From Sediminibacillus dalangtanensis (GTDB lineage Bacteria > Bacillota > Bacilli > Bacillales > Amphibacillaceae): DNA of 64,000 bases. Position 1 is the first letter of the stretch; each line of letters begins with the position of its first letter. This document shows, piece after piece, positions 1 to 64,000 of the stretch. The translations under genes were made by a program, and so were the position numbers. Under the pieces are notes generated by a model that was not told the origin of the DNA, searched no databases, and was given only the letters and a program-made list of their open reading frames with translations. The DNA lies in NCBI RefSeq assembly GCF_017792025.1, contig NZ_CP046956.1, forward strand, positions 2,046,001-2,110,000. Direction: 5' to 3'.

Positions 1-969
1 TACTGGCGAAAAATAGGTAGTATGCAACCGGATAAAACTGTCCAAAAGATGGCTGGGCAACTGATAAACGAGCCAGGCATCGATTTGTTTTTTTCTACTG
101 TAGGAAATGGCTTCGTATAATTGCTCTGCCTCTTTTTTTGTTCGATTAGATAGCTTCCATGCTTTGGTCCATTCCGATATTGTTACTTGCTTATCCCAGT
201 AAACCAGCATGCAAATAAGCTCGGACAGCTGTCCAAACGGCACCTTTACTTGCCTTAGAGAATCCTGTAACCGCCGGTTCTCTTTAAATACAGGCAGACA
301 ATCAACCAGGTTTGACCTCCGTAATAATTCAACCCCTTTGCTGACATACGGACCGGCAAACAATTTTTCCAATTCACCTGTTATACGCTCGGTCGATATT
401 TCCTTTATCATTACAGCTCCATCGGCTAAAGCAGAAAACGTCTCTGAATCAAGTTGAAAATCAAGCTGGCTGGCAAAACGAAGCGCACGCAACATCCGAA
501 GTGGGTCTTCTGAAAAACGTTCAGAAGGGTTTCCGACCGTTCGAATCATTTTGTTCTTTATCGATTTCCTCCCATAATATGGATCGATCACTTTTCCCTG
601 TTTGTCCATAGCAATGGCATTCATCGTGAAATCCCGGCGTGCGAGGTCTTTTTCCAGATCATCCACGAATTCTACTTCATCCGGATGCCGAAAATCAGAA
701 TACCCTTCTTCTACACGAAAGGTCGTCACTTCGAATGACTCCCCGTTATGGCGAACGATAACAGTTCCGTGTTCGATCCCAACCGGTATCACTTTCGGAA
801 AAACCTCCTTTACTTGTTCCGGTTTTGCCGAAGTAGTGATATCGATGTCGCCGATCGGTCGACCAATCAAGAAGTCTCGAACTGCCCCGCCGACAAAGAA
901 GGCAGAATAACCATGCCGCTCCAGTTTTTCCAATATATTTTTTCCATTAGAGAATGCCGGAAACTCCAT
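1..969 (-). CDS. cca: CCA tRNA nucleotidyltransferase, C-terminus cut by window edge
   Basis: The frame is open from the ATG at 969 to the window edge, giving 323 residues; the B. subtilis enzyme has about 400, so the C-terminus lies outside. The enzyme adds or repairs the CCA end of tRNAs using CTP and ATP. The nucleotidyltransferase head is visible: the Gly-Gly of the FVGGAVRD motif at residues 25-32 and the metal-binding DxD at residues 41/43 (GDID), followed by RRDFTMNA near residue 110. The ATG overlaps the bshA stop codon by one base (TAATG), so it is translationally coupled as the downstream gene of the ypjD-dapB-mgsA-bshA operon, the same position as in B. subtilis. The head and context are clear. 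Confidence 0.95.
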   Translation of the reverse strand, partial: MEFPAFSNGKNILEKLERHGYSAFFVGGAVRDFLIGRPIGDIDITTSAKPEQVKEVFPKVIPVGIEHGTVIVRHNGESFEVTTFRVEEGYSDFRHPDEVEFVDDLEKDLARRDFTMNAIAMDKQGKVIDPYYGRKSIKNKMIRTVGNPSERFSEDPLRMLRALRFASQLDFQLDSETFSALADGAVMIKEISTERITGELEKLFAGPYVSKGVELLRRSNLVDCLPVFKENRRLQDSLRQVKVPFGQLSELICMLVYWDKQVTISEWTKAWKLSNRTKKEAEQLYEAISYSRKKQIDAWLVYQLPSHLLDSFIRLHTTYFSPV

Positions 970-2099
970 TATTGACCACCTGTCATGACACTGTCGTAGA
1001 CTTGCTCATATGCTGTCAATATTTTTTCAGCACGAAAACGTTTATGAGCCGATTGCACGGCCGTTTTTGAAAAAGTCTGCCACAGCTCACTGTCAGTAAG
1101 CAGCTGAACAGCACGTTCCGCTATATCCTTTATGTCACCTAAATCGGTGATAAACCCGGTTTGGCCATGCTCGATGACTTCCGGGATACCGCCGATATTA
1201 GTTCCGATGCAAGGAACACCGCAGGCCATTGCTTCCAGGAGCACCAGTCCGAAGCTCTCTTTTTCAGATAAAAGCAGCTTTAAATCGGCTATCGAAAATA
1301 AATCACTGACGTTTATCTGGCGTCCCAGGAACAGGACACGGTCTTCTATTCCAAGCTGTTTCACTACCCGGCACATTTCGGAGTATTCGGGACCGTCGCC
1401 TACAAGCAATAGCTTTGCAGGCACTTTTCCCTGGATTATATGAAAGGCAGCAATCACGTCTGCCACTCGTTTCACTTTCCTGAAGTTAGAAACATGAATG
1501 ATGACTTTTTCCTCATCAGCAATGCCGTAATCCTGTCTAAGGCGTTGATTTTCCCGCTGATGATATTCCCGTTCATCGATAAAATTGTAGATGACTTCTA
1601 TTTCTCTCTCCACACCCAGCATTTCTTTCGTCTGGGCAACAAGGCTCCGTGAAACTGCTGTAACGGCATCGGATTGATCAATACCGTGTTTGATCATTTT
1701 GGTTAAACTATTATCAATCCCGAGGACTGTGATATCCGTCCCATGCAACGTAGTGACGATTTTTACATCATGCTCCGCTATTTCCCTTGCCAATATGGCA
1801 CAGATGGCATGTGGCATGGCATAGTGAACATGAAGAATATCGAGTTTTTCCTGATCAATCACTTCTGCCATCTTGTTGGCCAACGCTAGGTCATATGGCG
1901 GGTATTGGAAGACGGGATAATGGTTCAGCTCCACTTCATGGAAATAAATATTAGAGTTAACGCCCTGTAAACGGAACGGCAAACTTGAAGTGATAAAGTG
2001 TATTTCGTTCCCCTGCTTTGCCAGCAGTTTACCTAATTCTGTTGCTATGACTCCTGATCCACCAACAGATGGATAACAGGTTATACCGATTTTTTTCAT
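969..2099 (-). CDS. bshA: N-acetyl-alpha-D-glucosaminyl L-malate synthase
   Basis: First committed enzyme of bacillithiol synthesis: it joins UDP-GlcNAc and L-malate. It is a GT4-family glycosyltransferase of 376 residues with the N-terminal glycine loop GGSGV at 13-17 and the family EX7E motif at E281/E289 (ESFGLVLLE). A longer open frame reaches 2228, but the extra N-terminus overlaps mgsA, whereas starting at 2099 gives the family's typical MKKIGI start. It lies 19 bases after mgsA. In B. subtilis bshB1, the next enzyme of the pathway, sits between mgsA and bshA; here there is no room for it, so the deacetylase must be encoded elsewhere. Confidence 0.95.
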
Positions 2100-2118
2100 G
2101 ATTGACTTCCTTAGCTTA

Positions 2119-2520
2119 TTATTTTCCTTTGACAATTTCTCTCCATTGAAAATCCCCATGCTCCAAAGCCCGGACGACAATTTCAGCTGCTCCGAGATTG
2201 GTAGCCAAAGGAATTTGGTATACATCACACAGTCTCATTAAGGCGCTGACATCTGGCTCATGAGGCTGAGCGGTAAGTGGATCACGGAAGAAAATGACGA
2301 CATCCATGTCGTTTTGTGCAATCATCGCACCGATTTGCTGGTCGCCGCCAAGTGGACCCGATTGAAAACGGTGTATATCCATATTCGTTGCTTCGGCTAT
2401 TTTGGAGCCGGTTGTTCCGGTGGCATATAGCTGATGCTTTTCCAGGATATGCGTATAAGCAATCGTGAATTCGATCATATCTGATTTCTTCTTATCATGT
2501 GCTATAAGAGCAATGTTCAC
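2119..2520 (-). CDS. mgsA: Methylglyoxal synthase
   Basis: Converts dihydroxyacetone phosphate to methylglyoxal and phosphate, a bypass of lower glycolysis. The 133 residues match the usual compact single-domain length, with the IALIAHD start, the phosphate-binding TGTTGSKI segment, the [12 protein letters not shown] active-site loop and the FRDPL segment. The start codon is GTG at 2520, with GAGGG six bases upstream. It lies nine bases downstream of dapB in the same operon. Cells often pair this toxic product with thiol detoxification, which fits its being next to bshA; that link is an inference. Confidence 0.95.
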
Positions 2521-2529
2521 CTTAATCCC

Positions 2530-3330
2530 TCATTCCAGTAAATTTTCCAAACCGTACACCAACAAATCCAGCTTCATTACATGATCAATCGCCAGCTTCA
2601 CTCCTGACATAAAGGATTCCCGATGGAAGGAATCATGTTTGATGGTCAGATTTTGGCCGGAAGCACCGAAAACGACTTCCTGGTGCGCAACGAGTCCGGG
2701 AAGTCGAACACTGTGTATTTTCATGCCGTCGACATCAGCCCCTCTCGCTCCTTCGATGGTTTCCTTTTCATCCTGGTGTCCCTGCCGCTTGCTTTCCCTC
2801 ACTTCCTGAATCAATCGGGCAGTTTTCACAGCTGTTCCCGATGGAGCATCGAGCTTATTGTCATGATGACGTTCAATGATTTCCACATCAGGAAAATACT
2901 TCGCTGCCCACTTGGAAAACTGCATCATCAAAACAGCACCCAAGGCGAAGTTTGGAGCAATCACAGTCCCTAATTGTTTTTCTTCTGCCAGTCTCGTCAA
3001 TTCTTCGAGCTGCTCCTCCGTGAAACCTGTTGTACCTACAACCGGGCGGATGCCATTCTCCAAAGCGGTCTTCGTATGCAAGTATCCATATTCAGGGGTA
3101 GTCAAGTCCACCAATACATCTGCTTCAACTTGCTGGAAACACTCTTCCACGTCTTCATAAATACGGGCATCAAAAGCAGGCAGTCCATCTATATCTCTCA
3201 CGAGCATGCCGTCGTTTTTACGATCAAGACAAGCAGCAAGTTCCAGATCATCTTGTTTGGCGATCATGCGAAGCGCTTCACTCCCCATTTTCCCGCGTGG
3301 TCCTGCAACAATTACTTTTGTTTTAGTCAT
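2530..3330 (-). CDS. dapB: 4-hydroxy-tetrahydrodipicolinate reductase
   Basis: Reduces the product of DapA with NAD(P)H in the diaminopimelate/lysine pathway, which also feeds dipicolinate for spores. 266 residues: the dinucleotide-binding loop GPRGKMG at 10-16, and the catalytic region [15 protein letters not shown] with His155/His156 and Lys159. The ATG at 3330 is preceded by a strong GGGGAAGG ribosome site and overlaps the ypjD stop by eight bases; an in-frame ATG at 3348 is less well placed. The gene order ypjD-dapB-mgsA is the B. subtilis order. Confidence 0.96.
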
Positions 3331-3679
3331 GATCCTTCCCCTCTCCATCTTTTCTTGTCCAACGATTTTTGTCTCTTGTTTCTATTTTGCTCATCGACCG
3401 TTCAAATGCGTCTGAAAGGTCGATATCCAACGAATTGGCAAAACATATGGCGACAAATAACAAATCACCTAATTCGTCTTCCATTGTTTTTTCCTGTTCA
3501 GAAGCTTTTTTTGGTTTTTCTCCATGATGATGATTCACTTCCCGTGCCAACTCGCCGACTTCTTCCGTCAACCTTGCCATAAGGCTTAATGGAGAAAAAT
3601 ATCCTTCTTTGAATTGTCCTATGTAAGCATCCACTCTTTTTTGCATTTCAACCGTGGTATATCCTTTTTCGTGATCCAT
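3323..3679 (-). CDS. ypjD: MazG-type nucleotide pyrophosphohydrolase, YpjD
   Basis: Small all-alpha NTP pyrophosphohydrolase of 118 residues. It carries the metal-binding helices of the MazG fold, seen as [12 protein letters not shown] and [13 protein letters not shown]. Such enzymes hydrolyse canonical or damaged nucleoside triphosphates; the substrate here is not known. The start at 3679 is chosen because AAGGAG lies eight bases upstream; an open frame reaching 3745 lacks a ribosome site. It is the first gene of the ypjD-dapB-mgsA-bshA-cca operon and has a good promoter at 3751-3779. Confidence 0.88.
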
Positions 3680-3750
3680 CTCCGATACTCCTTTTTTACA
3701 GCAAGCCCATACGGAGGGAAGCTTGGCTTTTGTATGTTCAATCAATTAAC

Positions 3751-3779
3751 ATGTTAGCTAAAAGGAGGACGTTTGACAA
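3751..3779 (-). promoter_or_regulatory. Sigma-A promoter of the ypjD-dapB operon
   Basis: Read on the minus strand: TTGTCA, 17 bases, TAACAT. The -10 box lies about 70 bases upstream of the ypjD ATG. It is back to back with the ypjC promoter. Confidence 0.6.
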
Positions 3780-3804
3780 ATTTTTAATACAGGAACGGTA
3801 ATGA

Positions 3805-3833
3805 TTGTTACCTAATCGGGGATTGTCTATAAT
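3805..3833 (+). promoter_or_regulatory. Sigma-A promoter of ypjC
   Basis: TTGTTA at 3805-3810, 17-base spacer, perfect TATAAT at 3828-3833, 33 bases before the ypjC ATG. Confidence 0.75.
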
Positions 3834-3866
3834 GGTTAAGGTAATTCTATTAGAAGAGGTGATGGA

Positions 3867-4742
3867 ATGAGTGTTTTCGGCATCAAGTTAAAAAATACAC
3901 TGTTCATCTTGTTCGGATCTGCTGTATTTGCTTTCGGAATCGTCCATTTTAATATGCAAAATGAACTGGGTGAAGGTGGCTTTACCGGAATAACCTTGCT
4001 ATTTTATTTTTTGTGGGGCTGGGACCCTGCCATCATGAATATTGTATTGAATGTACCGGCATTCATCGTCGGCTGGCGATTTTTAAGCCGCAATACGTTT
4101 ATTTATACGATTATTGGAACGTTGGCCGTATCCTTGTTTTTAAGTATTTTTCAAGCCCATCAATTTTATTTGCATTTAGAGTCGGACATGACCTTGGTTG
4201 CGTTATTCGCCGGGGTGTCTATCGGGATCGGACTTGGCATTATTTTTCGTTATGGCGGAACGACAGGTGGTGTCGACATCATTGCCAGGATCGTTCACAA
4301 GTATGCCGGCTGGAGCATGGGCAAAACCATGTTTTTATTCGACGCGATTGTTATCTCCACTTCAATTATCGCTTATTTAGAGCTTGTCGAAGGGATGTAC
4401 ACGCTTGTTGCTGTCTATGTCGCTGCGCGAGTCATCGACTTTATCCAGGAAGGGGCATATGCTGCTAGAGGAGCAACCATCATCTCCAATCGCAGCCATG
4501 AAGTTTCCGAAGAGATCCTGCGTAGGATGGATAGGGGCGTCACGGTCCTACAAGGAAAAGGAAGATATACAGGAGAAAACCGCGAAGTCTTGTATTGTGT
4601 CGTAGGCAGAAATGAAATCGTACGACTGCAAAATATCATCAACAGCGTTGACCCGCATGCTTTTGTGGCCGTTACTTCTGTACACGATGTTCTTGGCGAG
4701 GGATTCACCCTCGATGAAAACAAACAACCGCTTCAGGACTGA
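3867..4742 (+). CDS. ypjC: YitT family membrane protein, YpjC
   Basis: 291-residue integral membrane protein with an N-terminal hydrophobic half of about five to six helices (YitT/DUF161) and a soluble C-terminal DUF2179 domain from about residue 205 onward, containing TVLQGKGRYTGENREVLYCVV. Substrate and role are unknown for the family; transport has been suggested. The ATG at 3867 follows GAGGTGAT by four bases. It is divergent from the dapB operon, as in B. subtilis, and convergent with yugP across a repeat-filled gap. Confidence 0.9.
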   Translation: MSVFGIKLKNTLFILFGSAVFAFGIVHFNMQNELGEGGFTGITLLFYFLWGWDPAIMNIVLNVPAFIVGWRFLSRNTFIYTIIGTLAVSLFLSIFQAHQFYLHLESDMTLVALFAGVSIGIGLGIIFRYGGTTGGVDIIARIVHKYAGWSMGKTMFLFDAIVISTSIIAYLELVEGMYTLVAVYVAARVIDFIQEGAYAARGATIISNRSHEVSEEILRRMDRGVTVLQGKGRYTGENREVLYCVVGRNEIVRLQNIINSVDPHAFVAVTSVHDVLGEGFTLDENKQPLQD

Positions 4743-4857
4743 TGCCTGGGCCGCAATGGAGTGTGCTGAGGAAGTTGAACCTGTAGAAAGCGCAGTATTG
4801 ACATGTCGCTGAGAAGCATTTACAAAACAACAGAAAGTAAAAGAGTTTATCTTATAA

Positions 4858-5081
4858 GGACAAAAGCGCAAGCGCCTGTTTAAAGGAGTACAGGCTAGAG
4901 CCGTCACGTCCTGTGGCAACGCCTGCATGACCCACATCGTGTGCTTAAGAACAGCCTCGGCGTGGCGCTTTTTGCCACACAGAGGATGGGCTTAAGACCT
5001 CGAGGGGGTAGGCGCTGGAGCTGGACGTGGCTGTTTCAGCCAATAATGATCCACAGACAGTTAAATTTAACATTTCCTATA
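4858..5081 (+). repeat. Dispersed repeat family A, copy 1
   Basis: A 224-bp element starting GGACAAAAGCGCAAGCGCC and ending near ATCCACAGACAG plus an AT-rich tail. Its parts can pair: an outer AAGCGCC with GGCGCT; CCTGT...ACAGG; a long arm bounded by CTTAAG on both sides with GCCTC/GAGG and GTGGC/GCCAC inside; and TGGCTG..CAGCCA. Further copies lie at 28440, 33528, 40694 and 46585, with a composite at 21119. It occupies most of the 448-base gap between the convergent ypjC and yugP. Confidence 0.9.
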
Positions 5082-5092
5082 TAATAAAAAAG

Positions 5093-5170
5093 AAAAACCG
5101 AACGAGTTCGAATGCTAGGATTCGAATCATCGTTCGGTTTTTAGCTTTGGCGACAATGCTTTGTCCCAGC
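5093..5170 (+). terminator. Family B hairpin, bidirectional terminator of ypjC/yugP
   Basis: AAAAACCGAACGA pairs with TCGTTCGGTTTTT (5093-5142), with an inner GTTCGAA/TTCGAAT, so runs of T lie on both strands. The tail ATGCTTTGTCCCAGCC (5155-5170) is shared with the other family B copies. Confidence 0.85.
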
Positions 5171-5190
5171 CATGTATATTTGTCTTAGCT

Positions 5191-5880
5191 TTAATCGTCA
5201 TTTGATACGACAAACATCAATATGAAGCGGATCAATTCTGCCACAGCGACCATTGCCGCAGCGACGTAAGTCAAAGCGGCTGCATTTAACACTTTCTTCG
5301 TTTGCCGCTCTTCATTATTGCGGATGATACCGCTGGAAACCAATTGGCCCATCGCCCGACTCGATGCATTGAACTCAACCGGAAGTGTCACCAGCTGGAA
5401 CAACACAGCAAACGACATGAACACGATACCGACAAATACAAGGTTCATCATATCCATGATCGCACCAGCAATTATCAGGATAAAAGACAAATTGGAACCT
5501 AGATTAGCCAGCGGAAACAGTGAATGCCGGAAGCGTAGAAACGCATAAGATTCTGCATCCTGGATTGCATGCCCCACCTCATGCGCTGCAATTGCTGAAG
5601 CAGCCATCGAATGTCCATGGTAGTTGTCTTGGGACAACCGCACAACCTTTTTCCTCGGATCATAGTGGTCGGAAAGTGTGCCGCGTGTCTCTTCAACCCG
5701 TACATCGAAAATACCGTTATCATCTAATATTTTCCGGGCTACCTGTGCGCCAGTCACATAGGATGAAGTTGCAACTTGAGAATACTTTTTATAGGTTCTT
5801 TTCACTTTTGATTGAGCCCATAATGGGATGATCATTAAGAGCGCGATATAAATTAAGTAGCCGCCTAACGAAGCGAACAT
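5191..5880 (-). CDS. yugP: Zinc-dependent membrane protease, YugP family
   Basis: 229-residue membrane protein with an N-terminal helix (about residues 5-22), the zinc metallopeptidase motif AAHEVGHAIQ near residue 100, and three or four more helices in the C-terminal half. The family is annotated as a neutral zinc metallopeptidase; its substrate is not known. The ATG at 5880 is preferred because GGAGG lies seven bases upstream; an open frame reaches 5925. In B. subtilis yugP is elsewhere on the chromosome, so its place next to ypjB is a rearrangement. Confidence 0.9.
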   Translation of the reverse strand: MFASLGGYLIYIALLMIIPLWAQSKVKRTYKKYSQVATSSYVTGAQVARKILDDNGIFDVRVEETRGTLSDHYDPRKKVVRLSQDNYHGHSMAASAIAAHEVGHAIQDAESYAFLRFRHSLFPLANLGSNLSFILIIAGAIMDMMNLVFVGIVFMSFAVLFQLVTLPVEFNASSRAMGQLVSSGIIRNNEERQTKKVLNAAALTYVAAAMVAVAELIRFILMFVVSNDD

Positions 5881-5949
5881 GCTCATTCCTCCATTGATGA
5901 AATTCAGTTCTTTCATTAAGGTCAATTTTAGTCAAATATGAGCAAATAG

Positions 5950-6717
5950 TCAACTGTTTTCTCTTTTGTTCTCTTGTCTTGTTCTTTCCCCTTTATACTT
6001 TTTCCAGGCTACATAGGAAAGCGTGATAATAATGAAACCACCGACAGCAGCCACCATAAAAATAAGCGTTAAATTCCGTTTCAATGTGTCATCGTTCCCT
6101 GTTTCAATTTGTTGCAATAGATCGGAAGCAGTAATCATCTGCTCTTGCCACCCGGGGCTGTCCATTGAAGCCAGCAAATAAGAAATGGCTGCACTCGTTT
6201 GCATATAACCTTCCTCGTCAGCAGCCAGCTTCAATGCCGGCTCCATGATATTCCAATGTGTTGTCAGACGGTTTATATCTTGCATGGCAAGTTCTTCATC
6301 GGTTTTAGACAATTGTTCTATTTCACTCTGCAGTTCCTGCTTCCAGGTCATCCAAAGCGGTTCCTTTTCATTTTTTAAAGCATCAAACACAAGAAGCAAT
6401 GACATTGCATGGGTATACAGCTGTGAATCTTTATCCTCCGGGACCGCGACAGCTTGCAGGTTGCGTTGCAGAACATCAACAGCGATTTTTGCTTTGTCAG
6501 TATCGGTATGCTCAGAAGCATATTGTGTGAATTCTTGAGAATGGTGTTGCAGCAAGGCTTCGGCCTCTTCATATCTTTCCTCCTGTACGAAGCGGACATA
6601 CTGGTAGATGGAGGAATGAACATCCTGGTGATGTGCCAAGACGGCCTTTCCTGGCAAAAACGCACCGACAGCCAGCAAAAAACAAAGTAATAATTGCGCA
6701 TAACTTGTCCTATTCAT
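5950..6717 (-). CDS. ypjB: Sporulation protein YpjB
   Basis: 255 residues: a signal peptide ending near VLAHH, a helical extracytoplasmic domain, and a C-terminal membrane anchor (about 215-238) followed by a short charged tail. It matches YpjB by topology and position between ypjC and ypjA. In B. subtilis ypjB belongs to the mother-cell sporulation genes; its biochemical role is unknown. The gene lies about 70 bases upstream of yugP. Confidence 0.85.
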   Translation of the reverse strand: MNRTSYAQLLLCFLLAVGAFLPGKAVLAHHQDVHSSIYQYVRFVQEERYEEAEALLQHHSQEFTQYASEHTDTDKAKIAVDVLQRNLQAVAVPEDKDSQLYTHAMSLLLVFDALKNEKEPLWMTWKQELQSEIEQLSKTDEELAMQDINRLTTHWNIMEPALKLAADEEGYMQTSAAISYLLASMDSPGWQEQMITASDLLQQIETGNDDTLKRNLTLIFMVAAVGGFIIITLSYVAWKKYKGERTRQENKRENS

Positions 6718-6923
6718 CGAGATCCCCTCTCTAACCTATTCCTTTTCCAATGTATGAAAAGGAGGACAAGTTTAGACCATAAAGATAGTGATTTCTTAAC
6801 GAAAGAGGGCTACGGTTCCGTTGCCTTTCTATAGAATCGTCAATCAAGACAACGGAAAGCTATCATCTCTAATAACACGCTGCCTGTATATAGCAGTGAA
6901 TCAAGTGAAAATAGAGAGAACGA

Positions 6924-7511
6924 TCACTGTAAGAGATGGCTTTTTCGTTTCAGGTGAATGGTTAGGTAATAAGCAATGGCAATCGAAACAATGCTCAGCC
7001 AAAAAGTAAAGTAGCCGATTTCATTCATGTAATCAGTTAACGAAGAGTAAACCGGCATCATGCCAAACACATAGTCGATAATATCATTATGTAAAGTCCA
7101 GATGGCTGCCACCATGATATGTCGAAGCTTTATTTTATAAAATGGTGCATATAGCAAACCCTGAATAGCCATTGCTCCATGCGACGCCATCAGCATATAC
7201 CCCTGCCAGACTAAATCGCCAGTGGTAAACAAAGTAAGCAAGTTCATGACCACTGCCCACACACCATATTTGAATAAAGTGATGATAGCAAGTGCTTCTA
7301 TGTAAGGAGCTTGCCTTCCATATAAATAGAAACCCAAAAATAAGCTAAAGAACAGGCTTGCTGTCGGACTATCCGGCACAAATGGCAGAAAAATGGTTGG
7401 TGTAACTGCCAACTGGCTGCCATACCAATAATAACCGTAAATCGTTCCCAATATATTGATGACCAGCAACATCCAAAGAAATTGTTTATTGGTTAATAGA
7501 TACTTATACAT
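6924..7511 (-). CDS. ypjA: DUF1405 membrane protein, YpjA
   Basis: 195 residues with about six hydrophobic helices, matching YpjA (DUF1405) by sequence character and by position between ypjB and qcrC. Function unknown. The ATG at 7511 is preferred (AAGGGA eight bases upstream); the open frame extends to a TTG at 7538 with no better ribosome site. A strong hairpin separates it from the qcr operon, so it is probably transcribed independently. Confidence 0.85.
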   Translation of the reverse strand: MYKYLLTNKQFLWMLLVINILGTIYGYYWYGSQLAVTPTIFLPFVPDSPTASLFFSLFLGFYLYGRQAPYIEALAIITLFKYGVWAVVMNLLTLFTTGDLVWQGYMLMASHGAMAIQGLLYAPFYKIKLRHIMVAAIWTLHNDIIDYVFGMMPVYSSLTDYMNEIGYFTFWLSIVSIAIAYYLTIHLKRKSHLLQ

Positions 7512-7565
7512 TTCTTCATTCCCTTCATTCCTCAACAATAGAATGCTAATCCTGCCTTACTATCG

Positions 7566-7609
7566 AAAAAACCCTCGCCAGTAAATATGTCGGCGAGGGT
7601 TTTTTTCGA
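7566..7609 (-). terminator. Terminator of the qcrABC operon
   Basis: AAAACCCTCGCC pairs with GGCGAGGGTTTT around an 11-base loop, with T runs on both strands. It begins just past the qcrC stop codon at 7615. Confidence 0.9.
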
Positions 7610-7614
7610 TTGAC

Positions 7615-8394
7615 TTATTCTCCACTTTCATTGACTTCGACTATAAACTCAGCCAATTGCTGTAATTCTTCATCGGTACCTTCGAATTGCCCAGGAGGCA
7701 TATCCCCAATACCGTTTTGAGCGATATCTTTTATTTCATCTACTGAATGGTCAATGTCTGTTAATGGTGGGGCTGCTGCTCCGCCTTCGAGGCTTTCGCC
7801 GTGACATTGAATACAGCTATTGTTTTGGTAAACTTCGTAGCCTGGATGGTCTTCGTCAATTTCGACTTCAACAGGCAATTCAGGAGTATTTTCCTCCGCT
7901 CTTTGTTGCCAGTTCACGTGCTCTGCAGCTTCATATGTAAGCCAGAAAACACTTGCCATACCCAATAACATCAGCGATACAGCGATTGGACGCTGGGAAA
8001 CCTTTCTGCCTGGCCTGTTGTCCAGGAACGGTGCCAGCAAAAGTCCGCCAAAAGCCAAACCTGGTGCTATGATGGCCCCTATGACAAAATATGGGCCACT
8101 GGCAAATTCATACTTTAAGAATTGGTATAAAAATAAGAAATACCAGTCTGGTAATGGTATATAACCTGCAGCTGTCGGATCGGCGATTCCTTCCAGCGGT
8201 GCCGGGTGAGCGGCAGTCAAACATAAGAAACCAACAAGAAATACCGCACCAACCAACCATTCTTTTAATAGGAAGTTCGGCCAAAATGCCTCTGTTCTCC
8301 CAGGATACTCTGAATAGTCCTTCGGTATATTAGGCTTTCGTTCAGCAGTGATTCGAGAATCACCGACAAACTTCATCCCTTTCCCTTTATGCAC
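7615..8394 (-). CDS. qcrC: Menaquinol:cytochrome c reductase, cytochrome b/c subunit
   Basis: 259 residues. The N-terminal part resembles subunit IV of the b6f complex, with about three membrane helices including the PLPDWYFLFLYQ quinone-site segment. It is fused to a C-terminal class I cytochrome c domain with a CIQCH haem motif near residue 200 and a distal Met in GDMPPG. This fusion is typical of Bacillus QcrC. The start is GTG at 8394, with GGAGG seven bases upstream, as expected from the conserved MHKGKGMKFVGDSR N-terminus. Last gene of qcrABC. Confidence 0.97.
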   Translation of the reverse strand: MHKGKGMKFVGDSRITAERKPNIPKDYSEYPGRTEAFWPNFLLKEWLVGAVFLVGFLCLTAAHPAPLEGIADPTAAGYIPLPDWYFLFLYQFLKYEFASGPYFVIGAIIAPGLAFGGLLLAPFLDNRPGRKVSQRPIAVSLMLLGMASVFWLTYEAAEHVNWQQRAEENTPELPVEVEIDEDHPGYEVYQNNSCIQCHGESLEGGAAAPPLTDIDHSVDEIKDIAQNGIGDMPPGQFEGTDEELQQLAEFIVEVNESGE

Positions 8395-8426
8395 AGCTTT
8401 CCCTCCTTTTTACAATGTATCGTTGC

Positions 8427-9101
8427 TTATAGTGGTCCAGAAATACCTTGCTTTCGAATCAAGATAAAGTGGACGGCCATTAGGGCAAATAATGCAGCCG
8501 GCAGGAAAAATACGTGAATGGCAAAGAAACGGGTCAATGTTTGTGCACCGACAATATTTGGATCCCCTGCCATTAATGTTTTGGTCGCTTCACCGATGAA
8601 AGGCACTTTCTCGGCAATTTCCAGCGTTACCTGGGTTGCGAAATAAGCTTTGTTATCCCACGGAAGCAAGTAACCGGTCAAACCAAGGCCGAGCATGATG
8701 AAGAACAACAGTACACCGACCATCCAGTTCAATTCACGCGGCTTTTTATAAGCTCCCTGGAAAAAAACACGTAAAGTATGTAGGAACAGCATGACAATTA
8801 CGACACTGGCACCCCAGTGATGCATTCCTCTAACGATTTGTCCGTGGGCGACTTCTGTCTGCAGATAGTAAACAGATCTCCACGCGTTTTCAATATCCGG
8901 TACATAATACATGGTCAAAAACATACCCGATAAGATTTGAATGACTGTCACAAAGAAAGTCAATCCGCCAAAACAATAGACAAACGCCGAAAAGTGATGC
9001 GCAGGATTGACGTGCTCCGGCACCTCATGGTCGGCAATATCCCGCCACAAAGGCGTAATATCAACGCGCTCGTCTACCCAATCATAAAGTTTTTGCAGCA
9101 T
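8427..9101 (-). CDS. qcrB: Menaquinol:cytochrome c reductase, cytochrome b subunit
   Basis: 224 residues, the b6-type length with four membrane helices and paired histidines for two b haems (GMHHWGASVV and FAIHVFFLPA among them). It carries electrons across the membrane from menaquinol inside the bc complex. It starts three bases downstream of qcrA and is followed after 32 bases by qcrC. Confidence 0.97.
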   Translation of the reverse strand: MLQKLYDWVDERVDITPLWRDIADHEVPEHVNPAHHFSAFVYCFGGLTFFVTVIQILSGMFLTMYYVPDIENAWRSVYYLQTEVAHGQIVRGMHHWGASVVIVMLFLHTLRVFFQGAYKKPRELNWMVGVLLFFIMLGLGLTGYLLPWDNKAYFATQVTLEIAEKVPFIGEATKTLMAGDPNIVGAQTLTRFFAIHVFFLPAALFALMAVHFILIRKQGISGPL

Positions 9102-9104
9102 AGA

Positions 9105-9614
9105 TTACGCCTCCCCTCTCGGTTTTGTAGGTCCAAGCAATAAGGTCCCATCTTCAATTTTATATTCATAGAAATCCAAGCCTTCCGGCGGCGGTGTGTT
9201 TGGTACATTTTCACCGCTCTTGTAATAACGGCCGTCATGGCACGGGCAATAGAATTGATCAGGATAATCATCATTACCGGCCCATGTGACCATACAGCCA
9301 AGGTGCTTACAAATCGGAGACAGTGCCACAATATCACCATTTTCATCTTTGTAGACCCAGGCTGTTTTTGTTACGGTTGACTCATACCAGGCGTCGACCT
9401 GATCAATTTCCCAGTCAACCCTTGTAGGTTCTTCCGTGATGTTTTCCACATCTTCAACAGCTTTAAATTCGCCAGTGGTAGAAGCCTGCAAAGCTGGGTC
9501 GATAGCGAAACGCACCATCGGCGCAAGCATTCCGGCAGCCATAAACCCACCCACGCCTGTAAGCGTATAATTCAAAAACTGGCGACGGGACACTTGTTGT
9601 CTCTTTTCACTCAT
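9105..9614 (-). CDS. qcrA: Menaquinol:cytochrome c reductase, Rieske iron-sulfur subunit
   Basis: 169 residues. A twin-arginine type N-terminus (SRRQFLN at 9-15) and hydrophobic anchor precede the Rieske domain. The [2Fe-2S] ligands are visible as Cys102-x-His104 in CKHLGC and Cys123-x-x-His126 in CPCHDG, with Cys107 and Cys125 forming the usual disulfide. First gene of qcrABC, with its own sigma-A promoter at 9678-9706. Confidence 0.97.
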   Translation of the reverse strand: MSEKRQQVSRRQFLNYTLTGVGGFMAAGMLAPMVRFAIDPALQASTTGEFKAVEDVENITEEPTRVDWEIDQVDAWYESTVTKTAWVYKDENGDIVALSPICKHLGCMVTWAGNDDYPDQFYCPCHDGRYYKSGENVPNTPPPEGLDFYEYKIEDGTLLLGPTKPRGEA

Positions 9615-9677
9615 GGTTTACCCCCCTCTATGCTAAAATCCAACACATGATAATATCAAGTTTACTAGGACATATCC

Positions 9678-9706
9678 ATGATAGCGCAATCTGTTTGTCC
9701 GGTCAA
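9678..9706 (-). promoter_or_regulatory. Sigma-A promoter of qcrABC
   Basis: On the minus strand: TTGACC, 17 bases, TATCAT, 64 bases before the qcrA ATG. The 242-base gap to ypiF holds nothing else recognised. Confidence 0.65.
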
Positions 9707-9856
9707 TAAATTATAAGCAGGCGGACAAAGTTTCTATAACAGGAGTTGACTGGCTCCGTGCCGCAAGTCGACGCTAGCCATTTCCATTTGATTCAGCCAG
9801 CTGCAACTCGAACAAGCTTAAAGCTTTACTGTTCTTACTGATTCGTGCCAAGAATG

Positions 9857-10315
9857 TTACCAATAGGTTTTGATCAGGTCGGTCAGTTGGCTGACCTGGT
9901 CTTTAATGATAGTTTGTGTTTCTTTCGACTGCGTGTCTTCGGACTGGATGGCCGGCAGCCATAACAGGTTACCGTTCAAGTTCCGCTCCTGTTTCTTCCA
10001 ATGCGGGTCAAAACTGAAGAAGAACACATGCTTGAACGGCCTCTCGCTTGCTTTAGCCGCCCATTCATTCAGTCGCGAAACCTCTGCACCCAAGTTCTCC
10101 GAAGCAAGATAATGATAGGCTGGCAGTAAAAAGATTCTTCCTTTAAAGTGCTTTTCCATTTCTCTTACAAAAATCATGCCTGTTTCCTGCTGGGCCGCAC
10201 TTTTTTCCATTTCCTTCTGATTTGTAAAGGTAACCGGAATCAGCGGAATGAGTAAAGTATCAATATACTCTTCTGCGGTAAAATACTGACCCAAATCTTG
10301 TTTGTTCCATTGCAT
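9857..10315 (-). CDS. ypiF: DUF2487 protein, YpiF
   Basis: 152-residue soluble protein matching YpiF (DUF2487) by position between qcrA and ypiB and by its N-terminus MQWNKQDLGQYF. Function unknown. No catalytic motif or membrane segment is seen. A terminator hairpin lies between it and ypiB, so it may have its own promoter. Confidence 0.8.
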   Translation of the reverse strand: MQWNKQDLGQYFTAEEYIDTLLIPLIPVTFTNQKEMEKSAAQQETGMIFVREMEKHFKGRIFLLPAYHYLASENLGAEVSRLNEWAAKASERPFKHVFFFSFDPHWKKQERNLNGNLLWLPAIQSEDTQSKETQTIIKDQVSQLTDLIKTYW

Positions 10316-10361
10316 GGTCTGTCACCTTTCCTATTCTTTGTCACTTTACTAAAAATATCAT

Positions 10362-10406
10362 AAAAAAGAGCGAATTTCATCTAATAAAAATGAAATCCGC
10401 TCTTTC
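10362..10406 (-). terminator. Terminator downstream of ypiB
   Basis: AAAGAGCGAATTTCAT pairs with ATGAAATCCGCTCTTT (one mismatch), with a T run on the minus strand. It ends the ypiA-ypiB transcript. Confidence 0.85.
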
Positions 10407-10432
10407 CATCTCATGCACCAGATGTATGTCAC

Positions 10433-10993
10433 CTACTTCACCTGCGCAAATCTATCTTCCAGTTCCCTCAATTCTCTGATCAACCGGTCGAAGCTTGACT
10501 GATCCCGATTATCCAGCGCCAAGTCAATTCCTTCTTGCAATCTTTGTTTCTGGGTTTGATAAATGGATTTATCCAACATTTTCTTCGCAGCCAGACGATC
10601 TTTTTTTGTAATAAAGTAGTCATCCGGGAGATATGGATTATCTTCCAATACTGCTACATAAGAGGCTGATTGGTTCGCATTTTTAAAATTGAGTTGAATA
10701 TATACCGGATCCTTTCGGTTCAGCCGTATGTCATGAAACGATTTTTCGGCATCGGTCGTGACGATATGGTTTTTATAAAAGCGAAAAGGAGCTTCCTCTG
10801 AGCAGAAGGTAGAGATGACAATTCCCCGCGGACAATACCTTGCTTCCCTGATAAAATGGACGCGCTCTAATAAGTTTTCATGATTGATTAAATAGTTCAA
10901 AATCCAGACACTTTCTCTTCTTTTCAACTGATAATTTCGTAAAAACCAGCGAATAAATTCTTTTTTATCCTTAATTGAAATAGGTGTGTTCAA
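10433..10993 (-). CDS. ypiB: UPF0302 family protein, YpiB
   Basis: 186 residues of the UPF0302/YpiB family, with the conserved N-terminal segment [18 protein letters not shown]. No enzymatic function is established. The start is TTG at 10993, with GGAGG eleven bases upstream, and matches the family's N-terminus. It lies 29 bases downstream of the ypiA TPR protein, the usual ypiA-ypiB pair next to the aro operon. Confidence 0.85.
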
Positions 10994-11022
10994 CGCAATT
11001 GCTCCCTCCTTCTTAAAGAGAG

Positions 11023-12285
11023 TTAAAAATCCTCCGACTCGGTCAAACGACTAAGATATCCCTCGATTTCTGTATCGCTTGGCTCCAATTTTAAATACTT
11101 GGCAAACACCTCTTTCGCTTCCCGGATCCTCCCTTCTTCCACTAGAAAATATCCATATTCTTTTAGGAAGTCAGCGTCTTCTGTAAAGTTATTATATGCA
11201 GTTTGATATTGAATTAATGCATCATGATAGGATTCTGTCTCCTGGTATGCCCGGGCAAGTTCCCACCGATAATTGGCATCCTCTTCCCCGTTTTCCAGCA
11301 GCCTGGTTAACAGTTCGACAATAGCTTCATAATCGCTATTCCCTTTATATGTTTCAATTAAAAACAATACCGCTTCTTTAAAGCCTGGATCCATAGCTAC
11401 TGCCTCTTCGACAAGTTTATAGCTTTCTTCCTGGTGACCCAGCTTAAGTGCGAGCACACCTGCTAGGTGATAAAGTTCCTTGTTGAACTCATCCGCTTTC
11501 AAGCCTTTCTTCGCCGTTTCGTACGCTTCTTCTACCATCCCTTCAGACTCATAGGTTTGCGCTAAATATAAATAAACAGACTGGTAGTATGGATCACTTT
11601 TGATCACCTGCTCCCAGACATTGATGGCAATGTCTGGCCTTTGTGCCCGATACGCAGTGAACCCGTATTTAAATAAGTTGTCAGGATTTTCGCTTTCCAT
11701 TTCCTGATAGTAATCGATCGCCTTTTCGAACTCTCCTGTCGCGGCATAGGCCTCTGCCAACCTTGCTGCAATTTCAATATCACTGATGACTGGCTGTACC
11801 TCTGCCACTTTTTCATAATAAGGAATCGATTTCTGGTATTCTCCAGTGGAAAAAGCCAGTTCTCCCAACGCAAAGTCGATTACGGGCTCAGTGGGATCAA
11901 AATTTTTTGCCTCCAGCAGTTTTTGCTCGGAAACCTCAAACAGTCCTTGGGCCTGGTATAAATCAGCCAGTTGAACGAGTGCTTCCATGTATTCTTCGTC
12001 TTCAGGAGAAAAACGGTTCAAGACATCAATTGCCTCTTCATCTTCATCAAGATCGATATGAATTTCCGCCAGCATGATTTTCAGTTCGGCTTCCTTAGGG
12101 TACTGTTCGGAAAGGGTTTGAAAAATAAATTTTGCCTCTTCCAGCATTCCCCATTGCATATAAAGTTCGCCGATCGTGTATTTTTCTTCTTCATTTGCCT
12201 GAGGAAGATAGGTTTCCAGTCTATCGATCGCTTCCTCTGTTTTATTTTGTTCCATCAATTTTATCGCTTCATGAATTTCCTGCAT
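11023..12285 (-). CDS. ypiA: TPR-repeat protein, YpiA
   Basis: 420-residue protein made almost entirely of about ten to eleven tetratricopeptide repeats, recognisable as A/G-x-x-Y/F units such as [18 protein letters not shown] and [18 protein letters not shown] arrays serve as protein-binding scaffolds; no partner is known here. The ATG at 12285 follows AAGGA by nine bases and replaces a TTG at 12315. Acidic overall, no signal peptide. Confidence 0.88.
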
Positions 12286-12320
12286 GCTAGGACATCCTTT
12301 CTCATTACCGCACAACGCTT

Positions 12321-13196
12321 CTATACAAAGTGACCAGGTATGGACACTTTCTTGTACATGCCGTTACCTTTCCGGCATTTAACGATATGGTTTACTTTGA
12401 TTACTTTTCCTTTGGCGACTGTAACCTCCGGAATAGCTTTATGATATCGGAAATTGTGCGGTTCATCAATGGATTGGTTTTCTTGAAAGAGGAACAGATT
12501 ATAGTCAGCACTGGCATGCGGTATTAATTCGCCTTTATACGGAGAAATTCCTGTCTTTCTTAACAGTTTTTTTGGTAAAGGCAGTTCTAATTCTGTTGCA
12601 TCGACGAGGGTGAGATCAAGTTCAGGAGCAATAGACGGCCAGTCAACGGATTGCTGCCTGTGAGTCCGTTTGGAGGATGAGAGCATCAAGAGCGGTATTT
12701 TTGTCAGACTTTGGGCCTGATGAATCCATTCCCATTTTATCTTTTGCCCATCCTTGAGAGGGTCCTGCTCGACAAGAAGGAACGGAACTTTCTGCCTTCC
12801 GAAAAACCGAACCATTTCCGGGCGTATTTGGGACAATGGAATCCTTGGAACAATCATGTAATCAATCGGAGATTCTGTCAGCTTCTTCTGGAAAGAGGTG
12901 AAATTTCTTTTATAATCGCTGTGACTGCGTATCGGCAGTTGGCACAGTATCAAAGTGCATCCTCGATAAATAAACTTTTTTAGATTTATTTCCAAGGATG
13001 CTTGTTGGTAAAAAGGCTCTTCTATATCTAAATACACCTTTCCAGGACCAACCCAGAATTGTTTGGTATTCATTTCCCTTGCTGGTGCTTTATCGTTAAT
13101 CCGGCGGGTGAATCTCCCGTTTTCCACCATCATGCTTTTTGACTGCCAGCCATCTTCGTCATACACATACTCATTGTAAAAATAATAAGCCCCCAT
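12321..13196 (-). CDS. Unrecognised 291-residue protein between aroA and ypiA
   Basis: I do not recognise this protein. The ATG at 13196 has a textbook AGGAGGTG site seven bases upstream; the open frame extends to 13286 but that part overlaps aroA. The N-terminus (YYFYNEYVYDEDGW, then MVENGRFTRR) faintly recalls the small composite domain that opens amidohydrolase proteins, but no metal-binding HxH or catalytic motif is present. The middle has alternating hydrophobic strands and a PRIPLSQIRPEMVRFF segment; the end is basic and rich in Lys/Val. It sits between aroA and ypiA, where B. subtilis has no gene. Confidence 0.75.
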   Translation of the reverse strand: MGAYYFYNEYVYDEDGWQSKSMMVENGRFTRRINDKAPAREMNTKQFWVGPGKVYLDIEEPFYQQASLEINLKKFIYRGCTLILCQLPIRSHSDYKRNFTSFQKKLTESPIDYMIVPRIPLSQIRPEMVRFFGRQKVPFLLVEQDPLKDGQKIKWEWIHQAQSLTKIPLLMLSSSKRTHRQQSVDWPSIAPELDLTLVDATELELPLPKKLLRKTGISPYKGELIPHASADYNLFLFQENQSIDEPHNFRYHKAIPEVTVAKGKVIKVNHIVKCRKGNGMYKKVSIPGHFV

Positions 13197-13248
13197 GCTT
13201 GTACACCTCCTAACAGGATTTATACAAACTATGAGGGCAATAGGACAA

Positions 13249-14547
13249 CTATGAGTGATCTGTTGTGACTTTTTCCAAGTGTTCAAAAAAAGCTGGATAG
13301 GAAATATTGATACAATCCGGGTTATTCAATGTTACTGGCCCATCTGTCACAAAGGAGGCAATGCCAGCCATCATGCCGATCCGGTGGTCTCCGTATGAAT
13401 CCACTGTTCCACCGTGCAGGGGCGTTTTCCCTTTAATGACCATCCCGTCTTCGGTAACTTCCACTTTTGCTCCTAACGCCTGAAGCGTTTTGGCAACAGC
13501 AGCAATTCTGTCCGTTTCTTTATAACGCAGTTCTTCCGCATTTCGGATATGTGTTTCTCCTTCTGCCTGGGTAGCCAACAAAGCCACAATCGGCAATTCA
13601 TCAATTAAACGCGGAATTACTTCGCCGGCAATGATGGTGCCTTTCAACGGAGCATAGTCGATCCGGATATCACCAAAAGCCTCTCCGCCATTCCGTTTTT
13701 CATCAAGAATCGTGATTTCTGCACCCATGCTTGTAAGGACATCAAGTATCCCGGTTCTCGTCGGATTTAGTCCAACCCGCTTGAGAACGAGTGAACTTCC
13801 TGGGACTAAAGCCGCCGCAACAGCAAAAAAAGCAGCAGAAGAAATGTCGCCGGGAACTTCCACGTTTGTGCCTTTCAGTTTTTGGCCCCCGTTAATCGAT
13901 ATCCGCTCACCTTTGATATCAAGCGTGGCACCGAACCCGTTTAGCATGGTTTCTGTATGGTTTCTGGTTGCGGTTTTTTCGATTACGGTGGTTCTTCCGT
14001 CTGCCTGTAAGCCTGCTAACAAAACGCAGGATTTCACCTGGGCACTTTTTACAGGCGGTTCATAGTCAATAGATTGAAGCTTTCCTCCCCTGACCGCCAG
14101 GGGCAATAGTCTACCGCCTGTCCTCCCGTCAATTTCTGCACCCATTTGTTTTAGTGGCACTGTCACCCGATCCATTGGACGGCGGGATAAAGAATCATCT
14201 CCGTACAAAACAAAATGATAAGGCAGTCCGGCTAGAACTCCTATGAGGAGACGGGCAGTTGTTCCCGAGTTTCCTAAGTTGATAGGCTGGGAAGGTTCTT
14301 GGAGCGCATCCTTCCCCTTCCCGTATACAATGATTTTTTCTTCGTTCACCTCAATGTGTACACCCATCGCTCGAAAAGCATCAATAGTCCTTAAACAATC
14401 CTCTCCCTGCAAGAAGTTGGTTATTTCTGTAACTCCTTCGGCTAGTGAACCGAAAATCACAGCACGATGAGAAATCGATTTATCTCCTGGAACTGCCAAT
14501 TCTCCAGTCAGCGGAGAGTGGGCAGAATGGAAAGTTCGCTGAGCCAT
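13249..14547 (-). CDS. aroA: 3-phosphoshikimate 1-carboxyvinyltransferase (EPSP synthase)
   Basis: Joins shikimate-3-phosphate and phosphoenolpyruvate, step six of the shikimate pathway (called aroE in B. subtilis). 432 residues in the usual two-lobed length, with the N-terminal PGDKSISHRA loop at about 20-29, LGNSGTTARL near residue 92 and the C-terminal DHRIGMMAG region. Last gene of the aroC-aroB-aroH-hisC-tyrA-aroA operon, 14 bases after tyrA. Confidence 0.97.
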   Translation of the reverse strand: MAQRTFHSAHSPLTGELAVPGDKSISHRAVIFGSLAEGVTEITNFLQGEDCLRTIDAFRAMGVHIEVNEEKIIVYGKGKDALQEPSQPINLGNSGTTARLLIGVLAGLPYHFVLYGDDSLSRRPMDRVTVPLKQMGAEIDGRTGGRLLPLAVRGGKLQSIDYEPPVKSAQVKSCVLLAGLQADGRTTVIEKTATRNHTETMLNGFGATLDIKGERISINGGQKLKGTNVEVPGDISSAAFFAVAAALVPGSSLVLKRVGLNPTRTGILDVLTSMGAEITILDEKRNGGEAFGDIRIDYAPLKGTIIAGEVIPRLIDELPIVALLATQAEGETHIRNAEELRYKETDRIAAVAKTLQALGAKVEVTEDGMVIKGKTPLHGGTVDSYGDHRIGMMAGIASFVTDGPVTLNNPDCINISYPAFFEHLEKVTTDHS

Positions 14548-14561
14548 TTTCTCTTCTCCTT

Positions 14562-15662
14562 TTACTCTTGTATGGTGGTTTCGTAACCTTTTCCTGATAA
14601 AATCCGATCACTATCCTGCTGTGATTTTTTATCAGGGAAACTTAAGCGAAGAACCCCTGTTATTCCTTCGCGAATTTCCAGTATCTCGATATTGTTTATA
14701 CTGATTTGACTAGAGGCCAGTAGTTCTACTACCTTCAGCAAGGCTCCCGGTTGATCGCGAATATCGACATAAAGATCGTAAAAGGCAGGGATCGCTCCTT
14801 TTTTCTTAGGTGCCAGTCCGTCGCGGTACTCCTTCGCCTGTTCTAAATAATCATACATCGTTTCCCGGTCACCATTCTCCAGCAGTTCCTTCAGCGAGCT
14901 CATTTCAGATATCCAGTCCTCCAGCAAACCGGCCATACCCTGACGATTGTGAAAAAAGATGTCCTGCCACATCTCGGGATTGCTGGATGCAATCCGAGTG
15001 ATATCCCGGAAACCGCCGGCAGCAAGTTTCGGTATATACGGATGTGTTTCCTGCCAGTTCTTGGCTTGGTGGACAAGCGAAGATGCAATCAGGTGAGGGA
15101 AATGCGAGATAACGCTCGTCATTTCATCATGCTCCACCGGATTCAATATCATGAAATTGCTTTTTGTTGCCTGCAACAAGGCTTGCAGCTCTTCTACCAC
15201 GTCATCTGTACAGTTATACATTGGCGACAAGACGTATATGGCATTTTCGAATAGATGGACTCTCGCAGCCTCGATCCCTTTCTTATGCGAACCGGCCATG
15301 GGATGGCCACCAATGAATCGAATGAACGGAGAAGTCAGTGACTGGGCCGCCTCCATAATCGGGCGTTTCACCGAAGAAACGTCTGATACAATCACTTGTT
15401 TATCCAATGAAAAAGTATTTAGCTGCTGCATTAGATGGACCGTTTTCGAAACCGGAGCTGCCAAAATAATGTAATCGGCCATTTGGGCAGCCTTTTCAAA
15501 ATCCTCCAGTCCTTCCTCTACAATGCCATTAAGGATGCAATATTCTAATACAGAAGAGTCGATATCGTAGCCGATTATACGGTGCTTGCCAGCCTGCTTA
15601 ATAGATAATGCAATAGAACCACCGATCAATCCTAGACCGGCGACCAGGACTGTTTTGTTCAC
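14562..15662 (-). CDS. tyrA: Prephenate dehydrogenase with C-terminal ACT domain
   Basis: NAD-dependent oxidative decarboxylation of prephenate to 4-hydroxyphenylpyruvate for tyrosine. 366 residues: Rossmann loop GLGLIGG at 9-15, the conserved GGHPMAGSHKKG segment near 118-129, and an ACT regulatory domain from about residue 295 (VDIRDQPGALLKVV), which in the family binds tyrosine. The start is GTG at 15662, overlapping the hisC stop (GTGA). Confidence 0.96.
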   Translation of the reverse strand: MNKTVLVAGLGLIGGSIALSIKQAGKHRIIGYDIDSSVLEYCILNGIVEEGLEDFEKAAQMADYIILAAPVSKTVHLMQQLNTFSLDKQVIVSDVSSVKRPIMEAAQSLTSPFIRFIGGHPMAGSHKKGIEAARVHLFENAIYVLSPMYNCTDDVVEELQALLQATKSNFMILNPVEHDEMTSVISHFPHLIASSLVHQAKNWQETHPYIPKLAAGGFRDITRIASSNPEMWQDIFFHNRQGMAGLLEDWISEMSSLKELLENGDRETMYDYLEQAKEYRDGLAPKKKGAIPAFYDLYVDIRDQPGALLKVVELLASSQISINNIEILEIREGITGVLRLSFPDKKSQQDSDRILSGKGYETTIQE

Positions 15663-16765
15663 TGTATCTTCCCTTCCTTTAAGGAAGTCAGATATTCACT
15701 GATATGCGACTCGAGTTCTATCATATCTTCCAGATTGCCGATGGTCACCCGGATTCCATTTGGATGGCCCAGAGCCTCTCCAGAACGGACAATGAATCCT
15801 TTGCTCAGTAAATGTTCAAACATCTCATCACCACTTACTGGCAACTTGACGAAAAGGAAATTGGTCTGTGAATCATAGTATTCTAGACCCTCTTGGTCAC
15901 AGAAGGCCATAAACTTTCGTTTATTTTCTGAATTTTTTTCAATAGATTCCCGTAAAAACCGGTCATCTTCCAAGGCAAGCAGAGCTGCTTTTTGAGCGGT
16001 GGATGTTGTATTGAAAGGTCCTCTGGTAATATTCAGCAGCATGGCGATCTCCTTGCTGGCAATGCCATATCCAATACGTAATCCTGCCAGCCCATACGCC
16101 TTGGAAAAAGTTCTCAGCACAATCAGATTAGCGTATGTTTCCAGTGCTTTGACTGAATCTGGAGCTCCATCTGTTTCGATATATTCATAGTAGGCTTCAT
16201 CCACTACGACAAGGACATGGTCGGGACATTTCTCCATTACAAAACGGAAATCTTCCTTATTAATTAATGAACCTGTTGGATTATTCGGAGAACAAAGCCA
16301 TAAAATCTTGGTCTCGTCATCGACTCGGTTCAGCATTCCCTGCAGATCATGATACCCATTCACTAATGGTACCTCCCGAACTTCGGCACCCTCAATCAGG
16401 GCATTGTGTTTATATTGCGGAAAAGTCGGATGAGCCATCACTGTATTTGTTCCTTCATCCAGGTAGGTTCGACAAATGATCTCCACTATTTCATCAGAAC
16501 CGCAGCCAAAGATCAGCTGTTCGCCATCAATGCCAAGCCTTTCTGCCAAACTGGCACGTAGAACAGTGGAGTAACCATCCGGGTATATTTCCAGACTTTT
16601 GATTAGTTCGGGTAAGGCCTGTTCGACTTTTGGCGAGAAACCAAATGGGTTCTCGTTTGAAGCAAGCTTGATTATTTTCTCGAGTCCATATTCCGCCTTC
16701 ACATCTTCTATTTGTTTACCTGGTTTGTAGGGTGCCATCCCTTTAAATACCTTTTTTGCTAACAT
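15659..16765 (-). CDS. hisC: Histidinol-phosphate aminotransferase
   Basis: Class II PLP-dependent aminotransferase of 368 residues; the Schiff-base lysine is K222 in TFSKAYGLAG, with SPNNPTG at 159-165. In B. subtilis the HisC of this locus serves both histidine synthesis and the last transamination of tyrosine/phenylalanine, which explains its place between aroH and tyrA. Here it follows aroH directly by 15 bases; the trp genes that separate them in B. subtilis are absent. Confidence 0.95.
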   Translation of the reverse strand: MLAKKVFKGMAPYKPGKQIEDVKAEYGLEKIIKLASNENPFGFSPKVEQALPELIKSLEIYPDGYSTVLRASLAERLGIDGEQLIFGCGSDEIVEIICRTYLDEGTNTVMAHPTFPQYKHNALIEGAEVREVPLVNGYHDLQGMLNRVDDETKILWLCSPNNPTGSLINKEDFRFVMEKCPDHVLVVVDEAYYEYIETDGAPDSVKALETYANLIVLRTFSKAYGLAGLRIGYGIASKEIAMLLNITRGPFNTTSTAQKAALLALEDDRFLRESIEKNSENKRKFMAFCDQEGLEYYDSQTNFLFVKLPVSGDEMFEHLLSKGFIVRSGEALGHPNGIRVTIGNLEDMIELESHISEYLTSLKEGKIQ

Positions 16766-16780
16766 TACTCCGTCCCCTCT

Positions 16781-17143
16781 CTAACGCGACAAATCTGGTC
16801 TCAACTGCACCGCCTGATTATGATAAATATGTTGAACTTCTTCCTGACGAGTATGACTGTTAACAGTCATCATAACACGAATGCATTTTGGAAGACTATT
16901 TGGAACTTCTATTTCTTTCATACACATGACCGGCACATACTTCCATCCGTTTATTTCGCGAAGTGCTTTGGCGGGAAAGCTTGCATTAATATCCGCTGTA
17001 GCAGATATCAGCACAGTTGCAATCTCATCTGGTGAAATCTTATTGACCTCCGCCATTTCCATGACCAGTTCCTTTGTATTAGCAACAATCTCATTTGCGT
17101 CATTTTCCGTTACTGTTGTAGCTCCCCTGATTCCTCTGATCAA
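16781..17143 (-). CDS. aroH: Chorismate mutase, AroH type
   Basis: Monofunctional 120-residue chorismate mutase of the trimeric AroH fold, rearranging chorismate to prephenate. Conserved residues seen include Arg6 in IRGIRGATT, and KCIRVMMTVN near residue 90 carrying the active-site arginine. It starts with TTG at 17143, overlapping the aroB stop codon (TTGA) with GGTGAT just upstream. Confidence 0.95.
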   Translation of the reverse strand: MIRGIRGATTVTENDANEIVANTKELVMEMAEVNKISPDEIATVLISATADINASFPAKALREINGWKYVPVMCMKEIEVPNSLPKCIRVMMTVNSHTRQEEVQHIYHNQAVQLRPDLSR

Positions 17144-18219
17144 TTCATCACCAACTCTCTAAAAAAATCATTTGCAATCTCGAGTAGTAATTCATCATTT
17201 ACTTCCCGTACTTCAAGCTGCCCTATTTTTTTCAACAATACCATTTGTATTCGTTGGTTTCTTGATTTTTTGTCAATCTTCATGCGATTCACCAGTCTCA
17301 CCGTGTCAATATCTTGAAATTCCATTGGGTAATGATTTTTTTTCAGCCAGTCGTGCAGCTTGTTTATCGGCAAAGTGTTGCCAAAAACAAACTCACTCAC
17401 TTTCATCGCAAAAAGCATTCCTATCGCAACTGCTTCACCATGGGTAATGCGACCATAACCGAGTTCTGCCTCCAGTGCGTGACCAAGCGTATGACCAAAA
17501 TTCAAGTATTGTCTGATTCCGTTTTCCTTTTCATCTTTTTCGACAATATCTGCTTTTACTTGTATTCCTTTAAGCAAATGTTCCGTCAATATGGAATTGG
17601 AAAGCTTGTGGATACCGCCTTGTGCCAGGACACTCTCATAATAGGCTTCATCGCTGATCAACCCATGCTTGACGACCTCTGCATAACCGGAACGGACCTC
17701 CTGCTCTGGAAGGGTGTATAGCGTTTCAACATCATAGATGACTGCCTCGGGTGGATAAAAGCTTCCGATCAAATTCTTCCCTTCCGGGTGGTTGATGGCG
17801 ACCTTTCCTCCGACACTGCTGTCATGTGCAAGTATTGTTGTCGGTACTTGGACATAATCAATCCCCCTCATATAAGTGGCAGCAACGAATCCAGCCAGAT
17901 CCCCTACAACCCCACCGCCAAGTGCTATGATTAAAGAATGGCGATCTAGCTGACGCTGAATGCATTCGGTTATCAAATCAAAATAAACGTCTTTGCTTTT
18001 TGATGCTTCTCCAGCGGGAACAATGGAAGTAAAAACGCTTTGGTCCTCCTCAAAAGCCGTTTTTACATCTTCCAGATAAAGATCGGCAACAGAGCTATCC
18101 GTCACAATCATGATGGTCTGGTATTCTTTTGGGAGAAAGGAAGGAAGTTTATGCCTGATTTTTTCTCCGATGTGCACGTCATATTGATTGGTGTTTGTTT
18201 CAATGGTGATTGAATTCAT
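17140..18219 (-). CDS. aroB: 3-dehydroquinate synthase
   Basis: Converts DAHP to 3-dehydroquinate, using NAD and a divalent metal. 359 residues with the glycine-rich nucleotide site ALGGGVVGDLAGF near residue 100 and the metal-ligand segments SGYAEVVKHG and NFGHTLGHALE. Coupled to both neighbours: aroC ends two bases before its start and aroH overlaps its stop. Confidence 0.97.
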   Translation of the reverse strand: MNSITIETNTNQYDVHIGEKIRHKLPSFLPKEYQTIMIVTDSSVADLYLEDVKTAFEEDQSVFTSIVPAGEASKSKDVYFDLITECIQRQLDRHSLIIALGGGVVGDLAGFVAATYMRGIDYVQVPTTILAHDSSVGGKVAINHPEGKNLIGSFYPPEAVIYDVETLYTLPEQEVRSGYAEVVKHGLISDEAYYESVLAQGGIHKLSNSILTEHLLKGIQVKADIVEKDEKENGIRQYLNFGHTLGHALEAELGYGRITHGEAVAIGMLFAMKVSEFVFGNTLPINKLHDWLKKNHYPMEFQDIDTVRLVNRMKIDKKSRNQRIQMVLLKKIGQLEVREVNDELLLEIANDFFRELVMN

Positions 18220-18220
18220 T

Positions 18221-19387
18221 TTAAAAATCCCTGATTTCTTTCCGATAAGATTCCAGCGCTTCTTTCAGTTTAGGGAACTGATCGTGAGGAAACTGTTCCA
18301 ACAGCCCTTTCGCCAATTCGAAAGCCACAACATGTTCCATTACAACAGACGCAGCAGGTACTGCACACGCGTCCGACCGCTCGATGCTAGCAGAAAAAGG
18401 TTCTTTTGAGTCGATATCTACACTTTGCAGCGGCTTATAAAGCGTAGGAATCGGCTTCATTACTCCTTTTACGACGATTGGCATGCCAGTGGTCATGCCA
18501 CCTTCAAAACCTCCCAAGCGGTTTGTTTTGCGGTAATAGCCTCTTTCTTTTTCCCAAGCAATTTCATCGTGTACTTCACTTCCATTTCTTCGTGCAGCTT
18601 CAAATCCGATACCAAATTCAACGCCTTTAAAGGCATTGATACTGGCAACACTACCGGCGATTCGTCCATCAAGTTTGCGATCATAATGGACATAAGAACC
18701 AACTCCTGCCGGCATTCCTTCCACGTATACTTCGCATACTCCACCGATGGAATCTCCCTCTTTTTTCGCCTGGTCGATTGCATCCATCATTTGACGGCCG
18801 GCATTTTCATCCAGACAGTGTACTGGTGATTGTTCTGAAATTCGCTTTCGTTCTTCCATTGTAAGATTTGGTTTGTCTTGCGCTTTGATTCCAGCTATTT
18901 CCCGAACATAGCCAACCACTTGGATATCCAACTCGGCAAGCAGCGTCTTCGCCACTGCCCCTGCTGCCACTCTGGCTGCTGTTTCCCTGGCAGAGGACCG
19001 CTCCAGTACATTCCTGATATCCCGGTGGCCATACTTCATCGCGCCGTTTAAATCTGCATGTCCCGGCCTCGGTCTGGTTACTGTCCGGCGTATTTTCTGT
19101 CCTTCCGGAAACGGATCTTCTCCCATAATATCTTCCCAGTGCTTAAAATCATCATTATGTATTACCATTGCTATTGGGGAACCCAGGGTATACCCGTGGC
19201 GTACGCCGCCTGCTATTTCAACCAGGTCTTTTTCAATTTGCATCCGCTTACCTCTGCCATGCCCTTTTTGTCTGCGCAATAACGATTCATTGATATTTTC
19301 TTTCGTTAAAGGAAGCTGGGCAGGCAGCCCTTCGATGATGGTGGTTAATTGTTTGCCATGTGATTCTCCGGCGGTTAAATAGCGCAT
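18221..19387 (-). CDS. aroC: Chorismate synthase
   Basis: Last step to chorismate (called aroF in B. subtilis), using reduced FMN. 388 residues with the family signatures GESHG at 7-11, [11 protein letters not shown], and [17 protein letters not shown]. The ATG at 19387 has GGAGG seven bases upstream; an in-frame start at 19408 would remove that spacing. First gene of the aromatic operon; a cre-like site lies at 19462-19477. Confidence 0.97.
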
Positions 19388-20038
19388 GAATATACCTCCA
19401 TATACCATTAATTTTGTACTACTATATCATACCTTGTAATCCTTGTGGGCAGAAAAATATTCCGAAAACGCTTACAATTCTGTATTTGTTTATCCTTTTT
19501 TATCAAGAAGAAGTGGGGACATATCTAATCCACTTGTAAAATCGAACGATAACTGGATAGGAAGTAAGAAAGAACTTCCTTTCATTCAGGTGTTTATGGA
19601 GCGCTATTCATCGCTGCGGCAAAATAAGGTGTTCTGATTTATGCGGTGATAAAAGATTCTCTGTAATAAAGATGCAGAATACTTATAAAGTTGTCCTCCA
19701 ACCAGCAATCTAAAATGTGCTAGTGAGAACAATTTCCAGCAATATAGCTTATATATGGAAAGAATCCAGGCTTTCAAGCTTTTTAACCCATCATATACGA
19801 CATCATTCCGAAGTTGCCATTTCACTAGAATCAAAGTGTTCCAAAATAACGGAGGCAAAGTACACCAGACTCCAGAAGGGCGCGATCTGAAGATCCACTT
19901 GGTAAAGGGATTTTCTTTACCAAGTTAGCTGAAACCGTTCCTGAAGAAAGCCTTGTATCTTAATGTAGTAATGCGAAGCACTCATCAAACAACAGTATAA
20001 AAGGAAATTTTCTAAGGAGTTTACCTGATATGAAAGAC
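19388..20038. other. Non-coding gap between aroC and cheR
   Basis: About 650 bases without a supportable gene. It holds the cre-like site, a perfect 10-bp hairpin (CTTGGTAAAG / CTTTACCAAG, 19898-19924) with no T run, and a 25-base stretch at 19822-19846 (CACTAGAATCAAAGTGTTCC) that recurs in altered form at 21093. The short frames here have no ribosome site. It reads as a decayed region. Confidence 0.6.
19462..19477 (-). promoter_or_regulatory. cre-like site upstream of aroC
   Basis: The minus strand reads TTGTAAGCGTTTTCGG, close to the CcpA site consensus TGWAANCGNTNWCA, about 80 bases upstream of the aroC ATG. No good sigma-A promoter was found to fix its position relative to transcription. 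Confidence 0.35.
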
Positions 20039-20117
20039 AAAAAACCGAACGAATTCGAATGCTTACCATTTCGAATATCGCTCGGTTCTTGCTTTGGTCA
20101 CCATATTGTTTTCCAGC
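20039..20117 (+). terminator. Family B hairpin, terminator of cheR
   Basis: AAAACCGAACGAATTCGAA pairs with TTCGAATATCGCTCGGTTCTT (a few mismatches). The tail GCTTTGGTCACCATATTGTTTTCCAGC reaches close to the cheR stop codon at 20134. Confidence 0.75.
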
Positions 20118-20133
20118 TACTTCTCTAGAACCA

Positions 20134-20904
20134 TTACTGCTTTTGATAAAAGAAATTGTCGATGACGCGCAAATCGTATTGTTGGGGCTGGAATATCTGC
20201 TCTGTACTGCCCACAAAAAACACGCCGTCCTTGTTTAACGATTTGCTGAAATTTTGATAGACAGTTTGCTTTGCTTCCTCGGTGAAATAGATTAGCACAT
20301 TTCTGCAGACAATCAAGTCCAGACTTTGTTCAAATGGATCAGACAACAGATTATGTTTTTTAAATTGAACCAATCGCTTTATCGAATCATCTACACGAAA
20401 CAAAGGTCCATCCTGATGGAAGTATTGTTTCTTCACCGCTTGCGGAACTTCCTTTAACGACCGTTCCGGATAAATGCCTTTTCTGGCTCTTTCCAATACT
20501 GCTTCATCTAGGTCTGTAGCAATAATGGTAATATTTTCAGGGTCCATATACTGGCGGAGAATCATGGCAATCGTGTAGGGTTCCTCTCCCGTCGAACAAG
20601 CAGCACTCCAAACCTTAAGCTTTCTTTTCTTTTTTAACAGGGAAGGAAGAATTTTTTTCTCAAGTACTTCCCACCTTGGATAATTTCTGTAAAATTCTGA
20701 AACGTTAATCGTGACCCTGTCCAAAAATTCCTTAAAAATCGTATGATCTGCGGACATGGCGTGATAATAGGAGACAAAATCCTTAAAGCCCCGTTTCTCC
20801 CTTAGGGTGTTCAAACGTCTTTTCATCTGTACTTCTTTATAAAGATGTAAATTCAAACCCGTTTTCTTATGTATCAAAGCAGTGAATTCCTGATAGTCTG
20901 TCAT
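20134..20904 (-). CDS. cheR: Chemotaxis protein methyltransferase
   Basis: Methylates glutamates of chemoreceptors with S-adenosylmethionine. 256 residues: an alpha-helical N-terminal domain (residues 1-75), then the SAM-binding Rossmann domain with KVWSAACSTGEEPYTIAM (about 98-115) and LDLIVCRNVLIYF. As in B. subtilis, cheR lies alone next to ndk, away from the flagellar cluster. A Fur-box-like palindrome is just upstream at 20931-20945. Confidence 0.95.
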   Translation of the reverse strand: MTDYQEFTALIHKKTGLNLHLYKEVQMKRRLNTLREKRGFKDFVSYYHAMSADHTIFKEFLDRVTINVSEFYRNYPRWEVLEKKILPSLLKKKRKLKVWSAACSTGEEPYTIAMILRQYMDPENITIIATDLDEAVLERARKGIYPERSLKEVPQAVKKQYFHQDGPLFRVDDSIKRLVQFKKHNLLSDPFEQSLDLIVCRNVLIYFTEEAKQTVYQNFSKSLNKDGVFFVGSTEQIFQPQQYDLRVIDNFFYQKQ

Positions 20905-20930
20905 TCAACTTTCTCCTCTTCTTGCACCTA

Positions 20931-20945
20931 TGATAATTATTATCC
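20931..20945. promoter_or_regulatory. Fur-box-like palindrome upstream of cheR
   Basis: TGATAATTATTATCC matches the 7-1-7 Fur core TGATAATNATTATCA at every defined position but the last. It starts 27 bases upstream of the cheR ATG. Similarity to PerR boxes is lower. Confidence 0.45.
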
Positions 20946-21118
20946 TAATGAATTTTAGTAGATAAGTAAACAAAAAACAGTAAATTATGCAGAAAAACGG
21001 AAAATTAGATAAGGAGAAGTAACGATAGCAGTCATAAATGGAATGTAATCATTCCACTTTGATTCTTGATACAACACATTGAAAAGAAAAACTCACTAGA
21101 ATCGAAGTATTCCTAAAG

Positions 21119-21273
21119 TTTAAGACCTCGAGGGGGTAGGCGCTGGAGCTGGACACAGAAATGCGGAAGCGCCTTGCTCACCCCCGACAAGCTTAAGCAA
21201 AGCCTCGGAGTGGTGTTTTTGCCACACAGAGGCTTTGCTTAAGACCTCGAGGGGGTAGGCGCTGGAGCTGGAC
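21119..21273 (+). repeat. Family A repeat, composite: truncated end plus short variant
   Basis: 21119-21154 is only the 3' end of family A (TTAAGACCTCGAGG to GAGCTGGAC). It is followed by a different short form, 21162-21273: GCGGAAGCGCCTTGCTCACC, then the CTTAAG-bounded arm GCAAAGCCTC...GAGGCTTTGC and the shared CTCGAGGGGGTAGGCGCTGG end. The 482-base gap between cheR and ndk otherwise holds the Fur-like site, a 25-base relic at 21093-21117 and a terminator. Confidence 0.85.
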
Positions 21274-21312
21274 AGCATCACATCAAAATTTTATAAGTTA
21301 TGATGGTACAGC

Positions 21313-21381
21313 AAAAACCGAACGAATTAGTGTATCGTTCGGTTTTTCTTTCAGCCGCTAAACTTTTATCCCGGCCGCTTT
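21313..21381 (+). terminator. Family B hairpin, terminator of ndk
   Basis: AAAAACCGAACGA pairs with TCGTTCGGTTTTT (21313-21347) around a short loop; the tail AACTTTTATCCCGGCCGCTTT runs to six bases from the ndk stop. Confidence 0.85.
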
Positions 21382-21386
21382 ACAAA

Positions 21387-21833
21387 CTAGTATAACCAGT
21401 TCTTATTCATTTTTTCATATTGCAATAGTTCCTGTTCCTCGAAAAACAAATTAATCTCACGCTCCGCACTTTCCGAAGAATCAGAACCGTGAATGACATT
21501 CTTGCCGACCGAAATACCGTAATCTCCTCTTATTGTACCAGGTGAAGCTTCTTGAGGATTCGTTTTACCCATCATTTGCCTGGCTGCAGCAATCACATTA
21601 TCGCCTTCCCACACCATTGCAAAAACCGGGGATGATGTGATGAAGGAAACCAGTTCATCATAAAACGGTTTTCCCTTGTGTTCTCCATAATGCTCTCCGG
21701 CTAGCTCGTCACTAATTTGCATTAATTTTGCAGCCTTTAACTGATACCCCTTCTTTTCAAACCTTTCGACAATAGTGCCGATTAAATTTCGCTGTACTCC
21801 ATCAGGTTTAACCATAACAAAAGTTTTTTCCAT
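21387..21833 (-). CDS. ndk: Nucleoside diphosphate kinase
   Basis: Transfers the terminal phosphate between nucleoside tri- and diphosphates. 148 residues, the usual length; N-terminal [18 protein letters not shown] and the catalytic histidine in [16 protein letters not shown] near residue 115. The ATG at 21833 follows GAGGTGG; the open frame to 21896 has no better start. A cre-like site is at 21866-21880. Confidence 0.97.
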
Positions 21834-21865
21834 TACTTCCACCTCTTCGCGATAATTTAGTATGT

Positions 21866-21880
21866 ATGAAAGCGCTAACC
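21866..21880 (-). promoter_or_regulatory. cre-like site upstream of ndk
   Basis: The plus strand reads ATGAAAGCGCTAACC, agreeing with WTGNAANCGNWNNCW except the last base and close to the known operator TGTAAGCGTTAACA. It begins 33 bases upstream of the ndk ATG. Confidence 0.4.
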
Positions 21881-21921
21881 TAGTAAAGTCTATCAAATTT
21901 TTGCCATAATTACAATCGCTA

Positions 21922-22893
21922 TTAAGATTTCCGCTTGCCGATATATTTTGCTATATCCTTCAGCGTCTGTTTAGCTTTAATATCCGGAAGTTCATCAAGT
22001 GACTGATAAGCCTTCAGTAAATATTTCTCACTCAAATCATAGGATCTTTCAATGGCTCCAGAAGCTTTGATTCTATCGATAAACGGGCGTATGTCACGGT
22101 TAGTCAATCGTGAAGGATCGTCAAACAATGTTTTCAATTCGGTCCGAAAAAGCGGGTCTTCCATCGCATAAAACACCGGCAGCGTAAGATTACCTTGGAG
22201 TAAATCACTGCCAGCCGGTTTCCCAAGCTCTTTTTCAGTAGCAGTAAAATCAAGAATGTCGTCGATAATCTGATAGGACATTCCAATGTGGTAACCATAA
22301 CGGTATAGAGCTTTTTCATAGGGTTCCGGTACCTCTGCCGCAATAGCCCCGAGCCGGCAGCTTGATGAAATCAACAGCGCGGTCTTTCGCTTGATCCGGC
22401 GCAAATAATTTCGGACATTTTGGTTCACAACGTATTTATCACGTATCTGTTCGACTTCTCCAATGCATAGTTCGACGATGGTTTCAGACAACTGTTTATG
22501 AGCCCGCGGCTTTTCCAAAGATGTCAAATACTCAAGCGAACGAGCAAATATGTAATCGCCTGTGTACATTGCCACACGGTTGTCCCACTTTGATTTAACG
22601 GTTGGCTCCCCACGACGCAGTTCGGATTCATCGATAACATCGTCATGGACGAGAGAAGCCATATGTATTAATTCCATCGACACAGCAATTGTCTTCATTC
22701 GCTCGATATCATAATGTCCGAACTTGGCAGCCAGCAATACGAATACAGGACGGAGACGTTTCCCGCCGGCCTGTAGCAATTGCTGGGATGCATCCCTCAG
22801 GACCGGGTGTTTTGCTTGGATGGTCTTGTCGAGAGCTTTTTCGATTTGATCCAAATCTTGTTTTAAATAAGAATAGGTCATTGCTAATTTCAT
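21922..22893 (-). CDS. hepT: Heptaprenyl diphosphate synthase component II
   Basis: Catalytic subunit of the two-part synthase that makes the C35 side chain of menaquinone-7. 323 residues with the first aspartate-rich motif in [13 protein letters not shown] and the second in [16 protein letters not shown]. The ATG at 22893 lies six bases after AAAGGTG; an in-frame GTG at 22902 is part of that ribosome site. It follows menG and hepS in one operon, the standard hepS-menG-hepT order. Confidence 0.96.
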
Positions 22894-22909
22894 GTTGGTC
22901 ACCTTTGCA

Positions 22910-23626
22910 TTAAGTTTGAGATGGCTTTTCTCCCATATGCATAGCGGCTACTCCACCTGTATAGCCTTTCATTTGCACATTTGTCATTCCAGCATCCAAA
23001 AACATGGAACGCAATTCCTGCTTTCCTGGAAAATCTTTTGCTGACTCATGAAGCCAAGAGTACTCCTCATAGCTTTTAGCAAACATCCTGCCAAACAAGG
23101 GCATGATAAAGCGGAAGTAAAAGTAATAGACTTGCCGGAAGCCAGGGGCAGTGGGCTGGGATGTTTCCAGGCAAACCACCTTACCGCCGGGCTTTACTAC
23201 TCTCGTCATCTCTTTCAACACTTGCATATAGTCAGGTACATTGCGTAACCCAAAACCAATGGTTACAAAATCAAAGCTGCTATCATCAAAAGGAAGCTCC
23301 ATGGCATTTCCGTGAACAAATTCCAACTGCTCAATGTGTTGTTCCTGTTGTTTCGTCCTGCCGACTGAAAGCATGTTTTTACTGAAATCCAGACCGACAA
23401 CTTTGCCTGTCTCTCCTACAGCGTCGGCTAAAGCCAAGGACCAATCCCCCGTACCGCAACAGACATCCAGCGCTGCGTCTCCTTCTTGGACATCCATTCG
23501 CTTCATAACATCCTTACGCCATGCTTTGTGCCTTTGAAAAGAGATGATGGAATTCATGACATCATACCGGTTATATATTTTTTCAAAAACGTGGTGAACA
23601 CGCTCTTCTTTTGTTTGCTGATTCAT
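22910..23626 (-). CDS. menG: Demethylmenaquinone methyltransferase
   Basis: SAM-dependent C-methylation, the final step to menaquinone. 238 residues; motif I is [13 protein letters not shown] near residue 54, and [14 protein letters not shown] is a UbiE/MenG family signature. The ATG at 23626 follows AAGG by nine bases; a TTG at 23635 is an alternative start. It lies between hepS and hepT. Confidence 0.95.
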
Positions 23627-23631
23627 TGCGG

Positions 23632-24432
23632 TCAACCTTCCTCCACAATTTGTGAATTGTTCCCCAAATAGTCGTAAATGATTTTATTCGTATAAGTCTT
23701 CAGTGATTGAAAGTGGACTGGAAGCTGGGATACGGTTTCTTCCACTCTTGAAAAACTAAGCTGGATGAATTGCTCAACAGTGTTGACGATTTGATTATAG
23801 TGGACATTGTGTGCAGGTCCTTTTGTCAGCAAGTCAAAAACAGGTGAATGTTCCTGTTGAAGGTAACTATGTTTTTCCTTTATCAGTTTTCTCGTCAGGA
23901 GCCAATTGCCCGTAAACTCATTGACGGCAGAGCGTTCAAAAAATTCGGCAACACGTCGGATCAGTAACGACTCAATTTGCTTCAATGCATCCATGAATTC
24001 CTCAATCGATTCAAATTCTTTATAATAGACTGTCATCTTTAGTTCATTGATTTCCTTTATGGCAGATGCCAGTGTGTGAATCATTGCTATATCATCCAGT
24101 TGGGATAAAAAATAATAATATAAACCGCTGAAATAATCGCCGGCAAGTACTGTAAGCTGCCTTTGCTTCTTCGTTTGGTCGGTTTCGTTTTTCTCCTCAT
24201 GCTTAGCTACTAAATCATGGGTGTCCAATGCTATTTGTACTAACATGACTGTTATTATGTAATTTTTCTTCTTCGTTTCCGAATAGGAGGTGTTTTTGAC
24301 GATAGAGGACAGAATGTATAATTTATCTTCATCGATGACGGGCTTTTGAATATACTTCTCCAAATAGGAATGCTGTATCTTCTTTTCAATCGCTTCTTTC
24401 AATTCCCCAAGCGGTAAATTCGATGTTTTCAA
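23632..24432 (-). CDS. hepS: Heptaprenyl diphosphate synthase component I
   Basis: Non-catalytic regulatory subunit of heptaprenyl diphosphate synthase; 266 residues, mainly alpha-helical, with the [11 protein letters not shown] and [11 protein letters not shown] segments of HepS. I place the start at TTG 24432 because GGGGTG lies six bases before it and the resulting N-terminus has the length of B. subtilis HepS; an ATG at 24456 would add eight residues with a weak ribosome site. The folE and mtrB genes that stand between hbs and hepS in B. subtilis are missing. Confidence 0.9.
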
Positions 24433-24570
24433 AGTGATCACCCCAAGCCCTTTCATGCATATTCCCGATCTTGTCTAATCTATAGTATAACATAACTCCG
24501 CCAGGTTATCGCCTAAAGCACATCGGCGATTGGATGAGTCAGGAAAGCAGCTTCAAATTAAGCAAAAATA

Positions 24571-24599
24571 AAAAGGGTGCTTTAAATCGCACCCTTTTT
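24571..24599 (-). terminator. Terminator of hbs
   Basis: AAAAGGGTGC pairs with GCACCCTTTT around eight bases, with T runs on both strands; 13 bases past the hbs stop. Confidence 0.9.
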
Positions 24600-24612
24600 G
24601 CCCTTATGTAAA

Positions 24613-24885
24613 TTATTTTACATTATCTTTCAGGGCTTTACCCGGTTTGAAAGCAGGAACCTTGCTTGCAGGGATTTCAATTTCATCTCCTGTTTGAGGG
24701 TTGCGTCCTTTACGAGCAGCACGTTCGCGCACCTCAAAGTTTCCGAAACCAATCAATTGTACTTTCTCACCGTCTTTAAGTGAATCCATGATAGATTCAA
24801 AAACTGCGTCTACAGCTTTTGTAGCATCTTTTTTAGAAAGATCGCTTTTTTCTGCGACTGTGTTAATTAGTTCAGTTTTGTTCAT
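24613..24885 (-). CDS. hbs: DNA-binding protein HU
   Basis: Nucleoid protein of 90 residues with the HU signature [21 protein letters not shown] in the DNA-embracing arm (about 46-66) and the NKTELI N-terminus. The ATG at 24885 follows GGAGGTG by about six bases. A sigma-A promoter lies at 25006-25034, giving a leader of about 115 bases; B. subtilis hbs also has a long leader. Confidence 0.97.
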
Positions 24886-25005
24886 GACATTCACCTCCTC
24901 CCAATCTTTACTTACCTGTTTCGAACAATGAAGTCATACTTCCATTTGTTCACATTTATTAAGTATTTTATACCTCCGTCACCTGTTAAAAAGATGACAT
25001 GGCTT

Positions 25006-25034
25006 ATAATAACCGAGTTTTCAAGGAAATTCAA
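25006..25034 (-). promoter_or_regulatory. Sigma-A promoter of hbs
   Basis: Minus strand: TTGAAT, 17 bases, TATTAT. The remaining gap up to the spoIVA terminator (25035-25398) holds only a 12-codon plus-strand frame at 25375-25413 with a good ribosome site. Confidence 0.55.
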
Positions 25035-25398
25035 CAATAATCAGCAACTTTATTCAATTTTTGTTTAGATTTCCTATAATTATTAAGCCCGGGCATATTT
25101 GGATAGTATCACAGTTGAATACTGTCAGCAAGCTGTTTTAGGGCTTTGATAGAAAAAAATCAACAGATTCGTGAAATTAATTGATTTTTTTAGCATAATA
25201 CATGCAATTGGTTGATAGAAAGGTGCATGGTCATTTGTTTTTTCATCCTGTCCTATGACTCCTTTTCTTCTCCTGAAGTTTTATGGCGGTAAAATAAGCA
25301 CCTCCTGCATAGGAGTAAGCCCGACGATTGGAACCCATAAGATGTTAGAAGCAACCAAAGAAAGGAGTGTATCCATGTGGATTTTTTCCGTAAAAACA

Positions 25399-25424
25399 AA
25401 AAAGCGGCCTTGAGCAAGCCGCTA
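25399..25424 (-). terminator. Terminator of spoIVA, overlapping its stop codon
   Basis: On the minus strand AGCGGCTTG...CAAGGCCGCT followed by TTTTTTG. The 5' arm includes the spoIVA TAG stop codon. Confidence 0.85.
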
Positions 25425-26900
25425 AAGAATGATCGCTATTAGTCCGCCGGAACCTTCATTGATGATACGTTCCAGTGTTTCTTTTAATTTATACCGGGCA
25501 TTCTCCGGCATAAGGGATAATTTCGCTTGTATTCCCTCTCGCACAATGGAGCTCAAGGATCTTCCAAAGATGTCCGATTCCCAAATGGACAAAGGATCTT
25601 CCTCGAAATCCTGCATTAGATATCGCACCAATTCCTCGCTCTGTTTTTCCGTACCGATAATCGGCGCAAATTCTGATTCTACATCCACCTTGATCATGTG
25701 TATCGATGGTGCAACTGCTTTCAGTCGAACACCGAAACGGGAACCCTGTCGGATGATTTCCGGTTCATCAAGCACCATATCCTGCAGGGTTGGAGCAGCG
25801 ACGCCGTAACCGGTTTGTTTGACCATTTGCAACGCTTCTGCAACCTGATCATATTCTCGCTTGGCATTTGCAAAGTCCTGCATCAGTTCAAGGAGATGGT
25901 CTTTCCCTCTGATCTCCTCTCCAACAATCTCTTTTAACACTTGATCATATAAGTGATCGGGTGCCTGTAAGTCAATTTCTGCTACCCCTTCACCCATTTC
26001 CATTCCAGCTAACTTCGCATCGTCAATATAGTCGTATTCACTGAAGTTCCCGACTACTCGATCGACGTCTCTCAACCTTTTTATGTCCCTGACTGTTTCC
26101 TGTATGGCAGATTGATAATTTTCCCGAAGCCAGTGATCTTCGTTCAAAACCATTACCCAGCTCGGAAGGTTCACATTGACTTCGAGAACAGGAAATTCAT
26201 ACAGTGCTTCCCGTAACACGTTGTAAACATCGTGTTCTTCCATGCTTTCCACACTCATGGCCAAAACCGGTATATCGTATTTTTCCGTTAACTCCTGCCG
26301 CAAAAGTTCTGTATCCTGTTTATAAGGCTGGACAGAGTTGATGACCATGATAAACGGTTTGCCTACTTCTTTTAACTCATCTACTACTCTCGCTTCGGAC
26401 TCTAAATAATCTTCCCGGGGAATATCACCAATCGTTCCGTCAGTGGTGACGACCACTCCGATGGTTGAATGTTCTTGAATGACTTTCCTGGTACCAATTT
26501 CTGCTGCATCGTGAAACGGGATTGGCTCTTCATACCAAGGTGTGTTGATCATTCGTGGACCGTTTTCATCTTCAAAACCTTTGGCACCCTTCACCGTATA
26601 ACCGACGCAATCGACGACCCTTACATTCACATCAAGACCCTCATCCACTTGAATCGATACAGCTTGATTCGGTACAAACTTAGGCTCGGTTGTCATAATG
26701 GTTTTCCCAGCTGCACTTTGCGGCAATTCATCCTGTGCTCTTGCTCTTTCCCCTTCATCCTGAATGTTTGGCAAAACAACGAGTTCCATAAACTTTTTAA
26801 TGAAGGTCGACTTACCCGTTCGGACAGCACCCACTACTCCCAGGTAAATATCTCCATTGGTCCGTTTCGAGATATCTTTAAAAATATCTACTCTTTCCAA
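25422..26900 (-). CDS. spoIVA: Stage IV sporulation protein A, spore coat ATPase
   Basis: Cytoskeletal ATPase that polymerises on the forespore surface and forms the base of the spore coat, held there by SpoVM. The start is TTG at 26900, seven bases after GGGAGGGG; this gives 492 residues, exactly the B. subtilis length, whereas the frame up to 26951 adds 17 unsupported residues. The Walker A loop GAVRTGKST is at 24-32, with VVDCVGYTVKGAKG as switch region; the C-terminus GLIAIIL is conserved. Monocistronic, with a sigma-E-like promoter at 26956-26986. Confidence 0.98.
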   Translation of the reverse strand: MERVDIFKDISKRTNGDIYLGVVGAVRTGKSTFIKKFMELVVLPNIQDEGERARAQDELPQSAAGKTIMTTEPKFVPNQAVSIQVDEGLDVNVRVVDCVGYTVKGAKGFEDENGPRMINTPWYEEPIPFHDAAEIGTRKVIQEHSTIGVVVTTDGTIGDIPREDYLESEARVVDELKEVGKPFIMVINSVQPYKQDTELLRQELTEKYDIPVLAMSVESMEEHDVYNVLREALYEFPVLEVNVNLPSWVMVLNEDHWLRENYQSAIQETVRDIKRLRDVDRVVGNFSEYDYIDDAKLAGMEMGEGVAEIDLQAPDHLYDQVLKEIVGEEIRGKDHLLELMQDFANAKREYDQVAEALQMVKQTGYGVAAPTLQDMVLDEPEIIRQGSRFGVRLKAVAPSIHMIKVDVESEFAPIIGTEKQSEELVRYLMQDFEEDPLSIWESDIFGRSLSSIVREGIQAKLSLMPENARYKLKETLERIINEGSGGLIAIIL

Positions 26901-26955
26901 AAAATCCCCTCCCGGTCTACTTCGCCATAGTACGTTACGAATCTTTGACATTTAA

Positions 26956-26986
26956 ATTCTATGACGTTGTCCTATCAAAATATGAC
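26956..26986 (-). promoter_or_regulatory. Sigma-E-like promoter of spoIVA
   Basis: Minus strand: GTCATATT, 15 bases, CATAGAAT; the sigma-E consensus is about GTCATATT-14/15-CATACAAT. The predicted transcription start gives a 5' leader of about 50 bases. The rest of the 414-base gap holds a nested inverted repeat (27080-27180) and the yphF terminator. Confidence 0.65.
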
Positions 26987-27079
26987 TTGTTTAATTGAAA
27001 AAGTTGAAAATAAAAAGAAAGAAGAACATAAGGTTTTTGTTTCGGGTATTTCTTTCGGCAGAATTCCAAAGTTGGTATT

Positions 27080-27180
27080 GGGCAAGAACTCCTTGCCCGC
27101 ACCCCAGCAGGGTTAAGACGATCCCTTGGTATAACTTTATGTTGCTTTGCTGAAGATTGTCTTAAGAACTTGAACTGCTG
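27080..27180. repeat. Hairpin plus nested inverted repeat between yphF and spoIVA
   Basis: GGGCAAG/CTTGCCC forms a short hairpin (27080-27098). Next to it CAGCAG (27105) pairs with CTGCTG (27175), and inside that TTAAGACGATC (27113) pairs with GATTGTCTTAA (27155) with one mismatch. No coding frame or T run is associated. Confidence 0.55.
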
Positions 27181-27264
27181 AAAGAACAGAGCATGCCACG
27201 CTGTCAAACTGTTAATTCTTGTCACCAGGCAGGAAAATGCAGCTTACTTTATGTAACATACAAA

Positions 27265-27295
27265 ATCCCTTGCCACATTATATGCAGCAAGGGAT
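27265..27295 (-). terminator. Likely terminator of yphF
   Basis: ATCCCTTGC pairs perfectly with GCAAGGGAT around 13 bases, followed on the minus strand by TTTTG; 19 bases past the yphF stop. Confidence 0.7.
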
Positions 27296-27314
27296 AAATT
27301 ATTCGAAAGCAATT

Positions 27315-28046
27315 TCACTCCGCAGTCGTTAATTCAGTTGTGAATACCGGCTCTTCCCCTTCAATCGTGTAAGGTAGCGAATATGCTGGAACGAAAGGTG
27401 TATTCTCCGGGAGAATATATCGGATATCATCCCCGTTTTCAAAGCTATGTTCATACGACTTAATCGCTTCATAAAGATCCGGGCGGTAATCGACATAGAC
27501 TTCCCCGTTCACGTCCATCACAAGTGACAGATTCTTCTGCGAATAAGGGCTTTGAAGCTGTGGTTTTTCTTCCATGCCCAACTTGTCAAAGTTGATTTGA
27601 TAAATCCCGTCGGCTATCTGTTCACCAAAGGGTGGATAAAGATGTTCATCCCGATACAAATCAACCTGCCTCCTGACCGTCCGCACTTGTTGGGCGATTC
27701 GCAAATCGATTAATTTGACCTGTGGGTTTTCTTCCGGATTTATCAACACATACTGATAAATGCCGCCATTTTCGAAAGCAGTTCCAGGGATACTGGAAAT
27801 ATAACCTCCTTGTTTGAGGGCTGTGAAATCAAGCAAGTATTTTTGAAAAATCGGGGTATCGCTAGGTTTTGTTTTTATCGGGACAAGGCCTTGGTTATCT
27901 TCTCTATACTGCGTGACAGCCTGCTGAATCGTTTGCAGTTGTACCTCGTTGGGTACCTGATTTTTCGTTAGTTGATCATTCGGATACAAGCAGCCACTCA
28001 GCAAAAGCGCCATAACCATTAAGCCTACAGCCATGAACCATTTCAT
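27315..28046 (-). CDS. yphF: Lipoprotein YphF
   Basis: 243 residues with a lipoprotein signal: hydrophobic stretch then LLLSGC with the acylated Cys at about position 19. The mature part lacks recognised domains; it contains regularly spaced IQQAVTQYREDNQGLVPIK and VRRQVDLYRDE segments that resemble each other. Position upstream of spoIVA and sequence match YphF, of unknown function; mother-cell expression is likely but not shown here. Confidence 0.85.
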   Translation of the reverse strand: MKWFMAVGLMVMALLLSGCLYPNDQLTKNQVPNEVQLQTIQQAVTQYREDNQGLVPIKTKPSDTPIFQKYLLDFTALKQGGYISSIPGTAFENGGIYQYVLINPEENPQVKLIDLRIAQQVRTVRRQVDLYRDEHLYPPFGEQIADGIYQINFDKLGMEEKPQLQSPYSQKNLSLVMDVNGEVYVDYRPDLYEAIKSYEHSFENGDDIRYILPENTPFVPAYSLPYTIEGEEPVFTTELTTAE

Positions 28047-28112
28047 TCCTAAATCCTCCTAAACAGCAAAGCGTGTAAAACAACAGAGACGCTCTGTTTC
28101 CTGTATATTCAA

Positions 28113-28310
28113 TCAGCCTGTCGGCCCGCTAAAGACAATATAAAAAATAATCAATCCACCGACAACTAAAAATATGTAAGCAAGAAATGCCACTATTCCT
28201 GCAAAAATACCTTTTAATTTGTATCTACTAAGTAAAATTAAGCCAATAGCCAAGAACAAAAAAATAATTCCGCCAAAGGAAATATACATATTCAACATGG
28301 ATTCTGACAA
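28113..28310 (-). CDS. yphE: Small membrane protein YphE
   Basis: 65 residues with two hydrophobic helices separated by a short basic loop (SRYKLKG). The start is taken at TTG 28310 because GAGGAG lies eight bases upstream; ATG 28298 is an alternative with no ribosome site nearby, and the open frame reaches 28376. Position between yphF and gpsA matches YphE of B. subtilis. Function unknown. Confidence 0.75.
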   Translation of the reverse strand: MSESMLNMYISFGGIIFLFLAIGLILLSRYKLKGIFAGIVAFLAYIFLVVGGLIIFYIVFSGPTG

Positions 28311-28439
28311 TTTTTTCACTCCTCTACATACGATCGGACAAGACAAATATGCTTTAGATATTATAACATAATCCATTTTCGGCAGTTATGTAAAAAACAA
28401 ATTTTTTATACAGAGAAAAAGTGCCTTCACCTAAGAAAA

Positions 28440-28675
28440 GGACAAAAGCGCAAGCGCCTGTTTAAAGGAGTACAGGCTAAAGCCGCCACGTCCTGTGGCA
28501 ACGCCTGCATGACCCACATCGTTTGGGCCTCCGACAAGCTTAAGAACAGCCTCGGCGTGGCGCTTTTTGCCACACAGAGGGTGGGCTTAAGACCTCGAGG
28601 GGGTAGGCGCTGGAGCTGGACGTGGCTGGTTAGGCCAATAATGATCCACAGTCAATTAAATTTATAATTTTCTAT
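28440..28675 (+). repeat. Dispersed repeat family A, copy 3 (full length)
   Basis: Full-length copy with all stems of copy 1, including the GGGCCTCCGACAAGCTTAAG segment shared with copies at 33528, 40694 and 46585. Lies in the 508-base gap between yphE and spoVIF, next to the spoVIF terminator. Confidence 0.9.
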
Positions 28676-28682
28676 AAAATAA

Positions 28683-28720
28683 AAAAACCGAGGTAGAAGG
28701 GGCAGAATCTACCTCGGTGC
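28683..28720 (-). terminator. Terminator of spoVIF
   Basis: ACCGAGGTAGA (28687) pairs with TCTACCTCGGT (28708-28718); seven Ts follow on the minus strand. Confidence 0.85.
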
Positions 28721-28818
28721 GACTAAATAATACCCATTGCGGCTCTAAAATGAATGCTTGTGCGATTTATATTATGCGAGCCTTATCCACTTTGTATCAT
28801 CACTTTGCCCAGTCTCTG

Positions 28819-29079
28819 CTACTTTTTAAACAGCTTTCCAAGCGAATTCATATCTGCTGGCATTTTATTGCCGGTAATCGACTTGACGATTTTATCTTCT
28901 TTTTCTTTCGAAAGAGGCTTATCTGCCATTTTGGCTAATTGCTTGACCAGCCTTCGAACCGTTTTCTCATCTGAAAAGTCTGCGTTTTTTACAGATTCTG
29001 CTACTTTAAAAATTTGGTCAGGCTTGATATTGGAGTTTTGTTGGATCTGATCAAACATATTTTTCTGAAAGTCGCTCAC
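28819..29079 (-). CDS. Stage VI sporulation protein F
   Basis: 86-residue protein resembling SpoVIF (YjcC), a sporulation protein involved in coat assembly and spore resistance in B. subtilis. Recognisable parts are FKVAESVKNADFSDEKTVRRLV and the C-terminal KIVKSITGNKMP. The start is GTG 29079 with GGAGG seven bases upstream; the ATG at 29085 would leave only two bases. In B. subtilis the gene is elsewhere; here it follows gpsA by 58 bases on the same strand. Confidence 0.78.
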   Translation of the reverse strand: MSDFQKNMFDQIQQNSNIKPDQIFKVAESVKNADFSDEKTVRRLVKQLAKMADKPLSKEKEDKIVKSITGNKMPADMNSLGKLFKK

Positions 29080-29137
29080 GTGCATTCCTCCTTGCCTTCG
29101 TCTTCCCAACATTATATGCAAGGGGAGGAGCAGCGTG

Positions 29138-30178
29138 TTAACCAGAAATACGATTATTAAGAATTGCCGAAAGATCTTCCATTTCCTGACGCCTTACCCT
29201 CGTCATCAATTGGTCCACTACATCTCTTGGAACAGCATCTTCAAACAAAATACGGAACAAACCATCCGTTATCGGCATGTCGATTTCATGGGATTCTGCA
29301 AGCTGATGTGCAGCTTGTGTGGTCCGTACCCCTTCCACAACCATTCCCATATGATCCAACACATCATCAAGCTTTTTCCCTTTTCCTAACAAGTTTCCGG
29401 CTTTCCAATTCCTGCTGTGCACACTCGTACACGTAACAATCAAATCACCGACACCTGTTAACCCTAGAAATGTAAGTGGGTTTGCTCCCATCGATGTACC
29501 GAGTCTTGCGATTTCGGCCAAACCTCTGGTGATCAAAGCAGCTTTAGCATTATCCCCGTATCCCAGCCCATCAGAGATTCCTGCACCGAGAGCAATAATA
29601 TTTTTCAGGGCTCCGCCTAACTCCACTCCAATCATATCGGGACTCGTATACACGCGCAAATTACCATTAATGAATAAATCTTGAACCTTTTTCGCCTCTT
29701 CAAGATTCTCAGAAGATGCTGTCAGTGTCGTCGGTTGTCTCTGACTTACTTCTTCTGCATGGCTTGGTCCTGAAAGCACGACGACTTTATCATATAACTG
29801 ATTAGATAACTCTTCGTCGATCATTTCTGAAACCCGTTTAAAACTTCCCGGTTCTATACCTTTTGTTCCATGAGCAAGGGTGACCTGCTGATCGAGAACC
29901 TTGTTCAGTTGTCGGCAAACGTCTCTTATTGCTTTGGTCGGTACTACCAAAATGACGGTCGAAACATCATGCACAGCTTCAGCTAAATCATGAAAAGCTG
30001 TAATTCCTGATGGCAGCTGTACTCCTGGTAAGTAACGTTCGTTTTGTCGGGTTTCATTGATGGCAGCTGCATGGTTTTTTTTATGCGACCACAAGCGTAC
30101 ATCATGTTCATTATCGGCCAGCACCATGGCAAGCGCCGTTCCCCAGCTTCCAGCTCCTAATACAGCAATTTTTCCCAC
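29138..30178 (-). CDS. gpsA: Glycerol-3-phosphate dehydrogenase [NAD(P)+]
   Basis: Makes sn-glycerol-3-phosphate from dihydroxyacetone phosphate for phospholipids. 346 residues: N-terminal GAGSWGTALA dinucleotide loop at 7-16, LSGPSHAEEV, and the catalytic lysine region GGALKNIIALGAG. GTG start at 30178 with GGAGGAG upstream. It lies 12 bases downstream of der, as in B. subtilis. Confidence 0.96.
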   Translation of the reverse strand: MGKIAVLGAGSWGTALAMVLADNEHDVRLWSHKKNHAAAINETRQNERYLPGVQLPSGITAFHDLAEAVHDVSTVILVVPTKAIRDVCRQLNKVLDQQVTLAHGTKGIEPGSFKRVSEMIDEELSNQLYDKVVVLSGPSHAEEVSQRQPTTLTASSENLEEAKKVQDLFINGNLRVYTSPDMIGVELGGALKNIIALGAGISDGLGYGDNAKAALITRGLAEIARLGTSMGANPLTFLGLTGVGDLIVTCTSVHSRNWKAGNLLGKGKKLDDVLDHMGMVVEGVRTTQAAHQLAESHEIDMPITDGLFRILFEDAVPRDVVDQLMTRVRRQEMEDLSAILNNRISG

Positions 30179-30190
30179 GGAATCTCCTCC

Positions 30191-31501
30191 TTATTTTCTA
30201 CGTCTTGCGAAAATCTTTATTGGGGTGCCCTCAAATCCGAAGGCTTCTCTAATTCTGTTTTCTAAAAAGCGTTCGTAAGAGAAGTGCATTAATTCCGGAT
30301 CGTTTACAAATACAACAAAGCTAGGCGGTTTGACAGCCACCTGAGTCGCATACAAAATCTTCAACCGCTGTCCTTTTACGGTCGGAGTTGGATTCATTGC
30401 CAGTGCATCCATGATGACATCATTTAATACATTGGTCTCTACACGCTTGGCATGATTTTCACTTGCTTCAAGAACGCGCGGAAGCAACGTGTGAATCCGC
30501 TTTTTCGTTTTCGCAGACAAGAATACAATCGGTGCATAGTCGAGAAATTGAAAATGGGCTCTGATTTGATCTTCAAATTCTTTCATCGCCTTTTCGCTTT
30601 TTTCCACGGTGTCCCACTTGTTGACGACGATGACGACGGCTTTTCCCGCTTCATGTGCATATCCGGCTATTTTTTTATCCTGTTCGATGATGCCGGTTTC
30701 CGCATCGATTAAAGTTAACACAACATCTGAACGTTCAATTGCCTTCAATGCACGTAAAATACTGTATTTTTCAGTAGTTTCGTAAATTTTCCCGCGTTTT
30801 CGCATTCCTGCAGTGTCGATGATTACGTAATCCCTGCCATCCTTCGTAAACGGTGTATCGACTGCATCCCGTGTGGTGCCAGCTATATCACTGACAATGA
30901 CACGCTCTTGATTGAGCAGTGCATTCACCAGGGAGGACTTGCCGACATTCGGGCGGCCAATAAGACTAAAGTGGATAGTTAAATCATCTTCTTCCGCCTG
31001 TTCAAGCTCAGGGAAGTGTTTCACGACTTCATCAAGCAAATCACCTAAACCCAAACCGTGTGTTCCAGAAATCGGGAACGGTTCGCCAAATCCGAGCGAA
31101 TAAAATTCATAAATTTGATCGCGCATTTCCGGATTATCTACTTTGTTGACTGCCAGTACGACAGGTTTATTCGATTTAAACAGCAACTTGGCCACTTCCT
31201 CATCGGCTGCTGTCATTCCTTCTCGACCATTCACCATAAAGATGATCACGTCTGCTTCATTGATGGCCACTTCTGCCTGCTCGCGCATTTGTACAAGCAG
31301 TGGTTCATCACCGATTTCGATTCCTCCGGTATCAATCAGGTTAAAGTTGGTAGTCAGCCACTCCGCCTGCGAATAAATACGATCTCTGGTTACGCCGGGT
31401 ATATCTTCGACTATGGAAATTCTTTCTCCGACTAACCGGTTGAAAATGGTTGATTTTCCGACATTCGGTCGACCGACTATTGCTACAATTGATTTCCTCA
31501 T
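30191..31501 (-). CDS. der: Ribosome biogenesis GTPase Der (EngA)
   Basis: Double-GTPase needed for 50S assembly. 436 residues with two G domains, each with GRPNVGKS (10-17 and about 183-190) and NKVD/NKWD, plus a C-terminal KH-like domain rich in basic residues. The ATG at 31501 gives the conserved N-terminus [12 protein letters not shown]; the frame extends to 31645 without a better start. Confidence 0.97.
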
Positions 31502-31657
31502 GAAAGGTTCATCCTTTCTTTCTACTATAACTTCTATCATTCCATGTAAAACCGAAGGCTCTAACTTTTCTATTTTAGCAAATGAGGAATTTTTAAACAA
31601 CGCTTTTTGGTACAACATGGCCTCCAGCCGATTTCTATCATGCAAAAAAGTTGCATA

Positions 31658-31843
31658 TCAATGTTTGACAATGATATACAACTGATCACTGAGTGCATGA
31701 CTAATCCCATCCAGTATCGCTTCTAAATTTGCTGCCACTTTTTCCATCTCTTCCTGTGTTTCACACAAAAAGATGGGGGCTCCCCCGTCGATTTTTTCCT
31801 TGTTAAGGGTGATGACCGCTAATATGGCCTTTTCCATTTTCAT
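31658..31843 (-). CDS. Small partner (capping complex subunit) of the YIEGIA protein
   Basis: 61 residues, soluble alpha/beta, with EKAILAVITLNKEKIDGGAPIFLCET and ALSDQLYIIVKH. This small family is named in databases for co-occurrence with the YIEGIA membrane protein. Its ATG overlaps the stop of that gene (ATGA), evidence for coupled translation. Sporulation-linked conservation is known for the pair; the mechanism is not something I can state. Confidence 0.75.
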   Translation of the reverse strand: MKMEKAILAVITLNKEKIDGGAPIFLCETQEEMEKVAANLEAILDGISHALSDQLYIIVKH

Positions 31844-32736
31844 CCTTTTTCTTCCCCCTTTTTATTTGCTTTTGATTCAGAGGGCATGCGGATTGCATTT
31901 TCCAAGACCGGCACTGCACCGATTATTCGTTTGGCCTTGTCGATATCCTTATCCTGCGGCAAAATAAAAACACCAATACGGCCATCATCCAAATCCCGCT
32001 TGATCAAAGGAACAAGTGCTGGCGTACCGGAATCTCGAAAAACCCCCAGGGATACAGAGGCATCATGAAGAATGGCTTGACGCTGTCCCAAATTGGCAAT
32101 CGTCGACCGTACATTGAAATTTTTTGGAGTAAGGATAAATCCCATTCCATACTTCATTATTTCTTCCTGCCGTTTTGGCAGACCAATATTCATAATATAA
32201 ATATTATCGACATACAGACCCGCACCTTCGAAATGTAAATCATGGTGCTCGATGTCGACCAGTTCCTTTAAAGTAGCTCCGCTCATGAATTTTCTAATGA
32301 TAAGATAGCAGACAAGCGAAGCAATGATGGCAATCCAGATATTCCATACTAAATAAGTTAACGTTGCAATAAAGGATGTGAAAATGACCAGATAATTTCT
32401 TCCTTCAAACGCGACCGCTATCCCTTCTATGTACGTATTTCCCCTGGGAACCAATTCGTAAGCGTCCAATTCAGTCAACGTATTCCGCTCCATATTCCGA
32501 ACTTCCCTGAACTGGGATGCAGCAATAGTCAGAAAAGTGACAGCAGTGAACTCTTTCTCCATTATGGCAGGTACGGCGACTGTACCGAGCGAAGCAGCAA
32601 TAAATCCCAACGAGATGTGGATGACCTTACCATGCAAGTATGTCGGGTATTGCCGGTAATCTGTTCGCAACATGACAAGTCTGGCAATCGTTCCGATCAC
32701 TACTCCAAATAAAATCGGGTAGGTATATTCATTCAT
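31840..32736 (-). CDS. YIEGIA family membrane protein
   Basis: 298 residues with about five to six hydrophobic helices in the first 165 residues and a soluble tail. The family-naming YIEGIA motif is seen in NTYIEGIAVAFEGRN near residue 102. Found in spore-formers, it corresponds to the B. subtilis yph gene between yphA and der. It overlaps yphA by eight bases and its small partner by four, so the three are an operon. Confidence 0.85.
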   Translation of the reverse strand: MNEYTYPILFGVVIGTIARLVMLRTDYRQYPTYLHGKVIHISLGFIAASLGTVAVPAIMEKEFTAVTFLTIAASQFREVRNMERNTLTELDAYELVPRGNTYIEGIAVAFEGRNYLVIFTSFIATLTYLVWNIWIAIIASLVCYLIIRKFMSGATLKELVDIEHHDLHFEGAGLYVDNIYIMNIGLPKRQEEIMKYGMGFILTPKNFNVRSTIANLGQRQAILHDASVSLGVFRDSGTPALVPLIKRDLDDGRIGVFILPQDKDIDKAKRIIGAVPVLENAIRMPSESKANKKGEEKG

Positions 32737-33337
32737 GATTCCACCTCATTTTGAGCTTTTGCTCTATGGTTTGTGCAACTACGTCTATCTTTTGTTTCGT
32801 AGCTACGGTTAGTCTGAGTAGAATGATAAAAGCTATACCTACAAACAATAAATCAAAAAATGAAAGTTCTCCGATTGTTGGATGAAAACCATAACTCCTC
32901 ATTATCAACCCATGAAGAATTTCACCACTGGTGATGCCGAGACACCAAACCATGCACTTCTCGATCAGTGTTTCTGCCAGAAATATAAGTAAGACAAGTC
33001 CTATAAACGGAATCATTAACAAACGGGGAACAAACAGCCAAATTGGACTGATCAATTCCCAAAGCAGAATACCGACATAACAAAATGTCATGCATAAGCT
33101 TCCAAACAATAACCAAACCCAATCCCTTTTCCTTGCTAAATAAAGGATTCCAGAGAAAAAAGAAACAACTAGGGCGAGATTCAACTGACAGTCCCAAATA
33201 GTTATCTTTGTATTGGAACCACATAAAAGCAAAAGGATCACCAAAGAAAGATAAAATCTAGTGTGATTCTTTTTAAGTAAAAAAGTAGCGACTATCCATA
33301 ACAACCAGCATATCCAATAAAACAACAGACCTTCCAC
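32729..33337 (-). CDS. yphA: Membrane protein YphA
   Basis: 202-residue polytopic membrane protein with about six hydrophobic helices and a basic C-terminus, matching YphA in position upstream of the YIEGIA gene. Function unknown. The start is taken as GTG 33337 (AAGG eight bases upstream) rather than GTG 33346, which has no spacing to its ribosome site. Confidence 0.78.
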   Translation of the reverse strand: MEGLLFYWICWLLWIVATFLLKKNHTRFYLSLVILLLLCGSNTKITIWDCQLNLALVVSFFSGILYLARKRDWVWLLFGSLCMTFCYVGILLWELISPIWLFVPRLLMIPFIGLVLLIFLAETLIEKCMVWCLGITSGEILHGLIMRSYGFHPTIGELSFFDLLFVGIAFIILLRLTVATKQKIDVVAQTIEQKLKMRWNHE

Positions 33338-33439
33338 GGGCTTCACCTTCCATTAGCATTATAGCTTTCCGAACGTGTTTTTAAACCCGCATATTTAACG
33401 CTTGTCAAAAAAAGTGTAAAGCGTCTTTCTTACCTTAAG

Positions 33440-33515
33440 TGCAACTTTTAGTAGCGATTCTTTGCCATACAGAGAGTTGTTTTAAATCTTAAGCGGAAGA
33501 TAGGTTCTCGAGCTA
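33440..33515 (+). repeat. Degenerate relic of repeat family A
   Basis: TTTGCCATACAGAGAG...CTTAAG...GGTTCTCGAGCTAG follows the order of the 3' half of family A (TTTGCCACACAGAGGG, CTTAAG, CTCGAGG, GGAGCTGGA) with many changes. It abuts an intact copy. Confidence 0.55.
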
Positions 33516-33527
33516 GATAGCATTCCA

Positions 33528-33760
33528 GAACAAAAGCGCAAGCGCCTGTTTAAAGGAGTACAGGCTAGAGCCGCCACGTCCTGTAACGCCTGCATGACCC
33601 ACATCGTTTGGGCCTCCGACAAGCTTAAGAACAGCCTCGGCGTGACGCTTTTTGCCACACAGAGGGTGGGCTTAAGACCTCGAGGGGGTAGGCGCTGGAG
33701 CTGGACGTGGCTGTTTCATCCAATAATGATCCACAGACAGTTAAATTTATCATTTCCTAC
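33528..33760 (+). repeat. Dispersed repeat family A, copy 4
   Basis: Nearly full copy. It lacks the bases TGGC after CACGTCCTG and so has lost the GCCAC/GTGGC stem. It lies in the 499-base gap between yphA and fni, directly next to a family B hairpin. Confidence 0.9.
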
Positions 33761-33766
33761 AAAAAC

Positions 33767-33813
33767 AAAAACCGAACGAGTTCGAAGGGATTTCGAATCA
33801 TCGTCCGGTTTTT
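33767..33813 (+). terminator. Family B hairpin, terminator of fni
   Basis: AAAAACCGAACGAGTTCGAA pairs with TTCGAATCATCGTCCGGTTTTT (one A-C mismatch). It ends 33 bases before the fni stop codon; the tail is degenerate. Confidence 0.8.
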
Positions 33814-33845
33814 ACATTGTCCGCTATATTTTTGTGCAAATCCTT

Positions 33846-34871
33846 TTATTTTGCTCTTTGATCAAACCACTCTTTTAAATATCCGGTTACGACATACGGC
33901 TTGCCCGCCAATTGTTTCGGCTCTCTACATTCCAAAAGCATCATGATGATTTTCAATTCCTGATGGACGGAGGCAATTCGATTCGACAACGAATCCATCC
34001 CCTCCTCCATGAGCACTTTGAGCAGGCTTCCGGCCATGCCAAACGCTTCCGCTCCAAGTATCAAAGATTTAGCACCGTCCATCCCGTTTCGGATACCGCC
34101 TGAAGCAAGTAAATGAGCACCGGGTAAAATTCCCCTTATCTCTTTGACCGACGCAGGAGTTGGAATCCCCCAACTATTAAAAGCGGATAAGGGATCTTTC
34201 CTTCGACGGTTCTCCACCTTTGAAAAATTGGTTCCTCCCATTCCGGCTGCATCTAAAAATTGAACTCCTAATTCCTGCAAACGTATAGCAGTCTCTTTTG
34301 ATAAACCGTGCCCTACCTCTTTTACGATAACTGGAACGGGGATACTTTGGACAATTGCTTCAATCCTTCTATCCATCTGACGAAAATCCCGATCACCTTC
34401 TGGCATAATCAGTTCCTGTAAAACATTAAGATGGATCTGCAAGGCATCCGCTTCAAGCATGTCCACAGCGCGCCGGGCTTGTTCTACTGATGACTCACTT
34501 CCTATGTTTGCAAAAATAATACCCTTGGGATTCTCTTTCCGGACAATACGGTATGAAGGCTCTTCTGTAGAATCTTTCAAAGCCGACATCTGAGAACCGA
34601 CAGACATGCCGATGCCTGTTTCTGCGGCAACAGCGGCTAACTGGGCATTTATTTTTTCCGTTTTGATGCCGCCTCCACCAGTCATCGCATTAACAAAAAG
34701 GGGCGAACTTAAAGCAAGTCCGCCCACTTTTGTATGAAGATCAATATCTTCCCAACGGAGAGAAGTAACACTTTGATGGACAATCTCCATATCATCAAAA
34801 GGGCTCCAGCCCTCCTGATTGGATTCTACCGCATATTTAATATGCTCTAATTTTCTTTGTTGTCTGGTCAT
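33846..34871 (-). CDS. fni: Isopentenyl-diphosphate delta-isomerase, type 2
   Basis: FMN-dependent interconversion of isopentenyl and dimethylallyl diphosphates, feeding the prenyl chains made by HepS/HepT. 341 residues in a TIM-barrel arrangement: N-terminal QRKLEHIKYA, NAMTGGG and GMSVGSQMSAL flavin/substrate loops, IVKEVGHGLS with the conserved Lys, and the phosphate-binding GGIRNGMD. Fourteen bases downstream of the S1-domain gene. Confidence 0.95.
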   Translation of the reverse strand: MTRQQRKLEHIKYAVESNQEGWSPFDDMEIVHQSVTSLRWEDIDLHTKVGGLALSSPLFVNAMTGGGGIKTEKINAQLAAVAAETGIGMSVGSQMSALKDSTEEPSYRIVRKENPKGIIFANIGSESSVEQARRAVDMLEADALQIHLNVLQELIMPEGDRDFRQMDRRIEAIVQSIPVPVIVKEVGHGLSKETAIRLQELGVQFLDAAGMGGTNFSKVENRRRKDPLSAFNSWGIPTPASVKEIRGILPGAHLLASGGIRNGMDGAKSLILGAEAFGMAGSLLKVLMEEGMDSLSNRIASVHQELKIIMMLLECREPKQLAGKPYVVTGYLKEWFDQRAK

Positions 34872-34884
34872 CCATTTTTCACCA

Positions 34885-36024
34885 TCACTTATACTTGTCG
34901 AGCTTATCTCCGATCATATCGCCTAATTGAAAGCCAGAGTGATCTTCTTCTTTTTCATACTGCTTAAGCTCAGCTTGATCCTGATCTCGCTCCAATTCTT
35001 TGATACTTAAGGACATGCGTTGATCCTGTTCATTCACATCAAGAACCTTCACTTGAACTTCTTGCCCTACATTCAGTACTTCCTGTGGGGTACCAATATG
35101 CTGGTTTGAAATTTGGGAAATATGGACAAGTCCTTCTACTCCCGGGAATACTTCGACAAATGCGCCGAAGTTCACCAGGCGCTTAACAGTTCCTGTAACG
35201 ACAGAACCCGTCTGTACCTTCTCTTCAATTCCATCCCAAGGTCCCGGCAATGTTTCTTTTAGTGATAAAGAGATACGCTCATTGTCCCTGTCGACAGAAA
35301 GCACCTTGACATTAATTTTTTGACCTTCCTCTACGACATCGGAAGCTTTTTCCACATGCTGATAAGATAATTGAGAAATATGGACAAGTCCATCGATACC
35401 GCCGATATCAACAAACACACCGAAGTCAGTAAGTCGCTGAACCGTACCTTCCAATACTTGCCCTTCTTCAAGAGACTGAAGAATTTCCTGTTTCCGGTTA
35501 GCTTGTTCAGCTTCGGAGACAGCTCGGTGGGAAAGAATCACCCTGTTTTGCTCGCGATCCAACTCTACCACTTTTAAGCTTAATGCTTTATTTTTGTAAT
35601 CAGAGAAATCTTCTACATAATAAGTTTCTACAAGAGAGGCCGGGATAAAACCACGCAGTCCTACATCGACTACTAAGCCGCCCTTAACAACATCTTTCAC
35701 TTCTGCTTCGAATATTTCCCCACTGTTGAATTTTTCTTCTAAATCTTCCCATGCTTTATCAGCATCGACTGCTCGTTTGGAAAGTACGACTTCATCGTCT
35801 TCTACTTTTTTCACTTGAAGTGTCAGCTCGTCACCCTCATTCACTACATCGGAAGCTGTTTCCACATGCAGGCTGGAGAGCTCACTGATAGGTACAATCC
35901 CTTCCACTTTATAACCGATGTCAACGAGCACTTGTTTTTCTTCTACTTTAACTACCTTCCCTGTCACCTGATCACCGGTAGATAGCTGTTGTAAATCTGA
36001 AAATTCATTGTTCATTTCATCCAT
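34885..36024 (-). CDS. ypfD: S1-domain RNA-binding protein, YpfD (RpsA-like)
   Basis: 379 residues with four S1 domains at about 15-85, 100-170, 188-257 and 272-343. The last two are the best conserved, with GVFVDIGGIDGLVHISQLS and GAFVEVFPGVEGLVHISQIS. Firmicutes carry this shorter homologue of ribosomal protein S1; it is dispensable in B. subtilis. The ATG at 36024 follows GGAGG by seven bases. It lies between plsC/cmk and fni. Confidence 0.93.
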   Translation of the reverse strand: MDEMNNEFSDLQQLSTGDQVTGKVVKVEEKQVLVDIGYKVEGIVPISELSSLHVETASDVVNEGDELTLQVKKVEDDEVVLSKRAVDADKAWEDLEEKFNSGEIFEAEVKDVVKGGLVVDVGLRGFIPASLVETYYVEDFSDYKNKALSLKVVELDREQNRVILSHRAVSEAEQANRKQEILQSLEEGQVLEGTVQRLTDFGVFVDIGGIDGLVHISQLSYQHVEKASDVVEEGQKINVKVLSVDRDNERISLSLKETLPGPWDGIEEKVQTGSVVTGTVKRLVNFGAFVEVFPGVEGLVHISQISNQHIGTPQEVLNVGQEVQVKVLDVNEQDQRMSLSIKELERDQDQAELKQYEKEEDHSGFQLGDMIGDKLDKYK

Positions 36025-36126
36025 AAAGAGACCTCCTTCAAATTCCGACACAACCAATCTTATGAAATGCCTTTTTTCTAACTTCTAATATTTACCCATT
36101 TTTGTCAAGCGATAGGCAGGGTACGA

Positions 36127-36708
36127 TTACCGATTTTCATCGATCAGTTTTTGGATTTCCTGCATGATCACTTGGGTAACATCCTTTGCTGATACTTTAT
36201 TTTCCCGATATTGTTCCATTTCAATCGGTTTTCCGTAAACAACTTTTAATTGTTTGAACGGTTTATAGGGTCCGATAATGGCACAGGGTACGATATATGC
36301 CTGCGAACGGAGGGCAAAAAACCCCGCTCCCGCCAAGCCTTTCCCGACTTTGCCAGTCTTGTTCCTCGTCCCTTCCGGAAAAAGACCGAGGGTATTCCCT
36401 TCTTCCAGTATGTTCAATGCCTGACGCAAAGCGTTCCGGTCTTTCATCCCCCTCTTGATCGGAAAAGCATGCAGCCTGGTCAACAATCCTCTTAAAAAGG
36501 TATTATTGAATAATTCCTCTTTAGCCATAAAGTAAATATCACGCGGGGACGTAATACCAACCACTGGCGGATCAAAATTAGAAATATGATTAGAACAAAT
36601 GATAACCGGGCCTTTGTCGGGAACATTCTCCGCACCGACTACTTTAATCCGGTATACGGGGTAAAGTATAGCAGCTACTACGTTCTTAGCAAAAGTATAT
36701 AAACTCAT
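36127..36708 (-). CDS. plsC: 1-acylglycerol-3-phosphate O-acyltransferase family protein
   Basis: 193 residues with the acyltransferase motif NHISNFDPP (His41, Asp46) and the substrate-binding FPEGTRN, and an N-terminal hydrophobic segment for membrane association. It adds the second acyl chain to make phosphatidate. Fourteen bases after cmk, the position common in many Firmicutes. Whether it is the main PlsC of the cell cannot be told. Confidence 0.9.
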   Translation of the reverse strand: MSLYTFAKNVVAAILYPVYRIKVVGAENVPDKGPVIICSNHISNFDPPVVGITSPRDIYFMAKEELFNNTFLRGLLTRLHAFPIKRGMKDRNALRQALNILEEGNTLGLFPEGTRNKTGKVGKGLAGAGFFALRSQAYIVPCAIIGPYKPFKQLKVVYGKPIEMEQYRENKVSAKDVTQVIMQEIQKLIDENR

Positions 36709-36722
36709 ATCCCAAATCCCCT

Positions 36723-37403
36723 CTAGCTTTTTCTTGCATTTTTCACTACTTCCAAAATCCGATCCGTAACACCTTGGATGGAAAGAGAAGTAGTATCGAT
36801 CTCCACAGCATCTTCTGCTTTGATCAATGGAGATGCTTCCCGCTCTGAATCAAGTTGATCTCTTTTTTCGATTTCTCTCTTTAATTCCTCTAGGTCGGAA
36901 GCAAATCCTTTTTCCTGATTCTCTTTGTGCCGTCTTTCCGCTCTCTCTTGTACGGAAGCCACTAAAAATATTTTTACTTCTGCGTCTGGAAGTACATGGG
37001 TGCCGATGTCTCTTCCGTCCATTACTACTCCGCGTTTGGCTGCGAGTGCTTTCTGCCTTGCAACCATTTCTTTCCGTACTGCCGGGTGCTTCGCCACCAC
37101 TGATACCTGTCCGGTCACCTGCTGTCCCCTGATTTCACGAGTAACGTCTTCACCATCTACAAGAACGCTTTGACCGTTGTTTGATTGCTGCAAATCAATC
37201 GTTGTTTGCTGCAACAGTTGTAACAGGGCTTGTTCATCCTCCAGATCAATGTCTTTCTGAAGTGCCTTATAAGTAAGGGCTCGGTACATTGCACCTGTAT
37301 CAATATAGATATAAGATAGTTCCTCAGCAATTAATTTAGCAACTGTACTTTTCCCTGCTGCTGCCGGCCCGTCAATCGCTATGGCTAGTTGATTTTGTTC
37401 CAT
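36723..37403 (-). CDS. cmk: Cytidylate kinase
   Basis: Phosphorylates CMP and dCMP. 226 residues with P-loop GPAAAGKST at 13-21, the DTGAMYRAL segment and [13 protein letters not shown]. Standard length and position upstream of plsC and the S1 gene. Confidence 0.96.
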
Positions 37404-37484
37404 ATGTTTCTACATTCCTCTCTTGCTATGAAATATGTATTGTCCAATTTTACGGGAATAGAAACGAGACGCTCGTGTGTTCAT

Positions 37485-38165
37485 TTAATTTCGTATTCCC
37501 TTTCTGGTGTCCAGTCCACGTCTTCTCGCTTCGAGCTGTTTCTCGAAGCAATATCGAATGATTGACTGGCGATCTTGTTCCTCTATTTCTTCAAATTTGA
37601 CAGATAAGAGCGGTCGTTGTCCTTCCGGCCGGTCATGTGTACGAATAACCTCTGCCTGTACCTTAACATAAGAAATTACCGTTGATTCCATCGGTAAGAC
37701 GATCAATAATTCCAATCGTTTTCCCGGAGGGATTTCTCGTCCGGGTGGAAGTACAAGTGACAGTCCGCCTCCACTTATATTTTGTGTGATCGTGGTAAAT
37801 GGACGGAGTTCCTTTTCTGTATCATGCACAGAGACATCTACGGCGGTCTCGATCCGCACATATTCCCGGCGTTGAACCTTTTTCAACTGACTTGCTCCTG
37901 GATAGTTTAACACAAGTGTTGGGATTTTTAATTTCTTCTTATCTTTTAATTCCGTTTCAAAACTGTATACCGTATGATCCTCCCCGACAAAACTTGCCGT
38001 AAAGATAGTTCCTCGTTCAAAAAGGTTCGTTCTACCGGAAACTAGATGGACCGGATAATCAACGAATAAAAAACTCCCTTGTTGCTCTACTACTTTACAT
38101 CGATAACGCTCTACTTCATGATCCTTCTCTATCTCTAATGTGAGCGGTGTGCCGATTTTTATCAA
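37485..38165 (-). CDS. ypfA: PilZ-domain cyclic-di-GMP receptor, YpfA/MotI type
   Basis: 226 residues: N-terminal YcgR-like domain, then a PilZ domain whose ligand motifs are present (R99-R100-x-x-x-R104 in QRREYVR and N129-x-S-x-G-G). In B. subtilis the orthologue binds c-di-GMP and stops flagellar rotation by acting on MotA. TTG start at 38165 with GAGG eight bases upstream. It lies 81 bases upstream of cmk. Confidence 0.9.
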   Translation of the reverse strand: MIKIGTPLTLEIEKDHEVERYRCKVVEQQGSFLFVDYPVHLVSGRTNLFERGTIFTASFVGEDHTVYSFETELKDKKKLKIPTLVLNYPGASQLKKVQRREYVRIETAVDVSVHDTEKELRPFTTITQNISGGGLSLVLPPGREIPPGKRLELLIVLPMESTVISYVKVQAEVIRTHDRPEGQRPLLSVKFEEIEEQDRQSIIRYCFEKQLEARRRGLDTRKGIRN

Positions 38166-38249
38166 AGGTTCCGCCTCTCTCTATCTTTTATTTAGTCCTT
38201 TTTATTATCTCAAAAAACAAGGAAAAGGGAAAGGAGTAAAATCCCTTCC

Positions 38250-39593
38250 CTAAACTGCATCATCGAATTTTGCTTCTGCCCCTTGTAATTTTTCCACTTT
38301 TTCTTCAGCACCGTTCAACGCATTAATAAAGATTCGGTACGTATCATTTCCCAATACACCTAAAAACTCATGGGTAAGTACTTCTTCACCAGAATCGTTT
38401 TCCATGACAGCTAATCTATTTTCCTGTATCTTCACATTTTGGTTGACCTTATCCTTTGCTTCTTCCGCTGTCAACTTAGGCTCCGGCAGATCGCGTTCCT
38501 GGTGGTTCATGTAATAATCGCGAGACGTAAAGCCCAGTATATCCCCATTGTCCAGCGCCACTTTCACTTGAACAGAGTCAGGGTATATACGTACATCGCC
38601 CTGTGTGTACAAGAAATTGTACACTCCGACATTGTTATATTGACTGCTTTGGAAGAGTTCCATGTCTTCCATCTCAAGGCTTTTTAAATAATCTTCTGCT
38701 TTTTCCATCCCTTCATTGAGACTGATGCCAGGATCCTTGACTTCTCTATTGATGATCAACGATATTGGATGGCCGCCTTTCACCGACATGTCCATATAAC
38801 CATCCCTGCCATCTTTGTGAAAAGAAGCACTATAGGTTGCTACTTCCGCACCATCCCCTGACTTGGTTATCTTTATGTCGGAAGCATCTTTTACTTCAAA
38901 CAGCTTTTGGGCTTTTTTCTGTGCCTGTTTTTCATCAATATTTTCTCCATTTAAGGATTGGTATTCATGTTTCTTGTTCGAAGTCCCGGTCATACTGACA
39001 CCTAGATTTCCCTCTGAATACCCTTCTACGGTTTTTTCCACCGTTTCAAATCCATCGATAATGGTATTGTCTGCTTGTTTATCGTTGGTAGCTAGTGCCA
39101 GCTGCACATCCATCCAGCGCAAGTTATTCTCCAGGACAAGGTGTTGAACTTTCCGCAGTTCGTCTCTTATTTCTCCGGATGTTTCATAGAGGGATTCCAG
39201 ATTATTCACTTCTCCGTCAGTCAGTGGATCCTTTTCCAAGTCTCTTATGGCTGTATTATAACTAAAATCTCCGATATCAGATAGGAATTCTTCTGTTTTG
39301 TTGAATGGCAGCAAAGCCAACGGAAGCTGACCTACATCATTATGCGCTTCGGATGTAAGCCGCCATATATCTGCCAGTTGCGGGGATAAGCGTTCCTTTG
39401 TATTCATAGCAAGTGTTGTTCCGATTTGATCATGCAGCAAGTCCATATGGTAGGACAAATCGTGGAACGACCGCTGGTACGTATTTTCCGCCTGAACGAG
39501 AATAGCGTTTTTCTCCTGATGTTCCTGATAGCCCCAAATCCCTGTCGCTCCCACTGCCACAGCCAGTACAGCGATTAAAATCCATCTCATCAT
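38250..39593 (-). CDS. ypeB: Germination protein YpeB
   Basis: 447 residues: N-terminal membrane anchor (about 3-22), a helical domain, then two or three PepSY-like domains in the C-terminal half (GENIDEKQAQKKAQKL and LTAEEAKDKV segments). YpeB is needed for assembly and stability of the cortex-lytic enzyme SleB in spores. The start at 39593 matches the B. subtilis N-terminus and follows GGTGG by eight bases; the frame to 39662 overlaps sleB. Seventeen bases downstream of sleB. Confidence 0.95.
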   Translation of the reverse strand: MMRWILIAVLAVAVGATGIWGYQEHQEKNAILVQAENTYQRSFHDLSYHMDLLHDQIGTTLAMNTKERLSPQLADIWRLTSEAHNDVGQLPLALLPFNKTEEFLSDIGDFSYNTAIRDLEKDPLTDGEVNNLESLYETSGEIRDELRKVQHLVLENNLRWMDVQLALATNDKQADNTIIDGFETVEKTVEGYSEGNLGVSMTGTSNKKHEYQSLNGENIDEKQAQKKAQKLFEVKDASDIKITKSGDGAEVATYSASFHKDGRDGYMDMSVKGGHPISLIINREVKDPGISLNEGMEKAEDYLKSLEMEDMELFQSSQYNNVGVYNFLYTQGDVRIYPDSVQVKVALDNGDILGFTSRDYYMNHQERDLPEPKLTAEEAKDKVNQNVKIQENRLAVMENDSGEEVLTHEFLGVLGNDTYRIFINALNGAEEKVEKLQGAEAKFDDAV

Positions 39594-39610
39594 TTTCCGC
39601 GCCACCTTTC

Positions 39611-40471
39611 TTACATACAAAATATGTGCTTGCCGATTTGTTTGATTTGCGGCCTTGACCAAATCCAGTCAGATGTAGCTGTATTCGGATTAAAATAGTA
39701 AGTAGCCTCGCCGGTAGGATCCCAGCCATTTATTGCATCAAGCACAGCCTGTTCAGCAGATTCATTCGGCGTCAGCCAAATTTGCCCATCTGCAACAGCC
39801 GTAAAAGCCCTCGGCTCAAATATTACTCCTGATACAGTATTCGGAAATGTAGGGCTTTCAACCCGATTAAGAATGACTGCTGCTACGGCAACTTTTCCTT
39901 CATATGGTTCTCCTCTAGCTTCTCCGTGAACAGCATTGGCCATTAAACGGATGTCGTTTTGCGAAAAGCCTCCCGGTACATTGACAGCTGTCGGCTCAGC
40001 AGATGTACCTCCTCCCTGTTGCTGATTTTCTCCCCCCTGATTTTCTTTATTTCCAGCCTGCTGGTTATCACCATTTTTCACTTGTTGTTCTTTTGGCGTA
40101 CCACCATAATGGGTGAACTTTTTCCCTTTTCTGATTTGCTCCTGAACAAACTCCTTATCATATTCGCTCGCTTTTTCAAGTTTCTGTTTTGTTTTCGATC
40201 CAGCCATGCCGTCAATTTCTAAACCAAACTCATACTGGAAATTACGGAGTGCCCAATACGTACCCCAGCCGAAAACACCATCAATATTCCCATTATAAAA
40301 ACCTAAATATTGTAATCTTGCTTGTAACTCAATGACATCTTCCCCCGAAGCACCATGCTGGATAACTTGCGGGCTGAACGCCTCTACAGGACGAAGTCCA
40401 TCCGCAGCTGGCATTCCAGCCATCAAGAGTACCGCAAAAAACAAGAGAATAACTGTTCTTTTGAACCGCAT
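39611..40471 (-). CDS. sleB: Spore cortex-lytic enzyme SleB
   Basis: Lytic transglycosylase that degrades spore cortex during germination. 286 residues: signal peptide (about 1-32), peptidoglycan-binding domain (40-98, with GFYNGNIDGVFGWGT), a Gln/Gly/Asn-rich linker (about 120-155), and a Hydrolase_2 domain with ANAVHGEARGEPYEGKVAVA containing the catalytic Glu. The ATG at 40471 has GGAGG seven bases upstream. Operon with ypeB. Confidence 0.96.
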   Translation of the reverse strand: MRFKRTVILLFFAVLLMAGMPAADGLRPVEAFSPQVIQHGASGEDVIELQARLQYLGFYNGNIDGVFGWGTYWALRNFQYEFGLEIDGMAGSKTKQKLEKASEYDKEFVQEQIRKGKKFTHYGGTPKEQQVKNGDNQQAGNKENQGGENQQQGGGTSAEPTAVNVPGGFSQNDIRLMANAVHGEARGEPYEGKVAVAAVILNRVESPTFPNTVSGVIFEPRAFTAVADGQIWLTPNESAEQAVLDAINGWDPTGEATYYFNPNTATSDWIWSRPQIKQIGKHIFCM

Positions 40472-40693
40472 ACCATTTCCTCCTAAGAGTATCAAAGTCT
40501 TCGTTGTTGGCTTATTTTTTGAAAGCATGCTATTTTTATACATGGGAAGCAGGATAATAAGAATTGGTTATTCAATTGATGAGTTGGACACCAGCTCATC
40601 AGCATGATGCTATCTTGCATTGGAAGAAAACCAGGCATAATCCCTCCACTCCTTCTATAACAAGATAAACACAGTTAGCGGAGACTCTGATGA

Positions 40694-40928
40694 GGACAAA
40701 AGCGCAAGCGCCTGTTTAAAGGAGTACAGGCTAAAGCCGCCACGTCCTGTGGCAACGCCTGCATGACCCACATCGTTCGGGCCTCCTATAAGCTTAAGAA
40801 CAGCCTCGGCGTGGCGCTTTTTGCCACACAGAGGGTGGGCTTAAGACCTCGAGGGGGTAGGCGCTGGAGCTGGACGTGGCTGTTTCAGCCATAATGATCC
40901 ACAGACAGTCAAATTTATCATTTCCTAT
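40694..40928 (+). repeat. Dispersed repeat family A, copy 5
   Basis: Full-length copy in the 530-base gap between sleB and prsW; TCCTATAAGC replaces TCCGACAAGC. A 12-bp tandem repeat and the prsW terminator follow directly. Confidence 0.9.
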
Positions 40929-40964
40929 ACAGTGAAAAATACAGTGAAAAATACAGTGAAAAAA
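40929..40964 (+). repeat. 12-bp tandem repeat, three units
   Basis: ACAGTGAAAAAT occurs twice and then ACAGTGAAAAAA, running into the prsW terminator stem. The unit resembles the end of other family A copies (ACAGTAAAAAA at 46773). Confidence 0.85.
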
Positions 40965-40995
40965 AGCTACCCATGCCGAAGCATGGATAGCTTTG
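40963..40995 (-). terminator. Terminator of prsW
   Basis: AAAGCTACCCATGC pairs with GCATGGATAGCTTT (one bulge) around CGAA; T run on the minus strand; seven bases past the stop codon. Confidence 0.85.
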
Positions 40996-41001
40996 ATTCG
41001 T

Positions 41002-41688
41002 TTATTGAATTTGTGACTTTTTTTCGGCCAAGACGACAACGTTTTTGTATTCTTGCTGGTTGGCTAATTTGACTTTCCGTAATGCAAACATCCACAACAG
41101 AATCATAAAAGGGGTCATGACATAGATCCAGGAGGGCACTGTTTCTAAGATGAAGTCATAAAAACCATGGAGGCTTAAGGGAATCAACAACGCTGAAAAC
41201 TGAGATCGTTTTACGTTTTTCGTCAAAAATTTCGCTTTCCCAAGATAATAGCCCATAATCACACCGAACAAGGCGTGCGATGATACAGGAAAAATCGCTC
41301 TGCTAAATGCATATTCTACACCATGGGCAAGTAAGTAGAGCAGATTTTCCACTGTCGCAAAGCCTAGGCTGATGGCGACACCATATATAATCCCATCGTA
41401 AAGGGAATCAAAATCTGTATATTTATATACCGTATAAAGAAAGATAAACCATTTAAAGAACTCTTCCATTAGTCCGGTCAGTAAAAAAGATCGAATCAGC
41501 GGCGTCTGGCCGATTCCTTCCTCCATAAAAGCATATTGGATAAACATGATAGGAAACACCAAAAGAGCTCCGTACAAAAAAGTCCGGAACACAGTAGTCA
41601 GAGGCTCTGAATCGAATCGATCTTTTAAATAAAAAAATGACATGAGCGCCAGTGTCGGTGCAATCCCGGCAGAGAGGACAGCAAACAT
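41002..41688 (-). CDS. prsW: Intramembrane protease PrsW
   Basis: 228-residue polytopic protein with about seven to eight helices and the conserved glutamates of the PrsW family in TGLMEEFFKW, plus ATVENLLY and SSHALFGVIMGY. In B. subtilis PrsW makes the first cut in the anti-sigma factor RsiW, releasing SigW. The ATG at 41688 fits the family N-terminus; the frame to 41757 adds a region that overlaps the ansA promoter area. Confidence 0.93.
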   Translation of the reverse strand: MFAVLSAGIAPTLALMSFFYLKDRFDSEPLTTVFRTFLYGALLVFPIMFIQYAFMEEGIGQTPLIRSFLLTGLMEEFFKWFIFLYTVYKYTDFDSLYDGIIYGVAISLGFATVENLLYLLAHGVEYAFSRAIFPVSSHALFGVIMGYYLGKAKFLTKNVKRSQFSALLIPLSLHGFYDFILETVPSWIYVMTPFMILLWMFALRKVKLANQQEYKNVVVLAEKKSQIQ

Positions 41689-41775
41689 ATCGACACCCTC
41701 TTTCAATCTAATATCATTCATCGTATCATGAAGTTGGCACAAATAAAATAGCCCCAATAAAAGTAGGTGAAAAAC

Positions 41776-42744
41776 TTGAAAAAAATTCTAATTATCCATA
41801 CTGGCGGCACCATTTCCATGCAAGAAGATAAACGAAGCGGTACCGTTTCAACATCCAGCGAGCACCCATTATCGAACTCTGCATCTTTGTTTAATCATGA
41901 TGCACATATTGAAGAAGATTTTTTATTCAACTTGCCGTCTCCTCATATTACGCCTGCGCACATGCTCGAACTAGGCAGGCGGATCCATGACAAGCTTGCC
42001 GCCGGAAATTTTGACGGGATCGTGGTAACGCACGGAACCGACACATTGGAAGAAACAGCTTACTTTCTCGATTTATTTTTACAAACCAGAAAACCGGTTG
42101 TCGTCACAGGGGCCATGCGCTCCAGCAATGAAATCGGATCAGATGGATTATATAATTTAATCAGTTCCATCCGGGTTGCCAACTCGGACGAAGCCCAAGA
42201 TAAAGGGGTACTCGTTGTGATGAACGATGAAATCCATACAGCAAAAAATGTCACCAAAACATCGACAAGCAATGTAGCAACATTTCAGAGTCCTCAGTAC
42301 GGGCCGATTGGAATCATTACAAAGCAGGAGATATTATTCCACCAAAAGCTTATCTCCTATGAATCCTATCCCATCCAGCAGTTGACCAAGAATGTCGCGT
42401 TAGTTAAAGCTTACGCCGGGATGGATGGCAGTCTTATTAGCGCCATTCATAGCACAGGGATTTCCGGCATGGTCATCGAAGCGCTCGGCCAAGGCAATGT
42501 GCCAAAAGGAATCATTCCCGCCCTTCAGGAAATACTGGATGACGACATTCCGATCATTCTTGTTTCCCGATGCTATCAGGGGATTGTTCAGGCAACCTAT
42601 GTGTACGATGGAGGAGGAAGACAATTAAGAGATATGGGGATCATTTTCGCAAACGGACTTACCGGACCAAAGGCGCGGATTAAATTGATGGTAGCGTTGG
42701 AATTGACAAACAATTTGACAGAACTGGCCCCGATGTTTGAATGA
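41776..42744 (+). CDS. ansA: L-asparaginase, type I
   Basis: Hydrolyses asparagine to aspartate and ammonia. 322 residues with the catalytic threonine signatures TGGTISM near the N-terminus and HGTDTLEETAYFL near residue 85. The start is taken at TTG 41776, six bases after AGGTG, giving the usual MKKILIIHTGG; a GTG at 41767 lies inside that ribosome site. No signal peptide, so cytoplasmic. Plus strand, divergent from prsW; an aspartase partner is not adjacent. Confidence 0.93.
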   Translation: MKKILIIHTGGTISMQEDKRSGTVSTSSEHPLSNSASLFNHDAHIEEDFLFNLPSPHITPAHMLELGRRIHDKLAAGNFDGIVVTHGTDTLEETAYFLDLFLQTRKPVVVTGAMRSSNEIGSDGLYNLISSIRVANSDEAQDKGVLVVMNDEIHTAKNVTKTSTSNVATFQSPQYGPIGIITKQEILFHQKLISYESYPIQQLTKNVALVKAYAGMDGSLISAIHSTGISGMVIEALGQGNVPKGIIPALQEILDDDIPIILVSRCYQGIVQATYVYDGGGRQLRDMGIIFANGLTGPKARIKLMVALELTNNLTELAPMFE

Positions 42745-42771
42745 TTTACCGAATTGCGAGAATAAAGAAGA

Positions 42772-42864
42772 GCCTGGGACAAAAGCATCGTGATCAAAAT
42801 AAAAACCGAACGATTCCACAATTCGTTCGGTTTTTGCTTTGGTGGCCATGTTTTTATCCCGGCC
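42772..42864 (+). repeat. Family B element, most complete copy, between ansA and ypdA
   Basis: The only copy with both outer arms: GCCTGGGACAAAAGCAT (42772) pairs imperfectly with ATGTTTTTATCCCGGCC (42848). Inside, AAAAACCGAACGA (42801) pairs with TCGTTCGGTTTTT (42823-42835). It serves as the shared terminator of the convergent ansA and ypdA, ending 13 bases before the ypdA stop. Confidence 0.85.
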
Positions 42865-42877
42865 ACTTTCCAAATCG

Positions 42878-43855
42878 TCATGATTTAGCGATTATAGCTT
42901 CGGCAATCAACCCGCCATGGTAACGCCCATTCTCTATAAAAATCTTATTATTGTTATAGCCAGCGGCAATCACGCCAGCAATATAGATATCGGAGACATT
43001 CGTTTCCATCGTCTCTTCATCATATACTGGTTCTCCCGATTCCTTATTTACTTCAATTCCCATTTCCTGAAGAAATTGGTTGTCCGGCTGATAGCCTGTC
43101 ATGGCAAACACATAATCATTATCAATCACCCTTTGCTTACCGTCCACTTGATAATGCACTTCATCTTCGGTAATGCGATCGATTTCTGCATTAAATTCCA
43201 TTTTGACGATTTCTTTTCGGACAAGGGAAGCAAACTCAGGTAAAATCCATGGTTTAATACTTGGTGAATATTCACTGCCCCGATATAACACGGTAATATT
43301 CGCTCCCGCTTTATGTAGCTCCAACGCAGCATCGACAGCTGAGTTTTTTCCACCGATAATGACTACATTTTGACCGAAATAAGGATGCGCCTCCTTAAAA
43401 TAATGCATCACTTTTGGAAGTTCTTCCCCCGGAATCCCCATATATCGTGGCTGATCATAATAGCCTGTTGCTACGACAACGTGTTCTGCATGGTAATTCC
43501 GTTCTTCCCCCTTGGCAGTTCGTGTACGTAGTTGAAAACCCTTTTCCTGTTTAGTCACATTTACTACCCGTTCAAAGCTGTTTATCCGGAGGTGACTCCG
43601 CTCCGCAACGGTGCGATAATAGGCCATCGCCTGGTTCCGCACTGGTTTTTTCTTTTCTGTGATAAACGGGATTTCACCAATTTCCAACCGATCACTGGAA
43701 CTGAAAAACGTCTGATGGGTGGGGTAGTGATAAATGGAATTCACGACATTCCCTTTTTCAATCAGTAACGGTTTCACTCCGCGTTTTTGCAATTCCAAGG
43801 CGGCAGACATACCACACGGTCCCGCCCCAATAATAATTGTATTCTCTTTTTGCAT
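42878..43855 (-). CDS. ypdA: Bacillithiol disulfide reductase YpdA
   Basis: FAD/NADPH-dependent oxidoreductase of 325 residues that reduces oxidised bacillithiol. Seen are the FAD loop IIGAGPCGMSAALEL at about 8-22 with the conserved Cys, the NADPH loop VIIGGKNSAVDAALEL near residue 170, and the C-terminal DIYIAGVIAAGYNNNKIFIENGR. The ATG at 43855 follows GGAG by eight bases. In B. subtilis it also neighbours gudB. Functionally linked to bshA at the other end of the window. Confidence 0.94.
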   Translation of the reverse strand: MQKENTIIIGAGPCGMSAALELQKRGVKPLLIEKGNVVNSIYHYPTHQTFFSSSDRLEIGEIPFITEKKKPVRNQAMAYYRTVAERSHLRINSFERVVNVTKQEKGFQLRTRTAKGEERNYHAEHVVVATGYYDQPRYMGIPGEELPKVMHYFKEAHPYFGQNVVIIGGKNSAVDAALELHKAGANITVLYRGSEYSPSIKPWILPEFASLVRKEIVKMEFNAEIDRITEDEVHYQVDGKQRVIDNDYVFAMTGYQPDNQFLQEMGIEVNKESGEPVYDEETMETNVSDIYIAGVIAAGYNNNKIFIENGRYHGGLIAEAIIAKS

Positions 43856-43940
43856 CTCTTCCACTCCTTTTCGCCAATCCAAAAGACTGCTCAGAAGCAG
43901 CCTTTATCTTCTAACAGGACAGAGGAAGGAAAACAGAAAC

Positions 43941-43971
43941 GGTACTTATCAAACTTACACTGATAAGTACC
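43941..43971 (-). terminator. Hairpin downstream of gudB
   Basis: GGTACTTATCA pairs perfectly with TGATAAGTACC around nine bases; the minus-strand T run (TTTCTGTTTT) is imperfect. Confidence 0.65.
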
Positions 43972-43979
43972 GCCTGCCA

Positions 43980-45263
43980 TTAAATCCACCCTCTGAACCT
44001 TGCTGCTTCAGCCATTTTTCTTACTCCGACCATATATGCAGCCAGACGCATGTCTATTTTTCTGGTTTCAGCTGTGTTATAGACATTATTAAAGCCTTTG
44101 ACCATGACTTTATACAATTTCTCTTCAATTTCTTCTTCCGTCCAGTAATAGCCCTGGTTATTCTGTACCCATTCAAAATAAGAGACAGTGACACCACCAG
44201 CAGAAGCCAATACATCCGGAACCAGTAGAATGCCCCGCTCGGATAAAATCCTTGTAGCTTCCAGTGTGGTTGGTCCGTTGGCTGCTTCTACTATAATAGA
44301 TGCATTAATCTTATCGGCATTTTCCTCGGTTATTTGGTTTTCTACTGCGGCAGGCACTAATATATCGCAATCCAATTCTAATAGTTCTTCGTTGGATATC
44401 GTGTCTTCAAATAGTTTGGTCACTGTTCCGAAACTGTCTCTTCTATCTAGTAAATAATCGATATCCAAGCCGTCTGGATCATGAAGTCCCCCGTATGCAT
44501 CAGATATCCCGACGATTTTGGCTCCTTGATCATTCAAAAACTTCGCCAAAAAGCTTCCTGCATTTCCAAAGCCTTGAATGACCACTTTTGCATCTTTTAC
44601 AGATATGCCTTTTTTCTTGACCGCTTCATCAATACAAATAGTAACGCCTTTGGCTGTGGCGGATTCACGCCCATGTGAACCACCAAGAACTATAGGTTTA
44701 CCTGTAATAAAACCAGGATTATTGAACTCGTCTATCCGACTGTATTCATCCATCATCCATGCCATGATTTGCGGATTTGTAAACACATCTGGCGCCGGTA
44801 TATCCTTTGTCGGGCCGACTATTTGGCTGATCGCCCGCACGTATCCACGGCTAAGCCCTTCCAGCTCCCGGAAAGACATTTCCCGTGGATCACAAACAAT
44901 TCCGCCTTTTCCGCCGCCATAAGGCAGATCTACAATGCCCGCTTTCAGACTCATCCATATCGATAGCGCCTTTACTTCTTTTTCTGTTACATTCGGGTGA
45001 AACCTTACCCCGCCTTTTGTTGGTCCTACTGCATCATTATGCTGCGCTCGGTATCCTGTGAAGATTTTGATGGAATCATCATCCATTCGTACAGGTATCC
45101 GGACAGTCATCATCCTCACCGGTTCTTTTAGTAAATCAAAGACTTCATCTGGATAGCCCAATTTATCGAGTGCTGTTTGTACTACCGTTTGGGTTGATTT
45201 TAATACGTCCAGTTTGTCTTTCTCTTGTTCATTTGGAGAATCTGATGCTTTATCGGCTACCAT
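43980..45263 (-). CDS. gudB: NAD-dependent glutamate dehydrogenase
   Basis: Oxidative deamination of glutamate to 2-oxoglutarate. 427 residues, the GudB/RocG length, with the catalytic region YGGGKGGIVCDP (Lys) and GFGNAGSFLA dinucleotide loop. No tandem duplication like the one that inactivates gudB in strain 168 is seen, so it looks functional. The ATG at 45263 has GGGAGG seven bases upstream. Promoter at 45328-45355. Confidence 0.95.
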   Translation of the reverse strand: MVADKASDSPNEQEKDKLDVLKSTQTVVQTALDKLGYPDEVFDLLKEPVRMMTVRIPVRMDDDSIKIFTGYRAQHNDAVGPTKGGVRFHPNVTEKEVKALSIWMSLKAGIVDLPYGGGKGGIVCDPREMSFRELEGLSRGYVRAISQIVGPTKDIPAPDVFTNPQIMAWMMDEYSRIDEFNNPGFITGKPIVLGGSHGRESATAKGVTICIDEAVKKKGISVKDAKVVIQGFGNAGSFLAKFLNDQGAKIVGISDAYGGLHDPDGLDIDYLLDRRDSFGTVTKLFEDTISNEELLELDCDILVPAAVENQITEENADKINASIIVEAANGPTTLEATRILSERGILLVPDVLASAGGVTVSYFEWVQNNQGYYWTEEEIEEKLYKVMVKGFNNVYNTAETRKIDMRLAAYMVGVRKMAEAARFRGWI

Positions 45264-45327
45264 GAACTTACCTCCCAATCGTATTCAGTTCATCACTTTA
45301 AAGTTTTCGCAATTTCTTTCAGACAAT

Positions 45328-45355
45328 AGTATACACGCTAGATAGCATTATGCAA
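45328..45355 (-). promoter_or_regulatory. Sigma-A promoter of gudB
   Basis: Minus strand: TTGCAT, 16 bases, TATACT preceded by TG; about 65 bases upstream of the ATG. Confidence 0.6.
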
Positions 45356-45387
45356 TACGTTATCGGCATTTGATAAATAAATAATTT

Positions 45388-46320
45388 CTATTGCTTGTTT
45401 TTCAAAGAAAGGGTCACAAACTGCTCGACCATTTGTTCATAAGACCAGCCGACGACTTTTGCTGCATCCGGAAACAAGCTGGTCGGTGTCATCCCGGGTA
45501 ATGTATTCACTTCTAAAACTACGGGTTCACCCGCCTCTGTCACGATAAAATCGACCCTTGAATATACATCACAGCCCAAAAGTTGATGGGCGCGAACAGC
45601 GTACGTTTGCAATTGTCCAGTTAACGAGTCACTAATACGTGCGGGGATGATATGTTCACTACCGCCTGGCTTATATTTAGAATCAAAGTCATAATAATCA
45701 TTCTTGGGAATGATTTCAATAACCGGTAGTGCCTGTTCTTCCCCTTGTGATCCGATCACCGCGACAGTGAATTCTCGTCCAGAGATAAATTCCTCCACCA
45801 GTAACATATCGTCGCTTTGCACTGCATTTTTCACCGCTTCCGGCAACTGTTCACCCTTTTTGACAATCGTCAATCCAAGCGTGGAACCTTCTTGATTCGG
45901 TTTCACTACGTATGGAGGAGTGAATTTTCCCTGTATCAAATCAATGATTTCCTGTTGAGTATGTCTCTTAACAGGTATGGCTATACCCTTGGCAACCGGC
46001 AATTGATTCTTTTCGAAAATTTGCTTTGCCTTTGCCTTATCCATCGCTAATGCAGAAGCCAAGACTCCTGACCCTACATAAGGAATGTCCAGTATATCCA
46101 GCAGCCCTTGTATTTTTCCATCCTCTCCGAATTTTCCATGAAGCCCGATAAAAACCAAGTCAACTCTAAGCTTCAACAATTCGTCGAGACGTTCTGGATG
46201 GAAATCGATGCCTGTCACCTCATGTCCGTTTTCCTTCAAAGCTTGGATGATTCCCTTTCCTGTTGAAAGGGATACTTCCCTCTCACCAGATGTTCCTCCG
46301 TACAGGACCGCTATTTTCAA
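45388..46320 (-). CDS. ddl: D-alanine--D-alanine ligase
   Basis: ATP-grasp ligase that makes the D-Ala-D-Ala dipeptide for peptidoglycan. 310 residues, the short DdlB-like form: KIAVLYGGTSGEREVSL at the N-terminus, the FIGLHGKFGEDG substrate loop, PYVVKPNQEGSTLG, and VLEVNTLPGMTPTSLFP with metal ligands. The TTG at 46320 is favoured (GGGAG eight bases upstream, canonical N-terminus) over ATG 46329. In B. subtilis ddl sits next to murF; here it stands alone between ypbH and gudB. Confidence 0.93.
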   Translation of the reverse strand: MKIAVLYGGTSGEREVSLSTGKGIIQALKENGHEVTGIDFHPERLDELLKLRVDLVFIGLHGKFGEDGKIQGLLDILDIPYVGSGVLASALAMDKAKAKQIFEKNQLPVAKGIAIPVKRHTQQEIIDLIQGKFTPPYVVKPNQEGSTLGLTIVKKGEQLPEAVKNAVQSDDMLLVEEFISGREFTVAVIGSQGEEQALPVIEIIPKNDYYDFDSKYKPGGSEHIIPARISDSLTGQLQTYAVRAHQLLGCDVYSRVDFIVTEAGEPVVLEVNTLPGMTPTSLFPDAAKVVGWSYEQMVEQFVTLSLKNKQ

Positions 46321-46584
46321 TCCATTCACTCCCTAAACCAAAACTCTTTTTCTTTATTTATTTTACTACGTACATATAGTAACATGTTCCCATTCCATCA
46401 TCTACAAAAACGGACAAGAAAAGCGCAATCCGACTTTGTCGACCCAGACGAAGAAAAATCGATGACTAGCGTATTCAGATGAGAAAAGTGCCTCCATATA
46501 TATCCCTTCCTTCTTGAACAATTTCACTTTCTCGCTTTCTCGACTGCTCCCCTTTGCTAAAATAGATACTTTCATATTTAGCCA

Positions 46585-46770
46585 GGACAAAAGCCCAAGC
46601 GCCTGTTTAAAGGAGTACAGGCTAAAGCCGCCACGTCCTGGGGCAACTCCTGCATGACCCACATCGTTTGGGCCTCCGACAAGCTTAAGACCTCGAGGGG
46701 GTAGGCGCTGAGCTGGACGTGGCTGGTTCAGCCAATAATGATCCACAGACAGTTAAATTTATCATTTCCT
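46585..46770 (+). repeat. Dispersed repeat family A, copy 6 (internal deletion)
   Basis: Same element as the other copies but missing 47 bases: the arm between the two CTTAAG hexamers is gone and one CTTAAG remains. Ends AGTTAAATTTATCATTTCCT. The surrounding 506-base gap between ddl and ypbH has nothing else but the ypbH terminator. Confidence 0.9.
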
Positions 46771-46777
46771 GGACAGT

Positions 46778-46816
46778 AAAAAAGGAGCTGGTATATGATC
46801 GACCAACTCCTTTTTT
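46778..46816 (-). terminator. Terminator of ypbH
   Basis: AAAAAAGGAG(C)TGG pairs with CCAACTCCTTTTTT around 11 bases; T runs on both strands; 11 bases past the stop. Confidence 0.88.
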
Positions 46817-46826
46817 CCCAGATATA

Positions 46827-47417
46827 TCATTGTAGAAAATACTTATTCACTTGTTCAGCAGCATTCTGTGAGAAGATTCGTTTTCCATACTCATTTAATT
46901 TATGAGAGGTAACGATACTTGGAGAAGAAAACTCTGACATGATGGCAATCACATGCTCACGGTTTTGTCCATCCACTTCTTCATCGTCAAACTGCATATA
47001 ATAAAAACCATCCATATGGTATACGGTTCCTCCGGTTATGCCTAAGTCGGCAAAATGTGTACAAACCTGGATGATATTTTCAAAATCAGTAAATGCAAAA
47101 ATCAGTTCCCTGCTTTCATCCAAGGTAACCTTCATTTCTACATAATCTTCATCGTCTTCCTCATCATCTATCCAATGGTTATTCTGCGTCACAATGACCA
47201 GCATCCCTTGTGCCTGCATAAGATGAACCTGGACAAGCAGCATTCCTTCCAACTCAATTCCCAGCTCATCGCTGGCTTCATACATCATGTCATGGAACAG
47301 TTGATGGACTCTAGGCAAATCATGCCATAAGTCTTCCTTTGTCAGACCCCTTTCAATCAAGTCGTCGAAGGTTAAGAAAATCTTAAATTGGTTGGTCGAT
47401 AGTCGTTCTAAACGCAT
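46827..47417 (-). CDS. ypbH: Adaptor protein MecA paralogue, YpbH
   Basis: 196 residues of the MecA family: N-terminal MRLERLSTNQFKIFLTFDDL (target-binding domain), an acidic linker (DDEEDDEDY near residue 86), and a C-terminal ClpC-binding domain. YpbH is the second MecA-type adaptor of Bacillus, binding ClpC and modulating competence and sporulation. Position next to gudB supports YpbH rather than MecA itself. Confidence 0.9.
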   Translation of the reverse strand: MRLERLSTNQFKIFLTFDDLIERGLTKEDLWHDLPRVHQLFHDMMYEASDELGIELEGMLLVQVHLMQAQGMLVIVTQNNHWIDDEEDDEDYVEMKVTLDESRELIFAFTDFENIIQVCTHFADLGITGGTVYHMDGFYYMQFDDEEVDGQNREHVIAIMSEFSSPSIVTSHKLNEYGKRIFSQNAAEQVNKYFLQ

Positions 47418-47519
47418 TCACTTATCCCCCCTTGAATGCCTCATCTAATTATATACTATATGAGGATATCGGATTAATGGTACCTAGACAGTAACACAGA
47501 TTTAGCCAGCAGAAAACTG

Positions 47520-48296
47520 TTAAACTCCTTTTAGTGTTACAATATGGCATTCGGCAGTTGTTCCAAGCCTGAATGGCAAACTGGTGTAACCATAGCCTTC
47601 GCTAATCAGAACAGGTGTGTCATGGATTGTTTTAATCCCTCCACGTGTATATGGCCCATAACCAAAAATACGTATTTGCCCCCCATGTGTATGGCCGCTT
47701 AAGACAAGATCAATCGTACCTGCAATGCTCTCCGCCATTTCCTCAAAAGCACTCGGACGATGGCTTAGGAGCAGCATGGGCATGTCTTCGACCGGCTTAT
47801 CCAACAGCTCGACAATGGGAGAACTGTTGTCCGGATCATCGAAACCGATAAGACATAGAGATTGACCATTGGGCAATTCCACCATTTCTGATTCATTTTT
47901 GAGGCAGATGACTCCTTCCACTTCTAACAGCTCTTCCAGCTTCCTGTAATCCAATTCATAATCATTGTTACCCCAGACAAAATAAATCGGTGCTTCGAGC
48001 TTATGGAGCAAGCGTATATTTTCTTTGATTCTACTTAGAGGTACCTTGCGTTCTGCTAAATCGCCACCGATAACGACCAAGTCAACACGTTCTTCAACCG
48101 CCGATATAATGGTTTTCTGTATGGTTCGACGGTGAATGTCGGAAATGAAAAATACCCGGATGGCTTCGTCGTTCTTCCTGGATAACGATACAGGTATATC
48201 ATGGTAGCGAATATGATCATGGTGGGCCAGGTAAATCATTCTTGCCGATAAAAGCAACCCGCTAATGCAAACAACTCCAATGATAAAAGCAACCAA
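47520..48296 (-). CDS. ypbG: Metallophosphoesterase, YpbG
   Basis: 258 residues with an N-terminal membrane anchor (about 2-20) and the calcineurin-like metal motifs in order: SDIHRR, GGDLAERK, WGNNDYE and SGHTHGGQI. The substrate is unknown; the active site probably faces the cytoplasm or the outer face depending on anchor orientation, not decidable here. TTG start at 48296 after AAGGAG. Confidence 0.88.
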   Translation of the reverse strand: MVAFIIGVVCISGLLLSARMIYLAHHDHIRYHDIPVSLSRKNDEAIRVFFISDIHRRTIQKTIISAVEERVDLVVIGGDLAERKVPLSRIKENIRLLHKLEAPIYFVWGNNDYELDYRKLEELLEVEGVICLKNESEMVELPNGQSLCLIGFDDPDNSSPIVELLDKPVEDMPMLLLSHRPSAFEEMAESIAGTIDLVLSGHTHGGQIRIFGYGPYTRGGIKTIHDTPVLISEGYGYTSLPFRLGTTAECHIVTLKGV

Positions 48297-48337
48297 TCAG
48301 TTTCTCCTTTTCCCGTTGTTAAACGTTGACGATAATT

Positions 48338-48970
48338 TTATACTTCCTTGATATCCAATACGCGGAATCCTGATTTTTCTAACTTCCTTGATAATTTGTC
48401 GATATTATCATTTTTTTCCACCTTCAGAACAATCCTTCTCGCCAATTTATCGGTTTCATCAAAGGTTGTAACCGAAATAACATTTGCATGGTTTTGTTTA
48501 ATAATATCGGCCAGGCGGGATAAACGGCCCGTCGATTCTTCAGAAGTGAATGCAATTCTTACACCAGGTTTTTTCATCCCAAAAACACTTTCAAATTGTT
48601 CAATCATATCAAACCTGGTGACGATACCGAGAAATTGCTTTTCTGGCCCGACCACCGCCAAAATAGGATACCCTTTAAAAGTCGTTAATGTTTTTTCAAA
48701 AACAGCTTGCTCATCAATATATAAATCGCCATGTGATGCGATGTCACCGACAAGCGTGCCGCTCAGAAATTCATCACGGGGCTTACCGCTCTGGAAATAA
48801 GCCTGGTATATATCCTGTTTCGAAATCATTCCTTTAAAGATGCCGTTTTCCACTACCGGCATTGCTTCAATGTCCTTGGCTTCCAACTGATTTATAGTAG
48901 CTTTTAGTGTATCCTTTTCTGTGGCAATAATACACTGATAGCTTGGTTTTAAAATGCTTTTCACAAACAA
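48338..48970 (-). CDS. CBS-pair plus ACT domain protein (AcuB-like)
   Basis: 210 residues: two CBS domains (about 10-60 and 78-130), then an ACT domain from about residue 137 (GVRIAFTSEESTGRLSRLADII). The architecture is that of AcuB-type proteins, which sense adenine nucleotides and amino acids; the ligand here is unknown. The start is TTG 48970 with GGAGG nine bases upstream. In B. subtilis acuB lies in the acuABC operon, so this is either a relocated acuB or a paralogue. Confidence 0.8.
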   Translation of the reverse strand: MFVKSILKPSYQCIIATEKDTLKATINQLEAKDIEAMPVVENGIFKGMISKQDIYQAYFQSGKPRDEFLSGTLVGDIASHGDLYIDEQAVFEKTLTTFKGYPILAVVGPEKQFLGIVTRFDMIEQFESVFGMKKPGVRIAFTSEESTGRLSRLADIIKQNHANVISVTTFDETDKLARRIVLKVEKNDNIDKLSRKLEKSGFRVLDIKEV

Positions 48971-49128
48971 CTGAATCAGCCTCCTTTTGAAGATACTATA
49001 TATTTATTTCTACATTTGCTATTCCATTCCCTGCATAATTATTTCTTAACATGAATCAAGTAGAATGAGACAAATTGTTTTATTCATACACTGTACCATT
49101 ACTTTCGCCCTTTAGAAAGGAGTATGTC

Positions 49129-49356
49129 ATGTTCAGCCAACGAAAATTTTATACACCTTATACGAGTCCCACTGATCCATGCCCGCCTATTGAAGTAAAG
49201 AGCTATGAGACGCCTCCGCAGTTATACCTCGGTTTCCAGCCCCCATGTCTTCCTCAGTATGCCACGGCAAAAGAAGCATTGTACCGAGGTACATTATGGC
49301 CGGCTTTATACAGTCCGTACGAGTCTCCTTATAAAAGGAGGGATACAGGTGAATGA
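49129..49356 (+). CDS. cotJA: Spore coat associated protein CotJA
   Basis: 75 residues, rich in Pro and Tyr (YTPYTSPTDPCPP, PPCLPQYATAKEALYRGTLWPALYSPY), typical of CotJA, a small coat component made in the mother cell. The ATG at 49129 follows AAGGAG by seven bases. A CATACACT hexamer-like -10 of sigma-E type lies at 49085-49092 but its -35 is weak. First gene of cotJABC. Confidence 0.92.
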   Translation: MFSQRKFYTPYTSPTDPCPPIEVKSYETPPQLYLGFQPPCLPQYATAKEALYRGTLWPALYSPYESPYKRRDTGE

Positions 49357-49612
49357 ACCGCTGACAAGCGCCTATTACGAACTGTTGGAAGAAATTCAAG
49401 CGGTCGACTTTGTATTATGCGAATTGACTTTATATCTAGACACCCATCCTTGGGACAATGAAGCAATCCAGCAATTCAACCATCATGCCCATCAGAGTCG
49501 GCAGTTGAAAAAACAATATGAAAAGCAATATGGCCCATTATTTCAATACGGCATGAGTTACTCAGGTTATCCTTGGAACTGGAAAGAAGCCCCTTGGCCT
49601 TGGCAAGTCTGA
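49349..49612 (+). CDS. cotJB: Spore coat protein CotJB
   Basis: 87 residues beginning at GTG 49349, seven bases after GGAGG and overlapping cotJA by eight bases. Conserved AYYELLEEIQAVDFVLCELTLYLDTHP and the Trp-rich C-terminus YPWNWKEAPWPW. Small coat protein required for CotJC incorporation in the family. Confidence 0.93.
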   Translation: MNEPLTSAYYELLEEIQAVDFVLCELTLYLDTHPWDNEAIQQFNHHAHQSRQLKKQYEKQYGPLFQYGMSYSGYPWNWKEAPWPWQV

Positions 49613-49688
49613 ACATAAGGGCAGCTGGCATAACAACTCTGCCCTTCTTTTCTTCGATCAGCAGCACAACCAAGAAAGGAAGATGGTC

Positions 49689-50258
49689 ATGTGGTATTAT
49701 GAAAAGAAACTTCAATACCCTGTACGTGTCCGGGAATGCAATCCTCGTTTGGCAAAGTTCTTAATTGAACAGTATGGAGGAGCAGATGGAGAATTGGCAG
49801 CAGCACTGCGCTATTTGAATCAGCGCTATTCCATTCCGGATAAAGTAATCGGATTGTTGACTGATATCGGGACCGAAGAATTCGCTCATTTGGAAATGAT
49901 CGCAACAATGGTCTATAAATTGACGAAAGACGCCACCCCTGAACAAATAAAAGAATCTGGTTTGGGTGCACACTACGTCAACCATGACAATGCCCTGTTT
50001 TACGAGAATGCATCCGGAACTCCATGGACTGCGTCCTACATACAAGCCAAAGGAGATCCGATCGCCGATATTTATGAAGATATTGCAGCAGAAGAAAAAG
50101 CAAGAGCCACTTATCAATGGATCATCAACATGTCTGATGATCCGGAATTGAACGATGGACTGAAGTATTTACGGGAACGTGAAGTCGTCCATTCCCAGCG
50201 GTTTCGCGAAGCTGCTGAAATACTAAAAGAAGAAAGAGGGAAGAAAGTTTTCTTTTAA
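49689..50258 (+). CDS. cotJC: Spore coat protein CotJC, manganese catalase family
   Basis: 189 residues, the B. subtilis CotJC length. A four-helix ferritin-like fold with di-metal ligand motifs EEFAHLEM and AAEEKARATYQ, related to non-haem manganese catalases. The start is ATG 49689, seven bases after GGAAG; ATG 49683 lies in the ribosome site. The cotJABC operon is on the plus strand inside the ypb region, where B. subtilis does not have it. Confidence 0.95.
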   Translation: MWYYEKKLQYPVRVRECNPRLAKFLIEQYGGADGELAAALRYLNQRYSIPDKVIGLLTDIGTEEFAHLEMIATMVYKLTKDATPEQIKESGLGAHYVNHDNALFYENASGTPWTASYIQAKGDPIADIYEDIAAEEKARATYQWIINMSDDPELNDGLKYLREREVVHSQRFREAAEILKEERGKKVFF

Positions 50259-50340
50259 TAACCTATTCACCTGCAAAAAAACTCTTTATGCGTACGGTTG
50301 ATTACGTAATTTTATAGATTCTGTTGTCACAAATAGAAGA

Positions 50341-50413
50341 ACCGAACGAGTTCGAAAGCTACGGATTTCGAACTCGTTCGGTTTTGCTTGGCCACCCATG
50401 CTTTTGTTCAAGC
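50341..50413 (+). terminator. Family B hairpin, terminator of cotJC/ypbE
   Basis: A perfect 16-bp stem ACCGAACGAGTTCGAA / TTCGAACTCGTTCGGT (50341-50382) with TTTT after it; tail ATGCTTTTGTTCAAGC (50398-50413) ends four bases before the ypbE stop. Between convergent genes. Confidence 0.88.
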
Positions 50414-50417
50414 AAAC

Positions 50418-50768
50418 TCATTTTCCATTCGTTATTATCTTTACCTGCTCCCAGCCCGGCAGAATGTTGTCCATTCCCTGTCCGCCATCCAAATCGAACA
50501 GCTGGTTGCCATCCCAAATCTGAAACGATACAATTACAGCAATAATAAGAAGAAAAAGAATAACAAGCAACCGGACCAGCGACAGGCTCACTTTCCACTT
50601 CACTTTTGTTCTTTTGTTCTGATGGACTTCCTTGCGGGGTGGAAGGTTTAAGACATTGACTTCCTCCTGTTCCGGACTATAAGTCGTTTCCGTTTCCTTG
50701 TCATTGTCCAACTCATTCACCATGCTTCGAAGATGTCTGGCTTGATCCTTGCTGCTTTCCTCTGTCAT
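50418..50768 (-). CDS. Short membrane protein at the ypbE position
   Basis: 116 residues: acidic N-terminus, basic KWKVSLSL, one membrane helix (about 64-82), then a short extracytoplasmic tail. By position after ypbD and topology it corresponds to YpbE, but B. subtilis YpbE is about twice as long and ends in a LysM cell-wall-binding domain, which is absent here. The ATG at 50768 has AGAGGGGG about eight bases upstream and overlaps ypbD by 56 bases. Confidence 0.72.
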   Translation of the reverse strand: MTEESSKDQARHLRSMVNELDNDKETETTYSPEQEEVNVLNLPPRKEVHQNKRTKVKWKVSLSLVRLLVILFLLIIAVIVSFQIWDGNQLFDLDGGQGMDNILPGWEQVKIITNGK

Positions 50769-51363
50769 TCTTCATTCCCCCTCTCATGATGCTGCCATTC
50801 CTGAGTAACATTCCTAGTATAAAATCTACAACAAAATGAGCCGCAATGGTAACCAATAAATTACCGGTCAATTCGTATAACCATCCAAAATAAAAACTGA
50901 TCAGCACGATGGATAATAGTAAATATGGTTTCGTTAAATACCGGACATGAACGAGTGCAAAAATGACACTGGCAGTCAGGTAACCAAATTCTGTTTGCAG
51001 CACACCTCTGAAAAGAGCTTCTTCCGAAACGGCCACAATCAGTGCGATTATAAGGACTTCCACTACACTGCTGTTAGTGAAAAGCTTCTTGTTTAGCCCA
51101 CCGTCATCAAATGCCTGCTCCGGCAGCCATCTCATTAATATTAAATCTGTCAATACGATGATCAGACCGGGAATTAACCCATAAAAAAGCAAGTCTCCCT
51201 CATTCCATGAAACTAATTCGAGCCACTGATGGAAGGAAGGAAATAACCACAAGCTCAGCCCAAAAGCAAGTAGCAAAAGAAGCAACTGTGAAAGGTATAA
51301 TTGTATCTTCAATTGGCTGCCTGAAAGCTGCTGTACAGCTTCAGCCTGACTTAATCTTTTCAT
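50713..51363 (-). CDS. ypbD: CPBP family intramembrane protease, YpbD
   Basis: 216-residue polytopic protein with about six helices. The CPBP (Abi) catalytic motifs are present: EEALFRG near residue 113 and HFVVDFILG near residue 176. Members include Rce1-like proteases; the substrate here is unknown. It overlaps the recQ end by 23 bases, so it is cotranscribed with ypbB-recQ. Confidence 0.88.
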   Translation of the reverse strand: MKRLSQAEAVQQLSGSQLKIQLYLSQLLLLLLAFGLSLWLFPSFHQWLELVSWNEGDLLFYGLIPGLIIVLTDLILMRWLPEQAFDDGGLNKKLFTNSSVVEVLIIALIVAVSEEALFRGVLQTEFGYLTASVIFALVHVRYLTKPYLLLSIVLISFYFGWLYELTGNLLVTIAAHFVVDFILGMLLRNGSIMRGGMKNDRGKQQGSSQTSSKHGE

Positions 51364-52891
51364 CGCTGTCCCCTTGTAGCATTATCTGTTTAAATGCCTG
51401 CTTCCAATTAAATGATTCAAACTTACTTGTAACCTTCGTCACGGGTGACCATTCAGAAAATTTAAAATCACATTTATCACAGCAACGATATGTTGGCTGC
51501 TTGATCGTATCCTGGAACGGAGCAAACAACGCTTTCCTTCTGCATTCACTTTGTTCTGCCCACCAGAGCAATTCCTTTACTTTGGAAAGTTTGTATTTTG
51601 TTCTTTGAGCAGCTACACGGCTGATTTTTTCCTCTATGTTTTCCCACTCAAAGGTAGAAACAATCTGATTATTGTCCATCATACCATGATTTTCAAAGTG
51701 ATAGCGCATAAATCGCCACTTTGTTTCACTAATCTGCAAACTTTCCAGAAATGTGTCTTGTTCAGGTAAATGATAAACCCCTTGTTGTATCTTTGATTTT
51801 ATATAATGGAGGACCCGATCGATTTCTTCCTTGTCAGGTAACTCAGACTGGATTAATTTTCTTGGAAGTAAGTCATCATTTGGTGACAAAAGGACAAGAC
51901 TGACACTTGATAAACCGTCCCTCCCCGCTCTGCCAACCTCCTGGATGAACGACTCAATCTGCGGCGGCAAATGAAAGTGAATAACCAACCTGATATTTTG
52001 TTTATTGATTCCCATACCAAAAGCGCTGGTACAGCATATTACGTCAAGCTGATCATTCATAAATTGCTGCTGAATCAATATACGGTCAGATTGTTCCATT
52101 CCGCCATGATAGAAAGCAATATCCATATTTGGCAATGCTGCGGATAGCTCAGCAGCAGCTTTCTCTGTCCAGTTCCGGCTCGAAAAGTAAATCATTGTCG
52201 GTACCGGATGTGCTTCTAATACATTTGAGATCCGCTTCATTTTTTCAGACGGATCCTCAAGTTTATCGACTTGAAAAGTAATGTTTTCTCTGTCCATTGG
52301 ATAGATATGTCTTGCCATGGCGGGCTTACGTAACTGAACGGAAATATCCTTCTGTACTTCCGGTGTCGCTGTAGCGCTCAGGGCAAGGACCGGAGGATGT
52401 TTTAAGGCTTCTATCGTTTGATGCAATTTTAAATAGTCCGGACGGAATTCATGCCCCCATTGCGAAATGCAATGTGCTTCATCCACTACAAATAAGGATA
52501 TGTTCATTTCGGACAGCTTTTTGACAAACCCTTTTTTTTGCAGCATTTCCGGCGAGGCATATATCAATTTATAAGCTGATAAATTTCGGTACGCTTTTTG
52601 TTTTTTTTGTAAACTCAAAAAACTGTTGAATGCAATCACATCCTTATACCCGGCAGCCGCCAGCTGCTTTTCTTGATCCATCATCAAAGAAATCAACGGG
52701 GAAATAACCAGTACTGCACCTGGCATCATCCTGGCAGGAAGCTGATAGCATACCGATTTACCGGAACCAGTCGGCAAAATACCAAGTACATCTTTCCCAA
52801 GCAGGACGTCTTCGATAATCTCCCGTTGCCCCTCCCGGAAAGTTTGGTGGCCAAAATACTTTTCTAACGCACTTTTCAAACTATCGGTCAT
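51341..52891 (-). CDS. recQ: ATP-dependent DNA helicase RecQ, short form
   Basis: 516 residues. 3'-5' helicase with motif I TGSGKS at 41-46, motif II DEAH at 137-140, SATATPEVQKD, and the RecQ zinc-binding Cys set in ECRRKALF and CCDKCDF near residues 453-483. The C-terminus stops soon after the zinc region, so no HRDC domain. This is the ypbC-type RecQ of B. subtilis. The start at 52891 follows AAGGAG and overlaps ypbB (ATGA). Confidence 0.95.
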   Translation of the reverse strand: MTDSLKSALEKYFGHQTFREGQREIIEDVLLGKDVLGILPTGSGKSVCYQLPARMMPGAVLVISPLISLMMDQEKQLAAAGYKDVIAFNSFLSLQKKQKAYRNLSAYKLIYASPEMLQKKGFVKKLSEMNISLFVVDEAHCISQWGHEFRPDYLKLHQTIEALKHPPVLALSATATPEVQKDISVQLRKPAMARHIYPMDRENITFQVDKLEDPSEKMKRISNVLEAHPVPTMIYFSSRNWTEKAAAELSAALPNMDIAFYHGGMEQSDRILIQQQFMNDQLDVICCTSAFGMGINKQNIRLVIHFHLPPQIESFIQEVGRAGRDGLSSVSLVLLSPNDDLLPRKLIQSELPDKEEIDRVLHYIKSKIQQGVYHLPEQDTFLESLQISETKWRFMRYHFENHGMMDNNQIVSTFEWENIEEKISRVAAQRTKYKLSKVKELLWWAEQSECRRKALFAPFQDTIKQPTYRCCDKCDFKFSEWSPVTKVTSKFESFNWKQAFKQIMLQGDSDEKIKSG

Positions 52892-53949
52892 TGTTCCACT
52901 CCTTTTTGCCATCCTGCCCGGTAGACAGCCATTACGAGACGTATTTGCAAGTAACTGTAACGGTCATCTAAAGCCTGCTTAATGTCCTTTAACTTCCTGG
53001 ATTCCAACCGCTCGATTTGTTTTCCTATTTCACTGACGGCTTCCGATGATACATAATTGTTTAGAGGAAAACGCGGATGAGCATAAGCGATTTCAATTAG
53101 GTGATCATGGACAGTACTTTCTTTCAACTTTCTTATCCTGCATATCTCTTCGACACTCCTCCCCTGTTTAAGCAGGTCGTTCGTTTTGCGTGCCGAATCG
53201 GTCAGAAACACTTCTTTTACGAGACCTTTTGCAAAAAGGGCGAGAGTTGGAGTGGGTGTGCTATCATAGATGACATAAGTTAGCAGTCGGTGTAAAATCA
53301 ACTGGTATAACACCAAAAATTCATACTTATCCAAATGATAGAAAGCTGCTAGCTGGACTTTGCTCAGGCCAAAATGGGAGTAGCCGCTTAACCTTTTTAC
53401 AAAAATTTCGGCATGCTGCTCAGGTAATCTATTCAAGAAAACAAGCAATTCATCGTACAACTGATCCAGCGACTCTTGAAGCCGGTGTCGGGTCGTAGCA
53501 TAGTAGTTCTTCATCCAGCGCAATACTTCCTGATTCTCGCTAACAGGTATGAATCGATGATTGCCGCGTTTTATATTTGCTGCAGTTTGAATAAATAGGG
53601 AGAGTCTTTCATAGAAAAGATCCGAAGCTCGGTCATAATGGAGACCGTTATAATGCTGCAAAAGTCCCTTGAATTCACTTTTTTTCAAAAAATCCATACC
53701 CTCTTGTGTAACAACTGCTCTATCCCCTCTTTGAAGTAAGTAATCCTTACTCACCAACTTTTCTATTTCTTCATCGAACGCTTGTTTCTCCATTCCCTTA
53801 GCAATTCCGAAATAGCCAGTCAGACGGTATATATGGGCATCCTGCAGTGTTTGGGAAGATCGCTTGCCCACCAGCAAGTGATAAACCGCTGCACTAGTGC
53901 GCTCCTGCTTTAGCTTTTCAAGACTATCTAATATGATTTCCGTTAGCAT
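52888..53949 (-). CDS. ypbB: Helix-turn-helix protein YpbB
   Basis: 353 residues, mostly alpha-helical. A C-terminal helix-turn-helix segment (RSVEEICRIRKLKESTVHDHLIE near residues 265-287) resembles the HTH_40 domain seen in RecQ-associated proteins. Function unknown; the tight ATGA coupling with recQ suggests it works with that helicase. It is divergent from fer. Confidence 0.88.
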   Translation of the reverse strand: MLTEIILDSLEKLKQERTSAAVYHLLVGKRSSQTLQDAHIYRLTGYFGIAKGMEKQAFDEEIEKLVSKDYLLQRGDRAVVTQEGMDFLKKSEFKGLLQHYNGLHYDRASDLFYERLSLFIQTAANIKRGNHRFIPVSENQEVLRWMKNYYATTRHRLQESLDQLYDELLVFLNRLPEQHAEIFVKRLSGYSHFGLSKVQLAAFYHLDKYEFLVLYQLILHRLLTYVIYDSTPTPTLALFAKGLVKEVFLTDSARKTNDLLKQGRSVEEICRIRKLKESTVHDHLIEIAYAHPRFPLNNYVSSEAVSEIGKQIERLESRKLKDIKQALDDRYSYLQIRLVMAVYRAGWQKGVEQ

Positions 53950-53984
53950 CGCGATATTCCCTTTCTATTACTTTAGCTTAACAT

Positions 53985-54013
53985 TTGCCGAGAAATCCAA
54001 ACCGTTTTACAAT
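53985..54013 (+). promoter_or_regulatory. Sigma-A promoter of fer
   Basis: TTGCCG, 17 bases, TACAAT, 56 bases before the fer ATG. Confidence 0.6.
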
Positions 54014-54015
54014 AG

Positions 54016-54318
<303 letters not shown>

Positions 54319-54326
54319 AATCCCCA

Positions 54327-54357
54327 AAAAGAGATGCCTTCACGGTCATCTCTTTTT
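54327..54357 (+). terminator. Bidirectional terminator of fer and the Xre gene
   Basis: AAAAAGAGATG pairs with CATCTCTTTTT around nine bases; T runs on both strands between convergent genes. Confidence 0.9.
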
Positions 54358-54373
54358 ATCTTTTCAAGGCATA

Positions 54374-54838
54374 CTATTTGCTGCCCACCAGTCCATTTAC
54401 TTGGCCGAACTTGGCAAACGCAGCCTCCTTATCTGTCGAACTGTACCACCGCTGCTTGTCCGGATTTACTATACGGTAATGTTGGCTTATGACATTTTGT
54501 TGCAGGATATAACCATTTCGCTCTGAAAGATCATTCCACCAAACCTTATCTTCTGTATGTATTCCCAGCGACTCTTCTATGGAAGTGTGGGCGATTGTTT
54601 CGATTACCTCCAGAACATCTCCGCCGAGCATGTTGCGAATGACTTCACTGTTACGAAACAATGCACAAATTGCTGTTGTTGTAGTCCAGTTGGCAATCGT
54701 TCTTCCCTTTTCAATTTGAACAAGTGTTTTCTTCGAGATTCCAAGAATCGTTGCCATTTTATCCTGTGTATAATTTCTTTCCACTCTAATTAATTTGATT
54801 TTACTTGATATTTGCTTACTAAGTATAGTTTTATCCAT
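54374..54838 (-). CDS. Xre-family transcriptional regulator
   Basis: 154 residues. N-terminal helix-turn-helix (about 13-67) with ERNYTQDKMATILGISKKTLVQIEKGRT, close to the Cro/CI type; the C-terminal 90 residues have no recognised domain but carry an aromatic-rich YHYRIVNPDKQRWYSS-like region. The regulated genes are unknown; it stands alone between fer and ppa, where B. subtilis has ypaA (fmnP). Possibly autoregulatory. Confidence 0.82.
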   Translation of the reverse strand: MDKTILSKQISSKIKLIRVERNYTQDKMATILGISKKTLVQIEKGRTIANWTTTTAICALFRNSEVIRNMLGGDVLEVIETIAHTSIEESLGIHTEDKVWWNDLSERNGYILQQNVISQHYRIVNPDKQRWYSSTDKEAAFAKFGQVNGLVGSK

Positions 54839-54936
54839 TTTTTTACCGTCCTGTTGCTGATTTTTTCATGTGTAAGGTTTTTATACGTTTCTTTTACATT
54901 CTAACATGTTCTCTGCTTTCTTTCCTTATTAAAAAT

Positions 54937-54945
54937 TGATATAAT
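54937..54945 (+). promoter_or_regulatory. Extended -10 promoter of ppa
   Basis: TGATATAAT, an extended -10 element about 98 bases before the ppa ATG; no clear -35. Confidence 0.4.
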
Positions 54946-55042
54946 ATGTTACCGAAGCTGATTACATATTTGTTATGAATAAAAAAGCTGGCAAGCAATG
55001 GTTTTCAGCTACTCTTGCCAAGCAAATAAGGAGGAAATATAA

Positions 55043-55537
55043 ATGGCAGATAATAAAGTGATTGATGTATTTGTCGAAATCCCGACCGGCAATCAGAACA
55101 AATACGAATACGATAAGGAAAAAGGGGTATTCAAGCTGGATAGAGTACTTTTTTCTCCGCAATTTTATCCTGCTGAATACGGTTATATCGATGAAACGTT
55201 AGCATTAGATGGTGATCCCCTGGACGCACTGGTGCTAGTGACCAATCCAACTTTCCCTGGTTGTGTCATTGAGTCCCGTGTGATCGGCTTTTTAAATATG
55301 ATTGACAGCGGTGAAGAAGATCAGAAGCTGTTGGCAGTACCTGTAGAAGATCCTCGTTTTAAAGATGTCTACAGCTTGGAAGACGTTCCATCACACAAGT
55401 TGGCTGAAATTTCCCACTTCTTTAAAACTTACAAAGACCTGCAAAACAAAAAGACTGAAATCGGAGAATGGGAAGGCGTAGAGGCTGCCAATAAACTGAT
55501 TGACGATTGTCTTGCAAGGTATAAAGAACAAAAATAA
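55043..55537 (+). CDS. ppa: Inorganic pyrophosphatase, family I
   Basis: Hydrolyses pyrophosphate to drive biosynthesis. 164 residues with the family I signature YGYIDETLALDGDPLDALVL holding the metal-binding aspartates, and the KTYKDLQNKK segment near the end. The ATG follows AAGGAGG. B. subtilis instead relies on a manganese family II enzyme (PpaC), so this is a difference in gene content. Confidence 0.95.
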   Translation: MADNKVIDVFVEIPTGNQNKYEYDKEKGVFKLDRVLFSPQFYPAEYGYIDETLALDGDPLDALVLVTNPTFPGCVIESRVIGFLNMIDSGEEDQKLLAVPVEDPRFKDVYSLEDVPSHKLAEISHFFKTYKDLQNKKTEIGEWEGVEAANKLIDDCLARYKEQK

Positions 55538-55546
55538 AGGTGATAT

Positions 55547-55590
55547 AAAAAGCTGTCCTTTGGCACAATTGGCTGAAGGACAGCTTTTTT
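55547..55590 (+). terminator. Terminator of ppa
   Basis: AAAAGCTGTCCTT pairs with AAGGACAGCTTTTTT around 15 bases. Confidence 0.92.
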
Positions 55591-56090
55591 GATAGCATTC
55601 TAGAAAAGTATTGTGATTTTTTCCCTATATGGTATAAACTGCACAGTACTTGTAATGGGAAGTTCCATTTCCTATTTAAAAAGCTTGTTAAGCAACGCTT
55701 CGGTAGCATGTTGATTAACGCTAGCGTAAAAACTTTTTCTCCTTGAAACCCAACAAGACTTTTTAAAAATCAGGAAACGCGTTCTTTTCTTCCTAAAGAA
55801 TAGTTGGGGTTCCGTCTTTTCACCTTCTCTTGGACTTTTTGTTTTTCTAGCTACATGCAGTACCAAGTGATGCAAGAGAAAAATGTCTCGTACACTCGTT
55901 TATTAAGGAATCTGTTTCCGTAGCGCCGTAATCCAACTCAATAAAATGAATGTAAGAAGTTAGCAAGACGAATTCAAACTATGTCGCAGTTTCTATCAAC
56001 AGGGAAAAAACAATAGAGTAAAGGCTACAAACAGTAACCTGATCATGTGACTGCTTCGAACTAGATGATTAAAGAAGCAGCTGTAACTGT
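55591..56090. other. 500-base gap between ppa and rsiX
   Basis: No gene supported. One minus-strand frame (55672-55875) has no ribosome site. A weak CTGCTTC/GAAGCAG stem (56051-56080) near the rsiX stop lacks a T run. No family A or B copy is present. Confidence 0.5.
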
Positions 56091-57284
56091 TTATTGCCCA
56101 TTGATCCCATCTGGAACTTCAAGCGGCTCTTCCAGATTGTCATAAGGTCCTATTCTGTTTTCAGCGATATTGAACTCAATTGTTTTGTATCCGAAGCTTT
56201 TGGCGGTCATCATCATTGCTTCCATCATATCCAGCGTCTTCTGGTCATTTGTAACAGGTCCGGATAGATCCACAGAAACCTGCTTTTCTGACTTTTGAAC
56301 ACGGAATGTAACATCTGCAGGTATTGTCGCTTTCAAATTATTGTCGGGTTCTTCTTTTCGCATTTCGTAAAACGCTGCTTCAATGTCATGGTCAATGGCC
56401 ACGGGTACAGCTGCTAAAAAAGGAGTGGTGTCCTCCTGCTTTTGATAAATCTTATAAACATAGCTACCAGGCTGTTTTAGCGGAAGACTATCTATTACTT
56501 CCCCTTTTGTTGCAATTGGGATACCTGGCTTTCCATTAATTTGAAGTTTTACTTGGTTTATTTCCAGAGGCAGAAACAATCTGGATAATACCGTTCCCAC
56601 ATTCTCGGTAAACGCTTCGTCTTCAAAGTTAAATTCGGCAGGAAAATGAACAATTGCAATCCCGTTGCTTTTATCAATTTCAAAGGTAACCCCTTGTAAA
56701 AGATTCGGCGGGAGACTGATAGCTTCAGGATCGAGCCGTTCATCTAACTGATTTAAAGTGCTTTGGATACTTTCACTTGTATTTTCTGTTTGATAAGTCA
56801 ATGGCACAAGATAACCGTTTCCTTCAATCGGTATGGAGACATCTAATGTCGTTGTCCTGTCGGTATTGGTATAGACAGCTTTACTGACTGGTTCTTCTGC
56901 TTCATTTACTATCGCTCCCTCATCTGCAGACTCGGATCGTTCAGCAGGGAGACCGGAATCGGATTGTGATCCCTCTTCCATTACTTTGGCCTCTTCGGTG
57001 TCCACAGCTTCATTCGAGTAAGTATCGGCAGCGTCTTCCTGTGAAGTAAAGTGATCGATACGCATTGCGCTTTGGCCTATTACTGCGATTAACACAAGTA
57101 CCGCCAAAGTAGCCAGGGAGGGAATCAACCATGATTTCCAGGACCTTTTGTTTTTTCTGTCTGTTTCTTCCTGTAAACCTTCCACAACCTTTTGATACAA
57201 TTCATTTTCCGGCCGCTTATCCTGTATAACAGGCAACTTTCTCAAGTTTTCCTCTACACGTTGATTATTCCATCCTTTTTTCAC
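56091..57284 (-). CDS. rsiX: Anti-sigma-X factor
   Basis: 397 residues: cytoplasmic N-terminus (1-50), one membrane helix (about 52-72), then a large extracytoplasmic part with an acidic linker and a C-terminal domain. It holds SigX inactive at the membrane. GTG start at 57284 overlaps the sigX stop (GTGA) with GGGGGAT upstream. Order sigX-rsiX is as in B. subtilis. Confidence 0.9.
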   Translation of the reverse strand: MKKGWNNQRVEENLRKLPVIQDKRPENELYQKVVEGLQEETDRKNKRSWKSWLIPSLATLAVLVLIAVIGQSAMRIDHFTSQEDAADTYSNEAVDTEEAKVMEEGSQSDSGLPAERSESADEGAIVNEAEEPVSKAVYTNTDRTTTLDVSIPIEGNGYLVPLTYQTENTSESIQSTLNQLDERLDPEAISLPPNLLQGVTFEIDKSNGIAIVHFPAEFNFEDEAFTENVGTVLSRLFLPLEINQVKLQINGKPGIPIATKGEVIDSLPLKQPGSYVYKIYQKQEDTTPFLAAVPVAIDHDIEAAFYEMRKEEPDNNLKATIPADVTFRVQKSEKQVSVDLSGPVTNDQKTLDMMEAMMMTAKSFGYKTIEFNIAENRIGPYDNLEEPLEVPDGINGQ

Positions 57285-57817
57285 TGTATATCCCCCTCCT
57301 CTCCGTATTCCTGCTGTAGTAGCTGTCGCAATGCCTTGATGGCTCTATGTTGCGTTGTCTTCACTTTGCTAATACTCCAACCGAGCGTTTCTGCTGTTTC
57401 CTTTAAAGAAAATGATTGAATATACCGTAAAATGATAACACTTTTTTGATCCAGACTACATTTATCGAGACAGTGATAAATCTGTCTCATTTCTTCATTT
57501 TGCTCAGCTATTTCTTCCGGAAGAATGGATTGGTCTTCCAATTGTTCTCCTCGTTCTCCCCAATCAAAAAAATCAAGGATCCGCTTTCGTTTATTCGACT
57601 GTTTTCGGAAATAATCGATTGCTACGTGCCTGGCTATGGAAAAAAGCCACGTTTTTTCGCTGCTTTCTCCTTTGAATGTGTGAATGGACTTCAATACTTT
57701 TATATAAACTTCCTGGACGAGGTCTTCTGCTTGCTCCTTATCCTTTGTCATATATATTAAAAATTGGTATAAATCCTGATGATATTTTTTGTACAAATCC
57801 TGAAAAACGGCTCTCAT
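57281..57817 (-). CDS. sigX: ECF RNA polymerase sigma factor SigX
   Basis: 178 residues: sigma region 2 (about 5-75; LVQEVYIKVLKSIHTFKG) and region 4 with the SFSLKETAETLGWSISKVKTTQHRAI helix-turn-helix. In Bacillus it controls envelope charge and antimicrobial peptide resistance genes. The ATG at 57817 follows GGGGGAT; the open frame to 57889 would overlap its own promoter. An autoregulatory promoter is at 57842-57868. Confidence 0.93.
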   Translation of the reverse strand: MRAVFQDLYKKYHQDLYQFLIYMTKDKEQAEDLVQEVYIKVLKSIHTFKGESSEKTWLFSIARHVAIDYFRKQSNKRKRILDFFDWGERGEQLEDQSILPEEIAEQNEEMRQIYHCLDKCSLDQKSVIILRYIQSFSLKETAETLGWSISKVKTTQHRAIKALRQLLQQEYGEEGDIQ

Positions 57818-57841
57818 GCCAGATCCCCCGTTCACTATATT

Positions 57842-57868
57842 GTCGGAGTGCGAAGCAAAAAGGTTACA
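57842..57868 (-). promoter_or_regulatory. SigX-type (ECF) autoregulatory promoter
   Basis: Minus strand: TGTAAC, 17 bases, CGAC, matching the known B. subtilis sigX autoregulatory promoter (TGTAAC...CGAC). The -10 is 25 bases before the ATG. Confidence 0.75.
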
Positions 57869-57937
57869 ATGAAGGAACATTTTTGTCAATCGCTTCTATT
57901 ATAACTTTATTTATTGCTTTCTTTTAGGGGTAAACCA

Positions 57938-57970
57938 AAAAAATACCAGCTATTTACTAGCTGGTATTTT
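57938..57970 (-). terminator. Terminator of the B12 cassette, overlapping the stop codon
   Basis: AAATACCAGCTA pairs with TAGCTGGTATTT; the stop codon of the ECF component (57950-57952) lies within it. T runs on both strands. Confidence 0.85.
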
Positions 57971-58471
57971 TCCATATTCTGAATTACGGAGATATTTTGT
58001 GAAAATCCTGGAGAATACCGGGAACAAAATCGCCATAAAAATTCCGTTGCCTACTGCATGATAAGTATCAAACGGCAAACCCAAAAGGTAATAGGAAAGA
58101 AAATTCCCCGCCACTGAGAAGGTTGCCAATGACACAATCAGTCCGTAAAGATAGCCGCACATAACGGCAAAAACAATCATCACCGGCAGCGGAATATCCC
58201 TCCAGTATTTCCCGATCAATCCGCTCATCAACCCGATTAATGCCCAGCCAACTATTTGCCAGATAGTCCAAAGCCCCATACCGAGGAATAAATTGGAAAG
58301 ATAAGTAGTCAATCCAGCAAGCAATACTCCGGATAGAGGACCTAAAAAGAAACCACAAATAATGATCAAGGCAGTCACCGGCTGTACATTGGGAAGAAAC
58401 TGAAAGGTATATCTGCCCACGACAGCCAAAGCTGCGAGAACTGCAATTAGAGTGAGTTTATAGGTATTCAC
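57950..58471 (-). CDS. ECF transporter S component, probably corrinoid-specific
   Basis: 173 residues with five to six membrane helices and the ECF S-component pattern (N-terminal LAALAVVGRYTFQFLPNVQPVT, then ALIIICGFFLGPLSGVLLAG). Such proteins bind a vitamin and dock with a shared EcfAAT energising module, which is not in this window. GTG start at 58471, five bases after the DUF4430 gene. The B12 riboswitch upstream makes cobalamin or a precursor the likely ligand; B. subtilis has nothing like this here. Confidence 0.85.
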   Translation of the reverse strand: MNTYKLTLIAVLAALAVVGRYTFQFLPNVQPVTALIIICGFFLGPLSGVLLAGLTTYLSNLFLGMGLWTIWQIVGWALIGLMSGLIGKYWRDIPLPVMIVFAVMCGYLYGLIVSLATFSVAGNFLSYYLLGLPFDTYHAVGNGIFMAILFPVFSRIFTKYLRNSEYGKIPASK

Positions 58472-58476
58472 TCATA

Positions 58477-58893
58477 TCATTCCATGGCATGCAAATCGAA
58501 CGTGACTTCATCTTCCGGGCTTAGTTCATACTCGTTTGCACCAACCTCGGCCATTTCTCCATTGACGGTGTACATCCAGTATTTCCCTTCCTCTTCGTTT
58601 TGACTGACACCTTCGATGGAAGTAATAAAGCCATCCGCTTCTTCTACTTCGAAGTTTTCTTTCATCACATCAAGTAAAATAGCCCCTTCTTCGATTTCAA
58701 CTTCTTTTTCAGTGATGACATTTTCCCCTTCATCCTCTGAAATGGTGACCATCACCGCTTCTTGACTTTCTGATTCACCGGATTGCTCCGTTGTTTCCGC
58801 CGTCTCATTGTTCGACGAATCCTGCTCCGCACAGCCGGTCACGATACCAGCGGCAAATAACAAACTTAATAACGCGAATAAAAACTTCTTCAT
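58477..58893 (-). CDS. DUF4430 (transcobalamin-like) lipoprotein
   Basis: 138 residues with a lipoprotein signal (LLFAAGIVTGC, acylated Cys near 20), an acidic Ser/Glu linker, and a C-terminal DUF4430 domain (ILLDVMKENFEVEEADGFITSIEGV, KYWMYTVNGE). DUF4430 resembles the C-terminal domain of transcobalamin and intrinsic factor, so a corrinoid-capture role is likely. The ATG at 58893 has GGAGG nine bases upstream; the TTG at 58902 lies right against it. First gene after the B12 riboswitch. Confidence 0.85.
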   Translation of the reverse strand: MKKFLFALLSLLFAAGIVTGCAEQDSSNNETAETTEQSGESESQEAVMVTISEDEGENVITEKEVEIEEGAILLDVMKENFEVEEADGFITSIEGVSQNEEEGKYWMYTVNGEMAEVGANEYELSPEDEVTFDLHAME

Positions 58894-58949
58894 TTCTTCC
58901 AACCTCCCAATTATAATTTTCAGGGACAGGAAAAGTGCTATTTATGTAC

Positions 58950-58983
58950 AAAAATAAAAGCTTATCCTCTGAGAAGATAAGCT
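58950..58983 (-). terminator. Riboswitch expression-platform terminator
   Basis: Minus strand: AGCTTATC, nine-base loop, GATAAGCT, then TTTATTTTTG. It stands between the B12 aptamer and the DUF4430 gene, where premature termination would switch expression off. Confidence 0.8.
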
Positions 58984-59049
58984 AAAGAGACAAACCAGCT
59001 GTAATGGATGACAAACCACACACCGGCAGTCTCAAACACTCAATCCCCG

Positions 59050-59242
59050 AAGGTTTGAAACAGGCAACAACGGCAGGTCTACTGGCTCGTACATCTTTCT
59101 ACTTAGGAACCTTCCCATGACTAAAAGCTCACAGTGGTTTTTCCTTTTCGTCCGTACTTACAGTTGCGAGGACAGCTCTGGTTTTTCACCAGATTCCCTT
59201 TTCAGCCTGCCAGACGGCAAAACCGACTGAAAGGCACCGCAG
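59050..59242 (-). promoter_or_regulatory. Cobalamin (AdoCbl) riboswitch aptamer
   Basis: On the minus strand the conserved blocks occur in order: GGTGCC near the 5' end, GGGAATCTGGTGAAAAACCAG, GCTGTCCTCGCAACTGTAA, a variable arm with CACTGTGAGC and CATGGGAAGG, and the B12 box AGCCAGTAGACCTGCC (59072-59087). A hairpin and T run follow. The rest of the gap up to resE has no other feature. Confidence 0.93.
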
Positions 59243-59341
59243 TATTCTATTTGATTTCCAGAAATCATTTTATCATAGTTCCCTATAATTAGGAAGTTGT
59301 AATGTTACATAAGGAACAAGATTATTCCTCAAGTTTAACGA

Positions 59342-61102
59342 TTATTCGATTTTTTTCGGAATCCGGAAGGTGAAGGTTGTCCCTTCTTCTACTTTGCTTT
59401 GGACAGTCAGCGAACCCTGGTGCGCTTCCATGATGTTTTTTGCAATTGCCAGTCCTAAACCAGTTCCCGTCTTACTGTTTTCTCTTTTTCTTGATTTGTC
59501 TGCTTTATAAAATCGTTCAAAAACAAAAGGCAAATCGTCGGCAGGAATACCTGCTCCTTCATCCATGATTGAGCAAACCACTTCTTTTTCTTCCTCGGCG
59601 AGAATAATTCTGACCTTTCCGCCTGCAAATGAATGCTTAATCGCATTATCAATCAGGTTCGTAAAAACTTGTTCGATTTTGTCCGGATCGAATGTGAGTT
59701 GTGTTACCTGAAGATTATTTTCCAGAGACAGAGAAACAGCTTTATCATGTGCCATGCCACTGAATTTTTTGACAATCCGATCTAAAAACGGCTCCATATC
59801 CACCGATTCCAATTCCAATTGTATATGGCCTGACTCCATTCTGGCCAAGTCGAGCAGTTCGTTTACAAGCCGGCCAATGCGAAGCGATTCCTCATGGATG
59901 ATCCCCGCAAGCTCATTTTTTTCTTCCTTACTTTCCGCAATATTGTCAACTATTGCTTCACTATAACCTTGTAGAAGAGAAATCGGCGTTCGCAGTTCAT
60001 GGGAAACGTTGGCAATAAAGTCTTTCCGTAGTTTATCAAGACGTCTTTCATCTGTCACATCCCGAAATACTGCTACTGCTCCCCTGACATAGGACTGATC
60101 GTATAAAGGCGTCATGATCATCGCCCAGTTTCTTCCTTGTATCGAGATTTCCCGCATGACTTCCTTCTCTGTGGCAACGACTTCATCCAACGTTTCCATT
60201 AATTCTGTTGGCAAGTTTACTTCCTCTTCAGCAGAATCATTTTCATAATGCCAGTCTTTAAGAAACTTTTCGGAAGGTGGATTGGAAACCATAATGTTCC
60301 CTTTTCGGTTAAGGGTCAAGACTCCATCCGCCATGGAACTTAAGATGCTCGATACTTGTTCTTTTTCCTGCCTCAAAGCGTTGATATGGAACTTGAGCTG
60401 CCTTCCCATACGGTTGAATGCCATGGCCAGCTCTCCAATTTCATCGTGAGTCAGAATGGGTACTTTCGTATTGAATTCCCCTTTCGCCAACTCAAATGCT
60501 CCTTCTCGCATTTTTATCAAAGGAGATGTGATCCGCGAGGACAAAAAGAAAGCAAAAATGGTTGTAAGAATCAGAGCAACACCTGCAGCGAGCCAAATGA
60601 TCCGTGTTGTGTGCCTGGATGTTTCTTTTAACACATTCAGTGATTGATAGACATAGACAGCGCCATTTTGATTTGGAAGCTTCGTACCAACAATAATTAC
60701 CTTATTTTCGGTCCCTGGCAAGATCACTTGTTTTTTGACTTCTTCATCGTTATCGATTACGGATGATAAATCCTTTTCTGACATCAGCCAGTTATAGGAT
60801 ATATTCGGAAGGCTGTCATCCTTCTTGTCGGAAATCCAAAAATCCCCTTCACCAAATACGAGGGCTATCTTGCTCGAAGGATCTTTTACGCGTCTCGTTG
60901 TTTCATAAATCAAGCCCCTGTCATCGTAATGGTCTACCATGACAGAGACTTTCGTAGCTGTTTGCATCAAGTTTTGCTCTGCTTGATCTGTGTTATAGTT
61001 CTGGAAAAACTCCAGTAATAAAATAGTCAGAATCAACAAAACAAAGGAGACAAGCAGCAGGATAGTAAACCATAGCTTGAAAACCACACTACGCCAGAAC
61101 AT
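59342..61102 (-). CDS. resE: Sensor histidine kinase ResE
   Basis: 586 residues: two membrane helices (about 11-32 and 168-188) flanking a sensor domain of about 135 residues, HAMP (about 190-240), PAS (about 250-355), and the kinase core with phospho-acceptor His368 (VSHELRTP) and the N, G1, F, G2 boxes (TNLIDNAIKHS, DEGAGIP, FVFERFY, GTGLGLAIAK). It signals oxygen limitation or nitric oxide to ResD. Its ATG overlaps the resD stop by one base (TGATG). Confidence 0.95.
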   Translation of the reverse strand: MFWRSVVFKLWFTILLLVSFVLLILTILLLEFFQNYNTDQAEQNLMQTATKVSVMVDHYDDRGLIYETTRRVKDPSSKIALVFGEGDFWISDKKDDSLPNISYNWLMSEKDLSSVIDNDEEVKKQVILPGTENKVIIVGTKLPNQNGAVYVYQSLNVLKETSRHTTRIIWLAAGVALILTTIFAFFLSSRITSPLIKMREGAFELAKGEFNTKVPILTHDEIGELAMAFNRMGRQLKFHINALRQEKEQVSSILSSMADGVLTLNRKGNIMVSNPPSEKFLKDWHYENDSAEEEVNLPTELMETLDEVVATEKEVMREISIQGRNWAMIMTPLYDQSYVRGAVAVFRDVTDERRLDKLRKDFIANVSHELRTPISLLQGYSEAIVDNIAESKEEKNELAGIIHEESLRIGRLVNELLDLARMESGHIQLELESVDMEPFLDRIVKKFSGMAHDKAVSLSLENNLQVTQLTFDPDKIEQVFTNLIDNAIKHSFAGGKVRIILAEEEKEVVCSIMDEGAGIPADDLPFVFERFYKADKSRKRENSKTGTGLGLAIAKNIMEAHQGSLTVQSKVEEGTTFTFRIPKKIE

Positions 61103-61818
61103 CAGTCGCCATCAACCTCGAACTTGTACCCGACTCCCCATACGGTTACGATCATTTTTGCAGCATCCACAGAAATTTTGTTAAGTTTTTCCCTTAATCG
61201 TTTCACATGAGTATCGACAGTACGTAAATCACCAAAAAATTCATACTTCCAAACTTCTTTCAACAGCTGCTCTCTGTCGAATACTTTGTCAGGAGACCTT
61301 GCCAGAAAATATAGCAACTCATATTCTTTTGGAGTCAGACTTACTTCTTTGCCATCTGCTTTGACCCGGTGTGCATCATTGTCAATGAACAAATGAGGGA
61401 ATTCAATCAAATCTCTGGTCGTATGCTCCTCGGCTGAAAATGCCTTGGAGGTAGAACGCCGCAATAAAGCTTTGACTCGCAAAACGACTTCGCGCGGACT
61501 GAATGGTTTTACAATATAATCATCTGTTCCCACTTCAAAACCCTGAACCCGGTTTGCTTCCTCTCCTTTTGCAGTCAGCATGATGATCGGCGTATCCTTC
61601 TGCTCTCTTATATCTTTGCAAACCTCGATTCCGTCTTTGCCTGGAAGCATGATGTCCAACAAAATCAAGTCATAGTCATTTTCAAGTGCCAGTTGCAGAC
61701 CGAACTCACCATCCTCTGCTTCTTCCACCAGGTAATTTTCCCTTTCCAGATACATTCGGATCAGCCGACGAATTCTTTCTTCATCTTCTACTACTAAAAT
61801 TTTTTCATTACTGACCAT
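61102..61818 (-). CDS. resD: Response regulator ResD
   Basis: 238 residues of the OmpR/PhoB type: receiver with phospho-Asp55 (LILLDIMLPGKDG) and Lys105-like TAKGEEANRV, then a winged-helix domain with KEYELLYFLARSPDKVFDREQLL. Activator of anaerobic respiration and cytochrome genes in Bacillus, including qcrABC-type targets. Order resC-resD-resE is as in B. subtilis. Confidence 0.96.
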   Translation of the reverse strand: MVSNEKILVVEDEERIRRLIRMYLERENYLVEEAEDGEFGLQLALENDYDLILLDIMLPGKDGIEVCKDIREQKDTPIIMLTAKGEEANRVQGFEVGTDDYIVKPFSPREVVLRVKALLRRSTSKAFSAEEHTTRDLIEFPHLFIDNDAHRVKADGKEVSLTPKEYELLYFLARSPDKVFDREQLLKEVWKYEFFGDLRTVDTHVKRLREKLNKISVDAAKMIVTVWGVGYKFEVDGD

Positions 61819-61862
61819 GCAATCCGCCCCTCAATTATATTCTAGCTTCTATCATACCGCTA

Positions 61863-63053
61863 TTACGCATAGGAGTGAAGACCGGCGATAATCAAGTTGA
61901 CAGCAACCAGATTAAACATGATGATTGCGAATCCCCCAACTGCCAGCCATGCAGATTTTTCACCGTGCCAGCCTCGGGATAAACGTAAATGCAGAAAGGC
62001 TGCATAGAAAAACCAGGTGATCAAGGCCCAAACTTCTTTTGGATCCCAACCCCAGAAACGGTCCCACGCCTGTTGTGCCCAAATCATGGCAAAGATCAAA
62101 GCCCCCAGAGTAAATACCGGAAAACCGATAGCTACTGCTCGGTAAGAAATTTCATCCACTAAATCAGGATTTGCCCGTTTCAATAATGGCTGAATGGCCG
62201 CTGCAATCCGTTTCCTTAACATCAATCTGGCTAATAAATACAGAACTGCCCCAGTCAGGACCGACCAGATCAATGTATTAAATTTCCTGGCAGCATTTTC
62301 ACCATGCATCCAACCAGGTGCTTCAAACCATGGTTGCATGACCCCTTCTGTCTGCAACTCTCCGTCATTTGGTCCCGTGATTGCAGGAAGCTGATACTCC
62401 ACGGTAATTTCTTGTCCTTCGACCGGAAATTGAAATGCTGCACTATAGTGAAAAGCGCTGAATAAGGAGGAAATAATCACAAAACCCAATGTGGAAAAAA
62501 CCGCATACATGACTACTTCCAGCCAGGTGGTCCGTTTACTTCGTTGTGTTTGGTCGATTTGCCTTATTAAATAAATCAGTCCCGCTGCAAAACTTACTGC
62601 CAATATCGCTTCCCCGGTTGCCGCTGTTGTTACATGTATGTACAACCAATGACTCTTCAGCGAAGGAATCAGCGGTGATATTTCCCGCGGGAACATACTT
62701 GCGTATGCAATAATCAATAAAGCAACAGGTAATGTGAATAGTCCTAGCAGATTCAATCGGTAAATAAAATAGATGATGATAAAGGCAAAGACGAGCATCA
62801 TGCCAAAAAAGGTGGTGAATTCAAATAAATTACTTACCGGTGCATGCTGACTTGCAATCCACCGTGTAATAAAATAGCCTATTTGTGTCAAAAAACCGAT
62901 GATGGTGATGGTAATGGCTACTTTACCTAACATGCCATTGCCTTTATCCGTACGTTTATCACGAATTGTCCCTGCAAACACGAAAGTCGCCACTAAATAT
63001 AAAATAAAAGCAAAATAAAGCAGCGCACTGCTTACCTGAGTCAAATCTCCCAT
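61863..63053 (-). CDS. resC: Cytochrome c biogenesis protein ResC (CcsA type)
   Basis: 396 residues with eight or more membrane helices and the haem-handling tryptophan motif [14 protein letters not shown] near residue 335 with flanking histidines. With ResB it forms the system II cytochrome c synthase, which the QcrC and other c-type haems need. It lies 37 bases downstream of resB. Confidence 0.96.
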
Positions 63054-63090
63054 CGTTCTCCTCCTTCCACCGTTTGTGTACCAAACGGGG

Positions 63091-64000
63091 TTATTGCTTG
63101 AGTTCCTGTTGATCCTCTACCATGTTCAATTCAGTTCCCTCGATCGCTTTCTCAATTTCACGCTTAATTCCATACCAGTTTTTGTTCGTATGGGCAGCCA
63201 GCATCACTCCTGAATCGCTTGGATGGATCCAAACTCTGCGGTGCTGCCAGTACATGCCCTGGATGACCCCAATCATGAAAATTAGACCACCAAGTGCGAT
63301 GATAGGAAGGGTATAGTCTCGTTTAAGTGTTAGTCCGGTTACATCGCGTACTTCGAAATTCTGCAATCCTACTTTATAGTCATTTTCTCCCGATGCATCG
63401 ACGTTTCGCCCGATTCCTGCAAAGCTAACTTCAGGTGTGTCCTCCCCTGGAGGATACACGAAAAAGACAAAGGCCGGATTTCTTGGATACTTGGATTGAG
63501 ATGCAGGTGTTCCGTCGTCCATGTAGTATTCAGGGAAGTATTGGTCAATGACCACACGGAATCCATTATCGAGTTCATATTCGTATTCTGGGTCCATCAA
63601 ATTGACAGTAAAGCTGGCTAGTGCCTCTTCTGCTTCATCGTCTGTTTCATGGATTTTAAATGTCATAGATTTAAATTCATCAAGCTGATAACTCGATTGG
63701 TAAAGAGCATAACCGTCGAACTTCAAAGGTTTGTTTACTTGGATACTGCCTTCCTTTACCTTCTCCAATTCTGGGTCTTCTCCTGTGACAGCTTCCCCGG
63801 ATGCTTTATAGATGACTGCATCTGTCTGGTAGTTACTCGGTACAGCACCACCCTGTTTTTGGATCGCTTCCTGATACCGTTCATCGTTTTCATCATACGT
63901 TTCCATGATGAAATCTTTGTTCTCCACGTAATATTGCTGGTCTGTTTCCGGGACAACCGCTGTTTCTCCTTCCCGTACCCATACATAATCGTCTATGTAC
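63091..64000 (-). CDS. resB: Cytochrome c biogenesis protein ResB, N-terminus cut by window edge
   Basis: 303 residues are visible and the frame stays open to the window edge; an ATG at 63927 is internal. The C-terminal part shows a large extracytoplasmic domain, a membrane helix (about 60 residues from the end, [21 protein letters not shown]) and the cytoplasmic tail [21 protein letters not shown]. It partners ResC in system II cytochrome c maturation. Confidence 0.94.

Follow-up and report, generated by a model that had tools for sequence, protein, structure and literature searches.

Vertebrate transcobalamin consists of two domains that close around one B12 molecule. How bacteria besides E. 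coli take up B12 is poorly understood according to PMC5997447; there, purified ECF-CbrT of Lactobacillus delbrueckii (structure 6FNP), whose CbrT was predicted by Rodionov et al. in 2009, binds and transports cobalamin with an affinity in the range of BtuF. Scavenging of B12 by bacterial transcobalamin-like domains, together with CbiO/CbiQ-like genes, was proposed in 2007 by Burroughs et al. (PMC1796856). The passages of that paper used here note toroid fusions, name an Oceanobacillus iheyensis protein and propose that animals acquired these proteins from Gram-positive bacteria.

The locus described here lies within a 64,000-nucleotide stretch of DNA (the window) from Sediminibacillus dalangtanensis, whose genome is one 4.10-Mb contig. 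A B12 riboswitch precedes a lipoprotein gene and an ECF S component gene on the minus strand, and five copies of the Bacillaceae-1 RNA occur on the plus strand over 42 kb of the window. In window coordinates the features are as follows.

59055-59256, minus strand: cobalamin riboswitch aptamer (RF00174 match)
58959-58983, minus strand: intrinsic terminator hairpin of the leader, an 11-pair stem followed by TTTATTTTTG; fold -13.0 kcal/mol
58903-58908, minus strand: ribosome-binding site of the lipoprotein gene, GGGAGG, read from the sequence
58477-58893, minus strand: DUF4430 lipoprotein gene, 138 aa, ATG at 58893 (PF14478)
58489-58686, minus strand: DUF4430 domain, residues 70-135, a transcobalamin-like beta-grasp (Pfam, AlphaFold2 model)
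57950-58471, minus strand: CbrT-family ECF S component, 173 aa, GTG start at 58471
57937-57973, minus strand: terminator at the end of the S gene, 16-pair stem, -20.2 kcal/mol, overlapping the last S codons
4879-4943, 28461-28527, 33549-33612, 40715-40781 and 46606-46672, plus strand: copies of RF01690 (RNA family match)

The initial annotation had described a well-formed cobalamin riboswitch with its own terminator, an S component coupled five bases behind the lipoprotein and a terminator overlapping the end of the S gene, and each of these was recovered, the lipoprotein stop codon and the GTG of the S gene being separated by five bases. The interval it gave, 58477-59242, is too short at both ends, lacking the S component on one side and 14 nt from the start of the aptamer on the other. 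Upstream the pair is flanked by a ResE-like kinase and a ResD-like regulator, and downstream by a SigX-like sigma-70 region 2 protein, names that we take to apply by analogy with B. subtilis. The flanking genes are thus as claimed, but the description of the pair as inserted between resE and sigX is unlikely to hold for any recent event and was rejected in that sense, since the position is kept in relatives: among 15 related loci from named species, ResE lies 5′ of the pair in 13 and SigX lies 3′ of it, within the fetched locus, in seven. The claimed absence from B. subtilis agrees with the lack of a DUF4430 match in the B. subtilis control genome.

The aptamer scored 116.3 bits against a gathering cut-off of 31.5 and covered positions 1-189 of the 189-position RF00174 model, placing it in the family by both score and full-length match. 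The leader hairpin is likely the expression platform of the riboswitch; a terminator-like hairpin between aptamer and gene was found in 14 of 15 related leaders, compared with 49 of 600 shuffled leaders. AdoCbl is presumably the ligand, and control would be by repression. A B12 riboswitch stands directly 5′ of the lipoprotein gene in all 15 named-species loci (RF00174 in 14, with one weak match of 36.7 bits, and RF01482 in one). B12 riboswitches as such extend far beyond the pair, occurring in 275 of 398 Bacilli genomes, so that most serve other genes. Among 20 further DUF4430 loci (L053-L072), one had a B12 riboswitch nearby; 13 of these loci come from one family (f59), the 1.5-kb flanks are too short for long operons, and of the rest at least one (L066) is from the same genome as L094, where a B12 riboswitch stands further upstream. 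This scarcity may count against the corrinoid-uptake reading proposed below.

The lipoprotein belongs to PF14478 by the Pfam cut-off (E 1.7e-25, 89.7 versus 23.8 bits, residues 70-135), and DUF4430, which Pfam labels a domain of unknown function, is its sole match above cut-off over 138 aa; a BtuF-type lipoprotein was rejected because the protein has no Pfam periplasmic-binding-protein domain. Cys21, the putative lipid-attachment residue, is invariant in 34 aligned sequences including the window's own, and the closest named relatives, from Sediminibacillus halophilus and S. terrae, are at 91%. In the AlphaFold2 model every block beyond residue 50 has a mean pLDDT above 90, and helix 73-80 is followed by strands 83-86 and 89-93, the order by which the passages of PMC1796856 drawn on here define the transcobalamin-like clade. 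Fold comparison bore out the transcobalamin-like C-terminal domain noted in the initial annotation; by sequence, transcobalamin-1 alone showed weak similarity (E 0.034). The protein is not a full transcobalamin (alpha toroid plus beta domain), the toroid being absent from both the lipoprotein and the window's operon. The isolated human beta domain (TC-beta) binds CNCbl and cobinamide, and by analogy the lipoprotein would bind corrinoids. Assembly of the human TC alpha and beta domains is reported to depend on B12.

The S component matched PF12822 (E 4.7e-12) and also the riboflavin S family PF07155 (E 9.8e-9). Searches against PDB sequences identified CbrT as the closest characterised relative by sequence, both with phmmer (6fnp_A, E 5.5e-19) and with a profile, for which CbrT was the sole strong match (E 1.7e-41). 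The outcome that would have told against a B12 transporter, clustering with riboflavin, thiamine or queuosine transporters, therefore did not occur by sequence, and a riboflavin or folate S component was rejected on the same profile. The B12-type assignment thus stands as a prediction from sequence, whereas fold alone does not discriminate: 20 other entries, FolT, RibU and ThiT among them, outscored 6FNP against the structure model (pLDDT 91.6), and with Foldseek 6FNP fell outside the best 50 matches. The lower fold score may arise because 6FNP is an apo, toppled structure at 3.4 A.

The unit had been called self-contained, a description that does not fit: it includes neither EcfT nor an ATPase and would borrow an ECF module encoded elsewhere. 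Two ABC ATPase genes, CbiQ/EcfT and a pseudouridine-synthase gene are clustered at 40 kb of the contig (C1:40 kb), so that the S gene, without its own EcfAA'T and with a module elsewhere in the genome, conforms to group II ECF transporters; the module at C1:40 kb is presumably the one used. Another EcfT, accompanied by a fused two-domain ECF ATPase, lies at C1:3.236 Mb (L098 1366-3628). The host genome encodes AdoCbl-dependent NrdJ (586.7 bits), a PduO-type adenosyltransferase and QueG, a queuosine-synthesis enzyme thought to need cobalamin; searches of the genome for CbiC and for the MetH activation domain (Met_synt_B12) gave no match. Of the two B12 riboswitches found in this genome, one is the leader of the pair and the other (L003 5485-5678; C1:243484) stands 5′ of the genes for both subunits, alpha and beta, of a B12-independent ribonucleotide reductase (L003 5930-9242), NrdJ being encoded elsewhere. 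The pattern would suit a host that uses B12 and changes from one reductase to the other as the B12 supply varies.

The S gene lies directly 3′ of the lipoprotein gene in all 15 named-species loci. A search of related genomes found DUF4430 in 41 of 61; at 29 loci from these (L024-L052, stretches of up to 3.2 kb each, at least four of which, L025, L026, L027 and L044, apparently repeat named-species loci), the S gene was present in 26 and a B12 riboswitch in 19. No S gene was found in the fetched stretches of L033, L039 and L052, and that of L034 is split into two frames. Lipoprotein and S genes are coupled within -26 to +14 bases in 40 of 41 pairs measured; the remaining pair, L038, has its S gene on the opposite side of the lipoprotein gene. 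Virgibacillus senegalensis (L007 6001-8236) carries two tandem copies of the lipoprotein gene that encode identical proteins, each copy followed by an S gene of equal score, and a single riboswitch was scored in the locus.

A survey of 398 Bacilli genomes found DUF4430 in 141 and the CbrT profile in 146, of which nine with a best E above 1e-7 were set aside. DUF4430 occurs in all 137 retained CbrT genomes, and the four DUF4430 genomes without CbrT all have weak DUF4430 matches (E 3.4e-4 to 5.6e-4). The tie between DUF4430 and CbrT is therefore near one-to-one in the sampled Bacilli. By genus the two tallies are both 50 of 146. The Fisher value for co-occurrence, 2e-103, cannot be read as a probability because the genomes are related and hence not independent, and any P value for the linkage is inflated for the same reason. 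Gene positions were compared in the 111 genomes with both places, 26 being outside the comparison. The two genes lie on the same contig and strand within 15 kb in 109 of the 111, and within 300 bases in 43. DUF4430 comes first in 88 of the 109 linked genomes and the S gene in 21, so that the linkage is tight and yet silent on the order of action. The unlinked exceptions are G197, with the genes on different contigs, and G151, in which they are far apart; there the CbrT gene (L096 1962-3661) stands apart from DUF4430 (L095 3069-3476), tail-to-tail with queG. A further arrangement, in G088 (L082 965-4742), places CbrT-like and DUF4430 genes in reversed order behind ctsR and a Clp-type ATPase gene, and no B12 riboswitch was found in the 8.5-kb stretch. 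A fusion of DUF4430 with CbrT would show contact directly; visual inspection of the open-frame lengths given by the survey revealed none.

The relation of the pair to B12 metabolism was followed in 31 genomes, 26 with the pair and five without. PduO-type adenosyltransferase is absent from eight, all pair-bearing, and present in all five that lack the pair; CbiC occurs in six of the 26 and in one of the five. The pair is thus not confined to genomes without the CbiC pathway, and some lineages may differ in ligand or in need. QueG was considered as an explanation for pair-bearing genomes lacking the adenosyltransferase; it occurs in all 31, the five pairless genomes included, so that it offers a need for B12 and does not discriminate presence of the pair.

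Nine larger operons (L083, L084, L085, L086, L088, L089, L092, L093 and L094; Pfam was run on part of their proteins) join large surface proteins, DUF4430, a protein in the position of EcfT, a long ATPase and a CbrT-like protein. Toroid matches of the alpha/alpha type, to squalene-hopene cyclase or prenyltransferase families, passed the cut-off in L083, L084, L085, L086 (narrowly), L089 and L094 and stayed under the cut-off in L088 and L093. The single L092 protein that was scanned had no toroid. In L083 and L084 toroid and DUF4430 match above cut-off in one protein, both with S-layer domains, and the ATPases of these two loci have two ABC domains each. The EcfT-position protein matches CbiQ in L084 (E 1.1e-12) and no Pfam family in L083. 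A B12 riboswitch lies 5′ of the first gene in five of six larger loci scanned (L083, L084, L085, L086, L089 and L094). Transcobalamin combines the same two domains, a toroid and DUF4430, and this provides the strongest contextual argument for corrinoid handling by DUF4430 where it stands beside CbrT. In the window the operon has its minimal form, with one beta domain, one S component and a shared motor.

Taken together, the observed parts, family ties, conserved linkage and predicted folds suggest a function for the pair: it is probably an operon for corrinoid uptake that is repressed by B12. At low levels of coenzyme B12, RNA polymerase would pass the leader terminator and both genes would be made. 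The S component would be a CbrT-type B12 receptor in the membrane, its B12 specificity being predicted from family, and would use an EcfA-EcfA-EcfT module encoded elsewhere to import B12 or cobinamide, feeding QueG and, via the adenosyltransferase, AdoCbl-dependent NrdJ. The lipoprotein, as a membrane-tethered equivalent of the transcobalamin beta domain, would most likely bind corrinoid at the surface and deliver it to outward-facing CbrT or clamp it there. A more specific version, tentative and on balance doubtful, is that of a split transcobalamin, in which CbrT replaces the toroid half and the lipid-anchored beta domain forms the other, B12 being sandwiched between them and then toppled inwards; lineages with the larger operons would add toroid proteins as further capture stages.

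The lipoprotein may instead do something else, since CbrT of L. delbrueckii works in purified form with BtuF-range affinity. CbrT and the shared ECF module might perform all transport, with the lipoprotein handing over no ligand but storing B12 at the surface or, as a chaperone or lid, stabilising CbrT in its outward-facing state. The passages of PMC5997447 cited here describe activity of purified ECF-CbrT and do not mention a lipoprotein, so a capture step is not obligatory for CbrT in general; the separated genes of G151 and the reversed order in 21 of 109 linked genomes point the same way. This is nevertheless considered unlikely, as the predicted fold matches a domain known to bind corrinoids, whose isolated human form binds CNCbl. 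The pair might also import another corrinoid or precursor (cobinamide or pseudo-B12) rather than B12, the riboswitch only reporting cofactor sufficiency; CbrT also carries cobinamide (PMC5997447, in part), TC-beta binds it, and the 2007 text speaks, in the parts used here, of B12 or its precursors (PMC1796856), and import of such a ligand in place of B12 is nonetheless judged quite improbable. Transport of a different vitamin, such as riboflavin or folate, by the S component, with an incidental riboswitch, would accord with the PF07155 match and with a model that resembles FolT, RibU and further S components more than it does 6FNP, but is very improbable given a profile that strongly matches CbrT alone, a riboswitch conserved in 15 of 15 related loci and a reference structure whose condition may lower its fold score.

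The capture system distinct from BtuF/BtuCD put forward in the initial annotation is supported in part, by the transcobalamin-like domain, the riboswitch and an S component of B12 type by sequence. Its core, B12 scavenging by bacterial transcobalamin-like domains alongside CbiO/CbiQ-like genes, had already been printed in 2007 (PMC1796856). In the open-licence literature searched, no link of DUF4430 to CbrT or to a B12 riboswitch was found, nor was the pairing found in the passages covered of PMC4350170, PMC6593275, PMC12075633, PMC11477304 and PMC2667541. As far as that literature shows, the near one-to-one linkage of DUF4430 and CbrT is new, as are the control by B12 riboswitches and the occurrence of the beta domain on its own, as a lipoprotein next to an S component that would depend on a shared ECF module. 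The tie makes DUF4430 a testable partner of a purified and crystallised B12 transporter, and a bacterial relative of the vertebrate carriers beside a transporter bears on the proposed origin of the animal proteins.

Compared with ECF-CbrT of L. delbrueckii (PMC5997447, in part), the window's system shares the S family by sequence, a shared ECF module and nrdJ as a B12 user; there the cluster is nrdJ-cbrS-cbrT-pduO, in which cbrS may or may not encode a DUF4430 protein, whereas the window has a B12 riboswitch followed by a DUF4430 lipoprotein gene to which the CbrT gene is coupled. The SLBB transcobalamin-like clade (PMC1796856) shares the beta-grasp domain of DUF4430 type, in which a hairpin follows the helix; its members are Gram-positive surface proteins, some with an alpha/alpha toroid. 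The parts of that paper drawn on pair the clade with CbiO/CbiQ genes without naming an S component, and the words ECF, riboswitch and lipoprotein are absent from its main text. Unlike vertebrate transcobalamin, intrinsic factor and haptocorrin, the window's operon has no alpha/alpha toroid and its lipoprotein is probably lipid-anchored, with a transporter subunit as neighbour rather than an endocytic receptor. With BtuFCD it would share a surface binding protein and ATP-driven import of corrinoids, but the lipoprotein has no BtuF-type domain and the transporter is of the ECF type.
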